Position numbers and translations under genes: made by a program. This document shows, in pieces, positions 1-64,000 of a DNA stretch of 64,000 nucleotides. Location of the stretch: the NCBI RefSeq assembly GCF_041431135.1, contig NZ_CP107799.1, forward strand, positions 6,572,001 through 6,636,000, in the 5' to 3' direction. The notes under the pieces were generated by a model, which saw only the letters and a program-made list of their open reading frames with translations, was not told the DNA's origin and did no database searches. The DNA comes from Streptomyces sp. NBC_00554 (GTDB lineage Bacteria > Actinomycetota > Actinomycetes > Streptomycetales > Streptomycetaceae). Each line of letters opens with the position of its first letter. Within the stretch, counting starts at the first letter, position 1.

Positions 1-126
1 GAGACCCCGCTGACCAGCGAGCCCCCACTCCCCGACGCCGAGCCGCTGACCAGCGAGCCGCCGCTGGCCGACGCGGCGCACCTGACGAGCGAGCCCACCT
101 CCACCGGCGCCGCGTCGGGGGTCTAG
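1..126 (+). CDS. 3' end of an unrecognised gene with a TSEPPL-repeat tail (partial)
   Basis: Frame 1 is open from the window edge to TAG at 124-126 and encodes 41 residues. They are acidic and Pro/Ser/Thr-rich, with the short motif (L)TSEPPL recurring at intervals of about 12-15 residues, so this looks like a disordered C-terminal tail. The stop codon directly abuts the malQ ATG, which suggests co-transcription and translational coupling with malQ. The body of the protein lies outside the window and no family can be assigned. Confidence 0.55.
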   Translation, partial: ETPLTSEPPLPDAEPLTSEPPLADAAHLTSEPTSTGAASGV

Positions 127-2208
127 ATGGCACCTGGCCGCCCCGCGGACCCTCCCTCGACGCCGCTGTCCCGGCTCGCCGGACTGCACGGCGTCGCCAC
201 CTCCTACAGCCCGTCCCAGGACCGTACGGTCGCGTCCTCGGACGCCGCGGTCGTCGCGGTGCTGGCGGCGCTCGGCGTCGACGCGAGCACGCCGGAGGCC
301 ATCGGCGCCGCCCTCGCGTCCCGGGAGGCCGAGACGCGGGACAGGCTGCTGCCACCGACGGTGGTGTGCTGGGGCGGCCGGCTGCCCGGGGAACTGGCCG
401 GACTGCCCGACGGCACCCGCGTCCGCATCGACACCGAACAGGGCGAGACCCGCGCATCCGCCGAGCAACTCCCGCCCGGCGTCCACGCGTTGCACGTCGC
501 CGCTCCCGACGGCCGCACCGCCGACGCCCACCTCGTCGTCGCCCCCGCACGCCTGCCGTCACCGCCCGGACGCACGTACGGACTCCTCGTCCAGCTCTAC
601 TCCCTCCTCTCCCGCCGCTCCTGGGGCATGGGCGACCTGGGCGACCTCGCCGAACTCACCGCCTGGGCGGGCCGTGCGCTGGGCGCCGGATTCGTGCAGG
701 TCAACCCGTTGCACGCGGCCGTGCCCGGCGCCCCCACCGATCCCTCCCCGTACCGGCCCTCCTCCCGCCGGTTCCCCGACCCGGTGCATCTGCGGGTCGA
801 GGACATCCCCGAGTTCGGCTACGTCGAGGACCGTGACCGGGTGCGTACGCTCCTGGAGGGCGCCGCGCGGCTGCGTGAATCCGTGCTGAGCAAGGGCGAG
901 TTGATCGACCGCGACGCCGTGTGGGAGCTCAAGCGCGAGGCGCTGGAGCTGGTGCGCGAGGTGCCGCTCGGGCCCGGGCGGCGGGCCGCGTACGTCGACT
1001 TCCTCGCCGAGGAGGGCGAGGCGCTGGAGGACCACGCCACCTGGTGCGCGCTCGCCGAGGTGTACGGCTCCCGGTGGCAGCAGTGGCCGGAAGGCCTGCG
1101 CGATCCGCGTTCGCCCGAAACCGCCCGCGCCCGGGGCGAGTTGATGGACCGCGTCGACTTCCACAGCCGCCTCGCCTGGCTCACCGACGCCCAACTCGCC
1201 ACCGCCCAGCGCTCCGCGCGCGACGCGGGCATGGCCGTGGGACTCGTGCACGACCTCGCGGTCGGGGTGCATCCGGACGGGGCCGACGCCTGGGCGCAGC
1301 AGGAGTACTTCGCCGCGGGCATGTCGGTCGGCGCGCCCCCGGACGCCTTCAATGCACGCGGCCAGGACTGGGGCCTGCCGCCCTGGAGACCCGACCGCCT
1401 GGCCGAGTCCGGCTACGCCCCCTACCGCCGCCTCCTGCGCGCCCTCTTCCGGTACGCGGGCGCCCTGCGCATCGACCACGTCATGGGCCTGTTCCGGCTC
1501 TGGTGGGTTCCACAGGGGCAGCCGCCCACGGAAGGGACGTACGTCCGTTACGACGCCGAGGCGATGCTCGCGGTACTGGCCCTGGAGGCCTCGCGCGCCG
1601 GGGCGCTGGTGATCGGCGAGGACCTCGGCACCGTCGAACCCGGTGTGCGCGAGACGCTGCACGAGCGCGGGGTGCTCGGCACCTCGGTGCTGTGGTTCGA
1701 ACGCGACTGGGACGGCGACGGACTGCCCCTTCCCCCCGAACGCTGGCGCGCCGACTGCCTGGCCACCGCCACCACCCACGACCTCCCGTCCACCGCCGCC
1801 CGGCTCACCGGCGAACACGTTGAACTCCGCGACCGGCTGGGCCTGTTGACGGGCACCTTGGCGGAGGAGCGGGCCGCCGCGGCCGCCGAGACGGGGGAGT
1901 GGCTGGCGCTGCTCAACCGGCTCGGACTGCTGCAGGGCGCGACCGGCGGGCTGTCCGCGGTCTCGGAGGAGGCCGAGATCCAGGCCGTGCACCGGTTCCT
2001 GCTGCGCACTCCGGCCCGGATGATCGGCGTCTGGCTCCCGGACACGGTCGGCGACCGCCGCCCGCAGAACCTGCCCGGCACGTGGGACCAGTATCCGAAC
2101 TGGCGGCTGCCCATCGCCGACGCGGAGGGCCGGCCGGTGACACTGGAGGAGTTGGCGGCCTCGCCCCGGCTGCACGCGTTGATCGACGTGCTGCGGGTGC
2201 GTGCGTGA
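127..2208 (+). CDS. malQ: 4-alpha-glucanotransferase (amylomaltase, GH77)
   Basis: 693 residues, cytoplasmic. GH77 enzymes transfer alpha-1,4-glucan segments between maltodextrins in maltose/glycogen metabolism. The glycosidase triad is readable: nucleophile Asp450 in RIDHVMG, acid/base Glu498 in GEDLG, and the third Asp552 in THDLPST. The N-terminal ~140 residues (YSPSQDRTVASSDAAV and a beta-rich stretch) match the extra N-terminal domain of actinobacterial MalQ. Length is normal for that subfamily. The ATG immediately follows the stop codon of the upstream gene, and a G-rich run in that gene's last codons can serve as ribosome binding site. Long open frames on the opposite strand are GC-driven shadows. 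Confidence 0.95.
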   Translation: MAPGRPADPPSTPLSRLAGLHGVATSYSPSQDRTVASSDAAVVAVLAALGVDASTPEAIGAALASREAETRDRLLPPTVVCWGGRLPGELAGLPDGTRVRIDTEQGETRASAEQLPPGVHALHVAAPDGRTADAHLVVAPARLPSPPGRTYGLLVQLYSLLSRRSWGMGDLGDLAELTAWAGRALGAGFVQVNPLHAAVPGAPTDPSPYRPSSRRFPDPVHLRVEDIPEFGYVEDRDRVRTLLEGAARLRESVLSKGELIDRDAVWELKREALELVREVPLGPGRRAAYVDFLAEEGEALEDHATWCALAEVYGSRWQQWPEGLRDPRSPETARARGELMDRVDFHSRLAWLTDAQLATAQRSARDAGMAVGLVHDLAVGVHPDGADAWAQQEYFAAGMSVGAPPDAFNARGQDWGLPPWRPDRLAESGYAPYRRLLRALFRYAGALRIDHVMGLFRLWWVPQGQPPTEGTYVRYDAEAMLAVLALEASRAGALVIGEDLGTVEPGVRETLHERGVLGTSVLWFERDWDGDGLPLPPERWRADCLATATTHDLPSTAARLTGEHVELRDRLGLLTGTLAEERAAAAAETGEWLALLNRLGLLQGATGGLSAVSEEAEIQAVHRFLLRTPARMIGVWLPDTVGDRRPQNLPGTWDQYPNWRLPIADAEGRPVTLEELAASPRLHALIDVLRVRA

Positions 2209-2297
2209 GGCGGCGGGGGCGCGGGCGGGAGTCGCCGGGACCTCCGTACGGCACCCCCGGGCGCGCGGCCCACTCGGGCGTTCGCTACGTTGGCACC

Positions 2298-2543
2298 GTG
2301 GACAAGAAGAACGCCCTGCGCGCCGGCGCCCTGGCTGCCGGTACGACGCTGATGATGCTGCTCATGACGTCTCCCGCGCTCGCGCTGACCCGCGACGACG
2401 GTGACGACCCCGGCACGGGCCTGAGCGTGATCGACACGCTGGGTCTTTTCGTGCTGACGCCGCTCGTGCTGTTCGGGGTCATCGCGGGCCTCGTGATGGT
2501 CCTCGACAAGTCCGACAAGAACCTGGGCCAGAAGCAGAGCTAG
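2298..2543 (+). CDS. small conserved membrane protein
   Basis: 81 residues from GTG at 2298. A hydrophobic N-terminal segment (about residues 7-27) is followed by a short acidic loop with DDGDDPG, a second hydrophobic segment (about 45-68) and a charged tail DKSDKNLGQKQS. The topology suggests either a cleaved signal plus one membrane helix or two helices. I know of no function. It lies 89 bp after malQ on the same strand and is convergent with marR. A GTG start after GGCACC has only a weak ribosome binding site, but the coding bias is good and an in-frame upstream extension runs through malQ only as a shadow. Confidence 0.7.
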   Translation: MDKKNALRAGALAAGTTLMMLLMTSPALALTRDDGDDPGTGLSVIDTLGLFVLTPLVLFGVIAGLVMVLDKSDKNLGQKQS

Positions 2544-2592
2544 CCGTAGGCGGGAAGCGGGGCTGGATCAGATCCGGTCCCAGCTCTCTCCG

Positions 2593-3096
2593 TCACGCGT
2601 TGGCGCCGGTTCCGGCGAGCAACTCCCTCAACAGGTCGGCCAGTTGGCCGGCCTGTTCCTCGTTCAGGGCGGACAGGGCTTCCGTCTGGACGGCGAGACC
2701 CGCCCCGACGGCCTGGTCGATCAGTGCGAGGCCCTCGTCCGTGAGCGTCACCTGGAGCCCGCGCCGGTCGTGCGGATCGGGTGAGCGGCGCAGCAGTCCC
2801 GCACGCTCCAGTTTGTCCAGGCGCCCGGTCATCCCGCCGGTGGTGAGCATGAGCGTCGCCGAGAGCTGCCGGGGAGAGAGCGTGTACGGGGCGTCCGAGC
2901 GGCGCAGGGTCGCCAGTACGTCGAACTCGCCACGCGCGATGCCGAAGCGCGCGTACGCCTTCTCCATGCGGTCGCCCATCGTGCGGGAGAGCCGGTAGAT
3001 CCGCCCGAAGACCTCCATAGCGGCGGTGTCCAGGTCGGGCCGCACCGAGGCCCACTGCTCGATGATCGCGTCGACGGGGTCTTTGGGCGTGTTCAT
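2593..3096 (-). CDS. MarR-family transcriptional regulator
   Basis: 167 residues. It has the MarR fold: N-terminal helices, a winged helix with LSPRQLSATLMLTTGGMTGRLDKLERAGLL as helix-turn-helix (about residues 73-103), a wing with DPHDRRGLQVTLTDEG (about 107-122) and a C-terminal dimerisation helix. Such repressors usually control a divergent efflux or detoxification gene and respond to a small ligand. Here the divergent gene is an EamA exporter, and the 123-bp spacer holds the iteron array at 3132-3219. Possible promoter reading toward this gene: TTGACT (3163-3158) and TACTTT (3138-3133), 19 bp apart and inside the array, so autoregulation is likely. Confidence 0.92.
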   Translation of the reverse strand: MNTPKDPVDAIIEQWASVRPDLDTAAMEVFGRIYRLSRTMGDRMEKAYARFGIARGEFDVLATLRRSDAPYTLSPRQLSATLMLTTGGMTGRLDKLERAGLLRRSPDPHDRRGLQVTLTDEGLALIDQAVGAGLAVQTEALSALNEEQAGQLADLLRELLAGTGANA

Positions 3097-3131
3097 GGGG
3101 CGAGTATCCGTCGCGGACCGGTCGGTCGCAA

Positions 3132-3219
3132 GAAAGTAGCTTGGCGGAAAGTTGCTTAGTCAAAAGTAGATTTGTTGAAAGTGGCTTGCTGGAAAGTAGC
3201 TTAGGGCTAAGCTACTTTC
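3132..3219. promoter_or_regulatory. 15-bp iteron array ending in a perfect palindrome (probable MarR operator)
   Basis: Five direct repeats of consensus GAAAGTAGCTTNNNN begin at 3132, 3147, 3162, 3177 and 3192, exactly 15 bp apart. Units 2-4 each carry one to three substitutions. The fifth unit is followed, after GG, by its inverse: GAAAGTAGCTTAG (3192-3204) and CTAAGCTACTTTC (3207-3219) are perfect complements. The next base is the A of the exporter's ATG. The surrounding DNA is very GC-rich while the array is AT-rich. The seen arrangement is certain; assignment to the MarR protein is inferred from position. Confidence 0.85.
3186..3213 (+). promoter_or_regulatory. candidate leaderless promoter for the EamA exporter
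   Basis: TTGCTG (3186-3191) and TAAGCT (3208-3213) are 16 bp apart. A start 7 bp after the -10 element would fall on the A of the ATG at 3220. No ribosome binding site precedes that ATG, since the palindrome arm runs up to it, so a leaderless transcript is the simplest reading. Repressor on the palindrome would cover the -10. Confidence 0.4.
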
Positions 3220-4188
3220 ATGACCGCGACCCGTCCCGCCCTCCCCGCCCTCCTCGTAGCCGTCACCGCGCTCGCCCCCATCTCCTGGGGCAGTACCTAC
3301 GCCGTCACCACCGAGTTCCTGCCGGCCGACCGGCCGCTGTTCACCGGGCTGATGCGGGCGCTGCCCGCCGGACTGCTGCTCCTCGCGCTGGCCCGGGTGC
3401 TGCCGCGCGGCGTCTGGTGGGGGAAGGCGGCGGTGCTGGGCGCGCTGAACATCGGCGCGTTCTTCCCGCTGCTGTTCCTCTCCGCGTACCGGCTGCCGGG
3501 CGGTATGGCGGCGGTCGTCGGCTCGATCGGGCCGCTGTTCGTCGCGGGCCTCTCGGCGCTGCTGCTCGGCGACCGCCCAACGCTGCGTACCCTCCTCACC
3601 GGTATCGCCGCCGCCCTCGGGGTCAGCCTCGTCGTGCTGCAGTCGGCGGGCGCGCTCGACCTGGTGGGCGTGCTCGCGGCGCTCGCCTCGACCGCGTCGA
3701 TGTCCACCGGCACGGTGCTCACCAAGCGGTGGGGGCGGCCGGACGGGGTCGGCCCACTGGCGCTCACCGCCTGGCAGTTGACGGCCGGCGGACTGCTGAT
3801 CGCGCCGGTCGCCCTCTTCGTCGAGGGCGCGCCGCCCGCGCTGGACGGCCGGGCGGTCGGCGGCTATCTGTACCTCGCGCTGGCGAACACGGCGGTCGCG
3901 TACTGGCTCTGGTTCCGCGGCATCGGCAGGCTCAGCGCCACGCAGGTGACCTTCCTCGGCCCGCTCTCGCCGCTGACGGCGGCCGTGATCGGCTGGGCGG
4001 CGCTCGGGCAGGCGCTGACGCCGGTGCAGTTGGCGGGCATGGCGGTGGCGTTCGGGGCGACGGTCTTCGGTCAGCTGAGGCCGCGCACGCCGCGCACGCC
4101 GAGTGCGGGCGTCGGACCTTTCAGTTCTCCTGAAAGGAATGCTCGAAAAGATTCGATGGACGTGACAGGTCCTGCCTTGCGACGGTAG
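3220..4188 (+). CDS. EamA-family (DMT superfamily) transporter
   Basis: 322 residues with about ten hydrophobic helices in two EamA repeats (roughly residues 10-140 and 150-285), typical of drug/metabolite exporters. The first repeat holds PISWGSTYAVTTEFLP and the second TVLTKRWGRPDG...ALTAWQLTAGG. The substrate cannot be told from sequence. The protein continues about 35 residues past the last helix in a Pro/Arg-rich, poorly conserved tail (TPRTPSAG...). That tail overlaps an inverted repeat upstream of the next exporter, so it may be of little functional weight. Divergent from marR and probably repressed by it. Confidence 0.9.
   Translation: MTATRPALPALLVAVTALAPISWGSTYAVTTEFLPADRPLFTGLMRALPAGLLLLALARVLPRGVWWGKAAVLGALNIGAFFPLLFLSAYRLPGGMAAVVGSIGPLFVAGLSALLLGDRPTLRTLLTGIAAALGVSLVVLQSAGALDLVGVLAALASTASMSTGTVLTKRWGRPDGVGPLALTAWQLTAGGLLIAPVALFVEGAPPALDGRAVGGYLYLALANTAVAYWLWFRGIGRLSATQVTFLGPLSPLTAAVIGWAALGQALTPVQLAGMAVAFGATVFGQLRPRTPRTPSAGVGPFSSPERNARKDSMDVTGPALRR
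4117..4137. promoter_or_regulatory. inverted repeat upstream of the second exporter
   Basis: CCTTTCAG (4117-4124) and CTGAAAGG (4130-4137) are perfect complements around 5 bp. They sit in the last codons of the preceding gene, about 90 bp before the second exporter, and the local sequence is AT-richer than its surroundings. Could be an operator or a weak hairpin. Confidence 0.35.
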
Positions 4189-4228
4189 TCGGGAACCTCC
4201 CCCGACCACCGAAAGGCAAGGGACATAC

Positions 4229-5155
4229 GTGGCAGTCCTGGACCGGACCCGTACGCACAGTCCGAGCGGCAGCACGGCGAGAAACGGGACCGCCGGTCTC
4301 GCGCTCGCCGTCGTCGCCACGGTCGTCTGGTCCGGCAGCTTCGTCGCCGCCCGTGCCCTGCACGACAGCGTGCCGCCCGTGCAACAGGCGTTCTGGCGCT
4401 GGGTGATCGCGCTGGTGGCGGTCGCCCCGTTCGCGGCGCGTGAGGCCTGGCGGCAGCGGGCGCTCCTGCGACGCCACCTCCGCTTCGTCCTCCTGGCCGC
4501 CCTCCTCGGCGTCACCGTCTACAACACCCTGGTCAACCAGGCTGGCGTCTCCACCTCCGCGGGCAACATGGGCATGATCATGGCCGCGTCGCCGGTCCTG
4601 ATGGCGGTGTACGAACGGGTCGGCGGCGTACGTCTGGGAGCGCGCCGTGTCGTCGGCATGCTGATCGCCTGCGTGGGCGTCGTGCTCCTGGTCGGCAAGG
4701 GCTCGCTGTCGATCGCGGACTTCACGACGGGCGACCTCTGGATGATCGCGGCGGCGACCTGCTTCGCGTCGTACAGCGCGCTCCTGCGCCGCAGGCCCGC
4801 CGAACTCACCGGTCTCACCTTCCTGTTCGCGACCTTCGCCCTGGGCACGGCGATGCTGCTCCCGGCGTACGCGATGAGCGTGAGCGCCGAGGGGACCTTC
4901 GCCCCCACCCGCGCGACCGTCGGCCCCCTCCTCTATGTGGGGGTCGCCTCCTCCGCCGTCGCGTTCTTCGCCTGGAACAAGGCGATCTCCCTGATCGGCG
5001 CGGCCCGCGCCGGAGCGGTCTACTACCTCCAGCCGGTGTGCGTCGCGGCCCTGTCGTACGCCGTCCTGGGCGAGCGGACGACCATGACGCAGCTGCTCTG
5101 CATGGCCTTGATCCTCGGCGGAGTCGTCCTCGGCGCCGCCCGCGGGACCCGCTGA
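4229..5155 (+). CDS. EamA-family (DMT superfamily) transporter
   Basis: 308 residues, ten predicted helices in two EamA repeats. Motifs include VVWSGSFVAARALHDSVPP near the first helix, FWRWVIAL in helix 2 and AARAGAVYYLQPVCVAALSYAVLGE in the second repeat, as in YdcZ/RhaT-like exporters. It starts at GTG 4229, preceded by GAAAGGCAAGGGA as ribosome binding site. It is 40 bp downstream of another EamA gene but the two are only distantly similar. The LysR gene 23 bp downstream may regulate it. Substrate unknown. Confidence 0.9.
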   Translation: MAVLDRTRTHSPSGSTARNGTAGLALAVVATVVWSGSFVAARALHDSVPPVQQAFWRWVIALVAVAPFAAREAWRQRALLRRHLRFVLLAALLGVTVYNTLVNQAGVSTSAGNMGMIMAASPVLMAVYERVGGVRLGARRVVGMLIACVGVVLLVGKGSLSIADFTTGDLWMIAAATCFASYSALLRRRPAELTGLTFLFATFALGTAMLLPAYAMSVSAEGTFAPTRATVGPLLYVGVASSAVAFFAWNKAISLIGAARAGAVYYLQPVCVAALSYAVLGERTTMTQLLCMALILGGVVLGAARGTR

Positions 5156-5178
5156 CCGGGTGTGGATAGGTTGCCGCC

Positions 5179-6168
5179 ATGGCCGAGTACGACAGCTCCG
5201 ACCGCGATGACACCTCCGACCGCGATGACAGCTACGACAGACGTGACAGGTACGACAGGTACGACAGGTGGGACATCAAGAAGCTGCGCATTCTGCGGGC
5301 TCTGCGGGAGTACGGGACCGTCACCGCGACCGCGGAGGCGCTGGTGCTCACGCCCTCGGCCGTGTCGCAGCAGCTGACGAATCTCGCCAAGCAGCTCGGG
5401 GTGCCGTTGCTGGAGGCCTCGGGGCGGCGGGTGCGGCTCACCGGCGCGGCGGAGCTCGTGCTGCGGCACGCGGAGGCGGTGTTCGAGCAACTGGAGCGGG
5501 CGGACGCGGAGTTGGCCGCGTATGTGCAGGGCGAGGTGGGGGAGGTGCGGGTGGGCGCCTTCTCGACCGCCGTGCCCGCGCTGGTCGTACCCGCCGTACG
5601 GGCGCTGGGCGAGGCGCATCCGGGGATCACCGTGCAGGTGCGGGAGGCCGAGGCGGCTCAGGCGTACGAACTGCTCGGCGCGGGCTCGGTGGACCTCGCG
5701 CTGTCGCTGGCCGCGCAGGCGCCGTCCGCGGCGGATCCGCGGTTCACCCGGGTGCCGTTGCTCGCCGATCCGCTCGATCTGGCCCTGCCGCGAGCTCATC
5801 CGCTGGCGTCGGCGCCGGCCGTGCGGCTCGCCGACTTCGCCGCCGAACCGTGGATCTTCGGCGGCAGCGGGCCATGGTCGGAGATCACCCGGGCGGCGTG
5901 CGAGGCCGCCGGGTTCAGCCCCCACCAGGGGCACTCCGCGGCCGGGTGGACGGCCATCCTGGCCATGGTCGAGGCGGGAATGGGCGTCGCCCTGGTGCCT
6001 CGGATGGCTTCCGTACGCCGGGACGGCGTCGTCATGCGGGAACTGGCCGCGGACCGTCCGCACCGGCACGTGGTCGCCGCGGTGCGCCGGGGAGCCGAGG
6101 ACGCACCCGCCGTGGGCCACGTACTCGACGCCCTGCGGGACGCGGCCGCGCGGCTGGCGCCTGTCTGA
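5179..6168 (+). CDS. LysR-family transcriptional regulator with a repetitive charged N-terminal extension
   Basis: 329 residues. The winged-helix domain begins at WDIKKLRILRALREYGTVTATAEAL (about residue 31) and carries the usual LTPSAVSQQLTNLAKQLGVPLLE recognition region. The remainder is a LysR substrate-binding domain with a WIFGGSGPW segment and MVEAGMGVALVPRM. Normal LysR proteins begin within a few residues of the helix-turn-helix. This one has about 30 preceding residues built only of D, R, S, Y and T, encoded by tandem DNA repeats. No in-frame ATG, GTG or TTG lies between the ATG at 5179 and the domain, so the extension appears real. It follows the exporter gene by 23 bp on the same strand. 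Confidence 0.9.
   Translation: MAEYDSSDRDDTSDRDDSYDRRDRYDRYDRWDIKKLRILRALREYGTVTATAEALVLTPSAVSQQLTNLAKQLGVPLLEASGRRVRLTGAAELVLRHAEAVFEQLERADAELAAYVQGEVGEVRVGAFSTAVPALVVPAVRALGEAHPGITVQVREAEAAQAYELLGAGSVDLALSLAAQAPSAADPRFTRVPLLADPLDLALPRAHPLASAPAVRLADFAAEPWIFGGSGPWSEITRAACEAAGFSPHQGHSAAGWTAILAMVEAGMGVALVPRMASVRRDGVVMRELAADRPHRHVVAAVRRGAEDAPAVGHVLDALRDAAARLAPV
5196..5266 (+). repeat. tandem repeats encoding the LysR N-terminal extension
   Basis: An 18-bp unit CTCCGACCGCGATGACAC occurs at 5196 and again at 5214 with one change. A 9-bp unit GTACGACAG occurs at 5249 and 5258. All lengths are multiples of three, so slippage would change protein length without shifting frame. Confidence 0.8.
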
Positions 6169-6360
6169 CGGTTCCCGGCTGCCTCGCGACGGCATGCACG
6201 TACCCCGAGGCTCGGGCGGGGGCCGTCGCCGCACCGTGCGCAGGCCCAAGTGCGTCCGGTACGGGGTTCCACGCAGGGCGCGCCGAGAGCACGCATTCGG
6301 CGCCGCGAGGCCGGCGCCCGTCTGACCATTCCCGTCCGCCTCGTGAAGCCATGCACGGGA
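6150..6360. repeat. degenerate duplication of the lysR 3' end; otherwise empty gap
   Basis: The 348 bp between lysR and the methyltransferase hold no convincing gene. The sequence around the lysR stop (about 6150-6203, GGCGCCTGTCTGACGGTTCC, then TGCCTCGCGACGGCATGCAC) recurs with substitutions at about 6307-6360 (GGCGCCCGTCTGACCATTCC, then CGCCTCGTGAAGCCATGCAC). A further short motif, CGYCGCGAGGCCG, occurs near 6300, 6393 and 6418. This looks like an old tandem duplication that carried the stop codon with it. Confidence 0.6.
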
Positions 6361-6516
6361 CGTCATGCACGCACTCTCGCCACCTGACGTCGCGAGGCCG
6401 ACCTCCGGGGCGATCACGCCGCGAGGCCGCGCTCCGGGCGACGATGGAAATCGTCGGACATGCCCTGGCCCGCTGACTCCGAGCGCCCGGTCGGGCATGC
6501 TGCTGGGGTGGGCAGT

Positions 6517-7287
6517 ATGGACGACGCTTCGGTGGCACGGTTCTACGATCAGTTCGCGGCCGACTACCACCTCATCTTCGCCGACTGGGACGCGAGCATG
6601 GCCCGGCAGGGCGAAGCCCTGGACGCGATGGTTGGCGCGCGGCTCGGTGCCGGGACCGCGGCGGTGCTGGACTGCTCCTGCGGGATCGGCACCCAGGCGA
6701 TCGCGCTCGCCCTGCGCGGTCACCGGGTCACGGGTTCCGACCTCAGCCGGGTCGCGGTCGGCCGTGCGGCGCGTGAGGCGGCGCTCCGAGGGCTCCAACT
6801 GCCCACGGCGGCAGCCGACATGCGGCACCTGCCCTTCGCCGACGCCGTATTCGACGTCGTCGTCTGTGCCGACAACGCCCTGCCCCACCTGCTCGCCGAG
6901 GAGGACGTACGCACGGCGCTCGCCGAGATGCGCCGCGTCCTCCGCGAGGGCGGACTGCTGATCCTCAGTACCCGCCCGTACGACGAGATCCTGCGGTCCC
7001 GGCCCGTCTCGACCCCTCCGCAGCTCGCGCGGACGCCGGACGGCCGAGCCGTCACCTTCCAGCTCTGGGACTGGCACAAGGACGGCGAACGCTACGACCT
7101 GGAGCTCTTCCAGCTCCTTCCGGACGGCGACGACTGGCGCGTCAAGGTGCGGCGCACCACCTACTGGGCCCTGACCCGAGACCGGTTGACCGGCTTCGTC
7201 ACCGAGGCGGGCTTCACCGGACCCGAGTGGGCGGCACCGGAAGCCAGCGGCTTCTTCCAGCCGGTCCTCACCGCGCGCAAGTCATGA
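6517..7287 (+). CDS. class I SAM-dependent methyltransferase
   Basis: 256 residues. The SAM-binding Rossmann core is clear: motif I VLDCSCGIGTQAIALALRGH (about residues 45-64), an acidic motif II at GSDLS, AAADMRHLPFADAVFDVVVCADNALPHL as motifs post-II/III, and RRVLREGGLLILSTRPY. It resembles ubiE/glycine N-methyltransferase-like small-molecule enzymes; the substrate is not readable. The start was placed at ATG 6517, behind GGGGTGGG; an in-frame GTG at 6508 is possible. It is convergent with pepN, with a strong hairpin between. Confidence 0.88.
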   Translation: MDDASVARFYDQFAADYHLIFADWDASMARQGEALDAMVGARLGAGTAAVLDCSCGIGTQAIALALRGHRVTGSDLSRVAVGRAAREAALRGLQLPTAAADMRHLPFADAVFDVVVCADNALPHLLAEEDVRTALAEMRRVLREGGLLILSTRPYDEILRSRPVSTPPQLARTPDGRAVTFQLWDWHKDGERYDLELFQLLPDGDDWRVKVRRTTYWALTRDRLTGFVTEAGFTGPEWAAPEASGFFQPVLTARKS

Positions 7288-7316
7288 GTACCGGGTCGCG
7301 CTCCCGCCGAGCGTGA

Positions 7317-7352
7317 GGGGGGGGCGCCCGGCACAATGCCGGACGCCCCCCT
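7317..7352. terminator. bidirectional terminator between methyltransferase and pepN
   Basis: GGGGGGCGCCCGGCA and TGCCGGACGCCCCCC form a stem of about 15 bp with one mismatch and a CAA loop. It lies between convergent genes. Confidence 0.8.
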
Positions 7353-7375
7353 TCACGTAGAACCCGTAGAACCGA

Positions 7376-9949
7376 CTACGACGCGGCCGCGTCCGCAGCC
7401 TGTGCCTTCAGCGCCCGCTCGACACCCGAGCGGGATTCCGAAATCAGCCGCCGCAGGGCCGCGTTGGGCTCGGCGGAGGCCAGCCACGCGTCCGTCTTGG
7501 CGAGGGTCTCCTCGGAGACCTGGATCGACGGGTAGAGGCCGATCGCGATCTGCTGGGCGATCTCGTGCGAGCGGGAGTCCCAGATGTCCTTCACCACGGC
7601 GAAGAACTTGTCCGTGTAGGAGGCGAGCAGCTCGCGCTGGCCGGTCTGCACGAAACCGCCGATCACCGCTTCCTGGACGGCGTTCGGGAGCTTGTCGGAC
7701 TCGACGACCTGGGCCCAGGCCTCCGCCTTCGCCTCCTCGGTGGGACGCGCGGCACGGGCCGTGGCCGCGTGACGCTCACCCGCCGCCGTCTTGTCCCGCT
7801 CGTACTCGGCGGTGATCTCCGCCTCGTCGTAGCGGCCGACCGCTGCCAGCTGCTCCACGAACGACCAGCGCAGCTCGGTGTCGACGGCCAGGCCCTCGAT
7901 GGTCTCCCGGCCTTCGAGCAGCCCCTCCAGGAGGTCCAGCTGCTCCGGCGTACGGGCCGTCGCCGCGAAGGCGCGCGCCCAGGCCAGCTGGTGGTCGCTG
8001 CCCGGCTCGGCCGCCCGCAGGTGGGCCAGCGTGGCGTCGGTCCAGCGGGTCAGCAGGGTCTCGCGGGCGTTCGGGTCGGCGTACAGCTCGATCGCCAGCT
8101 TCACCTGGCGGTGCAGCGACTGCACGACACCGATGTCCGACTCCTTGCCGATGCCCGACAGGACGAGGGACAGGTAGTCGCGGGTCGCGAGCTCCGCGTC
8201 GCGCGTCATGTCCCAGGCCGAGGCCCAGCACAGGGCACGGGGGAGGGAGGACTCGAAGTCACCCAGGTGCTCGGTGACGAAGGCGAGAGAGTCCTCGTCG
8301 AGGCGGACCTTCGCGTACGACAGGTCGTCGTCGTTGAGCAGGAAGACGTCCGGGCGGCGCTTGCCGACCAGCTCCGGTACGGCCGTCAGATCGCCGTCGA
8401 CGTCCAGCTCCACGCGCTCGTCGCGCAGCAGCTTGCCGCTGGTCTCGTCCAGGCTGTAGAGGCCGACGGCGATACGGTGCGGGCGGAGCGTCGGCTCGCC
8501 CTTGGCGCCGGCAGGCAGCGCCGGGGCCTCCTGGCGGATCGCGAACGAGGTGATGACACCGTTCGCGTCCGTCTCGATCTCCGGGCGCAGGATGTTGATG
8601 CCCGCGGTCTGCAGCCACTTCTGCGACCAGGTCTTCAGGTCACGCCCGCTGGTCTCCTCCAGCTTGCCCAGCAGATCGCTGAGCCGCGTGTTGCCGTACG
8701 CGTGCGCCTTGAAGTACGCCTGCACACCGCTGAAGAACTCGTCCATGCCGACGTACGCGACGAGCTGCTTGAGCACGCTCGCGCCCTTGGCGTAGGTGAT
8801 CCCGTCGAAGTTGACGAGCACATCGTCCAGGTCGCGGATCTCCGCCATGATCGGGTGCGTCGACGGGAGCTGGTCCTGCCGGTACGCCCACGTCTTCATG
8901 GAGTTGGCGAAGGTCGTCCAGGAGTGCGGCCAGCGCGAGTCGGGGGAGTACGCCTGGCAGGCGATGGAGGTGTAGGTGGCGAACGACTCGTTCAGCCACA
9001 GGTCGTTCCACCACTCCATGGTCACGAGGTCGCCGAACCACATGTGCGCCAGCTCGTGCAGGATCGTCTCCGCACGCACCTCGTACGCGGCGTCCGTCAC
9101 CTTGGACCGGAACACGTACTGGTCCCGGATCGTCACCGCGCCCGCGTTCTCCATCGCGCCCGCGTTGAACTCCGGCACGAAGAGCTGGTCGTACTTCTTG
9201 AACGGGTACGCGTAGGCGAACTTCTCCTGGAACCAGTCGAAGCCCTGCCGGGTGACCTCGAAGATCGCGTCCGAGTCGAGGAACTCGGCCAGCGAGGGAC
9301 GGCAGTAGATACCGAGCGGGACCGACTGCCCGTCCTTCTCGTACACGCTGTGCACGCTGTGGTACGGGCCGACGATCAAGGCCGTGATGTACGTCGAGAT
9401 CCGCGGCGTCGGCTCGAAGACCCAGATGTCGTCCTTGGGCTCGGGCGTCGGCGAGTTGGAGATGACGGTCCAGCCCGAGGGCGCCTTCACGGTGAACTGG
9501 AAGGTGGCCTTCAGGTCGGGCTGCTCGAACGACGCGAAGACGCGGCGCGCGTCCGGGACCTCGAACTGGGTGTAGAGGTAGGCCTGTTGGTCGACGGGGT
9601 CGACGAAACGGTGGAGCCCCTCGCCGGTGTTGGTGTACGCGGCGTCCGCGACCACGCGGAGCACGTTGCGGCCCTCCAGCAGACCCGGCAGCGCGATCCG
9701 CGAGTCCTTGAAGACCGCGTCGACGTCCAGCGGGTCGCCGTTGAGGGTGACCTCGTGGACGGCCGGGGCCACCAGGTCGATGAAGGACTCCGCGCCGTTC
9801 TCGTCGACATCGAAGCGCACCGTGGTCACGGACCTGTAGGTGCCGCCCTCCTGCGCGCCGGAGAGGTCGAGATCGATCTCGTACGAGTCAACGGTGAGCA
9901 GCTGCGCCCGCTGCTGCGCCTCTTCGCGGGTCAGGTTTGTGCCAGGCAC
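7376..9949 (-). CDS. pepN: aminopeptidase N (M1 family metallopeptidase)
   Basis: 857 residues, cytoplasmic zinc aminopeptidase that removes N-terminal residues from peptides. It has the exopeptidase motif GAMEN (residues 264-268) and the zinc site HELAH (298-302) with third ligand Glu321 in NESFA, exactly HEXXH-X18-E. The catalytic base is Glu299. The C-terminal ~400 residues form the helical ERAP1/PepN-like domain. GGAG-type ribosome binding site lies upstream of ATG 9949. A second, clearly paralogous M1 gene lies at 25586-28180 on the same strand. The long open frame opposite it is a codon-bias shadow. Confidence 0.96.
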   Translation of the reverse strand: MPGTNLTREEAQQRAQLLTVDSYEIDLDLSGAQEGGTYRSVTTVRFDVDENGAESFIDLVAPAVHEVTLNGDPLDVDAVFKDSRIALPGLLEGRNVLRVVADAAYTNTGEGLHRFVDPVDQQAYLYTQFEVPDARRVFASFEQPDLKATFQFTVKAPSGWTVISNSPTPEPKDDIWVFEPTPRISTYITALIVGPYHSVHSVYEKDGQSVPLGIYCRPSLAEFLDSDAIFEVTRQGFDWFQEKFAYAYPFKKYDQLFVPEFNAGAMENAGAVTIRDQYVFRSKVTDAAYEVRAETILHELAHMWFGDLVTMEWWNDLWLNESFATYTSIACQAYSPDSRWPHSWTTFANSMKTWAYRQDQLPSTHPIMAEIRDLDDVLVNFDGITYAKGASVLKQLVAYVGMDEFFSGVQAYFKAHAYGNTRLSDLLGKLEETSGRDLKTWSQKWLQTAGINILRPEIETDANGVITSFAIRQEAPALPAGAKGEPTLRPHRIAVGLYSLDETSGKLLRDERVELDVDGDLTAVPELVGKRRPDVFLLNDDDLSYAKVRLDEDSLAFVTEHLGDFESSLPRALCWASAWDMTRDAELATRDYLSLVLSGIGKESDIGVVQSLHRQVKLAIELYADPNARETLLTRWTDATLAHLRAAEPGSDHQLAWARAFAATARTPEQLDLLEGLLEGRETIEGLAVDTELRWSFVEQLAAVGRYDEAEITAEYERDKTAAGERHAATARAARPTEEAKAEAWAQVVESDKLPNAVQEAVIGGFVQTGQRELLASYTDKFFAVVKDIWDSRSHEIAQQIAIGLYPSIQVSEETLAKTDAWLASAEPNAALRRLISESRSGVERALKAQAADAAAS

Positions 9950-10061
9950 GCGGTCATCTCCTCGTTATGGGTGGGTTGCGCCATCCTTCCACGGGATCCG
10001 CGCGGAACGCGATGTCCGTTTCCCGCCGGAGAAGCGGGCGGGTGCGCGTGACTCTGGAGCC

Positions 10062-10532
10062 ATGACTACGTACAACGCACGGGCCATCACCCCCGTGATC
10101 CTGAAGGAGCTGCGCTCTGTCGACGACGCGGGGCGCGGGATGGTTCCCGTGACCGATGAGGAGGGTGGGGCGCCGCTGCGCTGCTGTCTGCGGCGCAGCT
10201 CGCCGGGGGAGGTGATCGCGCTGGTCTCGTACGCGCCGTTGCGGCGGTGGGCCGCGTCGACGGGCGTCGATCCGGGGGCCTACGACGAGCAGGGGCCGGT
10301 CTTCATCCACGCGGGTCCGTGCCCGGGGCCGGACGCGGACGTCCTCCCCTTCACCGGGGCTCACCGGACGGTCCGCCGCTACTCCGCCGAGGGGCGCATC
10401 CTGGGCGGACAACTGGTCGCCGCTCCCGACGACGCGGCCTTCCGGAACGCCTTCGACGACCCGGCGGTGGCACTGGTCCACGTCCGGGCCGTGGAGTACG
10501 GCTGCTTCCTGTACGAGGTGCGCAGGGGGTAG
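10062..10532 (+). CDS. DUF1203 domain-containing protein
   Basis: 156 residues from ATG 10062, behind GGAG. The sequence LRCCLRRSSPGEVIALVSYAPL...DEQGPVFIHAGPCPG...LPFTGAHRTVRRYSAEG...LVHVRAVEYGCFLYEVRR covers the whole DUF1203 family pattern. No biochemical function is known to me for this family. Conserved Cys and His residues could bind metal, but that is speculation. It is divergent from pepN with a 112-bp spacer and convergent with asd, separated from it by a long repeat. Confidence 0.85.
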   Translation: MTTYNARAITPVILKELRSVDDAGRGMVPVTDEEGGAPLRCCLRRSSPGEVIALVSYAPLRRWAASTGVDPGAYDEQGPVFIHAGPCPGPDADVLPFTGAHRTVRRYSAEGRILGGQLVAAPDDAAFRNAFDDPAVALVHVRAVEYGCFLYEVRRG

Positions 10533-10536
10533 TGGG

Positions 10537-10757
10537 TTTTTTCGCCCCCTCCGCCCCTTCCCGTCCCGTTCCTGGGGGCTCCGCCCCCAGACCCCCGTAT
10601 CGCGCTGACGCGCTCGTCCTCAAACGCCGGACGGGCTGAAAGATTTCTAGCGCCGGCCGGGGAGATATTCAGCCCCTCCGGCGTTTGAGGAGCGGGGGTT
10701 TGGGGGCGGAGCCCCCAAGGGACGGGAATGGGTAGGGGCGGAGGGGGCGAAAAAAAC
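10537..10757. repeat. dispersed GC-rich inverted repeat, copy 1 (complete, two-armed)
   Basis: Begins TTTTTTCGCCCCCTCCGCCC and ends with its complement GGGGCGGAGGGGGCGAAAAA. Each arm holds a GGGGGCTCCGCCCCC-type hairpin, then CTCAAACGCCGG followed by a GGGCTGAA-type end. It lies between convergent genes and would fold as a long bidirectional terminator-like structure. Related copies are at 29257, 39247, 46832, 50681 and 63016. Confidence 0.9.
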
Positions 10758-10776
10758 CCTCACCCACCCCCGGCGG

Positions 10777-13342
<2,566 letters not shown>

Positions 13343-13362
13343 ACGACCGGGAGCATGAGAAA

Positions 13363-13393
13363 GGGCGGGCGCCCGTCACCGGACGCCCGCCCC
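13363..13393. terminator. terminator between the sigma operon and the subtilisin gene
   Basis: GGGCGGGCGCCCG and CGGACGCCCGCCC form a 13-bp stem with one mismatch between convergent genes. Confidence 0.7.
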
Positions 13394-13412
13394 AGAACCG
13401 TAATCACAGAAG

Positions 13413-16400
13413 CTACGGCGTGACCTTCTCGATCTTCACGCTGCCGAGGCCCGCGACCGTGCCGCGCGCGTTCACCAGCTGGACCTGTCCGAAGAACTCG
13501 CGTCCCTCGGGCGCGGCCGCAGCCGCGGTGACCGAAGCGGACACCGAGGCCGAGGCGCCGGTGGCGAGCTTCACCGGAGTGGACTCGTCGACCGTGACCG
13601 TGCCGAGCGCGGACGAGAAGAACACGTCCTGGTAGTCGTACGCGGTCGAGCCCGACGGGACCGAGTAGCCGTAGACCACGATGGTGTACGTTCCGGCGGC
13701 GGGCGAGGCGATGGAGACCGCCTCCTCGGAGTCGCCGTCCGCGGACGTGGCGACCGGGTCCACCTCGTCGTTGAAGTAGACCGACAGGTCGAGGTCGGCC
13801 GCCTGGTCCGAGACGTTGCCGATGGCGACGTCGAGGGACTCGGCGCCCGCGGGCACCTCGACCGTCGTCGTGTGTGTCTCGGCGTCGGCGATGGTCGGCC
13901 GCGCGGTCAGCGAGGAGCCGAGCGGGCCACCCTTCAGGGTGCCGTCGAGCGCGGCGTAGTTGTTCGTCACGGTCCAGGAGGCGGCGGCCGGGGTGCCGAC
14001 CTTGGCCTCGGGGACGGTGACGACGGCCGGGTCGAAGGCCACGCCGAGCACGGAGACATCGAGCTTGTACGGGTTGTCGAGCAGCGGCGACGTACGGCGC
14101 GACTCGACCTCGATCTCCCAGACGCCGGCCTGCGGGTCCGCGTACGAACGCACGTCGGGCTTGCAGCCGTTGCCGTTGAGATAGTTGTTGTAGCAGTACG
14201 GGGTGCCGGTGTTGTCGACCGGAACGCCGTACGGGTGGATGGCGATGAACCGGGTCTGGCTCGTGGCCTTCAGCCCGCCGATCGCGACCTCGAGGGACTT
14301 GGCGCCCTCGGGGACGGTGACGAAGTACGACGTGGTGCTGTTGCGCTGCACCGAACCCGACGCGGAGTACGTGTACTTGACGGGGGCGGAGACCACGACC
14401 GTCGACAGGATCTGCTTGTCGATGCCCTCGGTCTTCGGGTCGTCGACCTCGAGGATCGCGCTCTTCAGACCGGCCGACTTCGGCGCGGCCTGGACCTTGA
14501 CCGTCACCGGCTGGTTCAGCGGCAGCTTCACCACGTCGTCGCCGACGATCTTGAAGGTGCCGGCGGCGTTGTTCTCGAAGTACAGCTCGTGGGTGAGCGC
14601 CTTGTCGGCGCCGGACGTACGCGTGATGGTGACCTCGTACGTCTTCTTCTGGCCCGCCTTGAGGCCGCCCTCACGGTCGTAGAGACCCGTGCCGAAGCCC
14701 GGGGTCTTGAGCGCGTAGTCGATCGCGGTGTCGACCGGCGCCTTCACCGAGTAGTCGTGGGCGGTCGCGCCGTCCTTGATGGAGTCCCACGCGTCCACGA
14801 TGTTGATGAGGCCCGCGCCCTCCTCGTACGCCTGAACACCCTTGATGTGATCGGCGGTTGAGGTGAGAGCGGTGCGCAGGGTCGCCGGGGTGAGGTCGAT
14901 GCCCTTCCGCTTGGCGGCGCTCAGCAGCAGCGCCGAAGCGCCCGCCGCCTGCGGCGACGCCATCGACGTACCCTGCAGCATCGAGTAACCGGCCGGCAGC
15001 GAGTAGCCCGCCTCGGCGACCGGGCCGCCGGGCAGCCAGGTCTGCGTGGTGTTGATCGAGGCACCGGGGGCGGTCAGCGTCGGGGTGAAGCCGCCGTCCT
15101 CACGCGGGCCGCGCGAGGAGAAGGGCAGCATCGCGTACTTCTTCTCCACCTGGGAGCCGTAGTTGGCGGCCCAGGTCTGCTTGGAGATGGACGCGCCGAC
15201 CGAGATCACCTTGTCGGCCAGGCCGGGGTCGCCGATGGTGTTCGCGCCGGGGCCGGAGTTGCCCGCGGAGATCACCAGCTGGACGCCGTAGGTGTCGATG
15301 AGGCGCGTGTAGAGCTCGGCGCGCGCGTTGTTGCCGTCGTTCAGCGCGGGCAGACCGCCGATCGACATGTTGACGATGTCGACGCCGCGGTTGACGACGA
15401 GGTCGATCATGCCCTCGGTGAGCGCGACGTTGGTGCAGCCGCCGGTCCAGGTGCAGGCGCGCGAGGAGACGATCTTCGCGCCGGGGGCCGCGCCGTTCAT
15501 CTTGCCGCCGAACAGGCCGTTCGCGGCGGTGATGCCCGCCACGTGCGTGCCGTGCTCGGACTCGATGACGCCGATGTTGACGAAGTCGGCCTTCTTGCCG
15601 ACCCAGGTCCCGCCGTACGGGTCCATCGGGACATCCTTGCGGATCTCCACGACGAACGGCTGGCGCTCGACGACGTCGGTGGACGGGTTGTCCGTACCGA
15701 AGTAGCCGACCTGGTAGCCGTCCTTGTACGGCTTCAGCGGGGTGTCGTCGCTGAAGTCGCTGTTGTTGTTCAGGTCGACCCGGACCGTCCCGGCCGCCGC
15801 GTCGTACAGGAGGCCCCACGTGTCCGTGGTGTCGCCGTCCCGGTTCGCGTCGCCCGCAGCGTCGCCGCCGGTGGTCGCGGACTCCCGGAAGAGGCTGACC
15901 TGGTACGAGCCCGCGGGCGCCGTCCAGGTCTTGCCGCTGAAGGTGAAGGTGGGCCCGGAGACAGGGGTGATCTGCGGACGCCAGGTCGCGTCGCTGTCCA
16001 GGATCGGGTCGGTCGAGGTGACCCAGTCGACGATCTTGCGCTCGCCGGTGGTGGTCTTCTGCAGCGCCGGGTGCGCGAGGTCGACACCGGAGTCGAGGAT
16101 GCCGATGGTGACACCCCGGCCGTCCGCCTTCGGGTTGTCCTGCACGAAGTCGACGGCGCCCGTCTCGAAGGACGGGTTGTACGGGTTCTCGGCGGGCGTG
16201 CTCTTGGACGGAGCCGGGTAAGTGGCCGCCGTCGAGACGTTGTTGGCGCTCTTCGCCGTGTCGGCCGTCGGCGTCGGGTCGTCGAGCGCGATCTCCTGGC
16301 GCAGGTCGATCCCGTGCACGGAGGTCAGCTTGGTGGCGGCCGCGATGGCCGAGTCGGCCTTGCCGGTCGGGACGGTGGCGCGCACGTAGCCGAGCTTGTC

Positions 16401-16724
16401 GTAGGTCTCGCCTACCGAGCCGCCCTTCACCGCGTCCAGCTGGTCGGCGACCTGCTCGGTCTGGCCGGGAGCGGTGGCGATCATCATCGTGACGTTCTTG
16501 TCGCCGGCTGCCTTGGCGTCGGCGAGGAGATCGGCGTCGTCCGAACCGAGCTTCTCACTCGCGGACTTGACGACGGGGTCCGCCACCGGGGTGTCGGTTC
16601 CTGCGGAGAAGGCCATGGGTATCGGCCCGGCCGCGGAGAGCGCGGCCACCATGCCCGCGGCCACGGCTATGCGGGCCACGCGTCTCGCGCCCGATATCGG
16701 AGCGCGCTGAGGGTCGGGGGTCAT
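13413..16724 (-). CDS. large secreted subtilisin-like serine protease (S8)
   Basis: 1103 residues from ATG 16724, which has AGGGA at good spacing; an ATG two codons upstream (16730) is crowded by the same element. Signal peptide about residues 12-42, then an inhibitor-like propeptide. The triad is Asp211 (GILDSGVD), His391 (SEHGTHVAG) and Ser587 (GTSMASPQAAG), with the oxyanion Asn in SAGNSGPG. The Asp-His distance of 180 residues is far above the roughly 30-40 of classical subtilisins and recalls the insert of tripeptidyl-peptidase II types. About 450 further residues form beta-rich C-terminal domains. Likely role: extracellular protein degradation. Ends at a terminator shared with the convergent sigma operon. 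Confidence 0.93.
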   Translation of the reverse strand: MTPDPQRAPISGARRVARIAVAAGMVAALSAAGPIPMAFSAGTDTPVADPVVKSASEKLGSDDADLLADAKAAGDKNVTMMIATAPGQTEQVADQLDAVKGGSVGETYDKLGYVRATVPTGKADSAIAAATKLTSVHGIDLRQEIALDDPTPTADTAKSANNVSTAATYPAPSKSTPAENPYNPSFETGAVDFVQDNPKADGRGVTIGILDSGVDLAHPALQKTTTGERKIVDWVTSTDPILDSDATWRPQITPVSGPTFTFSGKTWTAPAGSYQVSLFRESATTGGDAAGDANRDGDTTDTWGLLYDAAAGTVRVDLNNNSDFSDDTPLKPYKDGYQVGYFGTDNPSTDVVERQPFVVEIRKDVPMDPYGGTWVGKKADFVNIGVIESEHGTHVAGITAANGLFGGKMNGAAPGAKIVSSRACTWTGGCTNVALTEGMIDLVVNRGVDIVNMSIGGLPALNDGNNARAELYTRLIDTYGVQLVISAGNSGPGANTIGDPGLADKVISVGASISKQTWAANYGSQVEKKYAMLPFSSRGPREDGGFTPTLTAPGASINTTQTWLPGGPVAEAGYSLPAGYSMLQGTSMASPQAAGASALLLSAAKRKGIDLTPATLRTALTSTADHIKGVQAYEEGAGLINIVDAWDSIKDGATAHDYSVKAPVDTAIDYALKTPGFGTGLYDREGGLKAGQKKTYEVTITRTSGADKALTHELYFENNAAGTFKIVGDDVVKLPLNQPVTVKVQAAPKSAGLKSAILEVDDPKTEGIDKQILSTVVVSAPVKYTYSASGSVQRNSTTSYFVTVPEGAKSLEVAIGGLKATSQTRFIAIHPYGVPVDNTGTPYCYNNYLNGNGCKPDVRSYADPQAGVWEIEVESRRTSPLLDNPYKLDVSVLGVAFDPAVVTVPEAKVGTPAAASWTVTNNYAALDGTLKGGPLGSSLTARPTIADAETHTTTVEVPAGAESLDVAIGNVSDQAADLDLSVYFNDEVDPVATSADGDSEEAVSIASPAAGTYTIVVYGYSVPSGSTAYDYQDVFFSSALGTVTVDESTPVKLATGASASVSASVTAAAAAPEGREFFGQVQLVNARGTVAGLGSVKIEKVTP

Positions 16725-16935
16725 CAGCATCCCTGTATGTAAAGGAACGAGCGGGAGAGCGGCCGGGCCGATCTGTTCCGGCCGCAGATGTCCGGGAGGT
16801 GATCCCGGATGATCGCTCAGCTTTACGCATGGGAAGGATGTTTAGGGAGAGTTGACCGAATCGATATGGGCGTGTGGGGAAAACCCCCGGTGTGCCGAAG
16901 GGGATGAATCCTGAAAGGCGGCAACTTGCCCCTTT

Positions 16936-17475
16936 TCAGTCGTCCTTCGTCTGGCGCGCGTAATGCCGGGACGCCTTCGCGCGGTTGCCGCACGCCGCCA
17001 TCGAGCACCAGCGGCGGGTGCCGTTCCGCGAGGTGTCGAAGAAGTGCAGGATGCACGACTCGTGCGCGCATCCGCGGATGCGGTCGGGTGCGGTGTTCAG
17101 CAGCTCCAGACAGTCGCGCGCGGCGAGCCAGCCGGGCCCCCAGGACGGGTCGCTGAACTCGGGGATCTCGCCCGGTCCCTGGGCGGTCAGCGTGACGCGG
17201 ACGCGCCCGTGCGCGAGGACGGTGTCGACACCGGCGGCACCCTCGGCCAGTGACCCGTCGACGACGGCGTGCAGGGCGTCCCGGGCCTGGAGCGTGTGCC
17301 GCAGGACGGTCTCGTCGGCCGGGAAGTCGAGTCGGTTGCCCCTCAGCCACACCGCCAGCCCCTTGGTGTCCGTCAGCAGATCCCGCACGGCCCCCTCGTG
17401 CATCCAGCGGGTGTTGAGCAGGTCGAGCGAGACCGGCTCCCCGGTGAGCGGGCGCGGATCGGGGGTGGCGGACAT
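16936..17475 (-). CDS. CGNR zinc-finger / ABATE-domain regulator
   Basis: 179 residues. The N-terminal part (VSLDLLNTRWMHEGAVRDLLTD...) is the ABATE-type stress domain, and the C-terminus holds the CGNR zinc finger: CAHESCILHFFDTSRNGTRRWCSMAACGNRAKASRHYARQ, with four cysteines and the CGNR signature. Such proteins are thought to be DNA-binding stress regulators in actinobacteria. It is divergent from a glyoxalase-fold gene, and inverted and direct repeats lie in the shared spacer, so it may control that gene and itself. Confidence 0.88.
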   Translation of the reverse strand: MSATPDPRPLTGEPVSLDLLNTRWMHEGAVRDLLTDTKGLAVWLRGNRLDFPADETVLRHTLQARDALHAVVDGSLAEGAAGVDTVLAHGRVRVTLTAQGPGEIPEFSDPSWGPGWLAARDCLELLNTAPDRIRGCAHESCILHFFDTSRNGTRRWCSMAACGNRAKASRHYARQTKDD

Positions 17476-17494
17476 ATCGGGGCTCCCTTCGCTG

Positions 17495-17565
17495 CTAACC
17501 GCTCAAGAGTATGTGACCGGTTGCGCTCCTCTATTCTAACCTCTAATATCCGTTTAAGAGGTTAG
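17495..17565. promoter_or_regulatory. candidate operator between the CGNR and VOC genes
   Basis: CTAACCTCT (17536-17544) and AGAGGTTAG (17557-17565) form a perfect inverted repeat in an unusually AT-rich patch. A variant half-site CTAACCGCT lies at 17495-17503, 41 bp upstream of the first arm. Confidence 0.5.
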
Positions 17566-17602
17566 GTCTCTCGAGGGCCGCCACAGACAGAAGGGGACTG
17601 TC

Positions 17603-18046
17603 ATGACTCCGCGCACCGGCCACACCGGCCTGAACGTCACGGACCTCGACCGCTCGCTCGCCTTCTACCGCGACGTGCTGGGCTTCGGGGTGATCGGCGA
17701 GGGCAAGGAGGGCGACCGGCGGTACGCGTTCCTCGGGGACGGCGGCCGCCCCGTCCTCACGCTCTGGCAGCAGGCGAAGGGTCCGTACGACACCGGCCGC
17801 GCCGGCCTGCACCACCTCGCGCTCGAAGTGGACTCGCTCGACCAGGTCAGGGCGTACGAGACGGCTCTGCGCGGCTACGGCGTGGAGTTCGCGTACGACG
17901 GTGTGGTCGCCCACGGCGAGGGCGCGCCGTCCGGCGGCATCTTCTTCCATGACCCCGACGGCGTACGCCTGGAGATCTACGCGCCGACCGGTGCCGAGGA
18001 GGCGCCGGCACCGTCCGGGTCGGCTCCGGCCTGCGGGTTCTTCTAG
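17603..18046 (+). CDS. VOC-family (glyoxalase/bleomycin-resistance fold) protein
   Basis: 147 residues behind GAAGGGGACTGTC. It shows the beta-alpha-beta-beta-beta repeat of the vicinal-oxygen-chelate fold: HTGLNVTDLDRSLAFYRDVLGF at the start, HHLALEVDSLDQV in the middle and FFHDPDGVRLEIYAP near the end. His7, His/Glu pairs and Glu in LEIY are the usual metal ligands. Possible roles are glyoxalase, dioxygenase or thiol-transferase; none can be chosen from the sequence. It is followed 16 bp later by an FMN-barrel protein, probably in one operon. Confidence 0.88.
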   Translation: MTPRTGHTGLNVTDLDRSLAFYRDVLGFGVIGEGKEGDRRYAFLGDGGRPVLTLWQQAKGPYDTGRAGLHHLALEVDSLDQVRAYETALRGYGVEFAYDGVVAHGEGAPSGGIFFHDPDGVRLEIYAPTGAEEAPAPSGSAPACGFF

Positions 18047-18062
18047 GGGAGAGGGGCTTGCC

Positions 18063-18944
18063 GTGACGTATCACTCCGGTTCGCGCGCCGTGCAGGACCG
18101 GGTCGGCGTCCGCGACGTCGCCGACCATGTGGGGCAGGCGGTCGGGCAGGGCATCCGGCCGGTGGCCGCCGCCTTCCTGGAGCAGCAGCCGATGCTGGTG
18201 CTGGGTGCCGCCGACCCGGCGAGCGGCGCGGTGTGGGCCTCGCTGCTCACGGGCGAACCCGGCTTCCTGCGGGCCACCGGGCCTCGCCAGATCTCGGTCG
18301 TGGGCGGGGTCCGTGCGGGCGACCCGCTCGCGGGCGCGCTCTCCGGGCAGGACACCCCCGTCGGCACCATCGCACTCGACCCGCGCTCCCGCCGCCGTAT
18401 GCGCCTCAACGGCCGGGCGCGTCCCACCCCGCGCGGCCTCGCGGTCGAGGCCGACCAGATCTTCTCCAACTGCCCGAAGTACCTGCAGAGAAGGGAGTCG
18501 TACGAGACGGCCGACCGCCCCTCCGCGGCAGCTCGGCGGAGTTGCGAACTCACCACGGAACAGCGGGAGTTCATCGAGTCGGCCGACACCTTCTTCCTTG
18601 CCACCGTCCACGAGCACGGCGCCGACGCCAGCCATCGGGGCGGCAACCCGGGCTTCGTACGCGCCGATTCACCGTACGAGCTGAGCTGGCTCGACTACCC
18701 GGGCAACTCCATGTTCCTGACCCTCGGCAACCTGGCGGTGGACCCGCGCGCCGGGCTCCTCTTCCTGGACTGGGTGTCGGGGGCGGTGCTCCAGCTCACC
18801 GGCACGGCGCGCACGGAGTTCGGCCCGGACGGGGTGCGAACCGTCCGCTTCACCGTCGCCGAGACCCTCGAGACACCCGCCGCCAGCCCGTTGACGTGGT
18901 CCGTCCCCGAGAACTCGCCCGCCAACCCGGACCCGGCACGCTAA
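18063..18944 (+). CDS. pyridoxamine 5'-phosphate oxidase-like FMN-binding protein
   Basis: 293 residues from GTG 18063 behind GGGGAGAGGGG. The split-barrel flavin domain is recognisable in the C-terminal half: EQREFIESADTFFLATVHEHGADASHRGGNPGFV, then SMFLTLGNLAVDPRAGLLFLDW and LQLTGTARTEF. The N-terminal half carries a second barrel-like segment with the CPKYLQRRESY motif common to this group of actinobacterial proteins. Likely a flavin- or heme-dependent oxidoreductase of unknown substrate, rather than a true PdxH. Sits between the VOC and Nudix genes on the same strand. Confidence 0.85.
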   Translation: MTYHSGSRAVQDRVGVRDVADHVGQAVGQGIRPVAAAFLEQQPMLVLGAADPASGAVWASLLTGEPGFLRATGPRQISVVGGVRAGDPLAGALSGQDTPVGTIALDPRSRRRMRLNGRARPTPRGLAVEADQIFSNCPKYLQRRESYETADRPSAAARRSCELTTEQREFIESADTFFLATVHEHGADASHRGGNPGFVRADSPYELSWLDYPGNSMFLTLGNLAVDPRAGLLFLDWVSGAVLQLTGTARTEFGPDGVRTVRFTVAETLETPAASPLTWSVPENSPANPDPAR

Positions 18945-18953
18945 CGTCACGGA

Positions 18954-19403
18954 GTGCGCGAGGAGTTGAGGGTGGCGGCCTACGCCATATGCGTCAGGGA
19001 CGGGGAGCTGCTGCTCGCCCGCGGCCGGGACGACGACGGCATCCCCGAGTGGACGCTGCCCGGCGGCGGCATGGACCACGGCGAGGATCCGTTCGACACC
19101 GTGGTCCGGGAGGTCGAGGAGGAGACGGGGTACGTCTTCGAGGCCACCGATCTGCTCGGCGTGCACTCGTTCCGGTGTGCGGTTCCGCGCCGCCTCGGGG
19201 TCACCGCCGACCACCACGCCCTGCGGCTCGTCTACGAAGGGCGGATCGTCGGCGGCGAACTGCGTCCCGAGGTGAACGGCTCCACCGATTTCGCGGCCTG
19301 GCATCCGCTGGATGCCGTAACCGTTCTCAATCGGGTCGGACTGGTCGATATCGGCCTCGCGCTGTGGCGGCAGCGTCCGGCCGCGGGCCGCATCGCGAAA
19401 TAG
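18954..19403 (+). CDS. Nudix hydrolase
   Basis: 149 residues from GTG 18954. The Nudix box is complete: GGGMDHGEDPFDTVVREVEEETGYV (about residues 38-62), matching GX5EX7REVXEEXG. These enzymes hydrolyse nucleoside diphosphates linked to another moiety; the substrate is not identifiable. It begins 9 bp after the FMN-barrel gene, so VOC, FMN-barrel and Nudix genes probably form one transcript. The ribosome binding site (CACGGA) is weak. Confidence 0.88.
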   Translation: MREELRVAAYAICVRDGELLLARGRDDDGIPEWTLPGGGMDHGEDPFDTVVREVEEETGYVFEATDLLGVHSFRCAVPRRLGVTADHHALRLVYEGRIVGGELRPEVNGSTDFAAWHPLDAVTVLNRVGLVDIGLALWRQRPAAGRIAK

Positions 19404-19556
19404 CTCAGCCGCGAACGCGGTACCCCCGCAAACGAATTCAGTACCCCCGCAGATGAACACGGAGTGACCGCCTCCCGGCCGTTCGGGAAGGGCTCCATGC
19501 CGTGCAGGGGGGTCCAAGATCCACGTACGGTGATCGGCGTTGCCCGTTGTGGCCTT

Positions 19557-19589
19557 GTTAACGCCCAGGTCACCCCCAGTGCCAACGAT
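19557..19589 (+). promoter_or_regulatory. PHO-box-like 11-bp direct repeats
   Basis: Three consecutive 11-nt units, GTTAACGCCCA (19557), GGTCACCCCCA (19568) and GTGCCAACGAT (19579), resemble the GTTCACC-N4 direct repeats bound by PhoP in Streptomyces. The first two fit best. They lie 78 bp before a secreted metallophosphoesterase, and CAGTAT (19591-19596) could be the -10. The rest of the 263-bp gap holds a duplicated GTACCCCCGCA (about 19430 and 19441). Confidence 0.4.
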
Positions 19590-19666
19590 CCAGTATGAGC
19601 GGGGAGTTCGCGACACGCACTCCTCGTGACCACTGTCGACGCGTTCGCAATCGGGGAGATCGCGCC

Positions 19667-21457
19667 ATGTCGCGCATACGCTCTGTCGCCGCCGCTGCAT
19701 CCGACCTCAACCGCCGTACCCTGCTGGCCGCCACCGGGGCGGTGACCATCTCCGCGGGGATCGGCATCGCCCTGCGGCCCGGCTCCGACGCGCAGGCAGC
19801 GACGGGCGCGGACACCGCCGCGAACACGTCCGCCGCCGGAACGGGCAAGGCGCCGGTGGCGGTGTCCCGCCAGGCCCCCGTCGACCGGCTGAATCCGTAC
19901 TCGCGCGGCACCACCTTGAGCAGCGTCGCCACCCCCCGCTCCGGTTCCACCGGGTACCGGCGGCTCGGCGGCGGCCCCGGCTGGAAGCGGGTCGTACGCA
20001 GCGACCTGGCCTCGGCCAAGTCGGGCCGGGCGGCCCGCCGCACCGCGCTCGCCGCGTTCGTGCAGCTCACCGACCTGCACCTGATGGACACCCAGCACCC
20101 GCTGCGCCTGGAGTTCCTGCGCTCGGCCGACATCCACGCCTGGCGCCCGCACGAGATCCTGTCCGTGCAGGGCGCGGTCTCGCTCGTCGAGCGGGTCAAC
20201 TCGCTGCCGGGAGCCCCTGTCACCGGTTCCCCGCTGCACTTCGCCATGACCACCGGCGACAACACGGACAACAACGCCAAGTCCGAGCTGGAATGGTTCA
20301 TGAAGGTGATGAGCGGCGGCCGCATCACCCCCAACACCGGCGACCCGCGCGCTTACGAGGGCGTCCAGAACAGCGGCCTCAAGCAGTACTGGCAGCCCGA
20401 CTCCACCGTCCGCGACTCGGACAAGCAGGCCGGCTTCCCGCACATCGAAGGCTTCCTGGCGGCCGCGACCGCCGAACTGCGCAGCCCCGGCCTCAAGCTC
20501 CCCTGGTACTCCACGGTCGGCAACCACGACGCCATGCCGCTCGGCACCTTCGCCCCCCACAGCGACCCCTTCCTCAGGGACTTCGCCGTCGGCGGCAAGA
20601 AGCTGATGAACGCGTCGGCGGCGCAGTCCAAGGCCCTCCAGGACACCATCAGGAACGACAAGGACCCCAAGGGCGCGCGGTACCTCGAGTTCATTCAGGC
20701 GCACGCGCGCGACCTGCGCTCGATCACCCCGGACGAGATGCGCGCCCCCTTCACCCCGGCCGAATACCTCAAGACGCACCTCGACCCGGCGTACGTCGGC
20801 AAGGGCCCCGTCGGACACGGCTACTCGTCGGCGAACGTCGCCGCCGGCACCCAGTACTACTCCTTCCGCATCTCCGACGACGTCATCGGCATCAGCCTCG
20901 ACACCACCGACCCGGGCGGCCACTACCAGGGCTCCGTCGGGACGGCCCAGCTGAAATGGCTCGACAAGACGCTGCGCGACAACAAGGACTCGTACGCCGT
21001 CGTCTTCAGCCACCACACCAGCGAGTCGATGGGCAACACCCGCCGCGACCCGGCCCGCCCCGACGAGAAGCGCCACGACGGCGACGACGTCATCGCCCTC
21101 CTCGGCAGCCACGCCAACGTCCTGGCCTGGGTGAACGGCCACATCCACCGCAACCTCATCACCCCGCACTCCGCGCCCGGCGGCCGCTCCTTCTGGGAGA
21201 TCTCCACCGCCTCGCACGTCGACTTCCCCCAACTCGCCCGCATCATCGAGCTGGTGGACAACAAGGACGGCACGGTCTCCCTCTTCACCACCCTCGTCGA
21301 GTCCGCCGCCCCGCACGCCACGGACTTCACCGACCTCACCCAGACCGGCCTGGCCGCCCTCTACCGCGAACTCTCCTTCAACGCGCCGGGCGCCAGCACG
21401 GCCCTGGCGGGGGCGTCGCGCGACCGCAACACCGAGCTGGTCCTCAAGAAGGGCTGA
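19667..21457 (+). CDS. Tat-exported metallophosphoesterase
   Basis: 596 residues from ATG 19667, behind GGGGAG. The twin-arginine signal is DLNRRTLLAATGAVTISAG (about residues 11-29). The calcineurin-like metal motifs are in order: QLTDLHLMD, TTGDNTDN, GNHDAM, FSHHTSESM and NGHIHRN. A domain of about 110 residues lies between GNHDAM and the later motifs. It should act outside the membrane, cleaving phosphoesters. The PHO-box-like repeats upstream suggest induction by phosphate starvation. Size and motif set match a large actinobacterial subfamily of secreted metallophosphoesterases. Confidence 0.92.
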   Translation: MSRIRSVAAAASDLNRRTLLAATGAVTISAGIGIALRPGSDAQAATGADTAANTSAAGTGKAPVAVSRQAPVDRLNPYSRGTTLSSVATPRSGSTGYRRLGGGPGWKRVVRSDLASAKSGRAARRTALAAFVQLTDLHLMDTQHPLRLEFLRSADIHAWRPHEILSVQGAVSLVERVNSLPGAPVTGSPLHFAMTTGDNTDNNAKSELEWFMKVMSGGRITPNTGDPRAYEGVQNSGLKQYWQPDSTVRDSDKQAGFPHIEGFLAAATAELRSPGLKLPWYSTVGNHDAMPLGTFAPHSDPFLRDFAVGGKKLMNASAAQSKALQDTIRNDKDPKGARYLEFIQAHARDLRSITPDEMRAPFTPAEYLKTHLDPAYVGKGPVGHGYSSANVAAGTQYYSFRISDDVIGISLDTTDPGGHYQGSVGTAQLKWLDKTLRDNKDSYAVVFSHHTSESMGNTRRDPARPDEKRHDGDDVIALLGSHANVLAWVNGHIHRNLITPHSAPGGRSFWEISTASHVDFPQLARIIELVDNKDGTVSLFTTLVESAAPHATDFTDLTQTGLAALYRELSFNAPGASTALAGASRDRNTELVLKKG

Positions 21458-21565
21458 AACGCACCCAACCGGCGCAAGGTGAGGCAACCTCCGCGACGGG
21501 CCCCAGGTCCCTTCGGTCGATTCGTCATCGATCTCATCGACTCGTCATCGACCGAAGGAAACGAC

Positions 21566-22714
21566 ATGGCATCCCGCACCCTGCGCCTCGGACTCGTGAG
21601 CGCCGTGACCCTGACCACCGCCTCCCTCGCGGCGACCGCCGTCGCCGCACCCGCACCCGGGAGAGGCGACCACAGCGCGACCCGTACGGCCATGGACGCG
21701 GCCGTGAAGGACGGCGTACCCGGCGTCACCGCGACGGCGAAGGACAAGAACGGCACCTGGTCCGCCACCTCGGGCGTGGGCAACCTGAAGACGAACGAGC
21801 CGCGCTCCACGGCCGACCGCTACCGCGTGGGCAGCATCACCAAGACCTTCGTCTCCACCGTCCTTCTCCAACTGGAGGCGGAGGGACGCCTCTCCCTGGA
21901 CGACAAGGTGGAGAAGTGGCTCCCGGGCGTGGTCCGGGGCAACGGCCACGACGGACGCGCGATCACGATCCGCCAGCTCCTCAACCACACCAGCGGCATC
22001 TACAACTACACGGCGGACGAGGACTTCGGCCGTACGTACTTCCTGAAGGACGGCTTCTTCAAGCATCGCTACGACACCGCGACCCCGGCCCAGCTGGTCG
22101 CGATCGCCATGACCCACAAGCCGGACTTCACCCCGGGCACGTCGTGGAACTACTCCAACACGAACTACGTACTCGCCGGCATGGTGATCAAGCAGGTCAC
22201 CGGCAACTCGTTCGCGTCGGAGATCACCCACCGCATCATCAAGCCCCTGGGCCTGCACGCCACGCTCGTGCCCGGCACCTATCCCAAGGTGCCCCAGCCG
22301 AGCAGCCGCGCCTACGGCAAGCTCGCCGAGACGGCCACAGGACCCACGTACGACGTCACGGAACTCAACCCTTCCCTCGCCTCGGCGGCGGGCGAGATGA
22401 TCTCCGACTCCTCCGACCTGAACCGCTTCTACACGGCCCTGCTCCGCGGCAGGCTCCTCCCGCCGGAGCAGCTCAAGGAGATGAAGACCACCATCAAGGT
22501 CGACGAGATCCCGAACGCGGGGTACGGCCTCGGTCTCATCGAGCGCGAACTCAGCTGCGGGGTCCATGTCTGGGGCCACGGCGGCGGAATCCACGGCTCC
22601 ACATCGGAGGCCGTGACCACCGCCGACGGCCGTCACTCGCTGTCCTTCAACTTCAACGGGGACTGGTCGGGGGACAGCGAGGCAGTGGTGGAGGCGGAGT
22701 TCTGCGGTAAATAG
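21566..22714 (+). CDS. secreted serine hydrolase, D-alanyl-D-alanine carboxypeptidase/beta-lactamase class C-like
   Basis: 382 residues from ATG 21566 behind GAAGGAAA. Signal peptide about residues 1-28 (cleavage near AVAAPAPG). Active-site motifs of penicillin-recognising enzymes are present: Ser90-x-x-Lys93 (VGSITKTF), Tyr196-Ser-Asn198 (WNYSNTNY) and HGG in WGHGGG near residue 345. The overall pattern resembles the exocellular DD-peptidase of Streptomyces R61. Likely role: cell-wall peptide trimming or hydrolysis of a related secreted substrate. It is 108 bp after the phosphoesterase; the spacer has short repeats of CATCGA/TCGTCATCGA. Confidence 0.92.
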   Translation: MASRTLRLGLVSAVTLTTASLAATAVAAPAPGRGDHSATRTAMDAAVKDGVPGVTATAKDKNGTWSATSGVGNLKTNEPRSTADRYRVGSITKTFVSTVLLQLEAEGRLSLDDKVEKWLPGVVRGNGHDGRAITIRQLLNHTSGIYNYTADEDFGRTYFLKDGFFKHRYDTATPAQLVAIAMTHKPDFTPGTSWNYSNTNYVLAGMVIKQVTGNSFASEITHRIIKPLGLHATLVPGTYPKVPQPSSRAYGKLAETATGPTYDVTELNPSLASAAGEMISDSSDLNRFYTALLRGRLLPPEQLKEMKTTIKVDEIPNAGYGLGLIERELSCGVHVWGHGGGIHGSTSEAVTTADGRHSLSFNFNGDWSGDSEAVVEAEFCGK

Positions 22715-22765
22715 CGCCGGAGGCAGTAGCGCCGGAGACCTCGAGCGGCCTCCGAGCGCGTAATC

Positions 22766-22819
22766 GGATAGATCTATCCACTTACTGTAGAGTGGCAGAC
22801 GTCCGTCGACGTCTGCCAC
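22766..22819. promoter_or_regulatory. tandem palindromes in the promoter of the DUF998-TetR operon
   Basis: GGATAGATCTATCC (22766-22779) is a perfect 14-bp palindrome of TetR-operator type. GTGGCAGACGT (22792-22802) and ACGTCTGCCAC (22809-22819) form a second, 11-bp inverted repeat. TAGAGT (22788-22793) is a plausible -10, which would put the first palindrome over the -35 region. Confidence 0.6.
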
Positions 22820-22840
22820 GACGCAGTGAGAGGAGTTCCG

Positions 22841-23512
22841 ATGTCGCGCAGGGTTTGGCTTCCGCTGGGAGCGGTGGTCCTGGTGGTGAACGCGGTGCAA
22901 TGGGTCGTAGCCGAAGCGATCAGCGCGGCAGCCTGGACCGATCCGCCCTACAGCTACGCCACGAACTACATCAGCGACCTCGGCGTACCGGATTGCGGTA
23001 CGCAGTTCCAGGGCCGCGAAATCTGTTCTCCGGCACATCAGTTGATGAACACGTCGTTCATGCTCGAAGGGATCCTGTTCGCGACCGGGGTGCTGCTGCT
23101 GGCAGGCCTGGTCAAGGGCCGCGCCCGTCGTGTCGTCGTCGCCCTCGCGGTCGCGCACGGGGTGGGCATGGTGCTGGTCGGGCTGTTCCACGGCTCCGGG
23201 GACGGCGCGAGCGCCGGTCTGGCCATCCACGTCGCGGGGGCGGCGGTCGGCATTCTGTGCGCGAACACGCTGGCGATCATGGCGGGATCACTGCGGAGCC
23301 TCGGGCTGCCGCCGGCGTACCGTGCCTTCAGTGTCACCGTCGGCACCCTGGGCCTGCTGAGCGAGGCTCTCGTGGGCATGTCGGAGAGCACGGCAGGGGT
23401 GTTCGAGCGCGGCGGTGTCTACTCCTGGCTGCTGTGGAGCGTCGGCACGGGCGCACTGCTCCTGGTCAGCCGCCGGAGCAGCCCCGCGATGGTGGAGAAT
23501 GCCTTGGCGTGA
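22841..23512 (+). CDS. DUF998 family membrane protein
   Basis: 223 residues from ATG 22841 behind GAGAGGAG. Six hydrophobic segments are visible. The first loop has PYSYATNYISDLGVPDCG and the second helix follows SPAHQLMNTSFMLEGILF, the usual features of DUF998 proteins. No function is established. The stop codon overlaps the start of the tetR gene (GTGA), so the regulator and this protein are translated together and the regulator probably represses the pair. Confidence 0.88.
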   Translation: MSRRVWLPLGAVVLVVNAVQWVVAEAISAAAWTDPPYSYATNYISDLGVPDCGTQFQGREICSPAHQLMNTSFMLEGILFATGVLLLAGLVKGRARRVVVALAVAHGVGMVLVGLFHGSGDGASAGLAIHVAGAAVGILCANTLAIMAGSLRSLGLPPAYRAFSVTVGTLGLLSEALVGMSESTAGVFERGGVYSWLLWSVGTGALLLVSRRSSPAMVENALA

Positions 23513-24189
23513 CCCCGGAAACGCATCGCCCGCTGCGAGCGGACGCGGAACGAAACCGTCGGCTGATCATGGAGACGGCCGACCGCATGTTCGCGCAGCG
23601 GGGGCCCGCCGTCACCCTCAACGAGATCGCGCGTGAGGCAGGCGTCGGAGTCGCCACGGTGTACCGGCGCTTCCCGGACCTGCAGACGCTGATCGACGCC
23701 CTGTTCACCGAGCGGTTCACCGAGTTCCTGCAGCTTGCGACAGCGGCCGAGGAGCAGCCGGACCCGGGGCGGGCGCTGCGCCACTACATGATCGAGGCCG
23801 CGCAATGGCGGGCCCGGGACCGGGCGCTGGAGTTCGTCCTCGCCAACGCGAGCATCGACACGCGGCCCATCGCCGAGATGCGCGACCACCTGGGCCGCCT
23901 CGTGGACGGCCTGGCGGAACGGGCGGTGGCAGCCGGCGCGGTCCGCGAGGACTTCGCGAGCGCCGACGTGTACGCCTTCTTCTACATGGTCGGCGCCGTC
24001 GCCGACCGCACCCAGGACGTCGCACCCGACGCCTGGCGCCGCTACGCCGAGGTCCTGCTGACGGGCTTCGGCCTGGAGGAGGCCCCGGCGGCACACACCT
24101 CCGCCATGACCGACGGCCAGCTGCGCCGGGCCTGGCCCAAACCCTCCGTGCAGCCGCCGGACGATTCCGGGCAGGGACGGACCACGTGA
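23509..24189 (+). CDS. TetR-family transcriptional regulator
   Basis: 226 residues from GTG 23509, which overlaps the DUF998 stop by four bases. The N-terminal helix-turn-helix is typical: RRLIMETADRMFAQRGPAVTLNEIAREAGVGVATVYRRFPDLQTLIDALF (about residues 17-66). The remainder is the helical ligand-binding domain with a 25-residue polar tail. The likely operator is the palindrome at 22766-22779 upstream of the operon. The ligand is unknown. Confidence 0.92.
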   Translation: MTPETHRPLRADAERNRRLIMETADRMFAQRGPAVTLNEIAREAGVGVATVYRRFPDLQTLIDALFTERFTEFLQLATAAEEQPDPGRALRHYMIEAAQWRARDRALEFVLANASIDTRPIAEMRDHLGRLVDGLAERAVAAGAVREDFASADVYAFFYMVGAVADRTQDVAPDAWRRYAEVLLTGFGLEEAPAAHTSAMTDGQLRRAWPKPSVQPPDDSGQGRTT

Positions 24190-24201
24190 TCGTCACACGA
24201 C

Positions 24202-24237
24202 GAGGAGGGGCCGCCGGAATACCGGCGGCCCCTCCTC
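24202..24237. terminator. terminator after tetR
   Basis: GAGGAGGGGCCGCCGG and CCGGCGGCCCCTCCTC are perfect complements around AATA, between convergent genes. Confidence 0.88.
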
Positions 24238-24266
24238 TCCCCTCCTGATACGACCCCGGTCCGTCA

Positions 24267-25322
24267 CTACCGGGGCAGCACCACGACATAGGCCGCCGGA
24301 TCGCGGTCGTTCGACGCCATCAGGGCGGTGCGTACGACGGTGGCCTGCTGTTCCATCGAGTCGCGCAGCTTCTTGGGGGTGATGTACACGACGGTGATGC
24401 CCAGGCGCTCCAGGTGCTCGCGCTTGCGGGCGTACTCCGACCAGAGGGCGTCCTCGTCCTGGCGGGGGGCGCGGGTGTCGAGCTCGACGGCCACCGCCTG
24501 ATCCGGCCAGTAGGCGTCGAGGCCGCCGAGGTGGGGGCCGCCGGGGAGCCGGAGGTCCACGTTCCAGACGGGGTCGGGGAGGCCGTGCTCGCCCACCATC
24601 CGGTACAGGCGGTCCTCAGCGATGGCGCGGCCCTCGGCGAGGAGCGAGTCCACGGCGTCCACCACGTGGGGCCGCGAGAGCAGCCGGGCCTGGGTCAACT
24701 CCCGTACGACCGCCGCCGGTTCGCAGTGCCCGGCGCGCACCGCCTCGGTCAGCAGGCGGCGTACGGCGTTCGCGTCCGACAGTTCCGCGACGGCGTCGGC
24801 GAGGGCGCGGGGGACGGGAGCGACCGGGACGCCGGTGACGTACGAGGGGGTGGGGAGGGACGGCGTACGGACGATGCGGACGCAGCCGGTGGAGCGCAGG
24901 CGGCGCAGCCGGGGGACCATGACGTCGATCTTGTCGAGGGAGAGCAGCGGGGGCGCCGACGTGAAGCCGTGCAGGGTCAGCGCCGCCAGGCCGGTGATCA
25001 GGACGTCCGTGTAGGGCTGGGCGGCGTGCGGGTCCTCGGCGCCCGGCTGGACGGGGATCGCCACCACCGGCTGTGCGGGGGAGCGGGCGGCGAACATCAG
25101 GACCGCGTGCAGACGTTCCTCGGAGGTGGGCGGGCCGGGGTGCAGAAGGAAGACACCCGGGAGGAACTGCTGCCAGGGGCCGCCCGGCCGGCACTGCTCG
25201 CTGGTCTCCGCGGCCGTCACACCGTGCGCCCGCAACTGCGCGGTGGTCAGCACGCGCCGCTGTACGTGGGACAGATGACGGAGGGGGCGGGGGGAGTGGG
25301 AGAGCGGGGTGTTGTGGTTCAT
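24267..25322 (-). CDS. AbiEi-antitoxin-like / DUF559 nuclease-fold protein
   Basis: 351 residues from ATG 25322. The first ~70 residues resemble the winged-helix N-terminus of AbiEi-type proteins (LTTAQLRAHGVTAAETSEQC, then QQFLPGVFLLHPGPPT). A middle region follows with ITGLAALTLHGF. The C-terminal ~110 residues look like a Vsr/DUF559 nuclease fold: GGLDAYWPDQAVAVELDTR...SEYARKREHLERLGITVVYITP. Asp and Glu of a PD-(D/E)XK site could be the D in GGLDAYW and the E in VELD, but the usual K is not evident. No toxin gene is adjacent. Function unknown; a regulatory or DNA-defence role is only a possibility. Confidence 0.65.
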   Translation of the reverse strand: MNHNTPLSHSPRPLRHLSHVQRRVLTTAQLRAHGVTAAETSEQCRPGGPWQQFLPGVFLLHPGPPTSEERLHAVLMFAARSPAQPVVAIPVQPGAEDPHAAQPYTDVLITGLAALTLHGFTSAPPLLSLDKIDVMVPRLRRLRSTGCVRIVRTPSLPTPSYVTGVPVAPVPRALADAVAELSDANAVRRLLTEAVRAGHCEPAAVVRELTQARLLSRPHVVDAVDSLLAEGRAIAEDRLYRMVGEHGLPDPVWNVDLRLPGGPHLGGLDAYWPDQAVAVELDTRAPRQDEDALWSEYARKREHLERLGITVVYITPKKLRDSMEQQATVVRTALMASNDRDPAAYVVVLPR

Positions 25323-25454
25323 GACCCGGGGTTTCCCGCTCCGGATCCGTCCTCTAACCGCTGTTACACGCCCGTCGACAAATCCGGACAAGCCCGCCCT
25401 AAAGTACGGGCGTTCGACTGCCGAAAGGCGCTGGTCCAGATGGGGAGTAATAGG

Positions 25455-25487
25455 GGTTACGGCTCTGAATACCTGTATTTCGTAACC
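25455..25487. promoter_or_regulatory. inverted repeat upstream of the AbiEi-like gene
   Basis: GGTTACG (25455-25461) and CGTAACC (25481-25487) are perfect complements; inside them AATAC and GTATT pair as well. It is followed by a near-direct repeat TAACCACTGGGGGCGCC / TAACCACGGGGCGCC at about 25483 and 25509. This AT-rich patch stands out in the 263-bp gap between the AbiEi-like gene and the second pepN. Confidence 0.45.
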
Positions 25488-25540
25488 ACTGGGGGCGCCG
25501 ATATTTCTTAACCACGGGGCGCCGGGGGCCGGCGACGACT

Positions 25541-25567
25541 GAGGGCACCGGCGGAACCGGTGCCCTC
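25541..25567. terminator. terminator after the second pepN gene
   Basis: GAGGGCACCGG and CCGGTGCCCTC form a perfect 11-bp stem with a 5-nt loop, 19 bp past the end of the minus-strand gene. Confidence 0.8.
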
Positions 25568-25585
25568 GGGGGATGCCGTCGGGTG

Positions 25586-28180
25586 TCAGCCCGCGGCCGC
25601 CACGTCGCACGCCTGCCCGCGCAGGGCCCGCGCCAGATCGTCCCGCGCCTCAAGGACCAGTCGGCGCAGCGCGGGCGCCGCGCTCTCGTGCGCCGCCAGC
25701 CACGCGTCCGTCGCGTCCAGGGTCTCCTGGGAGTCCTGGAGGGAGGGGAAGAGGCCCTTCACCACGTCCATCGCGATCTGGATGGAGCGGTCCGCCCAGA
25801 CACGCTCGATCGCGTCGAAGTACTTCGCGGCGTACGGCGCGAGCAGCTCGCGTTGGGAGGGCTGGTCGAAGCCCGCGATGGTCGCCTCGACAAGGGCGTT
25901 GGAGAGCGCGTCGGACTCGACCACGGCCGCCCAGGCCTGTGCCTTGACCGCCGCGGAGGGGCGGGCGGCGAGGCAGCGGACCTGGTGGCGCTTGCCGGAC
26001 GCCGTGTCGTCGCGGGCGAGTTCGGCGGCCAGCCTGGACTCGTCGGCGACTCCGTGCGCGGCCAGCGGCTCCAGGAACGCCCAGCGCAGCTCCTGGTCGA
26101 CGACCAGACCGTCGATCTTCGCCGTGCCCTCCAACAGGCCCCCCAGGAGCTGGAGATCGGCCGGGCCGGAGGCGACCCGCGCGAAGAAACGGGCCCAGGT
26201 GAGCTGGTGCTGACTGCCGGGCTCCGCGAGCCGCAGCTCCTTCAACGCGCCCTCGGCGAGCAGGCGTTCGCCCTCCGCGCGCCAGCCGGGCGCCGCGTAG
26301 AAGGTGAGCGCCGAGTCGGCCCAGGCGTGCAGCATCTGCAGGACGCCGATGTCGGACTCGCGGCCTGCGAAGCGCAGCACCAGGCCGATGAAGTCGCGGG
26401 CCGGCATGAGTGCGTCACGGGTGAGATTCCACAGCGCCGACCAGCACAGGGCGCGCGCCAGCGGGTCCGTGATCTCGCCGAGCCGCTCGCGCAGCGTGGC
26501 CAACGAGCCCTCGTCGAAACGGATCTTGCAGTACGTCAGGTCGTCGTCGTTGACGAGGACGAGCTCGGGGGCTTCGGCGCCGACCAGTTCGGCGACGACG
26601 GTGCGGGGGCCCTCGACGTCCAGCTCGGCGCGCGCGTACCGCTCCACGGCGCCGTCGGGCGTACGCCGGTACAGGCCCACCGCCACGCGGTGCGGGCGCA
26701 GTTCGGGGTGCGACTCCGCGGCCTCCTGGAGTACGGCCAGCTCGGTGATCCGGCCCTCCGCGCTCAGAATCACCTGCGGGGTGAGGGAGTTGACCCCGGC
26801 GGTCTGCAGCCACGCCCGTGCCCAGGTCGCCAGGTCGCGCCCGCTGGTCTCCTCGAGGACCGACAGCAGATCGCCGAGGCGCGTGTTGCCGTACGCGTTC
26901 CGCTTGAAGTAGCGGCGCGCGCCCTCCAGGAACGCGTCCTGGCCGACGTAGGCGACGAGTTGCTTCAGTACGGAGGCGCCCTTGGCGTACGTGATGCCGT
27001 CGAAGTTGAGCTTGGCGTCCTGGAGGTCGCGGATGTCCGCCGTGATCGGGTGGGTGGACGGCAGCTGGTCGGCGCGGTAGGCCCAGGCCTTGCGGCGGTT
27101 GGCGAAGGTGATCCAGCCGTCCTTGAAGCGGGTCGCGCCGACCAGCGAGAACGCGCCCATGAAGTCGGCGAAGGACTCCTTGAGCCACAGGTCGTCCCAC
27201 CACTCCATGGTGACGAGGTCGCCGAACCACATGTGCGCCATCTCGTGCAGGATGACGTTCGCCCGGCCCTCGTACGACGCCTGCGTCACCTTGCCGCGGA
27301 AGATGAACTCCTCGCGGAACGTGACCAGTCCGGGGTTCTCCATCGCGCCGAGGTTGTACTCGGGCACGAACGCCTGGTCGTACTTCCCGAACGGGTACGG
27401 GTAGTCGAAGTGCTCGTGGAAGAAGTCCAGGCCCTGCTTGGTGACGAGGAAGACGTCGTCGGAGTCGAAGTAGGGCGCCAGGCCCTTGCGGCACATCGCG
27501 CCGAGCGGGATCTCCAGCGTCGTACCGTCGTCGAAGGTGCGGGAGTAGCTGTCGGTCACATAGTGGTACGGGCCGGCGGCGAAGGCGGTGATGTACGTCG
27601 AGATGGGCTTGGTCTCCGCGAACTTCCAGACGCCGTCGGTGAGTTCACCGACCCCGTTGCTCCAGACCGTCCACCCCTCCGGGGCCCGCACCTCGAAACG
27701 GAAGGGGGCCTTGAGGTCCGGCTGCTCGAAGTTGGCGAAGACGCGCCGCGAGTCGGCGGGCTCGTACTGCGTGTACAGGTACACCTCGCCGTCCTCGGGG
27801 TCGACGAAGCGGTGCATGCCCTCGCCGGTGCGGGAGTAGGCGCACTGGGCGTCCACGACGAGTTCGTTGTCGGCCGCCAGGTCCTCGAGGAGGATCCGGG
27901 TCCCGTCGAAGACCTCGCCGGGATCGAGGTCCTTGCCGTTGAGCGAGAGCGCCGTCACGCTCGGCGCGATCAGGTCGGCGAAGCTCGTGGCGCCCGGCTC
28001 GGCGGAGCGGAAGCGGATGGTGGTCACCGAGCGGAAGGTGCGCGGCGCGCCCTCGGCGGCCCGGCCGGCGTCCTGGTCCCCGACGGCTGATCGCAGATCG
28101 AGGGACACCTCGTACCCGTCGACGGACAGCAGCGCCGCCCGTTCCTGGGCCTCGTCGCGGGACAGATTCTCACCGGGCAC
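25586..28180 (-). CDS. pepN: aminopeptidase N, second paralogue (M1 family)
   Basis: 864 residues, cytoplasmic M1 zinc aminopeptidase. GAMEN lies at 278-282, HEMAH at 312-316 and the third zinc ligand Glu335 in KESFA, again with HEXXH-X18-E spacing; the base is Glu313. It aligns end to end with the paralogue at 7376-9949, and the opening MPG(E/T)NL(S/T)R(D/E)EAQ is shared. It carries an insert near residues 34-46 (GDQDAGRAAEGAP). The two enzymes probably differ in substrate preference, since the zinc site reads KESFADF here and NESFATY in the other. Confidence 0.95.
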   Translation of the reverse strand: MPGENLSRDEAQERAALLSVDGYEVSLDLRSAVGDQDAGRAAEGAPRTFRSVTTIRFRSAEPGATSFADLIAPSVTALSLNGKDLDPGEVFDGTRILLEDLAADNELVVDAQCAYSRTGEGMHRFVDPEDGEVYLYTQYEPADSRRVFANFEQPDLKAPFRFEVRAPEGWTVWSNGVGELTDGVWKFAETKPISTYITAFAAGPYHYVTDSYSRTFDDGTTLEIPLGAMCRKGLAPYFDSDDVFLVTKQGLDFFHEHFDYPYPFGKYDQAFVPEYNLGAMENPGLVTFREEFIFRGKVTQASYEGRANVILHEMAHMWFGDLVTMEWWDDLWLKESFADFMGAFSLVGATRFKDGWITFANRRKAWAYRADQLPSTHPITADIRDLQDAKLNFDGITYAKGASVLKQLVAYVGQDAFLEGARRYFKRNAYGNTRLGDLLSVLEETSGRDLATWARAWLQTAGVNSLTPQVILSAEGRITELAVLQEAAESHPELRPHRVAVGLYRRTPDGAVERYARAELDVEGPRTVVAELVGAEAPELVLVNDDDLTYCKIRFDEGSLATLRERLGEITDPLARALCWSALWNLTRDALMPARDFIGLVLRFAGRESDIGVLQMLHAWADSALTFYAAPGWRAEGERLLAEGALKELRLAEPGSQHQLTWARFFARVASGPADLQLLGGLLEGTAKIDGLVVDQELRWAFLEPLAAHGVADESRLAAELARDDTASGKRHQVRCLAARPSAAVKAQAWAAVVESDALSNALVEATIAGFDQPSQRELLAPYAAKYFDAIERVWADRSIQIAMDVVKGLFPSLQDSQETLDATDAWLAAHESAAPALRRLVLEARDDLARALRGQACDVAAAG

Positions 28181-28317
28181 GGGGGCACTCCCTCAGGGCT
28201 GGTCCGACAGGTTGGTACAGGGCCGATCCTGTCATGTGCCCCTGACGCGGGGCACCCGGGAATGGGTCGGGTGGCCGGTGGTGTTGCCCTCGGAAAGACC
28301 GCTTTCCGAGGAGACCC

Positions 28318-28992
28318 ATGCCCGAGCAGACCGCCCAGACGAGTTCCGGTTCCGGCAAGACCCCCGTCGACTTCTGGTTCGACCCGCTGTGCCCCTGGGC
28401 CTGGATGACCTCGCGCTGGGTCCTGGAAGTGGAGAAGGTCCGGGACATCGAGGTCCGCTGGCACATCATGAGCCTCGCGGTGCTGAACGAGCCGAAGCTG
28501 GACGAGCTTCCCGAGGAGTACCGGGAGCTGCTCGCCACCAAGGCCTGGAAGCCGATCCGTGTGGTGACCGCGGCCTGGCAGAAGCACGGCGACGACATAC
28601 TCGGCCCGCTGTACACCGCGCTCGGCACCCGTATCCACAACCAGGGTGAGGGCCCGACCCTTGAGGCGATAGCCGCCGCGCTCGACGAGGTCGGCCTTCC
28701 GGCCTCCCTGCTCGACTACGCCGACCAGGAGAACTTCGAGTTCGACGCCCAGCTGCGTGCCTCCCACAAGGAGGGCATCGACAAGGTCGGCCAGGACGTC
28801 GGCACGCCCGTCATCGCCGTCCCCGGGGCCGACGGCGAGCAGATCGCCTTCTTCGGTCCGGTCGTCACCCCCGCCCCGAAGGGCGAGGCCGCCGCGCGGC
28901 TGTGGGACGGCACGCTCCTTGTCGCGTCGACGCCCGGCTTCTACGAGATCAAGCGGTCGCGGACGGCAGGACCGGACTTCAGCAACCTGTAA
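28318..28992 (+). CDS. DsbA-family thioredoxin-fold protein, mycothiol-dependent reductase-like
   Basis: 224 residues, no signal peptide, so cytoplasmic. The active-site region is FWFDPLCPWAWMTSRW (about residues 20-35), followed by a DsbA helical insert and VGTPVIAVPG with the cis-proline. The arrangement resembles the mycobacterial Rv2466c mycothiol-dependent nitroreductase group. The second cysteine of CPWC is replaced, leaving CPWAW, so a one-cysteine mechanism using mycothiol is likely. ATG 28318 follows GAGGAGACCC. Divergent from pepN2 and convergent with the small gene after it. Confidence 0.88.
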   Translation: MPEQTAQTSSGSGKTPVDFWFDPLCPWAWMTSRWVLEVEKVRDIEVRWHIMSLAVLNEPKLDELPEEYRELLATKAWKPIRVVTAAWQKHGDDILGPLYTALGTRIHNQGEGPTLEAIAAALDEVGLPASLLDYADQENFEFDAQLRASHKEGIDKVGQDVGTPVIAVPGADGEQIAFFGPVVTPAPKGEAAARLWDGTLLVASTPGFYEIKRSRTAGPDFSNL

Positions 28993-28995
28993 CCG

Positions 28996-29214
28996 TCACT
29001 CGGCGGCGGGGATCCGGAGCTCCTCGGGCAGGGTCCCGCCGTCGCTGCTCTTGCCGTGCCGCTGGACTCGGCGGCAGCCCTCGTGGGCGCAGCGGATGTA
29101 GGCGTCCACGTTGCGCTGCCCGGTGACCTCTCTGGCCGCCGCGCGCTCCGCGTCACCCTCCAGCCGCCGGAAGTCCCGCATCCTGCCGCAGTTCCGGCAC
29201 CACTTGTACGGCAT
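28996..29214 (-). CDS. small Cys-rich protein, probable zinc ribbon
   Basis: 72 residues. Cysteine pairs CRNCGRMRDF near the N-terminus and CAHEGC about 35 residues later could form one zinc site. The body is charged and soluble. It begins at ATG 29214, behind AAGGAGGCG, a strong ribosome binding site. Its stop lies 3 bp from that of the convergent DsbA-like gene. No function is known; coding bias and the start signal support a real gene. Confidence 0.75.
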   Translation of the reverse strand: MPYKWCRNCGRMRDFRRLEGDAERAAAREVTGQRNVDAYIRCAHEGCRRVQRHGKSSDGGTLPEELRIPAAE

Positions 29215-29256
29215 GTACGCCTCCTTGAGGGACGCCCCGGTGCCGCGAGCCTAGGG

Positions 29257-29375
29257 TTTTTTCGCCCCCTCCGCCCCTACCCGTTCCCGTCACTTGGGGG
29301 CTCCGCCCCCAAACCCCCGCTCCTCAAACGCCGGAGGGGCTGAAAATCTTGCTTGCGGGGGAGGGGGCGAAGAAA
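29257..29375. repeat. dispersed GC-rich inverted repeat, copy 2
   Basis: Starts TTTTTTCGCCCCCTCCGCCC, continues with GGGGGCTCCGCCCCC and CTCAAACGCCGGAGGGGCTGA, and ends GAGGGGGCGAAGAAACC. One arm is complete and the other is reduced to its end. Unlike copy 1 it lies in a divergent intergenic region, 50 bp before the phosphatase gene. Confidence 0.85.
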
Positions 29376-29424
29376 CCCCGCGATCACCCCACGCCGCACC
29401 CCCACGCCCTGGATACTGCGGGGA

Positions 29425-30051
29425 ATGAGCACGCCCCTCGGGTCAACGACGACCCTTCTCCTCGCCCGGCACGGGCAGACCGTCTGGCACGCCGAGAACC
29501 GTTACGCCGGGGTGAGCGACGTCGCTCTCACCGACGAAGGCCACGCCCAGGCGGAGGCCCTCGGCCACTGGTCCGCGGCAAACGGGGTCGACGCGGTCTG
29601 GACGTCGACGGTGTCCCGCGCCGCCGCCACGGCAGATCCCGCCTGCAGAACCCTCGGCCTCACCGCGACCCGCGAACCGTCCCTGAGGGAATGCGACTTC
29701 GGCATCCTGGAGGGCCGCACCCTGGCGGAGTTCGAAGCCGAGAACCCGGCGAGGGCGAAGGCGTTCCGGTCGGACCCGGTGGCGTACCCCTTCCCGGAGG
29801 CGGAGGACCCCCGCACCGCGGCCGCCCGCGGCGTAAAGGCCCTGCGCCGCATCGCGACCGCCCACCAGGGCGAGCGCGTCCTGGTCGTCGCCCACAACAC
29901 CCTGCTCCGCCTGGCCCTGTGCTCGCTGCTGTCCATCCCGCTGGGCGAGTACCGCCGGGTGTTCCCGCAACTGCGCAACGCGGCGGTGAGCGAACTCCGT
30001 ATGGACGAGAGGTCGGCCGGCCTCATCGCGCTCAATGTGCCCTGCGCGTAG
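29425..30051 (+). CDS. histidine phosphatase family protein (phosphoglycerate mutase-like)
   Basis: 208 residues from ATG 29425 behind GCGGGG. The phosphate-accepting motif is LLARHGQTVWHAENRYAG (His about residue 16 in RHG). The second His lies in VLVVAHNTLLRLAL and the acid region in LRECDFGILEGRT. These are features of the cofactor-dependent phosphoglycerate-mutase branch that acts as broad acid phosphatases, such as alpha-ribazole or sugar phosphatases. Substrate unknown. It is followed at once by a strong terminator. Confidence 0.9.
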   Translation: MSTPLGSTTTLLLARHGQTVWHAENRYAGVSDVALTDEGHAQAEALGHWSAANGVDAVWTSTVSRAAATADPACRTLGLTATREPSLRECDFGILEGRTLAEFEAENPARAKAFRSDPVAYPFPEAEDPRTAAARGVKALRRIATAHQGERVLVVAHNTLLRLALCSLLSIPLGEYRRVFPQLRNAAVSELRMDERSAGLIALNVPCA

Positions 30052-30061
30052 GGAACATGGA

Positions 30062-30098
30062 GAGAGCCCCCGCGAGTCACGTCCTCGCGGGGGCTCTC
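30062..30098. terminator. terminator after the phosphatase gene
   Basis: GAGAGCCCCCGCGAG and CTCGCGGGGGCTCTC are perfect 15-bp complements around a 7-nt loop, followed by CTT. Confidence 0.88.
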
Positions 30099-30162
30099 CT
30101 TCCATCCGCCTGCCACGTGAAGGTTGAGAAGACGATCACGAGCAGGACGCTTCATATCTGCC

Positions 30163-30804
30163 TCAGGGAGTCAGCAGCAACACATCCGCGCGGGACTTCG
30201 CCGCCGCGTAACGCCGCGCCACGTCCTGCCAGTTGACGACCTGCCACATGGCCTCGATGAAGTCGACCTTCTGGTTCCGGTACTGGAGGTAGAAGGCGTG
30301 CTCCCAGGCGTCGAAGACGAGGACCGGGACCGAGCCCTGGCCCACGTTGCCCTGGTGGTCGTAGACCTGCTCGACGACGAGACGCCCGCTCAGCGGCTCG
30401 TACGCGAGGACGCCCCACCCGGAGCCCTGTGTGGTCGCGGATGCCTTCGTCAGCTGGGCCTTGAACCCGGCGAAGGAGCCGAACGACTCGGTGATCGCGT
30501 CCGCCAGCTCACCCACGCCGTCCGCGGCCAGGGGTTCGCCGCCGCCCTCGCCGGTCATGTTCTGCCAGTAGATGCTGTGCAGGATGTGGCCGGAGAGGTG
30601 GAAGGCCAGGTTCTTCTCCAGCCCGTTGACCGAGCCCCACGACTCCTTGTCACGCGCCTCCGCGAGCTGCTCCAGCGTGTCGTTGGCCCCCTTCACATAT
30701 GCCGCGTGGTGCTTGTCGTGGTGCAGCTCGATGATCTCGGGGCTGATCACGGGCGCGAGCGCGGAGTAGTCGTACGGCAGCTCAGGAAGTGTGTAGACGG
30801 GCAT
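30163..30804 (-). CDS. sodF: iron superoxide dismutase
   Basis: 213 residues, cytoplasmic. It dismutates superoxide to oxygen and peroxide. Metal ligands by family alignment are His28 ([11 protein letters not shown]), His76 (GHILHSIYW), Asp165 and His169 ([12 protein letters not shown]). The Gly-rich GEGGGEP segment and GSGWGVL fit the Fe/Mn-SOD family. In Streptomyces the iron enzyme is repressed by the nickel-responsive Fur homologue Nur when nickel is available for SodN. A Nur-type box lies just upstream of the start codon here, at 30828-30844. The ribosome binding site GGAGGGG precedes ATG 30804. Confidence 0.96.
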
Positions 30805-30827
30805 GGCGGGTCCCCTCCGACCTCTTA

Positions 30828-30844
30828 TTGCAATCTATGTGCAA
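30828..30844. promoter_or_regulatory. Nur-type operator of sodF
   Basis: TTGCAATCTATGTGCAA matches the TTGCAA-N5-TTGCAA pattern of Nur boxes with one change. It begins 24 bp upstream of the sodF ATG and is the only such match I see nearby. Confidence 0.75.
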
Positions 30845-30862
30845 CTACACGCTAGCAACAAA

Positions 30863-30893
30863 AAGGCCCTCGCGTGACGCATGCGAGGGCCTT
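30863..30893 (-). terminator. terminator between the amino-acid permease and sodF
   Basis: On the minus strand AAGGCCCTCGC and GCGAGGGCCTT pair and are followed by TTTTTGTT, a classical rho-independent form that insulates sodF from the upstream permease. Confidence 0.85.
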
Positions 30894-30936
30894 CGTGCAG
30901 TGGAGACGCACAGTTGAGACGTGCAGTTGAGAGCTG

Positions 30937-32325
30937 TCAGTCGCGGGCGGCGCGCGCCTTCTGCCGGGCGTACCCGACCGCCGCCAGCGCCAGCGTCATT
31001 CCGCCCGTCGAGTAGAGCTGCACCCGCGTGTCCGGTTCCCGTGCCATCAGGACGAAGATGCCGGCCATCCCGGCGAGCGCCACCCAGGTCAGCGCCGGGA
31101 AGAGCCACATCCGTACGACCAGCTTCTCCGGCGCCTCGCGCTCCACCCTCCGCCGCAGCCGGAGCTGCGAGACGGCGATGAAGATCCAGACGACGAGGAT
31201 GACCGCGCCGATCATGTTCAGCAGCCAGGGGAAGACGTCGTCGGGCCGCCAGTAGCTGAGCAGGACGCACACGAAGCCGAAGACCGACGACGCGAGGACG
31301 GCGACGCGCGGGACCCCGCCCGAGACCTTGCCAAGACCCTTCGGCCCCTGACCCCGCTCCACCAGCGAGTATCCGATGCGCGAGGCGCCGTAGATGTTGG
31401 CGTTCATCGCCGAGAGCAGCGCGACGAGGACGACCACGTTCATCAGCTGCGCGGCGCCCGGGATGCCCAGGTGGTCGAGGGCGGCGACGTACGGGCCCTT
31501 CTCGACGACCTCCTTCGAGTCCCATGGGACGAGCGTGACGATGACCGCCATCGAGCCGATGTAGAAGAGCGCGATGCGCCACATCGCCGTACGGACCGAC
31601 CGGGCCACACCCTGCACCGGGTTGTCCGACTCGGCCGCCGCGATCGTCACGGTCTCCAGACCGCCGTACGCGAACACGGAGGCGAGCAGGCCGATGACGA
31701 GCCCCTCGCCGCCGTTCGGCAGGAAGTCGGTCAGGTTGGCGGTCCCGGGGGAGTCCGTGCCGGGCAGGACGCCCGCGACGGCGAGTAGGCCGAGAACCAG
31801 GAAGAGGCTGATCGCGCCCACCTTCAGTGCGGCGAACCAGAACTCGAACTCGCCGAAGTTCTTCACCGCGGCAAGGTTCGCGACGCAGAAGACCACCATG
31901 AAGAGGGCGACCCAGGCCCACTCCGGGGTCCCGGGCAGCCAGCCCGTGACGATCTTCGCGGCGCCGATGCCTTCGAGGCCGACGGCCGTGCACAGCAGGA
32001 CCCAGAAGGACCAGCCGGCGGTGAAGCCCGCCCACGGGCCGATCGCGCGCTCGGCGTGCGCCGAGAAGGAACCGGACGACGGATACGCGGCCGACATCTC
32101 GCCGAGCATCCGCATCACCAGCATGACCAGCAGGCCGCTCACGGCGTACGCGATGACGATCGAGGGTCCGGCGGCGGCGATTCCCGCGCCGGAGCCGACG
32201 AAGAGGCCCGCGCCGATCACACCGCCGAGGGCGATCATCGACAGGTGGCGCTGCTTGAGGCCGTGGGAGAGGGAGGCGTCCGTGTCCGGGGTGCCGGGCG
32301 GGGCGTCGAGGGTGGTGCGGGGCAT
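30937..32325 (-). CDS. amino acid permease (APC superfamily, GABA-permease type)
   Basis: 462 residues from ATG 32325, with twelve predicted helices. The first helix holds the APC signature RHLSMIALGGVIGAGLFVGSG, and the segment MRMLGEMSAAYPSSGSFSAHAERAIGPWAGF follows helix 2. EFEFWFAALKVGAI is also typical of the GabP/AnsP branch. It imports an amino acid or GABA with protons; the substrate cannot be fixed. Longer in-frame extensions upstream lack coding character. It lies downstream of the sulfur genes on the same strand, but separated by 149 bp. A related permease is at 44643-46124. Confidence 0.9.
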   Translation of the reverse strand: MPRTTLDAPPGTPDTDASLSHGLKQRHLSMIALGGVIGAGLFVGSGAGIAAAGPSIVIAYAVSGLLVMLVMRMLGEMSAAYPSSGSFSAHAERAIGPWAGFTAGWSFWVLLCTAVGLEGIGAAKIVTGWLPGTPEWAWVALFMVVFCVANLAAVKNFGEFEFWFAALKVGAISLFLVLGLLAVAGVLPGTDSPGTANLTDFLPNGGEGLVIGLLASVFAYGGLETVTIAAAESDNPVQGVARSVRTAMWRIALFYIGSMAVIVTLVPWDSKEVVEKGPYVAALDHLGIPGAAQLMNVVVLVALLSAMNANIYGASRIGYSLVERGQGPKGLGKVSGGVPRVAVLASSVFGFVCVLLSYWRPDDVFPWLLNMIGAVILVVWIFIAVSQLRLRRRVEREAPEKLVVRMWLFPALTWVALAGMAGIFVLMAREPDTRVQLYSTGGMTLALAAVGYARQKARAARD

Positions 32326-32444
32326 GGGCGCGGCTCGTCCATTACGTGAGGCGGGCAAAAACGCCGCCAGTCTGGGCGGCCTCTCCGGTCGGGCGGAGCG
32401 GCCGCCCAGCATGTGGACGAGAGCGATACGGAGGGTGGGGCTCC

Positions 32445-32486
32445 GGTTACCTGACTTCGTTTACCCCACTTCGGTTACCCGACTTC
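32445..32486 (-). repeat. 14-bp tandem repeats carrying the tauD-type stop codon
   Basis: On the minus strand three units run GAAGTCGGGTAACC (32486-32473), GAAGTGGGGTAAAC (32472-32459) and GAAGTCAGGTAACC (32458-32445). The first contains the gene's TAA stop. Because 14 is not a multiple of three, the three TAA triplets fall in all three frames. Confidence 0.85.
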
Positions 32487-33374
32487 GGTGACCGAGGTGT
32501 AGTGCGAGGCGTCGCCCGCGATCGAGTAGCTCTCCTTGCCCTCGATGCCGACCGGCACATCACCGGCGACGGTCACGCGGTGCAGGCGGCGGGGCTGTCC
32601 GTCGTAGTTGTCGATGGCGTAGTGCTGGGTGATCCGGTTGTCGAAGAGGACGAGCTGGTTCGGCGACCAGCGCCAGCGCAGGATGTTCTCCGGCCGGGTG
32701 ACGTACGCCTGGAGGATGTCGAGGATCTTGCGGGACTCGCCCACCGACAGGCCGATGATCCGCTGCGCGAACCCGCCGATGAACAGCCCGCGTTCACCGG
32801 TCAGCGGGTGGACCCGGACGACCGGGTGGGCGGTGCGGAACTTGATGGACGTGAACTGGGCGCGCTGCTCGGCCTGTTCCTCGTCGATCTCCTCGTCCGG
32901 CACCGCGTAGTCGTAGTCGTTGGTGTGCTCGGCCCACAGGTTGTCGGCGAGCCGGCGCAGCGGCTCGGGCAGGTCGCGGTAGGCGGCGGCGGAGTTGGCG
33001 ATGAGGGTCTCGCCGCCGTACGGCGGGATGGTGATGCTGCGCAGGGTGCTGGCCTGGGGCGGGTTGAGGACGAAGGTGACGTCGGTGTGCCAGTGGTTGG
33101 CGCGGCCCCGCTCGCTGTCCACGGGCAGCACGTTCGGGGCGCCGTCGACCGCGGGCACGGTCGGGTGGGCGGTGGTGAGGTCGCCGAACTGGCGGGCGAA
33201 TGCCTGCTGGCCCTCGTCGTCCAGGCCCTCGGCGTCGAAGACCAGCGCCTTGTGCTCGTTGAGAGCGGCACGGACGGCGGCGATGGTCTCGTCGTCGAGG
33301 GGCTTGGCGATGTCGATGCCGGATATCTGGGCGCCGATCTTCGCGGTGACCTTGCGGATCTCTATCTCGGACAT
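32475..33374 (-). CDS. TauD/TfdA-family Fe(II)/2-oxoglutarate dioxygenase
   Basis: 299 residues from ATG 33374 behind GAAAGGAC. Taurine-dioxygenase-like enzymes hydroxylate a sulfonate carbon and release sulfite. The iron ligands are in NHWHTD (His-x-Asp, about residues 93-98) and the distal His in DNRITQHYAIDNYDGQPRRLHRV, with the 2-oxoglutarate-binding Arg in PRRLHRV. It is the last gene of the apparent sulfur-scavenging operon, 104 bp after the monooxygenase. Substrate may be taurine or an alkyl sulfonate/sulfate. The stop codon lies in a tandem repeat. Confidence 0.92.
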   Translation of the reverse strand: MSEIEIRKVTAKIGAQISGIDIAKPLDDETIAAVRAALNEHKALVFDAEGLDDEGQQAFARQFGDLTTAHPTVPAVDGAPNVLPVDSERGRANHWHTDVTFVLNPPQASTLRSITIPPYGGETLIANSAAAYRDLPEPLRRLADNLWAEHTNDYDYAVPDEEIDEEQAEQRAQFTSIKFRTAHPVVRVHPLTGERGLFIGGFAQRIIGLSVGESRKILDILQAYVTRPENILRWRWSPNQLVLFDNRITQHYAIDNYDGQPRRLHRVTVAGDVPVGIEGKESYSIAGDASHYTSVTEVG

Positions 33375-33478
33375 GTGCGGCGGTCCTTTCAACTGAGGGT
33401 GTCTGCGGGTTCCTTCAGCGGGCGGTTCCGTGGGTTCCTTCTCGGGCGATTGCAGCGGGCGGCTTCAGGCGGGCGGTT

Positions 33479-34837
33479 TCAGTGGGAGGCGAGTGCCGGG
33501 ACGGCGTACTGGTTGGCCGGCCGCGGCAGCCCGTACCGCTCCCGCAGCGTCTGCCGCGGCCCGTACTCCGTGCGGAGCAGACCGCGGGTGCGCAGGATCG
33601 GCACGACCTGGTCGACGAAGAGTTCGAGGCCGGACGGCAGCACGGCGGGCATGATGTTGAAGCCGTCCGCGGCGCCGAGCCGGAACCAGTCCTCGATCGC
33701 GTCGGCGACCTGCTCGGGCGTGCCCGCGAAGGTCAGGTGACCGCGCCCGCCCCCGAGCCGGCCGATGAGCTCGCGGGCGGTGAGCCGCTCGCGCCGGGCG
33801 AGTTCGACCACGAGCGTGTAGCGGCTCTTGGCGCCCTCGATGGCGCTCTCAGGCGGCAGGTCCGCGGGCAGTAGGGCATCGAGTTCGAGCGTGCCCGGCT
33901 CCAGATGCAGCAGGTGCTCCAGGCGGTAAAGACCGTGCTCGTACACGATGTGGTCCTCGAGGACCCGCTCGTGTTCGCGCGCCTCGGCCTCGGTCGAGCC
34001 GATCACCGGGACGATGCCGGGCAGGATCTTGATGTGGTCCGGGTCCCGGCCCGCCGCGCTCGTACGGGACTTGAGGTCGGCGTAGAAGTCCTGCGCGTCC
34101 TTGAGGGTCTGCTGCGCGGTGAACACCGCCTCCGCGTACCGGGCCGCGAACCGCTTGCCGTCCTCGGAGGACCCCGCTTGTACGAGGAGGGGGTAACCCT
34201 GGGGCGTGCGGGGGACGTTGAGGGCGCCCTCGACACTGAAGTACGTCCCCTTGTGGCGCGGCGGATGGAGTTTCTGCTCGTCGCCCCAGACGCCCGTCGC
34301 CTTGTCGCCGACGACGAGGTCGTCCTCCCAGCTGTCCCAGAGCTTGAGCGCCACGTCGAGGAACTCGGCGGCGCGCTCGTAGCGGGTGGCGTGGGCGGGT
34401 TCGTCGTCGAGGCCGAAGTTGCGGGCGGCCTCGGCGCCGGCGGTGGTGACGATGTTCCAGCCCGCCCGGCCGCCGCTGAGATGGTCCAGGGAGGCGAATC
34501 TGCGGGACAGGTTGTAGGGGGAGTTGTAGGAGGTGGAGGCGGTGGCGATCAGGCCGATGTGCTGGGTGGCGACGGCCAGCGCCGTGAGCAGGGTGATGGG
34601 TTCGAGGGTGCCGGACGGGCGCTGACCGACGCTGTTGAACAGCACCGGGCCGTCGGCGAGGAAGAGCGAGTCGAAGGTGCCGCGCTCCGCGATACGGGCG
34701 AGGTTGACGTAGTGCGCGAGGTCGACGCTCGCGTACGGATCGCTCTCGGGCAGCCGCCAGGAGGCCTCGTGGTGCCCGGTGTTCATCAGGAAGGCGTTCA
34801 GGTGGAGTTGGCGGGAAGCGGTGGGTGCAGTGGTCAC
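33479..34837 (-). CDS. FMN-dependent monooxygenase, NtaA/SnaA/DszA (bacterial luciferase) family
   Basis: 452 residues from GTG 34837, which overlaps the ATPase stop codon (GTGA). Features are [50 protein letters not shown] at the N-terminus, then [20 protein letters not shown] and [25 protein letters not shown]. These mark the luciferase-like subgroup that uses reduced FMN to oxidise sulfur compounds or chelates such as NTA, EDTA and sulfones. With the sulfonate-type transporter and TauD homologue it probably desulfonates an organosulfur source. A flavin reductase is not encoded nearby and would have to act in trans. Confidence 0.9.
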
Positions 34838-35580
34838 TTGTGGTCCTCCGTGACGCCCAGGGCGGCGAGCAGCCGCTCGCGGTACTCGCCGAGCAAGGGG
34901 TCGCGATACGAGCGGGGATGCGGGATGTCGACGGTCAGATCGAGGCCGATACGCCCCTGGTCGAGCACGAGCACACGGTCGGCGAGCACGATCGCCTCGT
35001 CCACGTCGTGCGTGACGAGCAGCACGGAGGGCCGGTGGCGCTCCCACAGCTCGCGCAGCAGGACGTGCATCTTGATCCGGGTGAGCGCGTCCAGGGCGCC
35101 GAACGGCTCGTCGGCAAGGAGGAGTTCGGGTTCGCGGACCAGGGAGCGGGCCAGCGCGGCACGCTGCGCCTCACCGCCGGACAGCTCGTTGGGCCAGGCC
35201 CGTTCGCGGCCCGCGAGGCCCACCTCGGCGAGGGCGGCGCGACCGCGTTCGGCGGCCTCCTTGCCGTCCGCGCCGAGCAGTACGTTGTCGAGGACCCGGC
35301 GCCAGGGGAGCAGCCGGGAGTCCTGGAAGACGACGGACACCCGCTCAGGGGCGGTCAGTTGCCCGCTGCCGGCGACGGTGTGGTCGAGCCCTGCGATGGC
35401 CCGCAGCAGCGTGCTCTTGCCGGAGCCGCTGTGCCCGAGCAGGGCCGTGAACTGGCCCGCCGGAAGGTCGAGGTCGATGTCGTCGAGGACGGTGCGGCCC
35501 TCGAAGGAGCGTGTCAGTCCCCGGAGTTGGACGGTGAGCTTCGTCTGAGTGGATGTCAGTTGCTCAGCGTGCGTCGCCAT
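34834..35580 (-). CDS. ABC transporter ATPase, sulfonate/nitrate type
   Basis: 248 residues. Walker A is [13 protein letters not shown] (about residues 46-58), the signature [16 protein letters not shown], Walker [13 protein letters not shown], and the switch His in [10 protein letters not shown]. The [21 protein letters not shown]-loop is typical of SsuB/TauB/NrtD. It powers uptake through the permease encoded just upstream. Its start overlaps the permease 3' end by 25 bp and its stop overlaps the monooxygenase start, so the three are translationally coupled. Confidence 0.95.
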
Positions 35581-36419
35581 GACAGCACCCTCCGTTCGAT
35601 GAGACGGACCGCGCTGTCGGAGACCAGACCGAAGACCCCGTAGATCAGCAGGCCGACGAGGATCACGTCCGACTGGCCGTAGTTCTGGGCCTGGAACATC
35701 ATGTAGCCGAGCCCGTTGGTGGCGTTGATCTGCTCCAGGACGACCAGGGACAGCCAGGACCCGGTCACCCCGAGCCGCAGTCCGACGAAGAAGCCGGGCA
35801 GCGCGCCGGGGATGACGATCTGCCGGATGAAGGCGACCCTGGACAGCCCCTGGACCTCGGCGAGTTCGACATAGCGGTGGTCGATGCCGGACAGCGCGGA
35901 GTGCAGGTTCAGATAGATCGGGATGTAGACGACGATGGCGATGATCGCGATCTTGAAGGTCTCGCCGATGCCCAGCCAGAGGATGAACAGCGGGATCAGC
36001 CCGAGGGTCGGGATGGCCCGGTTGAGCTGCACCGTCCCGTCGATCAGCGCCTCGCCGATCCGGCTGAGCCCGGACGCGAGCGCCAGGACCACCCCGGCGG
36101 TCAGGCCGAGGGCGAACCCGTACGCGGCGCGTTCCAGCGAGGTGAGCACATCCGTGGGGAGCGTGCCGTCGGTCCACAGATGGCCGGCGGTGCTGAGGAC
36201 GGTCCAGGGCGCCGGTATCGCGCCGGGGTCCAGCTGCCCGGCGGCGGACGCGACGGCCCAGAGGGTGGCGAAGAGGACGGGGCCGATGAAACCGGCGGCG
36301 GGCAGCCGCTTGCCGGGTGCGAGCCCGCGGCGCCGGGCGCGAGCGGGTTTCTCCGTCACCGCCACGGGTGCGGTGGTGGTGGCAGCGGCGGTCACGGTGC
36401 CGGTCGTGGTGGTGGTCAT
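35556..36419 (-). CDS. ABC transporter permease, sulfonate/nitrate type
   Basis: 287 residues from ATG 36419, 5 bp after the binding-protein gene. A Thr/Ala-rich N-terminal leader ([20 protein letters not shown]) precedes six membrane helices. The EAA loop for ATPase docking is [40 protein letters not shown] (about residues 182-221), as in SsuC/TauC. Partner genes flank it on both sides. The overlap with the ATPase gene implies coupled translation. Confidence 0.94.
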
Positions 36420-36424
36420 GGCGG

Positions 36425-37498
36425 TCAACTCCGGTACTCGGCGGCCACGGACTTCGCCGCGATGCCCTCGAAGCGCCGGTCGAAGAGCGAGTCGACCTTG
36501 AACGCCTTCACGAAGCCGCCCTCGGCCAGCAGATCGGCGGTCTCCTGCTCCCACTTCACCGCCTCGTCCCAACTCGGCGGGTACAGCGGCTTGTTGGCGA
36601 GCTCGGTGATCGCCTGGGCCTGTGCGAGGTTCAGGTTCTGCGTCTTGACGAAGAACTCCTCGTTCCACTTGTCGGGGTGCTCGTACGCCCACACGGTGCC
36701 CTGCGCCCAGCGCGGGATGTACGCGGCGACCGCGGCGGCCTTCGCGGGGTCGGCGAGCACGGAGGTGGGCGCCCACAGCAGGTTGAGGAGGTCCACGACG
36801 TCGGTGGCGATGATGTGCGCGCCCTTGGACTCGTACTGCTTGATATAGGCGGGCACCTGCTCGTTGGCGAGCGGGGCGATGTCCACCTGGCCGGACTGGA
36901 GCGCGGTGAGGAACTGGTTGCTGGTCAGCGGCACCAGCTCCACATCGTCGTACGCCAGCCCCGCTTCCTTCAGGGCACGCAGGAGTACGACGCCCTGTGC
37001 CTGCCCCTGCGAGAAGGCCAGCTTCCTGCCCTTGAAGCCCTGGGCGTCCTTGATGTCGCTGCCGGGTTTGGTGGCGAAGGCGTAGTTGGGCTTGCGGGTG
37101 ACGTTGATCGCGACGATCTTCGCGTCGAAGCCCTGGTAGTGCGCCTGGATCGGCGGGATACCCGCATTGTTGGCGAGGTCCAGGGACTTGGCGCGGAAGG
37201 CGTTGATGACATCGGGACCGGCGCCGATGTTCGGCCAGTCGGCGACGGTGAAGGGCAGGTCGTCGAGGCCCGCCAGCTTGAACTGGACCTGCTGCCGGCC
37301 CTGGTACGAGGCGATCTTCAGGCTCGTACCGGAGGGAACCTCGGCGGCCAGCGGGGCGGACGTCGACCCCTTGGCCGAGGTGCTCGCGGCACTGCTGCCC
37401 GCGCAGCCACTGAGGCCGGCGACAGCGGCGGCGCCGAGCAGGGAGGACAGGAACAGCCGCCGGTCGATACCGGACGCGGAGGAGGACAGTGGTGGCAT
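36425..37498 (-). CDS. ABC transporter substrate-binding lipoprotein, sulfonate type
   Basis: 357 residues from ATG 37498 behind GGAG. The N-terminus carries both a twin-arginine pair and a lipobox: [23 protein letters not shown], so it is probably Tat-exported and then anchored at the cysteine. The body is an SsuA/TauA-like periplasmic-binding fold ([84 protein letters not shown]). First structural gene of the sulfur operon. An in-frame ATG at 37579 would disrupt the signal sequence and is not preferred. Confidence 0.93.
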
Positions 37499-37544
37499 GG
37501 GAGGACTCCGTGACTTCAAGTGGCAGGAGAGCGCGCGGAATTCC

Positions 37545-37574
37545 GGGCAGGGCGAAGCCGGGCAGGGCGAAGCC
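37545..37574 (-). repeat. 15-bp tandem repeat in the untranslated region before the binding-protein gene
   Basis: GGGCAGGGCGAAGCC occurs twice in exact tandem (37545 and 37560) between the leader ORF and the binding-protein ATG. It may shape the leader RNA fold; nothing else is evident in this ~170-bp stretch. Confidence 0.7.
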
Positions 37575-37669
37575 GGCAAGGAGGAATGCGCGCATGAAGA
37601 GGCACATGAGGCACACGCCGGAGGCGCGGCGAAAAGAGGGATCCGAGTGATCGTCAGTGCGTCAACGCG

Positions 37670-37753
37670 TCAGCAACAAAGCGTGCGCGCGACCCGCATG
37701 AGGTCGACGACACGGCACTTGGTGAGCGGAACCTGCACCCGCGAGCTGCTCAT
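37670..37753 (-). CDS. short leader peptide upstream of the sulfonate ABC operon (probable Cys-sensing attenuator)
   Basis: 27 residues: MSSSRVQVP then LTKCRVVDLMRVARTLCC and stop. The RVVDLMRV core and terminal cysteines match the short Streptomyces leader ORFs, typically (S)RRHVDLxRV...C, found before sulfur-assimilation genes. Tandem Cys codons just before the stop would stall ribosomes when cysteinyl-tRNA is scarce. AGGAG lies 12 bp upstream and can pair with CTCCT next to the ATG. The ATG overlaps the stop of the upstream ROK gene (ATGA). Seen: the ORF and motif. Inferred: attenuation. Confidence 0.78.
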   Translation of the reverse strand: MSSSRVQVPLTKCRVVDLMRVARTLCC

Positions 37754-39042
37754 GAGGAGGATGCTCCTGGTCGTCCGTAAGGCCTGTCAACATTCGGAGT
37801 TTCTGAATTAAATCGGTCCCGGTGAGGGCCCGGTGACGACTCTGGCGACGGCTTCGGTGACGCGCCCAGCGGATCCCGGTAGAACACGTCGAGGGCCACC
37901 GAACCGCCCGCCACGGCCAGCACGGACTCCGGGAAACTCGTCGGCACGACGGCCGCCGCCCGGTCCGGCCCGACCTCCTCGCGCAGCGCCCGCAGGCAGT
38001 CCTCCCGGTGGATGATCCCGACCTCGGTGACGACGACGGTGTCCGGATTGAGGACGTCGAGCAGCAGCCCCACCGCCCGCCCGATCATCCGGGCCCGCTC
38101 CACCAGCAGCCGTACGGCGACCTGGTCACCGTCCGCCGCCGCGGCCACCACGTGCATCGGGTTCACACCGGCGATGACCCCCGCCTCGCGGGCCCGGCGG
38201 GACAGCGTCCGCTCGCTCAACTCGGCCTGAAGGCACCCCGTCCGGCCGCAGTCGCACCGCTCCGTGCCGCCCGCGAGCGGCAGATGGGCGATCGCACCGG
38301 CCTGGGAGCGGGGACCGTAGTGCACCTGGTCGTGGGTGGCGAAGGCCGCGTCCACCACATTGCCGACGAACAGATGCAGCACGCTCCGGCTGCCGCGCGC
38401 CCGCCCGAACAGCCGCTCCCCGTTGACCAACGCCCGCGAGTGGCCGTCCACATGGACCGGCAGCCCGGTACGCGCGCCGATCGCGTCCCGTACGGCGACC
38501 TCACGCCAGCCCAGCATGGGGTGCTCCACGATGGTCCCGGAGTCCCGGTCCACCCAGCCCCCGCCGGCCACGCCCACGCTCAGCGGCGTACGGTCGGGGG
38601 CTTCGGCCAGCAGTGCGCCGAGCCCGTCGGCGGCGTTCGCCAGTACCCGGCCCGGCTCGGTGCCACCGCTGTGGCTCAGCTCCCGCTCCGCCACCACCCG
38701 GCCGCGCAGATCGAGCAGCGCGACCGTCGTGTACGGCACCGCCACGTGGACTCCGCCGACCACGAACCGGGCGTCGTCCAGGTCGACGGGTACGTGCGGG
38801 CGCCCCACGCCCTTCGACTGCCGGGGCGCGGGCGCCTCCTGGATCAGACCGAGCGCCGTGAACTGGGCGCAGTAGTCGGTCACCGACGCCGGGGACAGTC
38901 CGGTCAGCCGGGCGACGGTGCTTCGGGCGACCGGTCCGTGGTCCAGCACGGACCGCAGGATGACACTGGCGCTGGTCCTGCGGCGCGCGCTGTCGGCGGC
39001 TCGGGTCCGCGGTGGTGCCGCGGTACGGGGCATGGAGAGCAT
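37750..39042 (-). CDS. ROK-family transcriptional regulator
   Basis: 430 residues from ATG 39042, behind GAGGAAG. An N-terminal winged helix (ASVILRSVLDHGPVARSTVARLTGLSPASVTDYC, about residues 24-57) precedes a ROK sugar-kinase-like domain with the zinc motif CDCGRTGCLQAE and GVAGGGWVDRDSG. The catalytic kinase residues of true ROK kinases are not obvious, so it is probably a repressor of NagC/XylR type. The last ~45 residues are polar and variable. Its stop codon overlaps the start of the second leader ORF, and a related leader ORF precedes it, so it appears to belong to the sulfur locus. ROK regulators usually bind sugars, which makes this placement notable. Confidence 0.9.
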   Translation of the reverse strand: MLSMPRTAAPPRTRAADSARRRTSASVILRSVLDHGPVARSTVARLTGLSPASVTDYCAQFTALGLIQEAPAPRQSKGVGRPHVPVDLDDARFVVGGVHVAVPYTTVALLDLRGRVVAERELSHSGGTEPGRVLANAADGLGALLAEAPDRTPLSVGVAGGGWVDRDSGTIVEHPMLGWREVAVRDAIGARTGLPVHVDGHSRALVNGERLFGRARGSRSVLHLFVGNVVDAAFATHDQVHYGPRSQAGAIAHLPLAGGTERCDCGRTGCLQAELSERTLSRRAREAGVIAGVNPMHVVAAAADGDQVAVRLLVERARMIGRAVGLLLDVLNPDTVVVTEVGIIHREDCLRALREEVGPDRAAAVVPTSFPESVLAVAGGSVALDVFYRDPLGASPKPSPESSPGPHRDRFNSETPNVDRPYGRPGASSS

Positions 39043-39115
39043 GGGGAACTTCCTCGGGGCTGGTCCGACACTGCGCCGTCTTCGTATCGGCGAGCCGGAT
39101 CCGCTCCGTCCCGCC

Positions 39116-39202
39116 CTACACCGTGCGGCGACAGGTGGCCGTGCCCTGGCGACGCAGGTCGACATAGCGACGCGACGCGAAGTTCTCAGCCTGGGCAACC
39201 AT
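39116..39202 (-). CDS. short leader peptide upstream of the ROK regulator
   Basis: 28 residues, MVAQAENFA then SRRYVDLRRQGTATCRR and TV. The SRRYVDLRR core and the Cys near the end place it in the same leader family as the ORF at 37670-37753. It ends 73 bp before the ROK start codon. The ribosome binding site is poor, so initiation could be weak or the transcript leaderless. The motif match is what supports it; length alone would not. Confidence 0.62.
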   Translation of the reverse strand: MVAQAENFASRRYVDLRRQGTATCRRTV

Positions 39203-39246
39203 GGGGTGAAGGGTAGGGCTTGTCCGGCGGATCCTGCTAGGGGCGG

Positions 39247-39370
39247 TTTTCTTCGGGGGAGAGTCTTCAGCCCGTCCGGCGTTTGAGGACGAGCGCGTCA
39301 GCGCGACAGGGGGGTCTGGGGGCGCAGCCCCCAGGTACGGGACGGGTAGGGGCGGAGGGGGCGAAAAAAC
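39247..39370. repeat. dispersed GC-rich inverted repeat, copy 3 (inverted orientation)
   Basis: Reads CAGCCCGTCCGGCGTTTGAG, GGGGGTCTGGGGGCGCAGCC and ends GGGGCGGAGGGGGCGAAAAA. A GAGCGCGTCAGCGCGAC hairpin is inserted, as in copy 4. It lies in the 550-bp gap between the ROK leader and bioY. The 220 bp from here to bioY hold no other feature I can name. Confidence 0.85.
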
Positions 39371-39592
39371 GCTTTGGCGGGACCCAACAGTCCCGCCGCC
39401 CCCCACCCCGTGGGCAAACCGTCCCCACCTCAGTGACCAGCATCACGCCCCCACGGGTGTACACCGCACGCTTTGTCAGAAGCCAACCAACCCCCGGTTC
39501 CCCCCTTTGTCGACCGCTGACGGTGATCGCCCGCACACCCCTGGGATAGCGTCACCGTGTCCCGAACCTGCCGCCACCCCGCCGGAGTCCCC

Positions 39593-40183
39593 ATGAGCAC
39601 CGCTGCCGCCCCCACCCGCACGGGCATCCGCCCCGGCGAGGTCCTCGCCGACCTGCTCCCCGCCTCCCGCGTCAGGGACACCGCCCTGGTCCTCGGCGGC
39701 GCCGCCCTCACCGGCCTCGCCGCCCAGATCTCCCTCCCCGTCCCGGGCTCCCCGGTCCCGGTGACCGGCCAGACCTTCGCGGCACTCCTGGTAGGCACCG
39801 CGCTCGGCACCCGCCGCGGCTTCCTGTCGCTCGCGGTGTACGCGCTCGTCGGCATGGCGGGCGTGCCGTGGTTCGCCGGCGGCGGCTCCGGCACCGCCGC
39901 CCCGTCCTTCGGCTACATCCTCGGCATGCTCCTGGCCGCCACCGTCGTGGGCGCCCTCGCCCGCCGCGGCGCCGACCGCTCCGTGCTGCGCACGGCGGGC
40001 ACGATGCTGCTCGGCGAGGCGATCATCTACGCGATCGGCGTCCCGTACCTGGCCCTCGCCACCGGCATGTCGGCGAGCGCCGCGATCGCGGCCGGCCTGA
40101 CCCCGTTCCTGATCGGCGACGCCCTGAAGGCGGCCCTGGCGATGGGCGTGCTGCCCACGGCCTGGAAGTTCCTCAACCGCTGA
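39593..40183 (+). CDS. bioY: biotin transporter BioY
   Basis: 196 residues from ATG 39593 behind CGGAG. Six hydrophobic segments form the S-component of a biotin ECF/BioY transporter. The family motifs AALTGLAAQISLPVPGSPVPVTGQTFAALLVGTALG and FAGGGSGTAAPSFGYILGM are present. BioMN energising genes are not adjacent, so it would act alone or share an ECF module. An upstream GTG at 39557 lacks a ribosome binding site. Convergent with the FAD oxidoreductase, 3 bp apart. Confidence 0.92.
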   Translation: MSTAAAPTRTGIRPGEVLADLLPASRVRDTALVLGGAALTGLAAQISLPVPGSPVPVTGQTFAALLVGTALGTRRGFLSLAVYALVGMAGVPWFAGGGSGTAAPSFGYILGMLLAATVVGALARRGADRSVLRTAGTMLLGEAIIYAIGVPYLALATGMSASAAIAAGLTPFLIGDALKAALAMGVLPTAWKFLNR

Positions 40184-40186
40184 GGT

Positions 40187-41545
40187 TCAGCCGACGATGT
40201 TGTAGTTCCTGTTGAAGAGGTTCGCCGGGTCGTACTCCGACTTCAACCCGGCGAGCCTCTTCCGCGTTCCGGCGTCCCCGTACAGCCCCTCCGTACGATC
40301 CCCCGCCCCGAACGCGAAGTTGAGCGCCCGCCCGACCGCCCACGGCGCGAGCCGCTCGAACGCCGGATCCAGCACCTCGCGGGCCGTGCCCCGGTCGCCC
40401 ATCGCCAACAGCCGCACCAGGAACCGCCCTTCGCGGTGCGGAACGGAGTTCGGCGCCGGAGCGGCCAGCGCTCCGCCCAAGTGGTTGATCTGCACGACGC
40501 ACATCACGGGCGCCTCCGGCCCGGCCAGGGCGAGAAGCCCGGCCGCCGCATCGACGTCCAGCTCGCGCAGCACCGAGCTGTCGCCGTAGTACGTATGCGG
40601 GAAGGCGGGGTCGCTGTGGATGGTGTGGCTGTCCGTGTACGGCATCTCGCGCAGCGAATCCGCGAGCACCGGGCCGATCTCCCGCAGCGGGGCGACGAGT
40701 TGATCCCCGTCGGCACCCGTGTAGGCCACGCGTACGGAGACGACGTACCGCCCCCGCAGCCGGTCCGGTATCGCGGGGACGTCCGGGTACGGAACGGCCG
40801 CGAACGACGAGGTCAGCCCGTCCGGCACGGTCCGCGTCCACCGCTCGTACGCCCGCAGCACCGCCCCCGGACCGACTTCGCGCCCGTCGAAGGAGACCGA
40901 GCCGCCGTACAGCCGCGCCACCGGCACGAGGCCGATCTCCATCCCCGTCACGACGCCGAAGTTGTGGCCGCCGCCGAGCAGCGCCCAGTACAGGTCCGCC
41001 TCCGCCTCCGGTGTGACATGGCGGAGCCGGCCGTCGGCGGTCACGACATCCAGTGCGCGCACATGGTCGGCCGCGTACCCGAACTCCCTTGCCAGGATGC
41101 CGAGTCCACCGCTCAGCGTGTACGAGACGGCGCCCACACCCGGCGCCGAACCGTTCAACGGGGCGAGCCCGTAAGGCCCGGCAGCCGCGACCACCTGCCC
41201 CCAGCGGACGCCCGCCTCGACGTGGACGGTGCGCGCCTCAGGGTCGACGGTCACCTTGTCCATGCGCTTCGTCGTGATCAGTACGCCGCCCTCTGCCTCG
41301 CCGGGCAGCCCGTGCCCGGTGGCCTGGATGCCGACCGGCAGGCCCTCGGCGGCGGCGTACCGCACCGCGGCGGCCACGTCGGCGGCCGAGGAGACGGCGT
41401 GAATCACGGCGGGCCGCTGCGTGAAACCGGTCTGGAAACCGGCGAGTTCCTCGTCGTACCCGGCGTCGCCGGGACGGAGGACGAGCTGATTCGCCTTGCT
41501 GTCCACGATGTTCATGCCGGCCATCGTGGGTCCATAACCTGACAT
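40187..41545 (-). CDS. FAD-binding oxidoreductase (berberine-bridge-enzyme type)
   Basis: 452 residues from ATG 41545; in-frame ATGs at 41524 and 41515 are alternatives. The PCMH/FAD_binding_4 domain runs RPAVIHAVSSAADVAAAVRYAAAEGLPVGIQATGHG, where His78 in TGHG is the likely covalent flavin site. It continues VSYTLSGGLGILAREFGYAADHV and ALLGGGHNFGVVTG. The BBE C-terminal motif is YDPANLFNRNYNI. Substrate unknown; relatives oxidise sugars or natural products. No signal peptide. An inverted repeat overlaps the first ATG, which favours a downstream start. Confidence 0.88.
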   Translation of the reverse strand: MSGYGPTMAGMNIVDSKANQLVLRPGDAGYDEELAGFQTGFTQRPAVIHAVSSAADVAAAVRYAAAEGLPVGIQATGHGLPGEAEGGVLITTKRMDKVTVDPEARTVHVEAGVRWGQVVAAAGPYGLAPLNGSAPGVGAVSYTLSGGLGILAREFGYAADHVRALDVVTADGRLRHVTPEAEADLYWALLGGGHNFGVVTGMEIGLVPVARLYGGSVSFDGREVGPGAVLRAYERWTRTVPDGLTSSFAAVPYPDVPAIPDRLRGRYVVSVRVAYTGADGDQLVAPLREIGPVLADSLREMPYTDSHTIHSDPAFPHTYYGDSSVLRELDVDAAAGLLALAGPEAPVMCVVQINHLGGALAAPAPNSVPHREGRFLVRLLAMGDRGTAREVLDPAFERLAPWAVGRALNFAFGAGDRTEGLYGDAGTRKRLAGLKSEYDPANLFNRNYNIVG

Positions 41546-41558
41546 GTGCCGTCAGGTT
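41536..41558. promoter_or_regulatory. inverted repeat over the FAD oxidoreductase start
   Basis: AACCTGAC (41536-41543) and GTCAGGTT (41551-41558) are perfect complements around 7 bp that include the ATG at 41545-41543. It may be an operator at the promoter of a transcript starting just downstream, or a hairpin hiding the first ATG. Confidence 0.5.
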
Positions 41559-41566
41559 TTCTCATC

Positions 41567-41608
41567 GATCAGGGGGTGGGAGCCGGGCCCGGCTCCCACC
41601 CCCTGATC
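41567..41608. terminator. 42-bp perfect palindrome, terminator of the LPXTG gene
   Basis: Bases 41567-41587 and 41588-41608 are exact complements with no loop (centre GGG/CCC, ends GATC). It lies just past the end of the minus-strand LPXTG gene and upstream of the oxidoreductase promoter. Confidence 0.85.
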
Positions 41609-41614
41609 TTCAAC

Positions 41615-42331
41615 TCAGTGCTGCTGCGGCTGCCTACGGACCCACCACAGGCCCGCCGCCCCCGCCGAGACCAGCGCCGCGCCCGCCGCGCCGAGCGGCA
41701 GGACATCGCTCACGGGGCCGGTGCTCGGCAACTCGTCACCACCCGGTGCCACCGGAGTGTTGTCGGTGCCGAGCAGCAACGGGGTGGCCGGGGCGTTCGG
41801 CGACGGGTTCGTCGTACCGAACGGCACCGGGCCCTGCTGCCAGTACGTCTTCGCTCCGTCGCTCGTCTGCACCGGCAGACAGATCTTTCCGGTCTTGCTC
41901 AGATCGAAGGTGGCGTCGACGTCGTACGACTGCGACTTACCGGCCGCGAGATTGCCGACGGCACAACTGAAACCACTGTTCGATCCCTCGGGAAGATCCC
42001 CTTCGGCTATGGCGTCACAGCCCTTTACGTCTTTGACCGTCATGCCGTCGAAACCGACCACCAAAAGCCTGATGTCGCCGCTTTCCTTGGTCCCTTCGTT
42101 CTTTACCGTGGCGGTAAGTGCCGTCTTTTGTGAACTGTTGTCGACGGAGATCTTCTCCGGCAGCAGCGTGGTCAGCTTTACACCCGCCGGTGCCTCGTCA
42201 ACCGCCTTTCCCCCCTCACTGCTCCCCGGGCCCTGGTCGTCCGCCACGGCGGTGTAGGAAAGGATCATCACGGCCGAGAAAGATGCCGTGAGCAGCGATC
42301 CAGCGATGATCGTCGTGCGACGAGAACTCAT
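41615..42331 (-). CDS. sortase-anchored surface protein (LPXTG type)
   Basis: 238 residues from ATG 42331 behind AAGGGGGAC. Signal peptide about residues 8-30 (IIAGSLLTASFSAVMILSYTAVA). A beta-rich middle with three cysteines (GCDAIAEG, SCAVGN, CLPVQ) follows. The C-terminus is a sortase signal: DELPSTG, a hydrophobic helix and WWVRRQPQQH. The mature protein should be linked to the cell wall. Function unknown. It is divergent from a Ser/Thr kinase gene, with a 133-bp AT-richer spacer between. Confidence 0.88.
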   Translation of the reverse strand: MSSRRTTIIAGSLLTASFSAVMILSYTAVADDQGPGSSEGGKAVDEAPAGVKLTTLLPEKISVDNSSQKTALTATVKNEGTKESGDIRLLVVGFDGMTVKDVKGCDAIAEGDLPEGSNSGFSCAVGNLAAGKSQSYDVDATFDLSKTGKICLPVQTSDGAKTYWQQGPVPFGTTNPSPNAPATPLLLGTDNTPVAPGGDELPSTGPVSDVLPLGAAGAALVSAGAAGLWWVRRQPQQH

Positions 42332-42464
42332 GTTCGTCCCCCTTGGCTGCGCCTGAATTCGCAGTACTTGAAGAGGTACCACAAGATTTCTCCGCACTAT
42401 GCTGGTACGGCATGAAGTGTGACCATTGTGTTTCCGAGTGGTGCAGTTGTGACGGGTGATTGCG

Positions 42465-44543
42465 ATGGGTGTTGAGGGGGTGCGGGGATTGTCGGGGAAT
42501 GTGCGGGGCGGTGTTCCGGGATTATTGGTGACGGGGCGTTATCGGCTGGTCGAGAGCATTGGGCAGGGGGGAATGGGGCGGGTGTGGCGAGCCGCCGACG
42601 ACATGCTCGACCGGCAGGTCGCGGTCAAGGAAATGCGGATAGACGGACTCGATCCGGAGGACACGCGTACCCGCAGGGAACGCACCTTGCGCGAGGCCAG
42701 GGCCACGGCCAGGATCGACCACCCCAATGTCGTACGCATCTATGACGTCGTGGACGAGGGCGAGCGGCTCTGGATCGTCATGGAACTGGTCGCCGGCCGC
42801 TCGCTGGAGCAGATCGTGGTGGAGGACGGGCCGCTCAGCACCCGCGAGGCGGCCCGTATCGGACTCGAACTGGTTGTGGCGCTGCGCCAGGTGCACGCCG
42901 GGGGAGTGCTGCACCGGGACATCAAGCCGGGCAACGTGCTGGTCGAGCGGAGCGGTCACCACCGGGTCGTCCTCACCGACTTCGGCATCGCCGCGATCCA
43001 GGACACGAAGGCGCTCACCATGGCCGGGATGCTGGTCGGCTCCCCCGACTACATGGCGCCCGAACGCGTCTCCGGCCACCCGCAGGGCCCGCCGTCCGAC
43101 GTGTGGTCCCTGGGCGCGACCCTCTGCGCGGCACTCGGCGGCCGTTCCCCCTTCTCCCGCTCCACCACCCTGGCCACCCTGCACGCAGTCCTGTACGAGG
43201 AGCCCGAACTCCCCGCCTCCGTGGGCGACTTGCGGGACATCCTGGCCGCCATCCTGGAGAAGGAGCCGTCCACGCGCCCCGGTCTGGAGGAACTCGAGGC
43301 GGAACTCGGACAGTTGGTGTTCCCGGGGCCGGAACCGGGACCGGGACCGGAGGCGGGACGGAACGGTCCTGGGCCGGACGCGGGACCCGTCGCCGAGCCG
43401 GCGCTCGAAGAGCCGGAAGCCGCGCCGCCACCCGTTCCACCGGTCCACGTCGAGTCGCCCACGCCCGTACTCCTGGACGCGGAGTTCATGGGGGAGGTGC
43501 GGAAGCCGGAGCCCCCGCATGATTCCGCGGCGGAGCCCGAGCCGGAACCCGCGGACGCGCCGGAACTCGACCCCGTGCAGGACGCGATACCGGCGCAGCG
43601 CACCCCGGCGCGGAAGAGTTCACTCGACTTCAAGAAGCCCCGGCCCGAGCCGCCACCGGTCCCAAGCGCCGAAGCGGCAGCGGAAACCCCGGCGGAGGCC
43701 CCCGCCGTCCCGGACACCCGGAACACGTCCAACGCGTCGAGTGCCTCCAACGCCTCCACCGAAGTCCCCTCCGAACTGCGCGCGGAGGTCGGCTCGACAA
43801 CCCCCTCGGTCTCCCGCTCGGCGGAGGCGGTGACGGAGGCCCAGTTCTCGACGGTGCCCGCCCACACGGCGATGCCGCCCGGCGAACTCCCCGGCCCCGC
43901 AGTACCCGCCGGGCCCCCCGGCCCGCGCCGGAGCAGGCGCGGTCTGTGGCTGGCCGCCGCGAGCGGTGTGGTCGCGGCGGGAGTGGCCGTCTGGCTGGTC
44001 GTCGCGGTGATCGGCGGACCGCCCGACGACAACAACGCGGGCTCCCCGACGTCGTCCGCGACCACCGGCCCGACGGGCAGCGCATCGCCCACCGTCGAAG
44101 GCACCTCACGCCCGCCCAGCCTGCCCCCGGGAGCACACCGCGAGGCCGGCGGGTACGCGTGGGTGACGCCCAAGGGCTGGCGGCGGGACCTGAAGACGGG
44201 CTCGGAGGTGCACTACACCTCGCCCGACGGCAAGCAGGAGATCGCGGCCAAGTCCTCCCTCGCCAAGGGGAACCTCATGGACACCTGGGAGACCTCGGAG
44301 CAGAACGCCCGCCAGGGGCAGGGCTACCGGAAGATCCGCCTGGAGGAGACGACCTTCCGGGGCCGGCCCGCGATCGTCTGGGAGTACCTCTTCACGCTCC
44401 AAGGAGTGGGCTGGCACGCCCAGTTGCTCGGCTTCGACGCCGACGGGAAGTCGTACCAGATCAACACCTGGTACCAGCCGGACATCGAGGCCCAGGCGCT
44501 CCAGGTCTATGAGCAGGTCAAGAAGACCTTCACCGTGCTGTGA
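42465..44543 (+). CDS. membrane-anchored serine/threonine protein kinase (PknB family)
   Basis: 692 residues from ATG 42465 behind GGGTGA; an in-frame GTG at 42456 is possible. The kinase domain has the Gly loop SIGQGGMGRVW, the ATP Lys55 in VAVKEM, HRDIKPGN (HRD at 150-152), DFG at 172-174 and APE in YMAPERV. A Pro/Glu-rich linker of about 220 residues follows. One membrane helix (WLAAASGVVAAGVAVWLVVAV) then leads to an exported domain of about 180 residues with GGYAWVTPKGWRRDL...EVHYTSPDG. No PASTA repeats are present, so the sensor differs from PknB. Ligand unknown. Confidence 0.93.
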   Translation: MGVEGVRGLSGNVRGGVPGLLVTGRYRLVESIGQGGMGRVWRAADDMLDRQVAVKEMRIDGLDPEDTRTRRERTLREARATARIDHPNVVRIYDVVDEGERLWIVMELVAGRSLEQIVVEDGPLSTREAARIGLELVVALRQVHAGGVLHRDIKPGNVLVERSGHHRVVLTDFGIAAIQDTKALTMAGMLVGSPDYMAPERVSGHPQGPPSDVWSLGATLCAALGGRSPFSRSTTLATLHAVLYEEPELPASVGDLRDILAAILEKEPSTRPGLEELEAELGQLVFPGPEPGPGPEAGRNGPGPDAGPVAEPALEEPEAAPPPVPPVHVESPTPVLLDAEFMGEVRKPEPPHDSAAEPEPEPADAPELDPVQDAIPAQRTPARKSSLDFKKPRPEPPPVPSAEAAAETPAEAPAVPDTRNTSNASSASNASTEVPSELRAEVGSTTPSVSRSAEAVTEAQFSTVPAHTAMPPGELPGPAVPAGPPGPRRSRRGLWLAAASGVVAAGVAVWLVVAVIGGPPDDNNAGSPTSSATTGPTGSASPTVEGTSRPPSLPPGAHREAGGYAWVTPKGWRRDLKTGSEVHYTSPDGKQEIAAKSSLAKGNLMDTWETSEQNARQGQGYRKIRLEETTFRGRPAIVWEYLFTLQGVGWHAQLLGFDADGKSYQINTWYQPDIEAQALQVYEQVKKTFTVL

Positions 44544-44580
44544 GCGGGGATGTGAGCCGAGGCGCGAAAAGGGAGAAAAG

Positions 44581-44622
44581 GGAGGGGCCCCGAGGCGAAG
44601 ACGAACGCCACGGGGCCCCTCC
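44581..44622. terminator. terminator between the kinase and permease genes
   Basis: GGAGGGGCCCCG and CGGGGCCCCTCC are perfect complements around an 18-nt loop, between convergent genes. Confidence 0.82.
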
Positions 44623-44642
44623 CTACTGCCTTTGGACCGGCC

Positions 44643-46124
44643 TCAGCCGACCTTCACCGGAGCTTCGTCGCGGGGATCGTCAGCCACCTGGTGGACGTAC
44701 GGCGCGCCCGCTCCCCTCTTCTGCCGGATCACGGCGATCGCGAGCACCACCGCCGCGACGAGCAGGGACAGCAGGACCGTCTCCCGGCCGTCGTGCTCCG
44801 TGTCGGTCAGCATGTAGCCGAGCACGAACACGATCAGCGCGGCCGTCGCCCAGGTCAGATACGGGTACAGCCACATCTTCACGACCAGCTTCTCCGGCGA
44901 CTCGCGCTGGATGATCTTCCGCATCCGCAGCTGCGAGAAGCAGATGACGAGCCAGACGAACAGGGCGACCGCACCGGACGAGTTGACCAGGAAGAGGAAG
45001 ATCGTCTTCGGGTACGCGTAGTTGAAGAAGACGGCCACGAAACCGAAGACGACCGACGCCAGGATCGCGGCCATCGGCACACCACGCGAGGTGGTCTTCG
45101 CGAACACCTTCGGCGCGTCCCGCCGCTGTCCGAGCGAGAACGCCATCCGGGAGGCCGTGTAGAGCCCGGAGTTGAGGCAGGACAGTACGGAGGTCAGCAC
45201 GATGAAGTTCATGATCTGACCGGCGTGCGCGATACCGAGGGAGTCGAGGGCGGCGACGTACGAGCCCTGCTCCTTGATCGACGGGTCGTTCCACGGCAGC
45301 AGCGCCACGACCACGAAGATCGAGCCGAGGTAGAAGACGCCGACGCGCCAGATGATGCTGTTGGTGGACTTGGTGACGGCGCGCTGCGGGTCCTCGGACT
45401 CGCCGGCGGCGAGGGTCGCGATCTCACTGCCCATGAAGGAGAAGACGACCAGGAGCACACCGGTCAGGATGGCGCCGGGCCCGTTGGGCAGGAAGCCGCC
45501 GTGGCCGGTGAGATTCCCGAGTCCGGCCTGCTCGGCGTCGACACCCGGCAGCACACCGAAGACGGCGAGCCCGCCGATCACGACGAACGCGCTGATCGCC
45601 ACGACCTTGATCCCGGCGAACCAGAACTCGAACTCGCCGTACGACCCGACGGAGACGAGGTTGGTCGCGGTGAGGACGACCATCACGATGAGCGCCCACC
45701 CCCACTGGGGAACGGCGGGGATCCACCCTTCGAGGATATTGGCCCCGGCGGTGGCCTCGACGGCGAGCACGACCACCCAGAAGAACCAGTACAGCCAGCC
45801 GATCGAGAACCCGGCCCAGCGCCCGAGCGCCCGGTCGGCGTGCGCGGAGAACGAACCGGACGTCGGATTCGCGGCGGACATCTCACCGAGCATCCGCATG
45901 ACAAGGACGACGAGCGTCCCGACCAAGGCATAAGAGAGGAGGATGCCGGGCCCGGCGGTGGCGATACCGGAGCTGGAGCCCACGAAGAGCCCGGCTCCGA
46001 TGACACCGCCGATGGCGATCATCGACAGATGACGGTTCTTGAGTCCGGCCTGGAGGCCGCCACCGGGTTCTCCGGGGCCTCCGGGGCCGCTTGCGGCCTT
46101 CGTGGGGGTCGGCTGCGAGGTCAT
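44643..46124 (-). CDS. amino acid permease (APC superfamily, GABA-permease type)
   Basis: 493 residues behind AAAGGAATCCCCC. Twelve helices. Signature RHLSMIAIGGVIGAGLFVGSSS in helix 1 and MRMLGEMSAANPTSGSFSAHADRALGRWAGFSIGW after helix 2. The hydrophilic stretch GESEDPQRAVTKSTNSIIWRV and the C-terminal cytoplasmic tail are as in GabP. Proton-coupled import of GABA or an amino acid is likely. It is a paralogue of the permease at 30937-32325, closely similar in the first 100 residues. The 218 bp upstream hold a CTTGAGGTTTC/CTTGAGGTTC direct repeat near 46242. Confidence 0.9.
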   Translation of the reverse strand: MTSQPTPTKAASGPGGPGEPGGGLQAGLKNRHLSMIAIGGVIGAGLFVGSSSGIATAGPGILLSYALVGTLVVLVMRMLGEMSAANPTSGSFSAHADRALGRWAGFSIGWLYWFFWVVVLAVEATAGANILEGWIPAVPQWGWALIVMVVLTATNLVSVGSYGEFEFWFAGIKVVAISAFVVIGGLAVFGVLPGVDAEQAGLGNLTGHGGFLPNGPGAILTGVLLVVFSFMGSEIATLAAGESEDPQRAVTKSTNSIIWRVGVFYLGSIFVVVALLPWNDPSIKEQGSYVAALDSLGIAHAGQIMNFIVLTSVLSCLNSGLYTASRMAFSLGQRRDAPKVFAKTTSRGVPMAAILASVVFGFVAVFFNYAYPKTIFLFLVNSSGAVALFVWLVICFSQLRMRKIIQRESPEKLVVKMWLYPYLTWATAALIVFVLGYMLTDTEHDGRETVLLSLLVAAVVLAIAVIRQKRGAGAPYVHQVADDPRDEAPVKVG

Positions 46125-46342
46125 GTAGGGGGATTCCTTTTCGCCGGACGAGCAGATAACCCGTACGAGTGGTGTCAGTGGGGCGTACGAGCCGGTCCAG
46201 TGAATCGGAGGTAAAGGAATTCTTGAACCTTTGAATCCAGATCGTTACTTGAGGTTTCCTTGAGGTTCTATGGTGTTGCTCGCAGATTTCGCTGGTGGCA
46301 CCCGGCGAGGCCGATCCGAAACAGCCGTGTCACACTCGGAGC

Positions 46343-46831
46343 ATGCGCGTGTATCTCGGCTCCGATCATGCCGGTCTCGAACTCAAGAACCACCTCGTCG
46401 AGTGGCTCAAGGCCGCCGGGCACGAGCCCGTCGACTGCGGGCCCCTCATCTACGACGCCCAGGACGACTACCCGCCCTTCTGCCTCCGCGCCGCGGAGCG
46501 GACAGCGGCGGACCCCGACTCCCTCGGCATCGTGATCGGCGGCTCCGGCAACGGCGAGCAGATCGCCGCGAACAAGGTGGCCGGCGTGCGTGCCGCCCTC
46601 GCCTGGAGCGAGGAGACCGCCTCCCTGGGTCGCCAGCACAACAACGCCAACGTCGTCGCCGTAGGCGCCCGCATGCACTCCGAGGAAGAGGCGACCAAGT
46701 TCGTCGAGACCTTCCTCAACACCCCGTTCTCCGGCGACGAACGCCACATCCGCCGCATCAACATGCTCACGGCCTACGAGACGACGGGCGACCTGCCGCC
46801 GATCCCGGCGCATCACCCGCAGGGCGACTAG
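46343..46831 (+). CDS. rpiB: ribose-5-phosphate isomerase B
   Basis: 162 residues from ATG 46343 behind CGGAG. RpiB interconverts ribose 5-phosphate and ribulose 5-phosphate in the pentose phosphate pathway. Family motifs are VYLGSDHAGLELKNHLVEWL at the start (Asp and His of the SDHAG phosphate/substrate site), GIVIGGSGNGEQIAANKV with the anion-hole, and RQHNNANVVAVGARM with the ring-opening His. As in other actinobacterial RpiB, the catalytic base position holds Gly-Ser-Gly rather than the Cys of E. coli RpiB. Confidence 0.93.
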   Translation: MRVYLGSDHAGLELKNHLVEWLKAAGHEPVDCGPLIYDAQDDYPPFCLRAAERTAADPDSLGIVIGGSGNGEQIAANKVAGVRAALAWSEETASLGRQHNNANVVAVGARMHSEEEATKFVETFLNTPFSGDERHIRRINMLTAYETTGDLPPIPAHHPQGD

Positions 46832-46993
46832 GTTTTCAGCAGTCCCGATCCCCCGCCCACCCGCGGGGGCGGGGGAGATCTTTCAGCCCGTCCGGCGTTT
46901 GAGGACGAGCGCGTCAGCGCGACTGCGCGACAGGGGGGTCTGGGGGCGCAGCCCCCAGGTACGGGACGGGTAGGGGCGGAGGGGGCGAAAACC
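46832..46993. repeat. dispersed GC-rich inverted repeat, copy 4
   Basis: Contains CAGCCCGTCCGGCGTTTGAG, a GCGCGTCAGCGCGACTGCGC hairpin, GGGGGTCTGGGGGCGCAGCC and the end GGGGCGGAGGGGGCGAAAAC. Upstream it has the GATCCCCCGCCCACCCGCGG element also found in the 96-bp array at 50807-51240. It fills most of the space between rpiB and the Nei gene. Confidence 0.85.
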
Positions 46994-47027
46994 CCTGTGC
47001 CCCGCCCGAGCACACACGGGAGGACCC

Positions 47028-47837
47028 GTGCCCGAAGGGCACACGATTCACCGCCTGGCCGAGGACTACGAGGCCAGGTTCGCCGGCGGGGCCACCCGCG
47101 TAACCAGCCCGCAGGGCAAGTTCGCAGACGCCGCAGCCCTCCTCGACGGCACCGAATTCGACACCGCCGACGCCCACGGCAAACACCTCTTCCTGCACTT
47201 CGGCGCCGAGGACTGGATCCACATCCACCTCGGCCTCTTCGGCAAGGTCAACTTCGGCGACGCCCCCGCACCCCCGCCCACGGACACCGTCCGCCTCCGC
47301 CTCGCCAACCCCACCGCGTACGTCGACCTCCGCGGCCCCACCACCTGCGCCCTGATCACGGACGACGAGAAGCAGGCGATACACGACCGCCTGGGCCCGG
47401 ACCCCCTCCGCCAGGACGCCGACCCGTCAGCCGCGTACCACCGCATCTCCCGCAGCCGTACGACGATCGCCGCCCTCCTCATGGACCAGAAGATCATCGC
47501 GGGCGTGGGCAACGTCTACCGCGCCGAAGTCCTCTTCCGGCACGGCATCGACCCGTACCGCACCGGCAGGGACATCACCCCCGCCGAGTGGGAAGCGATC
47601 TGGACCGACCTCGTGGACCTGATGCGCGAGGGCGTCCGCAACAACCGCATCGACACCGTCCGCCCGGAACACACCCCCGAGGCCATGGCCCGCCCGCCGC
47701 GCGTCGACGACCACGGCGGCGAGGTGTACGTGTACCGCAGGGCACACCTGCCCTGCCACATCTGTGGCGGCGAGATCCGCACCGCCGATCTCGCCGCCCG
47801 CAACCTCTTCTGGTGCCCGACCTGCCAGAAAGCCTGA
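47028..47837 (+). CDS. Fpg/Nei-family DNA glycosylase (endonuclease VIII-like)
   Basis: 269 residues from GTG 47028. After Met removal, Pro2-Glu3 are the catalytic N-terminus (PEGHTIHRLAEDY). The helix-two-turn-helix is DQKIIAGVGNVYRAEVLFRHGIDP. A C-terminal zinc finger CHICGGEIRTADLAARNLFWCPTCQ completes the fold, with the Arg of the finger tip. It excises oxidised bases by base-excision repair with AP-lyase activity. The PEGH opening fits the actinobacterial Nei2 group better than Fpg (PELPE). Its start is only 35 bp after a repeat copy. Confidence 0.92.
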   Translation: MPEGHTIHRLAEDYEARFAGGATRVTSPQGKFADAAALLDGTEFDTADAHGKHLFLHFGAEDWIHIHLGLFGKVNFGDAPAPPPTDTVRLRLANPTAYVDLRGPTTCALITDDEKQAIHDRLGPDPLRQDADPSAAYHRISRSRTTIAALLMDQKIIAGVGNVYRAEVLFRHGIDPYRTGRDITPAEWEAIWTDLVDLMREGVRNNRIDTVRPEHTPEAMARPPRVDDHGGEVYVYRRAHLPCHICGGEIRTADLAARNLFWCPTCQKA

Positions 47838-47847
47838 CCCGGCCGGT

Positions 47848-49077
47848 CTAGAACCCGTGCGGCAGCCACGGAGCCACCGCCGAGGAGAACCCCACCGAGG
47901 CCTCCGTCAGCGCACCCTGGCGCAGCTCCCGCACCCGGCCCGCCGCCCCCAGCGAGGCCAGGGGCATCCCACCCAGATACGCCGCCCCCAACTCCCGTAC
48001 GGACAGCGCGAGATCGGCCGCGTCCTCCGTACGCACGCAGGACGCGCCCTTCGCGTCACCCGTGAGCCGCCAACGCCCCTCGTTCCAGGGGCAGAACGCG
48101 TCCTCGACCTCGAACACCAGGTCCACCGGCGCCTGATACGTCCGCGCCTCCAGCGCGGCGCCGACATCGACGAGCCGCACATGCAGCGCGTCCCTCAGCC
48201 GCAGATTGCAGCGGCGGATGTCGGACACCATGTGCTGCCAGGCCTCGTCGACGGGCCGGCCGCGGGTGCGGAGCCTGGACGTCAGGTCGATCTCGAAGAG
48301 GAACCGCCACAGCGCGCCCTGCACCGCCGGGTCCAGACCCTCCAGCTCCTCGAGCACGACCGCGCTCCTGGGCCCGGACGGTTCCCACTCCGGCTTGACC
48401 CGGTACCGGGCGTAGCCCACGACCTCGTCGTCCCGCTCGGCGACCACGCACTGCAACGGCGAAGCGCCGTCCCGCTCGCCCTCCGGGTCGAGCAGCCCCA
48501 CCTGCTCCCAGCCGGCCCGCCGCGCCAGCATGCCCGGACGCCCCGGTACCAGCCGCGCGTACACCGCCTCGCACGCGTCGAGGACATCGGCCGGTGCCGC
48601 GTACCGCAGGCGTACGTCGTCGGTGCCGGGCGGTACGGACAGTTGTACGCGGCTGGTCTCGATCTCGGCGTTGAGCTGATACGTCGCGATGCCGTAGCCG
48701 AACCGGCCGTAGATCGCCGGCTCCGACGCCGTCAGCACCGCGAGCGGTTCGCCCCACGAGCGGATGTCGTCCAGCTGGCGCCGCATCATGGACCTCAGCA
48801 CCCCGCGCCGCCGGTGCGTGGCCGCGACGCTCACCATCGTGATGCCCGCGGCCGGTACGGAGGCGCCGCCCGGCACCGTGACGCGGAAGCTGAACGCGCC
48901 CGCCGTGCCCACCACCTGGTCGCCGTCCCAGACTCCGATGGAACGGTCGTACTCTGTAAGCACGTTGTAAAGTCCGCGCTCGTCGGACGACTCCGGCACT
49001 CCGCCGAAGGCGCGGACCAGGTTGTCGTACCACGCGTTCCACTCGGTCTGCTGAAGTACCCGCACGTCAGTCGTCAT
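47848..49077 (-). CDS. Eis-like GNAT-family N-acetyltransferase
   Basis: 409 residues. The N-terminal GNAT domain has VSVAATHRRRGVLRSMMRRQLDDIR, the acetyl-CoA pyrophosphate loop (about residues 85-110), and EPAIYGRFGYGIAT. A second degenerate GNAT domain and a sterol-carrier-like C-terminal domain follow. The protein ends in Phe (PWLPHGF), the C-terminal carboxylate position used as base in Eis enzymes. Family members acetylate amines on aminoglycosides and other polycations. Length fits Eis. Convergent with the Nei gene, 10 bp apart. Confidence 0.88.
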   Translation of the reverse strand: MTTDVRVLQQTEWNAWYDNLVRAFGGVPESSDERGLYNVLTEYDRSIGVWDGDQVVGTAGAFSFRVTVPGGASVPAAGITMVSVAATHRRRGVLRSMMRRQLDDIRSWGEPLAVLTASEPAIYGRFGYGIATYQLNAEIETSRVQLSVPPGTDDVRLRYAAPADVLDACEAVYARLVPGRPGMLARRAGWEQVGLLDPEGERDGASPLQCVVAERDDEVVGYARYRVKPEWEPSGPRSAVVLEELEGLDPAVQGALWRFLFEIDLTSRLRTRGRPVDEAWQHMVSDIRRCNLRLRDALHVRLVDVGAALEARTYQAPVDLVFEVEDAFCPWNEGRWRLTGDAKGASCVRTEDAADLALSVRELGAAYLGGMPLASLGAAGRVRELRQGALTEASVGFSSAVAPWLPHGF

Positions 49078-49159
49078 AGGCCATGACTACCAGGGCAATG
49101 CGGTACGAGCCAGGGAATTTCTCCCCACCGTCGCGGAGGCCCTGTGCGAGGTCTTCCAA

Positions 49160-49216
49160 GACGTCTTCGCCGGCGCCTTCCGTGACGTCTACTGGACGTC
49201 TGCTGGACGTCTTCTG
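49160..49216. promoter_or_regulatory. 11-bp direct repeats containing GACGTC
   Basis: GACGTCTACTG, GACGTCTGCTG and GACGTCTTCTG follow each other exactly from 49184 to 49216. A fourth copy, GACGTCTTCGC, starts at 49160. They lie in the 230-bp divergent space before the PP2C gene. The helical-turn spacing suggests a protein-binding array. Confidence 0.6.
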
Positions 49217-49307
49217 TGGATTTCTCTGTGAAGTTGAGCGCTCGGACGGGGGACAAGTGGGACCTCCCGTGCCAAGCACCTGGTCCGATGGATAGGGTCC
49301 CGAACTA

Positions 49308-50492
49308 ATGGCAGCAGGACGAGAGCGGCGCGCGGAGGCCGATACGTTCACGGCCCGGTTGAAGAAGCAGGCGCACCGGGCCCGCACCGGCCTGCGCAGA
49401 TCCGCCGTCGACTACTTCCGCGGCGACGGGTCCGACTGGATCGCGCTGGCCGGTCTGCTGCTGACGATCCCGCTCATCGCGGCCACCACGCTGGCGAACT
49501 CGGTGTGGTGCTCACCGGCCGCCCTGGTCCTCCCGATCGTGGCGGGCGGCCTGCTGCTGCGTCCCGCCAGCCTGCTGGGCCTGTACGCCGCGGCCGCCAC
49601 CGCGCTGATAGTGGAGTCCGTGGAGCTCGGCCCGTACACGGAGGGTCCGTCCCGGGTTACGCCGGGTGTGGTTCTCGTCGTCGCGGCCTGTGGCTTCTTC
49701 GGACTGCTGATCGCGCAGTTCAGGAGCCGGGTCGGGGTGCCGTGGCGACGCGGCGGAACCATGCTCTTCGACCTGCGCGAACGCATCCGGGTGCAGAGCA
49801 AGCTGCCGCAGCTGCCGTTGGGCTGGCACCGGGAGATGGCGCTGCGGCCGGCCGGCGGGCAGTCGTTCTCGGGCGACTTCGTGGTGGCGGCGCGGACGAA
49901 CGGTGGCCGGACGCTGGAGGTCGTCCTTACGGACGTCTCGGGCAAGGGCATGGACGCGGGGTCGCGTGCGCTGCTGTTGTCGGGGGCGTTCGGTGGCCTC
50001 CTGGGGTCGCTTCCCCCGCACGCGTTCCTCACCGCCGCGAACGGCTATCTCCTTCGCCAGGACTGGGACGAGGGGTTCGCCACGTCGATCCACCTGGTCC
50101 TCGACCTCGACTCGGGCGACTACGAGCTCTTCTCCGCCGGGCACCCGCCTGGGCTCCAGCTCAGCGCGGGCAGCGGGCGCTGGGAGGAGAAGGCTGCGGA
50201 AGGCCCGCTCCTCGGGGTGTACGACGGTGCCCAGTTCGACCCCGTCAAGGGTTCCCTGCGCCCCGGTGACGTCCTCATGCTCTTCACCGACGGTCTCGTC
50301 GAGACCTCCGAACGCGACATCGTGGAAGGCATCGACCGCCTCACCGGCGAAGCCGACCGCTACGTCGCCGGCGGCTTCCACGGCGCCGCCTGGCACCTCA
50401 TCGAGGCGGTGGCCAAGGACGTGAACGACGACAGGGCGCTGCTGCTGATCTGCCGGGAGGGCGGGGCGGCTGCGGCTGCGGCGGTGGTCTGA
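49308..50492 (+). CDS. membrane-associated PP2C/SpoIIE-type protein phosphatase
   Basis: 394 residues. A basic N-terminus is followed by three or four hydrophobic helices (about residues 44-135), then a cytoplasmic PPM phosphatase domain. Metal and catalytic motifs are SGDFVVAA, VLTDVSGKGMDAGSRALLLSGAF, YELFSAGHPPGLQL, GDVLMLFTDGLVETSERD and DDRALLLIC. This is the RsbU/SpoIIE layout; such enzymes dephosphorylate anti-sigma antagonists in partner-switching systems, which abound in Streptomyces. No kinase/antagonist pair is adjacent. ATG 49308 has a weak ribosome binding site. Confidence 0.9.
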   Translation: MAAGRERRAEADTFTARLKKQAHRARTGLRRSAVDYFRGDGSDWIALAGLLLTIPLIAATTLANSVWCSPAALVLPIVAGGLLLRPASLLGLYAAAATALIVESVELGPYTEGPSRVTPGVVLVVAACGFFGLLIAQFRSRVGVPWRRGGTMLFDLRERIRVQSKLPQLPLGWHREMALRPAGGQSFSGDFVVAARTNGGRTLEVVLTDVSGKGMDAGSRALLLSGAFGGLLGSLPPHAFLTAANGYLLRQDWDEGFATSIHLVLDLDSGDYELFSAGHPPGLQLSAGSGRWEEKAAEGPLLGVYDGAQFDPVKGSLRPGDVLMLFTDGLVETSERDIVEGIDRLTGEADRYVAGGFHGAAWHLIEAVAKDVNDDRALLLICREGGAAAAAAVV

Positions 50493-50524
50493 GCGGGGCC
50501 TTGTGCCGGGTGGGTGGGTGGGTC

Positions 50525-50637
50525 GGGGGCGTGCCGGTACGTCCGCCCGTCGCCGCCGGATCAGACGTCGGCCGAGCACTGAAACGTCCGGTGACGCGAA
50601 CGTACGCGACGGGCTTTGGACGTACCGGCACGCCCCC
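50525..50637. repeat. long nested inverted repeat after the phosphatase gene
   Basis: A perfect 20-bp outer stem (50525-50544 with 50618-50637, GGGGGCGTGCCGGTACGTCC and its complement) encloses an 8-bp inner stem CCCGTCGC/GCGACGGG (50546-50553 with 50606-50613) and a 52-nt loop. It is the first part of an 889-bp stretch without a gene. Confidence 0.8.
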
Positions 50638-50680
50638 TCCCGCCGGTGGGTGGCTGCGGGGCGTCCGCTTTGGTGGGTGG

Positions 50681-51319
50681 TTTTTCGCCCCCTCCGCCCC
50701 TACCCGTACCTTGTCCCTGGGGCTCCGCCCCAGACCCCGCTCCTCAAACGCTGGAGGGGCTGAATCTCTACCCAGCCGCCGCTGAAATCTTCCGCCCGGG
50801 CCGCAGATCACTCAGCCCGTCTGGCGTGAGAGGACAAGCTGGTGCCGTCCAGATCCCCTGCCCACCCGAGAGGGCTCCACTCTTCCCTGGGGGCTGCGCT
50901 CTTCAGCCCCGGCCGGGGAGATCTTTCAGCCTGTCCGGCGTTCGAGGACAAGGCAGCACCATCCCGATCCCCCGCCCACCCGTGGGGGCTGCGCTTTTCA
51001 GCCCCGGGCCGGGGAGATCTTTCAGTCCGTCCGGCGTTTGAGGACGAGGTGGTGCCATCCCGATCCCCCGCCCACCCGTGGGGGCTGCGCTTTTCAGCCC
51101 CGGGCCGGGGAGATCTTTCAGTCCGTCCGGCGTTTGAGGACGAGGTGGTGCCATCCCGATCCCCCACCCACCCGTGGGGGCTTACCTTTTCAGCCCCGGC
51201 CGGGGAGATCTTTCAGCCTGTCCGGCGTTTGAGGACGAGGCCGTTCAGGCCGATGCGGGGGTCTGGGGGCGGAGCCCCCAGGAGCAAGGGACGGGTAGGG
51301 GCGGAGGGGGCGAGAAAAG
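50681..51319. repeat. dispersed GC-rich repeat, copy 5, expanded by an internal tandem array
   Basis: The left end TTTTTCGCCCCCTCCGCCC with GGGGCTCCGCCCC and CTCAAACGCTGGAGGGGCTGA is at 50681-50763, and the right end GGGGGTCTGGGGGCGGAGCC to GGGGCGGAGGGGGCGAGAAA at 51256-51319. Between them sits the 96-bp array. No real gene is seen in 50493-51381; the open frames here come from the repeat length being a multiple of three. Confidence 0.85.
50807..51240 (+). repeat. 96-bp tandem repeat array
   Basis: Units begin at ATCTTTCAG at 50921, 51017, 51113 and 51208 (periods 96, 96, 95), preceded by a degraded unit at 50807 (ATCACTCAG). Each unit reads through CCGTCCGGCGTTTGAGGACG, ATCCCGATCCCCCGCCCACC, GTGGGGGCTGCGCTTTTCAG and CCCCGGGCCGGGGAG. 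The second and third are almost identical, which indicates recent expansion. Confidence 0.85.
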
Positions 51320-51381
51320 CTGGGTGGGGCGGGGCGACCGTCCGGGGTCCGCGGTGCGGCGCGTGGGGTGACACTGGTCGG

Positions 51382-51834
51382 GTGACGCGAACTCTTCTGA
51401 CCTTGGCCGAAGTCGAGGCCCTCGCCCGTGAGGCGCACGCCGCCCAGACCGACAAGGCGGGGCGGCCGTACACCGAGCACCTCCACGCGGTGGCGGAGGG
51501 CGTCCGCGACCGCGGCGGCGACGACGAACAGATAGCGGCGGCCTGGCTGCACGACGCGGTCGAGGACGAGGCGCTGTCGGAGGAGTGGCTGACCGACGCC
51601 GCCCTGACGAACCGCACGAAGGCCATCGTGCTGGCGCTCACCAAGCGCGAGGGCGAGCCCCCGGAGTCGTACGCGAAACGTATCCGCACGACCCCGGGCG
51701 CCCTCCTGGTGAAGGCCTCGGACCTGGCGCACAACGCCGACCCGGCGAGGCTCGCGGTCCTCGACGAACACACCAGAGCCCGGCTGACGAAGAAGTACGC
51801 CTCGATGCGCGCCCTGCTGGGCCTCGCTCCCTGA
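51382..51834 (+). CDS. HD-domain phosphohydrolase-like protein
   Basis: 150 residues from GTG 51382. The HD motif arrangement is like that in RelA/SpoT hydrolase domains: LAREAHAAQTDKAGRPYTEHLHAVAEGVRDRGGDDEQIAAAWLHDAVEDEALSEEWL, with His in the first helix, HD in WLHDAVED and Asp in VKASDLAHN. No synthetase or TGS domain follows, so it may be a small stand-alone alarmone or nucleotide hydrolase. Open frame continues upstream into the tandem repeats, which I treat as non-coding; the ribosome binding site before GTG is weak (GGTCGG). Confidence 0.82.
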   Translation: MTRTLLTLAEVEALAREAHAAQTDKAGRPYTEHLHAVAEGVRDRGGDDEQIAAAWLHDAVEDEALSEEWLTDAALTNRTKAIVLALTKREGEPPESYAKRIRTTPGALLVKASDLAHNADPARLAVLDEHTRARLTKKYASMRALLGLAP

Positions 51835-51849
51835 ACGCGGCCAGGAGAG

Positions 51850-53055
51850 CTACGACTTGGCGGTCCCGGCCCGTTCACGGGCGAGCTCCGTCGCGTCCCG
51901 TTTGAAGGCCCACTCCATCCTGGGCTCCATCGCGAAGCGGAAGACCCGCTGGACGGGCGGCGTGCACAGCAGAGTGACGCCCGCGGCCGCGACGAGGGTC
52001 ACAAAGACCTCACCGAGCGGCTTGTGCAGCCACGCGTGGTTGAACCAGCCCCAGTACTCGCCCCCCTTGACCAGGAAGCCGTGCAGCAGATAGCCGTACA
52101 GCGTGCCCGCACCGAGCACCGTGACCCAGAGCTTGCGACGCGGCACCCAGGAAAGGAAGCACGCGGTGAGCAGCAGCGAGCAGCCGAAGAGAGCGAGCGT
52201 CATGACGGGCCCCGTCCACCACGGCGCACCCAGTTGCTGCGCGCTGTCGCGGTGGTAGAACCAGCCCGTGTTCATCCGCGGCACCGCCCAGTAGCCCACC
52301 ACCAGCGCGGTGGCGAAGACCGGCACCGACAGGATCCGGATCTCACGCCGGCGCACCAGCTGGAAGTGCTCGGGCTTCATGAACAGGCCCAGGACGAAGA
52401 ACGGCAGGAACTGCAGTACGCGCTGGAGGTCCAGATCGTCACCGATGTCCGGTGAGACGCTCGCGAGCATGGCGATGACGAGGGCGAGCGGAAGCGGCCA
52501 CCGGACCAGCTTCCACAGCGGAGTCGTCAGCCGCCAGACGAAGAGCGCGGCCAGGAACCAGGTGAGGTACAGGGGGTCGAGCACGCTGATCGACTGTCCC
52601 GGATTGTCGTCGGCCCAGCGGCTGAAGAGGGAGTACGCCACCTCGAAGACGACGTACGGCACGGCGACGCCGGTCACCAGTCGCTTGAGGCGGTCCGCAC
52701 GCATGTCGAAACTGCGCGAGAAGTAGCCGGAGATGAGGATGAAGGCCGGCATGTGGAAGGCGTACACGACGGTATAAGCCGCTTCGAGGACGCGGCTCTG
52801 GCCCTTCAGCGGCTCCCACGCGTGACCCATGGCCACGAGCACGATCGCCAGGTACTTGGCGTTGTCGAAGAACGCGTCGCGCTGTTTCGCGGGCTTGGTG
52901 CCCGGGGCGGCCGCACCGGTGGCCGCCTTCGGCGTCAGGGAGGTGGCGGCCTTCAGCGTCGGGGACGAGCGGGGACTCGGCACTCCCCGCGCCGACTGCT
53001 GCGCCGGGGGGAGTGCGGCTCCGCGATGGCCTTGCGGACGTAGCGAGTTCGTCAC
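51850..53055 (-). CDS. acyltransferase-3 family membrane protein
   Basis: 401 residues from GTG 53055 behind GGAGGGAC. An N-terminal ~60 residues of disordered Pro/Ala/Ser sequence precede ten membrane helices. The opening RDAFFDNAKYLAIVLVAMGHAWEP carries the catalytic-type His, followed by FHMPAFILISGYFSR. These mark the acyltransferase-3/OpgC-like family that transfers acyl groups to sugars or cell-envelope glycans. The acceptor is not readable. Convergent with the HD-domain gene. An in-frame ATG at 53106 lacks a ribosome binding site. Confidence 0.88.
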   Translation of the reverse strand: MTNSLRPQGHRGAALPPAQQSARGVPSPRSSPTLKAATSLTPKAATGAAAPGTKPAKQRDAFFDNAKYLAIVLVAMGHAWEPLKGQSRVLEAAYTVVYAFHMPAFILISGYFSRSFDMRADRLKRLVTGVAVPYVVFEVAYSLFSRWADDNPGQSISVLDPLYLTWFLAALFVWRLTTPLWKLVRWPLPLALVIAMLASVSPDIGDDLDLQRVLQFLPFFVLGLFMKPEHFQLVRRREIRILSVPVFATALVVGYWAVPRMNTGWFYHRDSAQQLGAPWWTGPVMTLALFGCSLLLTACFLSWVPRRKLWVTVLGAGTLYGYLLHGFLVKGGEYWGWFNHAWLHKPLGEVFVTLVAAAGVTLLCTPPVQRVFRFAMEPRMEWAFKRDATELARERAGTAKS

Positions 53056-53666
53056 AGTCCCTCCGAGGAGAAACTCGGGGAGATGATGTGTGACCTCGCT
53101 GCGCATACGGGGGACGTGGCGGCGTGGAACATCTGAGGCACCCTAGCGTTGTCTATGTGTTCCCGTAAAACCGTCGACGTCATTCCTGCTTATTGCCTGC
53201 GAGTACCCAGGAATGAGGAGGGCTTGCGGTCTGGTTCGCAAGTGACTCCTTATATCGATTTGCTTACCACATGCGGTCGTTCTGTCCTTATTCATCCCGA
53301 CTAAATGGTGCATAAGTCCCGCGGGTGACTCTGGCGGCATGTCCGGTTCGTGGGGTTTTTGTGGCCCGCTCAGGGAGTCTGCGATGTGCCTGTGGCAACA
53401 ATTCGAATTACCTGCGAACAGGATGTGTGGGTATGGAAACGGTCGCTCTGAATTTCCTATGAGGACACACCTTCGAATTACGGTGCACAGCACCGCTGTT
53501 CGCTTGGCCGGAGGGGTAACGGCGGTGCGGGGGCCGGGAGTCCGTGGCCGACGATGTGTCACCCGCGGCATGACGAAGCCGGGTTGGTGGCACGATGGTT
53601 CTGGCGGGGGTGTGGGGCTGCATCCCCGGGCCGGGAGAGCGGACCGACCGTAGGGTGTGATCAGTT
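53056..53666. other. 611-bp gene-poor, AT-richer stretch
   Basis: No frame on either strand shows convincing coding bias. Visible elements are an inverted repeat CATTCCTG (53181-53188) / CAGGAATG (53208-53215), the palindrome AATTCGAATT (53400-53409), and TTCGAATTAC at 53402 and again at 53472, exactly 70 bp apart. The base composition between about 53150 and 53480 is clearly lower in GC than the surroundings. It may hold promoters for both flanking genes or a small RNA. Confidence 0.5.
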
Positions 53667-53861
53667 GTGGCCATTTCGCTGTCAGTGGTGCTGCTGTTGG
53701 GGATCGTCCTGGTGGTGTTGATACGGGGTGGATCGATCAAGGGAGGGCCGGCGGCGGTAGCCGTGCTCTTCGGCTTCTTCCTCGCGTCCACAGGCATGGC
53801 GGACGACATACAACGGTTCCTCAACTCGGTGGCGGAGACCATCAACTCGATCCAGTTCTGA
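53667..53861 (+). CDS. small membrane protein of unknown function
   Basis: 64 residues from GTG 53667. Two hydrophobic segments, ISLSVVLLLGIVLVVLI and AAVAVLFGFFLASTG, are joined by RGGSIKGGP. The tail MADDIQRFLNSVAETINSIQF is amphipathic. The sequence has the feel of a conserved Streptomyces small protein, but I know no function. The ribosome binding site is weak (AGGGTG, 14 bp away). Confidence 0.7.
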   Translation: MAISLSVVLLLGIVLVVLIRGGSIKGGPAAVAVLFGFFLASTGMADDIQRFLNSVAETINSIQF

Positions 53862-54022
53862 GCGGACGGCCGCGCCCGGCGAGAGCGCCCCGCGACGAGA
53901 GCCGGGCCGCGGGGACTCCACCATGCCTGCATGCCATAGGGCCCGGATGTCATGCGGGGGCGACGCCCGTGAACGCACTTGGGGCCCGGTTCCGTGGAAC
54001 CGGGCCCCAAGCGACTACGAAG

Positions 54023-54093
54023 AGCGGGCGACGGGAATCGAACCCGCGTAGCTAGTTTGGAAGACTAGGGCTCTACCATTGAGCTACGCCCGC
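54023..54093 (-). tRNA. tRNA-Gly (anticodon TCC)
   Basis: 71 nt. Acceptor stem GCGGGCG/CGCCCGC, D-arm GCTCAATGGTAGAGC, anticodon arm with CTTCCAA (TCC), and T-arm GCGGGTTCGATTCCCGT. CCA is not encoded. Reads glycine GGA (and GGG by wobble). Confidence 0.95.
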
Positions 54094-54244
54094 ACAGGAC
54101 GCACCGCAGGTCAGTGACCGCGGCACAGAAAGCATCGTAGCGGGTCGCACCCCTTCGTCGCACACCCCGTTACGTGCCCCGTGCACGCTCCTGAAATGCG
54201 GCAGCCGTGCCCCCTGGGGGCATGTACCCTACGTGTCGCACCGA

Positions 54245-54321
54245 CGGGGTGTGGCGCAGCTTGGTAGCGCGTCCGCTTTGGGAGCGGAAGGCCGTGGGTT
54301 CAAATCCCGCCACCCCGACCA
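54245..54321 (+). tRNA. tRNA-Pro (anticodon TGG)
   Basis: 77 nt including encoded CCA. Acceptor stem CGGGGTG/CACCCCG, D-arm GCGCAGCTTGGTAGCGC, anticodon loop CTTTGGGA (TGG) and T-arm GTGGGTTCAAATCCCGC. Upstream of tig in the same direction. Confidence 0.95.
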
Positions 54322-54531
54322 CCGTGCCGGACCATCGGGCCGGACGATGTCAAGATCGCCTTTTGGGCCGTGTACCGCCTGCGGTTACTATGCAAGCTGC
54401 GCGCCCGTATGTCTGCACTGTTACGTCTCTCAAGGGCCGCGAATCCGCCTCAGTGCTCCGGTCGACTCAGCAGAAGTCGGCAGACGCACGCAGCAGAACC
54501 CCCAAGAAGTCAGCCACAAGGAGACCGAACC

Positions 54532-55920
54532 GTGAAGAGCGCCGTGGAGACCCTGAACCCGACTCGGGTTCGGCTCAGCATTGAGGTGCCCTTCGAGGAG
54601 CTCAAGGACAGCCTCGACGCGGCGTACAAGAAGATCAACCAGCAGGTCACGGTGAAGGGGTTCCGGAAGGGCAAGATCCCGGCGCGCGTCATCGACCAGC
54701 GGTTCGGTCGCGGCGCCGTGCTGGAGGAAGCCGTCAACGACGCGCTCCCGAAGTTCTACACCGAAGCGGTCAACGAGGCTGAGCTGAACGTCCTCGGCCA
54801 GCCCGAGGTCGACATCACCGAGCTGAAGGACGGCGAGACGCTGAACTTCACCGCCGAGGTCGATGTCCGCCCGACCATTGAGATCCCGGACTACTCCGGC
54901 ATCGAGGTCGAGGTCGACGCCGTCGAGGTCAGCGACGAGGACGTCGAGAAGGCCGTCACCGAGCTGCGCGAGCGCTTCGCCTCGACCTCCCCGGTCGAGC
55001 GCGCCGCCCAGGACGGCGACGTCGTCACCCTCGATCTGGAGGCCAAGGTCGACGGAGAGGTGCTGGAGGACGGCATCGCCTCCGACGTCTCGTACACGAT
55101 CGGTTCCGGCGAGCTGCTCGACGGCATCGACGAGGCCGTGAAGGGCCTGGAGGCCGGTGGCGAGACCACCTTCACCTCCGAGCTCAAGGGCGGCTCGGCA
55201 ACCGGCAAGGAGGCCGAGGTCGCCGTCAAGGTCACCCAGGTCGCCGCGCGCGAACTGCCCGAGCTGGACGACGACTTCGCGCAGCTCGCGTCCGAGTTCG
55301 ACACCCTCGACGAGCTCAAGGCCGACAGCCGCAAGCGCCTCGAGAACATGAAGCAGTACGACCAGGCCACGCAGGCCCAGGAGCGCGTCCTGGAGAAGCT
55401 GCTCGAGCTGGTCGAGGTCCCGGTCCCCGAGAAGCTGCTCGCGGACGAGATCAACACCCGTAAGCACAACCTCGAGCACCACCAGCTCGGCCAGATGGGC
55501 CTCGACCTCGAGAAGTACCTCGAGATCCAGGGCAAGACGGCCGAGGAGTTCGACGCCGAGACCGAGGAAGCCGCGGTCAAGGGCATCAAGACGCAGTTCG
55601 TCCTGGACGAGCTCGTCAACAAGGAGAAGCTGAACGTCAACCAGGAGGAGCTCACCGAGCACCTCATGCGGCGCGCCGCCTCCTCCGGCATGTCCCCCGA
55701 CCAGTTCGCCCAGGCCGTCGTCGAAGGCGGCCAGGTCCCGATGCTGGTCGGCGAGGTCGCTCGCGGCAAGGCCCTCGCGGTCGTCGTCGAGGCCGCCGTC
55801 GTCAAGGACACCAACGGCGAGGTCGTGGACCTCGACGACGAGGACGAGACCGAGACGGCGACCGAGGTCGCCGCCGAGGCCACGGACGGCGACGCCGCCG
55901 AGGACAAGACCGAGGCCTGA
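54532..55920 (+). CDS. tig: trigger factor (ribosome-associated chaperone, PPIase)
   Basis: 462 residues from GTG 54532 behind AAGGAG. The N-terminal ribosome-binding domain has the signature GFRKGKIP (GFRxGKxP, about residues 43-50). A FKBP-type peptidyl-prolyl isomerase domain follows ([21 protein letters not shown], about 160-245), then the helical C-terminal chaperone arms. A very acidic tail ends the protein ([27 protein letters not shown]). It meets nascent chains at the ribosome exit. The tig-clpP1-clpP2-clpX order is the standard Streptomyces arrangement. Confidence 0.97.
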
Positions 55921-55938
55921 CCGCCCCACTAGTACGCC

Positions 55939-55979
55939 ACGACGGCCCCCGGGGACTTCTTGCCCCCGGGGGCCGTCGT
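55939..55979 (+). terminator. terminator after tig
   Basis: ACGACGGCCCCCGGG and CCCGGGGGCCGTCGT are perfect 15-bp complements around an 11-nt loop, 19 bp after the tig stop. Confidence 0.88.
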
Positions 55980-55984
55980 CTCCT

Positions 55985-56102
55985 CAGGGGCGCGGGGAAC
56001 TGCGCGAGCAACCCACGACAGGCCGCACCCGCCGATGGGCCGCCCGTGGCAGACGCGTCTGCGGCCTTCAGGGGGCTGAGCGCGCAGTTCCCCGCGCCCC
56101 TG
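55985..56102. repeat. long inverted repeat between tig and clpP1
   Basis: 22-bp perfect arms lie at 55985-56006 and 56081-56102 (CAGGGGCGCGGGGAACTGCG and its complement at the ends). The 74-bp centre has AGACGCGTCT. The arm sequence is of a type I recall as common in Streptomyces intergenic regions. The 426-bp gap also holds the ClgR-like box downstream. Confidence 0.8.
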
Positions 56103-56144
56103 CCGGGGTCCACTGAGCCCCCGTTCAAGCCAGTGCAACGCATG

Positions 56145-56158
56145 CGCTCACAGCGAAC
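56145..56158. promoter_or_regulatory. ClgR-type box upstream of clpP1
   Basis: On the minus strand GTTCGCTGTGAGCG fits the GTTCGC-N5-GCG motif bound by ClgR, the activator of clpP1clpP2 in Streptomyces. It lies 190 bp before the clpP1 start. Confidence 0.65.
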
Positions 56159-56346
56159 AGTTCCTTCTCCGGGATTCCCCGGAGGGACCCGCGCGTTAGG
56201 GTCCATGAAGACGAGGGCAGGGGAGTCCCCGAAGCCGCCCAGAGGCGGTGTGCAGCCGCTCCCGTGGCGGTGCAGCACCGGGGTCCCACGCCCCAGCCGA
56301 AGACGTGAGACGGCCCGGCGCCGTCGTAAGACGAGCAGGTGGATAC

Positions 56347-56964
56347 GTGACGAATCTGATGCCCACAGCTGCCGGCGACCCTATCGGTGGTGGCCTCGGC
56401 GACCAGGTCTACAACCGGCTGCTCGGCGAGCGGATCATCTTCCTCGGCCAGGCGGTCGACGACGACATCGCCAACAAGATCACCGCGCAGTTGCTGCTCC
56501 TTGCCTCCGACCCGGAGAAGGACATCTTCCTCTACATCAACAGCCCCGGCGGCTCGATCACTGCCGGTATGGCGATCTACGACACCATGCAGTACATCAA
56601 GAACGATGTGGTGACGATCGCCATGGGCATGGCGGCCTCGATGGGCCAGTTCCTGCTCAGCGCCGGCACCCCCGGCAAGCGCTTCGCGCTGCCGAACGCC
56701 GAGATCCTGATCCACCAGCCCTCGGCCGGCCTCGCCGGCTCCGCGTCGGACATCAAGATCCACGCCGAGCGGCTGCTGCACACCAAGAAGCGGATGGCGG
56801 AGCTGACCTCCTTCCACACCGGCCAGACCGTGGAGCAGATCACCCGCGACTCGGACCGCGACCGCTGGTTCGACCCGGTCGAGGCCAAGGCGTACGGCCT
56901 CATCGACGACATCATGCCCACCGCTGCCGCTATGCCGGGCGGCGGCGGCACCGGGGCGGCGTAA
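56347..56964 (+). CDS. clpP1: ATP-dependent Clp protease proteolytic subunit 1
   Basis: 205 residues from GTG 56347 behind AGGTGG. Triad by alignment: Ser98 ([10 protein letters not shown]), His123 (ILIHQPSAG) and Asp172 (RDSDRDRWF). [19 protein letters not shown] is the handle region. The N-terminal [12 protein letters not shown] agrees with the known Streptomyces ClpP1. It forms the proteolytic chamber with ClpP2 and receives substrates from ClpX or ClpC. Followed 118 bp later by clpP2, with GC-rich short repeats CCCC(A/C)GGGCGGCGC in the spacer. Confidence 0.97.
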
Positions 56965-57082
56965 GCCCCTCAGCGCTCCCCAGGGCGGCGCGGGCCTCTC
57001 CATCGCCCCCACGGGGCGGCGCAGGGCCTTCAGCGCCCCCAGTCGACCGCCTCAGCCCTTTCCAGGCTCTTCAGGAGACACA

Positions 57083-57763
57083 GTGAACGACTACCCCGGC
57101 AGCGGCCTCTTCGCCCGCACGCAGGCCGAGTACACCGGTCCTCGCGCGGAGTCCCGCTACGTCATCCCGCGCTTCGTCGAGCGCACCTCGCAGGGCGTGC
57201 GTGAGTACGACCCGTACGCGAAGCTGTTCGAGGAGCGCGTGATCTTCCTCGGCGTGCAGATCGACGACGCCTCCGCCAACGACGTCATGGCGCAGCTGCT
57301 GTGCCTGGAGTCGATGGACCCCGACCGCGATATTTCGGTCTACATCAACAGCCCCGGTGGCTCATTCACGGCGCTCACGGCGATTTACGACACGATGCAG
57401 TTCGTGAAGCCGGACATCCAGACGGTCTGCATGGGCCAGGCAGCTTCGGCCGCCGCGATCCTGCTGGCCGCCGGTACGCCGGGCAAGCGCATGGCGCTTC
57501 CGAACGCCCGTGTGCTGATCCACCAGCCCTACAGCGAGACCGGCCGCGGCCAGGTCTCGGACCTCGAAATCGCTGCGAACGAGATCCTCCGGATGCGTGC
57601 GCAGCTGGAAGACATGCTGGCCAAGCACTCGACCACGCCGATCGAGAAGATCCGCGAGGACATCGAGCGCGACAAGATCCTCACCGCTGAGGACGCGCTG
57701 GCGTACGGCTTGATCGACCAGATCATCTCCACCCGGAAGATGAACAACAACGCGGTCGTCTGA
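57083..57763 (+). CDS. clpP2: ATP-dependent Clp protease proteolytic subunit 2
   Basis: 226 residues from GTG 57083 behind CAGGAG. Ser122 ([10 protein letters not shown]), His147 (VLIHQPYSE) and an Asp in EDIERDKIL form the triad. The N-terminal ~40 residues (including [24 protein letters not shown]) are longer than in ClpP1, consistent with a propeptide. It pairs with ClpP1 in the degradation complex. The operon is expected to be controlled by ClgR. Confidence 0.97.
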
Positions 57764-57788
57764 CGTATCCCTGTAGCATCTGCCGCTC

Positions 57789-57824
57789 CTTGACGCGGTT
57801 CACGACAAAGTGAACCGCGCCAAG
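57789..57824 (+). terminator. hairpin between clpP2 and clpX
   Basis: CGCGGTTCAC (57794-57803) and GTGAACCGCG (57810-57819) form a perfect stem with flanking CTTG/CAAG extending it past one mismatch; the loop is GACAAA. No run of T follows. It may terminate or attenuate transcription from clpP1P2 into clpX, or protect the mRNA end. Confidence 0.6.
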
Positions 57825-57923
57825 GGGGGCCCGAACGGGGGGCTAGGCAAGGTACCGTCGGACATAAGGCAGCACCAGGAGCCGCTGGACCTAGGCGTCT
57901 CCCAGGCGAAGGGGAAGCACACC

Positions 57924-59210
57924 GTGGCACGCATCGGTGACGGCGGCGATCTGCTCAAGTGCTCGTTCTGTGGCAAGAGCCAGAAGCAGGTCAAGAAGCT
58001 CATCGCAGGCCCTGGTGTGTACATCTGCGACGAGTGCATCGATCTCTGCAACGAGATCATCGAGGAAGAACTCGCGGAGACGAGCGAGGTGCGCTGGGAG
58101 GAACTTCCCAAGCCTCGCGAGATCTACGAGTTCCTCGAGGGGTACGTCGTAGGCCAGGAGCCGGCCAAGAAGGCGCTCTCGGTCGCGGTGTACAACCACT
58201 ACAAGCGCGTCCAGGCCGGTGAGAACAGCACGGGTCAGAACCGCGAGGACGCCATCGAGTTGGCGAAGTCCAACATCCTGCTCCTCGGCCCGACGGGTTC
58301 CGGCAAGACCCTTCTCGCGCAGACCCTGGCCCGCATGCTGAACGTTCCGTTCGCCATCGCGGACGCGACGGCGCTGACGGAGGCCGGGTACGTCGGCGAG
58401 GACGTCGAGAACATTCTGCTGAAGCTCATCCAGGCAGCGGACTACGACGTCAAGAAGGCCGAGACCGGCATCATCTACATCGACGAGATCGACAAGGTCG
58501 CGCGGAAGAGCGAGAACCCCTCGATCACCCGCGACGTGTCCGGCGAGGGCGTCCAGCAGGCCCTGCTGAAGATCCTCGAAGGCACCACGGCCTCGGTCCC
58601 GCCGCAGGGCGGACGCAAGCACCCGCATCAGGAGTTCATCCAGATCGACACGACGAACGTCCTGTTCATCGTGGGCGGCGCCTTCGCGGGCCTGGAGAAG
58701 CTCATCGAGTCGCGGGCCGGCGCCAAGGGCATCGGCTTCGGCGCGACGATCCGCTCGAAGCGGGAGATCGAGGCCAAGGACCAGTTCGAGGACGTCATGC
58801 CCGAGGACCTGGTCAAGTTCGGCATGATCCCCGAGTTCATCGGCCGCCTCCCCGTCATCACCTCGGTCCACAACCTGGACCGCGAAGCCCTTCTCCAGAT
58901 CCTCGTCGAGCCCCGCAACGCACTGGTGAAGCAGTACCAGCGCCTCTTCGAACTCGACGGCGTGGAGCTGGACTTCGAGAGCGAGGCCCTCGAAGCCATC
59001 GCCGACCAGGCCATCCTCCGCAAGACCGGCGCCCGCGGTCTGCGCGCCATCATGGAGGAAGTCCTCATGTCCGTGATGTACGAGGTCCCGTCCCGCAAGG
59101 ACGTGGCCCGCGTCGTCATCACCGCGGACGTCGTCCACTCGAACGTGAACCCGACACTGATCCCGCGGGACTCGCGGGGCCGCGGCCCGGGCGAGCAGAA
59201 GACGGCGTAG
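57924..59210 (+). CDS. clpX: ATP-dependent Clp protease ATP-binding subunit ClpX
   Basis: 428 residues from GTG 57924 behind AAGGGGAAG. The N-terminal zinc-binding domain has CSFCGKSQ and CDECIDLC. The AAA+ core has Walker A GPTGSGKT, Walker [10 protein letters not shown], the GYVGEDVE pore loop, the RKH loop (GGRKHPH) and the sensor-2 Arg in [11 protein letters not shown]. The IGF-type ClpP docking loop reads KGIGFGA. It unfolds tagged proteins for ClpP1P2. Separated from clpP2 by a hairpin. Confidence 0.98.
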
Positions 59211-59221
59211 GCAGATCTCTT

Positions 59222-59265
59222 ACGACGAAGGGGCCCCGGTCAACCGACCGGGGCCCCTTCGTCGT
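59222..59265. terminator. terminator after clpX
   Basis: 20-bp perfect arms (59222-59241 and 59246-59265, ACGACGAAGGGGCCCCGGTC and complement) around AACC, between convergent genes. Confidence 0.9.
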
Positions 59266-59277
59266 TGACGCGCGGGG

Positions 59278-60237
59278 TCAGATCTTGACCCGAACTTCCT
59301 TACGGAACTTGGCGGTTGTCTCGGCGGCGGCGTCGAGGTCGGCGCCCTTGCCCGCCATGATGCTGGCCATGTCCATCGAGATGGTGACGCCGAGGGTGCT
59401 GTTGTCGCCCCAGATGCACACCGGCATGCTGAACTCCGAGGGGCCGGACTCATCGGTGGAACCGGCCTCGGTGTTCGTGAACTTGGTCTCCTGGCACTTG
59501 AGGATCGCGCCGTCGAGACCCGCGGGCGTGAAGGTCTTCGGGCTGCCGACGACCTCGCCCTCGCTGTCGTCCTCGCCCGCGCTCTTCTTCATGTCGGCGA
59601 ACATGGCGTCGACGGCCTTCTCCGGGTCCTCGACGGTGCCGTAGACGCCCATGAACTGGAGCATCTTCTGCGCCAGCGGGTTGCTGTCGTCGCCCGCCGT
59701 GTACGCGGCATCCACGTCCTTGGCGTCCGTGACGCCGGCGTCCTCGGCGGTCTTGAGGTCCTTCTCGTCGAAGCCGCCGCTGCTGTCCGAGCTGCTGCCC
59801 TTCGTGTACTCGTCGCTGAGCACCTTCGCGGGCGTGGTCAGCTTGTGCGGGCCGTCGTCCGCCACGTCCGAGCTGCTGCCGGTGCTGCCGAGGACCAGGT
59901 ACGCCCCCACGGCGATCGCGGCGACGACCGCCACCGCGCCGATGATGAGGGCCGTCTTCTTCTTGCCGCCGCCGGGCGGGGGCGGCTGCGGAACGCCGTA
60001 GGGCTGCTGGCCGTAGGGAGCCTGGCCGTACGGCGGCGTCTGCGGCGGGCCGCCCGGGGCACCCTGCTGGGGGTAGCCGTAGCCGGGCTGAGCGGGGGGA
60101 GCCTGCTGCGGGTACCCATAGCCGGGCTGGGGGGCGGCCTGCGGCTGCTGGGGCTGCTGGCCGTAGGGGCCCGGCTGACCGTACGGTCCGGGCTGCTGGG
60201 GCTGCCCGCCGTACGGGCCCGGCTGGTTGTAGCTCAT
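59278..60237 (-). CDS. membrane protein with Pro/Gln/Gly/Tyr-rich cytoplasmic head and secreted tail
   Basis: 319 residues from ATG 60237 behind GGAGGGG. Residues 1-90 are low-complexity, built of GPYGQ, PQQP and GYGYPQQ repeats. A KKK stop-transfer patch and one membrane helix follow (about 94-117, ALIIGAVAVVAAIAVGAYLVLG). The exported domain of about 200 residues carries a cysteine pair (ILKCQETKF, PVCIWGDNSTLGV). The layout is common in Streptomyces. The head could drive protein-protein contacts; no enzymatic motif is present. Function unknown. Confidence 0.8.
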   Translation of the reverse strand: MSYNQPGPYGGQPQQPGPYGQPGPYGQQPQQPQAAPQPGYGYPQQAPPAQPGYGYPQQGAPGGPPQTPPYGQAPYGQQPYGVPQPPPPGGGKKKTALIIGAVAVVAAIAVGAYLVLGSTGSSSDVADDGPHKLTTPAKVLSDEYTKGSSSDSSGGFDEKDLKTAEDAGVTDAKDVDAAYTAGDDSNPLAQKMLQFMGVYGTVEDPEKAVDAMFADMKKSAGEDDSEGEVVGSPKTFTPAGLDGAILKCQETKFTNTEAGSTDESGPSEFSMPVCIWGDNSTLGVTISMDMASIMAGKGADLDAAAETTAKFRKEVRVKI

Positions 60238-60373
60238 TACTGGGTTCCCCTCCAGAAGCTTATGTGTTCCTGACATCCTGGCGTACAGGTCAGGGACGCA
60301 CGTCCTCGGGGGCCGCACCGTTACGAAGTAAACGCGTTTCGGGACACCCCCGTGACGCCTCTAAACTGACTCC

Positions 60374-62998
60374 GTGACCGACAACGCTCAGCAGCAGCCT
60401 CCAGCGCCCACCTCCGAACTGCCGACCCAGTACGCGCCGGCCGAGGTAGAGGGGAAGCTGTACGAGCGCTGGGTCGAGCGGGGTTACTTCGCCGCCGACG
60501 CGAAGAGCGACAAGCCCGCGTACACCATCGTCATCCCGCCGCCGAACGTCACCGGGTCGCTGCACCTGGGGCATGCCTTCCAGCACACGCTCATGGACGC
60601 GCTGACGCGTCGTAAGCGCATGCAGGGTTTCGAGGCGCTGTGGCTGCCGGGGATGGACCACGCGGGTATCGCGACGCAGAACAAGGTCGAGCAGCAGCTC
60701 GCCGAAGAGGGCAAGTCGCGGCAGGACCTCGGGCGCGAGGCGTTCGTCGAGCGCGTCTGGCAGTGGAAGGAAGAGTACGGCGGCAAGATCCTCGGGCAGA
60801 TGCGCCGGCTCGGGGACGGTGTGGACTGGTCGCGCGAGCGGTTCACCATGGACGAGGGTCTTTCGCAGGCCGTCCAGACCATCTTCAAGAAGCTGTACGA
60901 CGACGAGTTGATCTACCGCGCCGAGCGGATCATCAACTGGTGCCCCCGATGTCTGACCGCCATCTCCGACATCGAGGTCGAATACCAGGAGGACGACGGC
61001 GAGCTCGTCTCCATCAAGTACGGGGAGGGCGACGAGACCCTCGTGGTCGCCACCACCCGTGCCGAGACCATGCTCGGTGACACCGCCGTCGCCGTGCACC
61101 CCGACGACGAGCGCTACAAGCACCTCGTCGGCAAGCGCATCAAACTGCCGCTGACCGACCGCACCATCCCCGTCGTCGCGGACACGCACGTCGACCCCGA
61201 GTTCGGCACCGGCGCCGTCAAGGTCACCCCCGCCCACGACCCCAACGACTTCGCCATCGGCCAGCGCCACGGCCTGGAGTCGATCACGGTCATGGACGAG
61301 CGGGCGGTCATCACCGTCCACGGCCCCTTCCAGGGACTCGACCGCTTCGAGGCCCGCTCCGCGATCGTCGGCGCGCTGCGCTCGCAGGGCCGGATCGTCG
61401 CCGAGAAGCGTCCGTACGTCCACTCCGTGGGCCACTGCTCGCGCTGCCGTACGACCGTCGAGCCGCGCCTGTCCATGCAGTGGTGGGTCAAGGTCGGCCC
61501 GCTGGCCCAGGCCGCCGGCGACGCCGTCCGGGACGGCCGCGTCGCGATCCACCCCGCCGACATGTCGAAGCGCTACTTCGACTGGGTCGACAACATGCAC
61601 GACTGGTGCATCTCACGGCAGTTGTGGTGGGGTCACCGGATTCCCGTCTGGTACGGCCCCGAGGGCGAGGTCGTCTGCGTCGGCCCCGACGAGGAGCCGC
61701 CGAGCGGCGAGGGCTGGACCCAGGACACCGACGTCCTCGACACCTGGTTCTCGTCGGGGCTGTGGCCGTTCTCCACGCTCGGCTGGCCCGAACAGACCCC
61801 GGACCTGCAGAAGTTCTACTCGACGGACGTCCTGCTCACCGGCCACGACATCATCTTCTTCTGGGTCGCCCGGATGATGATGTTCGGCCTGTACGCCATG
61901 GACGGCGAGGTCCCCTTCAAGACCATCGCCCTCACCGGCCTGGTCCGCGACGAGCGCGGCAAGAAGATGTCGAAGTCCTTCGGCAACGTGGTCGACCCGC
62001 TGGACTGGATGGACAAGTACGGCTCCGACGCCGTCCGTTTCACCCTCGCCCGCGGCGCCAACCCCGGCACCGACGTGCCGATCGGTGAGGACTGGGTCCA
62101 GGCGTCCCGGAACTTCGCCAACAAGATCTGGAACGCCACGCGCTTCGCGCTGATGAACGGTGCGACGGTCGAGGGGCCGCTGCCGGAGGCGTCGAAGCTG
62201 TCGGCGACCGACCGGTGGATCCTGTCCCGGCTGAACAAGACCGTCGCCGAAGTCGACGCGCTCTACGACGACTTCCAGTTCGCGAAGCTGTCCGACGCGC
62301 TCTACCACTTCGCGTGGGACGAGGTGTTCGACTGGTACGTCGAGCTGTCGAAGACGACGTTCATGGCGGGCGGCGAGCCGGCGAAGGTGTCCGGCCGGGT
62401 CCTCGGTGAGGTCCTGGACGTGACGCTTCGTCTCCTCCACCCGGTCGTTCCGTTCGTGACGGAGACGCTCTGGACCACCCTCACCGGTGGTGAGTCCGTC
62501 GTCGTCGCCGAGTGGCCGAAGGACAGCGGGTTCCGTGACACCGCCGCCGAGCGGGAGATCGAGACGCTTCAGGAGGTCATCACCGAGGTGCGGCGCTTCC
62601 GTGCCGACCAGGGGCTGCAGCCCGGTCAGCGGGTGCCGGCGCGGCTGAGCCTCGACGGGACCGCGTTGGCTCCGCACGAGGCGGCCATCCGGCAGCTGCT
62701 GCGTCTCCAGCCCGAGGGCGACAGCTTCTCGGCCACGGCGACCCTGCCGGTCGGCGGTGCCACCGTCGCGCTCGACCTCTCCGGCACGATCGACGTCGGC
62801 GCGGAGCGTAAGCGGCTCGCCAAGGATCTCGCCGCTGCCGAGAAGGAGAAGGCCCAGGCGAACGGGAAGCTCGGCAACGAGGCGTTTCTCGCGAAGGCGC
62901 CGGACCAGGTGGTCGAGAAGATCCGCACGCGGCTTGCCAAGGCGGACGAGGACATCGCCCGGATCAAGGAGCAACTGGAGCGGCTGCCGGAGGCGTGA
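60374..62998 (+). CDS. valS: valyl-tRNA synthetase
   Basis: 874 residues from GTG 60374. Class Ia synthetase that charges tRNA-Val. HIGH-type motif HLGH (residues 64-67, in [12 protein letters not shown]) and KMSKS at 531-535 ([11 protein letters not shown]). The editing domain has [26 protein letters not shown]-terminal coiled-coil tail is seen ([29 protein letters not shown]...). Length is normal. It is followed by repeat copy 6 and then folC in the same direction. Confidence 0.97.
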
Positions 62999-63015
62999 CC
63001 GGGGGCGGGGGGTGG

Positions 63016-63174
63016 TTTTTTCGCCCCCTCCGCCCCTACCCGTCCCTTGTTCCTGGGGCTCCGCCCCAGACCCCGCTCCTCAAACGCCGGAGGGGCTAAA
63101 AATCTTTGGCGGGGGTCTGGGGGCGGCAGCCCCCAGGGGACGGGAATGGGTAGGGGCGGCGGGGGCGAAAACCC
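63016..63174. repeat. dispersed GC-rich inverted repeat, copy 6
   Basis: Two complete arms: TTTTTTCGCCCCCTCCGCCC with GGGGCTCCGCCCC and CTCAAACGCCGGAGGGGCTA, then GGGGGTCTGGGGGCGGCAGC and the end GGGGCGGCGGGGGCGAAAAC. It occupies the valS-folC spacer and ends 17 bp before the folC start codon. Confidence 0.88.
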
Positions 63175-63191
63175 CTCCGTAGACTGACCCC

Positions 63192-64000
63192 GTGAGCCAG
63201 CTTCCCCCGCACGACAGCAGTGAGTCAGAGCCGCAGGATCCGTTTGGGCTCTTCGACGAGATCGTCGAAGCCGAGACCGGCCGGGATCCCGATCTCGCGG
63301 TGATCGAGGCCGGCAGCCGAACCCTGCGTACGCAGGGCGGTGGCGCGCCGGAGGCCGACGTGCCCGGCCGGCCTGCCGACCCCGAGATCGACAAGGCGTT
63401 GCGCGAGGTGGAGGCCGAGCTCGCGACCCGCTGGGGCGAGACGAAGCTGGAGCCGTCCGTCAGCCGCATCGCCGCGCTGATGGACGTGCTGGGCGAGCCG
63501 CAGCGGGCGTACCCGTCGATCCACATCACGGGCACGAACGGCAAGACGTCCACGGCCCGCATGGTCGAGGCCCTGCTCGGCGCCTTCGACCTGCGCACCG
63601 GCAGGTACACCAGCCCGCACGTGCAGTCGATCACCGAGCGGATCAGCCTCGACGGGGCGCCGATCCCCGCCGAGCGGTTCATCGAGACGTACAACGACAT
63701 CAAGCCCTACATCGAGATGGTCGACGGTCAGCAGGAGTACCGGCTGTCGTTCTTCGAGGTGCTGACCGGCATGGCGTACGCGGCGTTCGCCGACACACCG
63801 GTGGACGTCGCCGTCGTCGAGGTCGGCATGGGCGGCAGCTGGGACGCCACCAACGTCATCGACGGGGACGTCGCCGTGGTGACCCCCATCGACCTCGATC
63901 ACACCGACCGGCTCGGTGAAACGCCCGGTGAGATCGCCACCGAGAAGGCCGGCATCGTCAAGCAGGGCGCGACCGTCATCCTGGCGCAGCAGCCGGTGGA
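63192..64000 (+). CDS. folC: folylpolyglutamate synthase / dihydrofolate synthase (5' part)
   Basis: The first 269 codons are in the window; the gene runs past the right edge. From GTG 63192. The Mur-ligase ATP loop is HITGTNGKTSTARMVEALL (about residues 112-130). Other features are YTSPHVQSITERISLDG, the omega-loop region, VVEVGMGGSWDATNV and LDHTDRLGETPGEIATEKAGIVK. It adds glutamate to folates, and the dihydrofolate-synthase activity may be combined. The N-terminal ~60 residues are an acidic extension before the conserved core, as in other Streptomyces FolC. Confidence 0.95.
   Translation, partial: MSQLPPHDSSESEPQDPFGLFDEIVEAETGRDPDLAVIEAGSRTLRTQGGGAPEADVPGRPADPEIDKALREVEAELATRWGETKLEPSVSRIAALMDVLGEPQRAYPSIHITGTNGKTSTARMVEALLGAFDLRTGRYTSPHVQSITERISLDGAPIPAERFIETYNDIKPYIEMVDGQQEYRLSFFEVLTGMAYAAFADTPVDVAVVEVGMGGSWDATNVIDGDVAVVTPIDLDHTDRLGETPGEIATEKAGIVKQGATVILAQQPV

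Follow-up and report, generated by a model that had tools for sequence, protein, structure and literature searches.

Two cysteine-codon leaders around a ROK regulator gene suggest a probable two-tier cysteine-starvation switch at a Streptomyces sulfonate locus

The locus described here lies in a 64,000-nucleotide stretch of the Streptomyces sp. NBC_00554 genome, in the following called the window. Its elements are read from the minus strand, and the genes follow each other in the order leader 1, ROK regulator, leader 2 and ssuACB-monooxygenase-tauD. Both short leader ORFs of the initial annotation were recovered with their coordinates and strand, and its naming of a ROK gene and sulfonate transporter genes is borne out by family matches (ROK, SsuA-, SsuB-, NtaA/DmoA- and TauD-like). 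From 5' to 3' the features are:

39210..39215 (-), P1 -10-like hexamer TACCCT, 13 nt 5' of the leader 1 start codon, with a predicted leaderless start
39202-39116 (-), leader 1 ORF, MVAQAENFASRRYVDLRRQGTATCRRTV, 28 aa, with one putative sensor Cys codon, TGT
39087..39117 (-), hairpin H1, at and 3' of the leader 1 stop, with covariation among 59 loci
39062..39080 (-), conserved element GACGGCGCAGTGTCGGACC, directly upstream of the ROK Shine-Dalgarno (SD) sequence, able to pair with the region of the Cys codon when sequences are folded singly
37750..39042 (-), ROK-family regulator gene, 430 aa, HTH plus ROK domain (Pfam ROK PF00480, 3.5e-31)
37791..37813 (-), ROK-box candidate ATTTAATTCAGAAACTCCGAATG, nearly invariant in 80 loci, its left half the reverse complement of TGAATnnAAt
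37785..37790 (-), P2 -35 TTGACA, in 80/80 loci, where TTGACA was required for locating leader 2
37761..37766 (-), P2 -10-like GAGCAT, 13 nt 5' of the leader 2 ATG
37753-37670 (-), leader 2 ORF, MSSSRVQVPLTKCRVVDLMRVARTLCC, 27 aa; a Cys leader stands at this place in 80/81 loci
36425..37498 (-), SsuA-like substrate-binding lipoprotein, first gene 3' of leader 2 (TIGR01728, 7.8e-31, under cut-off)
35556..36419 (-), SsuC-like permease, named from its position and by-eye reading, with homologs in order in related loci
34834..35580 (-), SsuB-like ATPase (PRK11247, 2.1e-76, under cut-off)
33479..34837 (-), NtaA/DmoA-family FMN monooxygenase (TIGR03860, 541.9 bits, cut-off 279.7)
32475..33374 (-), TauD/TfdA dioxygenase (PF02668, 1.3e-61)

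The main comparison set is the window together with 80 loci found via SsuA. All 75 loci whose sequence extends far enough upstream have leader 1, and 80 of the 81 have leader 2, which rules out chance for both ORFs. A search with the box pattern fetched 32 places, 29 of them with a ROK gene; the remaining three are chance matches with 2-3 mismatches. Each of these 29 ROK places has leader 2 and 28 have SsuA; contig ends truncate two of the places, and 26 of the other 27 carry leader 1. One locus (L180) carries ROK, box and leader 2 without leader 1. A similar layout occurs beside ROK genes of 45-49% identity in another actinomycete family: among the 16 divergent loci fetched, 13 have leader 1 upstream (one of the other three is cut at a contig end) and in 10 a TTGAC precedes an ORF with Cys at a distance of 35-36 nt. 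Among the twelve loci of group f18, a Cys ORF at the P2 spacing is missing from three (L160, L161, L166) and P2 itself from two (L159, L164); in the two f19 loci no leader was seen within the roughly 1.5 kb flanks in view. A cysteine-leader pair at a sulfonate cluster with its apparent regulator gene is common to Streptomyces and some related soil bacteria. The presence of the layout in Streptomyces and in a second actinomycete family at least places its origin before the genus, barring transfer between the two.

Each leader is preceded by promoter-like sequence. Upstream of leader 1, TAnnnT stands at -12/-13 in 75/75 loci, and an SD match of at least 5 of 6 positions was found in 0/75. For P2, the -10-like hexamer reads GAACAT or GAGCAT in 74/80 loci, and the distance from TTGACA to the ATG is 37 nt for 78 of the 80 loci and 36 nt for the other two. 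Judged by this sequence geometry, with a -10-like hexamer 12-13 nt 5' of the start codon, both leaders look leaderless. Leader 2 has a putative promoter of its own, P2. A strict sigma-70 scan recovered neither P1 nor P2. The ATG of leader 2 overlaps the ROK stop codon (ATGA) only in the window and one further locus, L001.

The two leaders differ in what is conserved. Leader 1 is kept as a peptide well beyond its Cys (MVAQ...RRYVDLRR), which is single in nearly all sequences, and the RxVDLxR core is typical of it. The conserved feature of leader 2 is a C-terminal Cys cluster of the CRTLCC type, ending in CC in 78/80 loci; 68 of the 80 sequences are 8-16 aa long and without the core, and 19 have just 8 aa (e.g., MSCRTLCC), with the Cys codons and the promoter spacing retained. 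These patterns bear on the view of the initial annotation that the leaders are related duplicates heading one operon. Their common R-x-V-D-L-x-R core is real in the window, where a DNA pattern for it occurs four times, including once each in leaders 1 and 2, with an expectation of 0.28 from shuffled sequence. As a general trait it fails: leader 2 has the core in 12/80 loci, all inside one Streptomycetaceae clade of 15 in the ROK tree, and the leader 2 counterparts, found in three of the four tree outgroups, are without it. Weak NCBIfam matches also put the two leaders in different families. Because of the distribution of the core on the ROK tree we reject leader duplication, which we now regard as very improbable; the separate promoter and the conservation of the Cys cluster likewise contradict a pair of duplicates heading one operon. 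At a ROK paralog locus (L169), an RxVDLxR leader is located after the ROK gene.

At the putative sensor position the Cys codon is nearly always UGU. This codon accounts for 44 of 593 Cys codons (7%) in the coding background and is rare. The Cys codon of leader 1 is nevertheless TGT in 62/62 distinct sequences, in 26/26 of the box-pattern set, which overlaps the main set, and in 13/13 divergent loci; the penultimate Cys codon of leader 2 is TGT in 42 of 43 distinct sequences. Among the leaders of this family in the same genome that have the matching Cys, leader 1 included, it is UGU in 12/12. The invariance in leader 1 and the own-genome leaders points to decoding of cysteine and not to the residue alone. 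Other third codon positions in leader 1 are likewise conserved, for which there may be a reason at the RNA level.

Two other explanations have to be weighed here. Leader 2 alone could be a Cys attenuator of the mycobacterial type, and leader 1 a nascent-chain arrest peptide for another signal, with its Cys as part of the peptide signal. Conservation of leader 1 far past its single Cys, where leader 2 keeps mainly the cluster, would fit this, but an arrest peptide would not readily account for the UGU in every distinct leader 1 and every own-genome relative, and we consider it unlikely. That both leaders are small proteins acting in trans, and not cis regulators, is hardly credible: leader 1 is indeed conserved as a peptide, but leader 2 shrinks to eight residues in 19/80 loci, and the codon is conserved at the sensor position, not the residue alone.

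The regulator is a probable SsuR/CysR-like sulfur regulator. In Corynebacterium glutamicum, SsuR and CysR are ROK-type activators of sulfonate and sulfate genes, according to the available text of PMC2580772. The left half of the box in the window, ATTTAATTCA, is the reverse complement of TGAATnnAAt, the CysR/SsuR half-site given there. The box candidate is a single site in its own genome, allowing up to 3 mismatches, and runs into the P2 -35 with no gap. The closest solved chains to the ROK protein are Lmo0178 (a ROK regulator, 1z05), to which residues 27-353 align, and Mlc; HTH models match the N-terminus only under cut-off. In a Rhodococcus grown on dibenzothiophene, a ROK regulator beside tauD and a choline sulfatase is reported to be 18-33-fold more abundant (PMC8557817).

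It is also conceivable, though we hold it to be the lesser possibility, that the ROK protein represses or acts elsewhere and that the box before P2 is bound by another sulfur regulator. As a rule, ROK proteins are repressors and respond to sugars (PMC2580772), which agrees with the PDB matches, and the box meets the -35 with its right half, a position where a repressor could act too. Against this stands the match of the left half to an activator half-site (same portion of PMC2580772), as does the adjacency of ROK and box in all pattern-found places other than the three chance matches. ROK, box and leader 2 are jointly missing from locus L002, though one deletion would explain this. In the divergent loci the box changes along with the ROK sequence and still adjoins the gene. 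We keep the ROK protein as the candidate activator of P2.

How a paused ribosome could be coupled to expression was approached through RNA structure. For hairpin H1, 70 distinct loci were reduced by 10 (in neither group, or with N) and by one exact copy to 59, forming groups A and B. In these, cells with changes on both sides number 11 against 2.2 in shuffles, and 89.0% are paired; an earlier count on 33 selected loci gave 96.4%. Counted as pairs, changes on both sides do not exceed shuffles (2 against 1.4, 207 of 500 shuffles as high), and the stem length (7.4 against 6.4) is weak evidence by itself. The support for H1 comes from the cells and the score, not from stem length or pair number. 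The window retains only 4 of the 6 consensus pairs. The pairing of GACGGCGCAGTGTCGGACC with the Cys-codon region is without covariation support, because both sides are nearly invariant. Rfam at gathering scores reported no element at either leader.

Several further structures were dropped. An anti-SD match, GCCGUCC/GGACGGU, is present in 18 'group B' loci; some of these have mismatches, and compensating changes were not observed. A hairpin within leader 1 (GCGTCGC/GCGACGC) would explain its CGA codons, but the window has CGT, which disrupts the stem. A hairpin 3' of the leader 2 stop does not exceed shuffles (6.1 against 6.5).

Ribosome stalling was simulated by masking the footprint at successive leader codons and computing SD accessibility. 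For leader 1 (70 loci), the ROK SD reached 0.354 with the stall at Cys against 0.365 when free, with no peak at the Cys codon; values rose up to 0.405 with stalls 2-5 codons further on and to 0.424 far upstream. A first run on 75 loci agreed (0.42 free, 0.41 stalled). For leader 2 (73 loci), the ssuA SD showed no peak at the Cys codon; in a repeat with motif-defined starts (57 loci) it gave 0.448 against 0.428, no higher a value than with stalls at neighbouring codons. Folding thus gives no specific rise in accessibility for ROK or ssuA, and SD unmasking by a Cys-stalled ribosome is unsupported.

The spacer between leader 2 and ssuA is rich in C and poor in G, with C minus G at 0.142 compared with 0.076 for coding windows, 14% of which reach its median. 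This composition hints at Rho-dependent control and is suggestive only. Spacers range between 76 and 430 nt in length (85-405 nt with motif-defined starts), and such variation suits control by termination more than a local SD switch. A scan of the coding strand for intrinsic terminators found none with a T run.

Taken together, the leaders with their frames and codon choice, the promoter-like geometry, the box, H1 and their conservation suggest a two-tier cysteine-starvation switch acting on both the regulator and its target operon as a feed-forward relay. To this reading we assign a probability of about two in three. P1 would give a leaderless mRNA with leader 1 and then the regulator of the SsuR/CysR kind; the regulator would bind the conserved box just 5' of P2 and activate it, and P2 would give a second leaderless mRNA with leader 2, followed by the genes for sulfonate/taurine uptake and desulfonation. 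Both leaders would be translated, and expression would depend on cysteine: when charged Cys-tRNA is scarce, the ribosome would pause at the UGU near the end of each leader, presumably boosting expression of the following gene, with the regulator coming first and its operon after it. Pausing might act via Rho-dependent termination, H1, or access to the ribosome-binding site, and the outcome would be a feed-forward AND gate. Low cysteine thus probably switches on controller and controlled genes alike. The proposal that the locus has two distinct points of control on either side of a regulator gene, already put forward in the initial annotation, gains strong support from the conservation of two putative promoters, two apparently leaderless Cys leaders and one regulator.

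Metabolic genes are the best-known setting for amino-acid attenuators. An attenuator before a transcription factor and another before its target would form a small conserved logic circuit, testable in laboratory Streptomyces via few codon changes. The odds are about even that actinomycetes have here a conserved circuit with one kind of ribosome-based cysteine sensor used twice, gating a ROK activator and, independently of it, the operon which that activator switches on, with the rare UGU held by selection. Given the rarity of UGU in GC-rich genomes, the UGU rule provides a simple search handle there for functional Cys-sensing leaders. It also makes sensing at the level of the codon, as opposed to the residue, directly testable; the box is a candidate starting point for studying how sulfonate genes are controlled in Streptomyces.

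Searches of the open-licence literature, with most subscription papers outside its coverage, turned up no paper on this arrangement. For mycobacteria, papers citing Canestrari et al. 2020 (precursor PMC4633059) report leaderless ORFs with contiguous Cys codons as Cys-dependent attenuators. The leaders described here resemble these as short, apparently leaderless ORFs, first in the mRNA, with Cys codons near the end and before sulfur/cysteine genes. As differences, two leaders surround a regulator gene in one locus here, leader 1 has a single Cys, and a freed downstream SD was not reproduced in our folding tests.

In C. glutamicum, with SsuR and CysR, as in the window, a ROK regulator is linked to sulfonate genes, with the TGAATnnAAt half-site by the target -35; the C. 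glutamicum transcripts are leaderless. The half spacing is 7 bp here, against 6-8 for CysR and 3 for SsuR, and the box lies at no distance from the -35, against 3 bp upstream there; the available text of PMC2580772, from which the C. glutamicum values come, does not mention a leader ORF.

Finally, both leaders have weak relatives in NCBIfam. Leader 1 is, like the cis_reg_atten family NF042934 ('putative leader peptide'), an RxVDLxR...C peptide; that family stands before sulfur genes, whereas leader 1 precedes a regulator and scores 18.7 bits, under the cut-off of 27. Leader 2 of the window matches NF042933 ('Ms5788A family Cys-rich leader peptide') over 21 residues with 20.9 bits, far below the cut-off of 45, and most leader 2 sequences are short and lack the core. 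A search with the NF042934 profile found 10 places over cut-off in the same genome and none in 14 control genomes.

Both short cysteine-containing reading frames that the initial annotation had described around a ROK regulator gene of Streptomyces sp. NBC_00554 (genome of 10.08 Mb) are confirmed. The locus is composed as follows:

39202-39116, (-) strand: leader 1, encoding MVAQAENFASRRYVDLRRQGTATCRRTV, preceded by the putative promoter P1
between leader 1 and leader 2: gene of a ROK protein of 430 aa (Pfam ROK, 3.5e-31)
37791-37813: candidate ROK box, adjoining the -35 TTGACA of the putative promoter P2
37753-37670, (-) strand: leader 2, encoding MSSSRVQVPLTKCRVVDLMRVARTLCC
downstream of leader 2: SsuA-, SsuB-, NtaA/DmoA- and TauD-like genes, and among them a permease gene named from its position

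The situation is unusual in that a conserved pair of Cys leaders has one member before the gene of a probable SsuR/CysR-type regulator and the second between that regulator's box-bearing putative target promoter and the structural genes. Each part of this circuit is of a known kind; the circuit itself was not found in the openly licensed literature searched. The nucleotide pattern for R-x-V-D-L-x-R has four matches in the window at 0.28 expected, two of them elsewhere, at 5844-5863 (+) and 60901-60920 (+). An ordinary sodF sRNA (Rfam RF02790, 95.6 bits) is located at 30061-30150 (-).

From an SsuA protein search with 96 relatives, we kept the 80 best loci, almost all of them labelled as Streptomyces, giving 81 with the window; the closest named locus among them, Streptomyces sp. 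NBC_00620, shows 99% SsuA identity. Leader 1 occurs in 75 and leader 2 in 80 of the 81 loci. The six loci without leader 1 (L011, L020, L022, L024, L032 and L043) comprise only 944-1463 bases 5' of the SsuA match, too short to contain it. Leader 2 is absent only from L002, where the ROK gene and the box are missing along with it and leader 1 stands directly before ssuA; apparent scraps of the three missing elements remain there. In a sample chosen independently of SsuA, 295 Streptomyces genomes were searched for the box 5' of leader 2, and matches with at most three mismatches occurred in 74 genomes versus none for the reversed control. Of these places, 32 were retrieved, among them all five that have two or three mismatches. 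Three of these five (L146-L148) are unrelated, and the remaining 29 places carry a ROK gene, with leader 2 in 29 and SsuA in 28; this set overlaps with the SsuA-found one, as equal lengths of several contigs in both show. Leader 1 was found in 26 of the 27 places not truncated by a contig end. In the exception, L180, ROK gene, box and leader 2 (MSPRMICRTLCC) stand immediately 5' of tauD, and neither an SsuA match nor leader 1 was found.

The layout extends past the genus, though not universally. A ROK protein search across 246 genomes of the class yielded 25 with E <=1e-60, namely eight close Streptomyces (NBC_00554 included), three further Streptomyces (45-53% identity), 12 genomes of family f18 (45-49%) and two of family f19 (36-40%). 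Among 16 longer stretches, four of family f1 and 12 of f18, leader 1 lies 5' of ROK in 13, e.g., MGEHAHLVGRAHIDLRRVASALCQTTR, and in the divergent loci 195-687 nt separate its end from the ROK match. It was not found in L169 and L170, which have other surroundings, or in L171, which meets a contig end. 3' of ROK, ten of the 16 (L156, L157, L158, L162, L163, L165, L167, L168, L169 and L171) show TTGAC and, at 35-36 nt, a Cys-bearing ORF, under a loose rule that requires only a length of 7-60 aa and a Cys; one such counterpart of leader 2 is VNNIGRSGGGISPPPGPCCRRC, with the codons TGT TGT ... TGT. L160, L161 and L166 have the -35 and no Cys ORF at P2 spacing, and no TTGAC-spaced P2 was seen in L170 or in L159 and L164, where TauD lies 5' of ROK. 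No leader was seen within the short flanks examined of the f19 loci L139 and L142. L169 itself is a paralog, the second ROK gene of genome G056; an RRHVDLCR-type leader follows it at the same promoter spacing, with genes downstream that were judged by eye to be binding-protein- and permease-like.

The initial annotation noted an R-x-V-D-L-x-R core common to the two leaders and read the locus as a duplicated arrangement with two attenuation points, an interpretation that is partly right: a pair of Cys leaders around ROK is conserved, and the likeness of its members is a late trait of a single clade. Leader 1 is kept as a peptide, approximately MVAQ..NF.SRR[YH]VDLRR...A.CR. Leader 2 is not; it varies from 8 to 52 aa, and only its end is conserved, (S)CRTLCC and variants, with CC as the last residues in 78 of 80. 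The core is found in 12 of the 80 leader 2 sequences. In a ROK tree with 81 rows, made up of 77 loci of the SsuA set and four outgroups, these 12 fall into one Streptomycetaceae clade of 15, with two changes versus a shuffled mean of 11.4. Three of the four outgroup loci have a counterpart of leader 2 at promoter spacing, all without the core, and L160 has none. Since the core is confined to one clade and absent from the three outgroup counterparts found, leader 2 is judged not to be an old duplicate of leader 1.

Within both leaders, the choice of Cys codon shows a clear, position-specific contrast. All 62 distinct leader 1 sequences (75 loci) encode their single Cys by TGT, and so do 26 of 26 in the box-pattern set and, at the corresponding position, 13 of 13 divergent loci. 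For leader 2, TGT is used at the penultimate Cys (42 of 43 distinct sequences) and at -6 (33 of 35), and TGC at the last (39 of 41). The ROK and ssuA genes of the same loci use 549 TGC and 44 TGT; the Fisher value of 2e-58 for the TGT bias overstates independence, as the sequences are related. An NF042934 search of the NBC_00554 genome gave 28 hits with E <=10, of which ten exceed the cut-off; none did so in 14 control genomes. We inspected the 13 best (E up to 0.093), of which leader 1 is the last, and left out the other 15, which lie within open frames of 188-1511 aa. Twelve have a Cys matching that of leader 1, encoded by TGT in all 12 (leader 1 included); for the Cys within the DLC motif, TGC is used in 3 of 3. 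The one left, L089, ends SSAY and scores above the family cut-off despite having no Cys; L082 and L089 are two divergent RxHIDL leaders within approximately 700 bp (C1:651068-651124 (-) and 651745-651792 (+)). Because one tRNA reads both UGU and UGC in most bacteria, slower wobble decoding is a natural reading of the UGU preference. An RNA-level constraint could also lie behind this codon: conservation above coding background extends to several further third positions in leader 1.

To judge from their upstream sequences, both leaders look leaderless, given -10-like hexamers at -12 or -13 and a leader 1 without SD. TAnnnT stands at -12 or -13 of leader 1 in 75 of 75 loci, and an SD with at least five matches in none of these, versus 55 of 70 ROK genes. 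Leader 2 is preceded in 80 loci by a near-invariant block, TTAATTCAGAAACTCCGAATG-TTGACA, whose TTGACA formed part of the rule used to locate leader 2; GAACAT or GAGCAT follows at -13 in 74 of the 80, and the first T of TTGACA lies 37 nt (78 loci) or 36 nt (two) from the ATG. A strict sigma-70 scan reported neither P1 nor P2, as their -10 elements differ from TATAAT. The 60 nt 5' of leader 1 fall into at least two sequence types in related loci, a GTCTCGCCCGTCGGTCGCCGTCTGGGCAGC type and a GAATCC...GGATTC type, suggesting that P1 may be under differing upstream control. Among the 80 loci, only the window (37750-37753) and L001 show an ATGA overlap of ROK stop and leader 2 start; the other loci have a gap of at most 146 nt (median 54). 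The ROK reading frame of the window extends across box and P2.

PMC2580772 describes SsuR and CysR of C. glutamicum as ROK proteins that activate sulfonate and sulfate genes and whose own transcripts are leaderless. The CysR site is given there as an inverted repeat with the half TGAAtnnAAt, a spacing of 6-8 bp and a position 3 bp 5' of the -35, and the SsuR half-site as TGaA[at]nnaaT, spaced by 3 bp (PMC2580772). In the window, the block includes ATTTAATTCA, which is TGAATnnAAt read exactly on the opposite strand, and 7 bp on, CGAATGTTGA; its left half is a reversed half of the CysR/SsuR type, and its spacing lies within that of CysR, in contrast to that of SsuR. Several f18 loci (e.g., L156, L158, L163 and L171) have AATTAATTTCAGC as the block, and its other strand, TGAAATTAAT, would fit the SsuR half-site. 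The box is single in the NBC_00554 genome at up to three mismatches. The ROK protein retains the CDCGRTGC cluster and, compared with Lmo0178, has AGAIAH for AGEFGH and DGHSR for DKNIN, positions which we take to be sugar-binding; these substitutions are consistent with a changed ligand. It is probably a regulator of the SsuR/CysR type. In Rhodococcus qingshengii IGTS8, a ROK regulator encoded close to tauD and a gene for choline sulfatase is reported to be 18-33-fold more abundant in dibenzothiophene culture (PMC8557817).

Covariation in the alignment supports a hairpin at the stop codon of leader 1: 89.0% of cells pair versus 84.5% in shuffles (59 of 70 distinct loci), and 11 cells are changed on both sides versus 2.2 shuffled (0 of 500 as high), while the number of pairs with both-side changes (two) is not above shuffles. 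Slid partners pair at 64.1% at most, 96.4% are paired on 33 hand-picked loci, and the window retains four of the six pairs. Due to this position, a ribosome at the Cys codon would affect the hairpin differently from one at the stop codon. Folding tests did not support the idea that a stalled ribosome unmasks the SD, and no terminator with a T run was found on the coding strand. The spacer 3' of leader 2 is long, variable (76-430 nt) and C-rich, which makes Rho-dependent termination a candidate for the attenuation mode and the first choice to test. 5' of the ROK SD, GACGGCGCAGTGTCGGACC is strongly conserved (window 39062-39080), with a shorter variant, GAGACGTGTCGG, in approximately 18 loci.

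Ten gene fragments 3' of other NF042934-type leaders in the NBC_00554 genome were scanned with Pfam. Two have no match, and eight match: cysteine dioxygenase, sulfatase, a PLP-dependent enzyme (in our gloss, of the cysteine synthase type), acyl-CoA dehydrogenase N-terminal domain, nitrite/sulfite reductase, flavin reductase, a DIOX_N oxygenase and a periplasmic binding protein. The gene after the leader L090 was named by eye as a thiosulfate sulfurtransferase.
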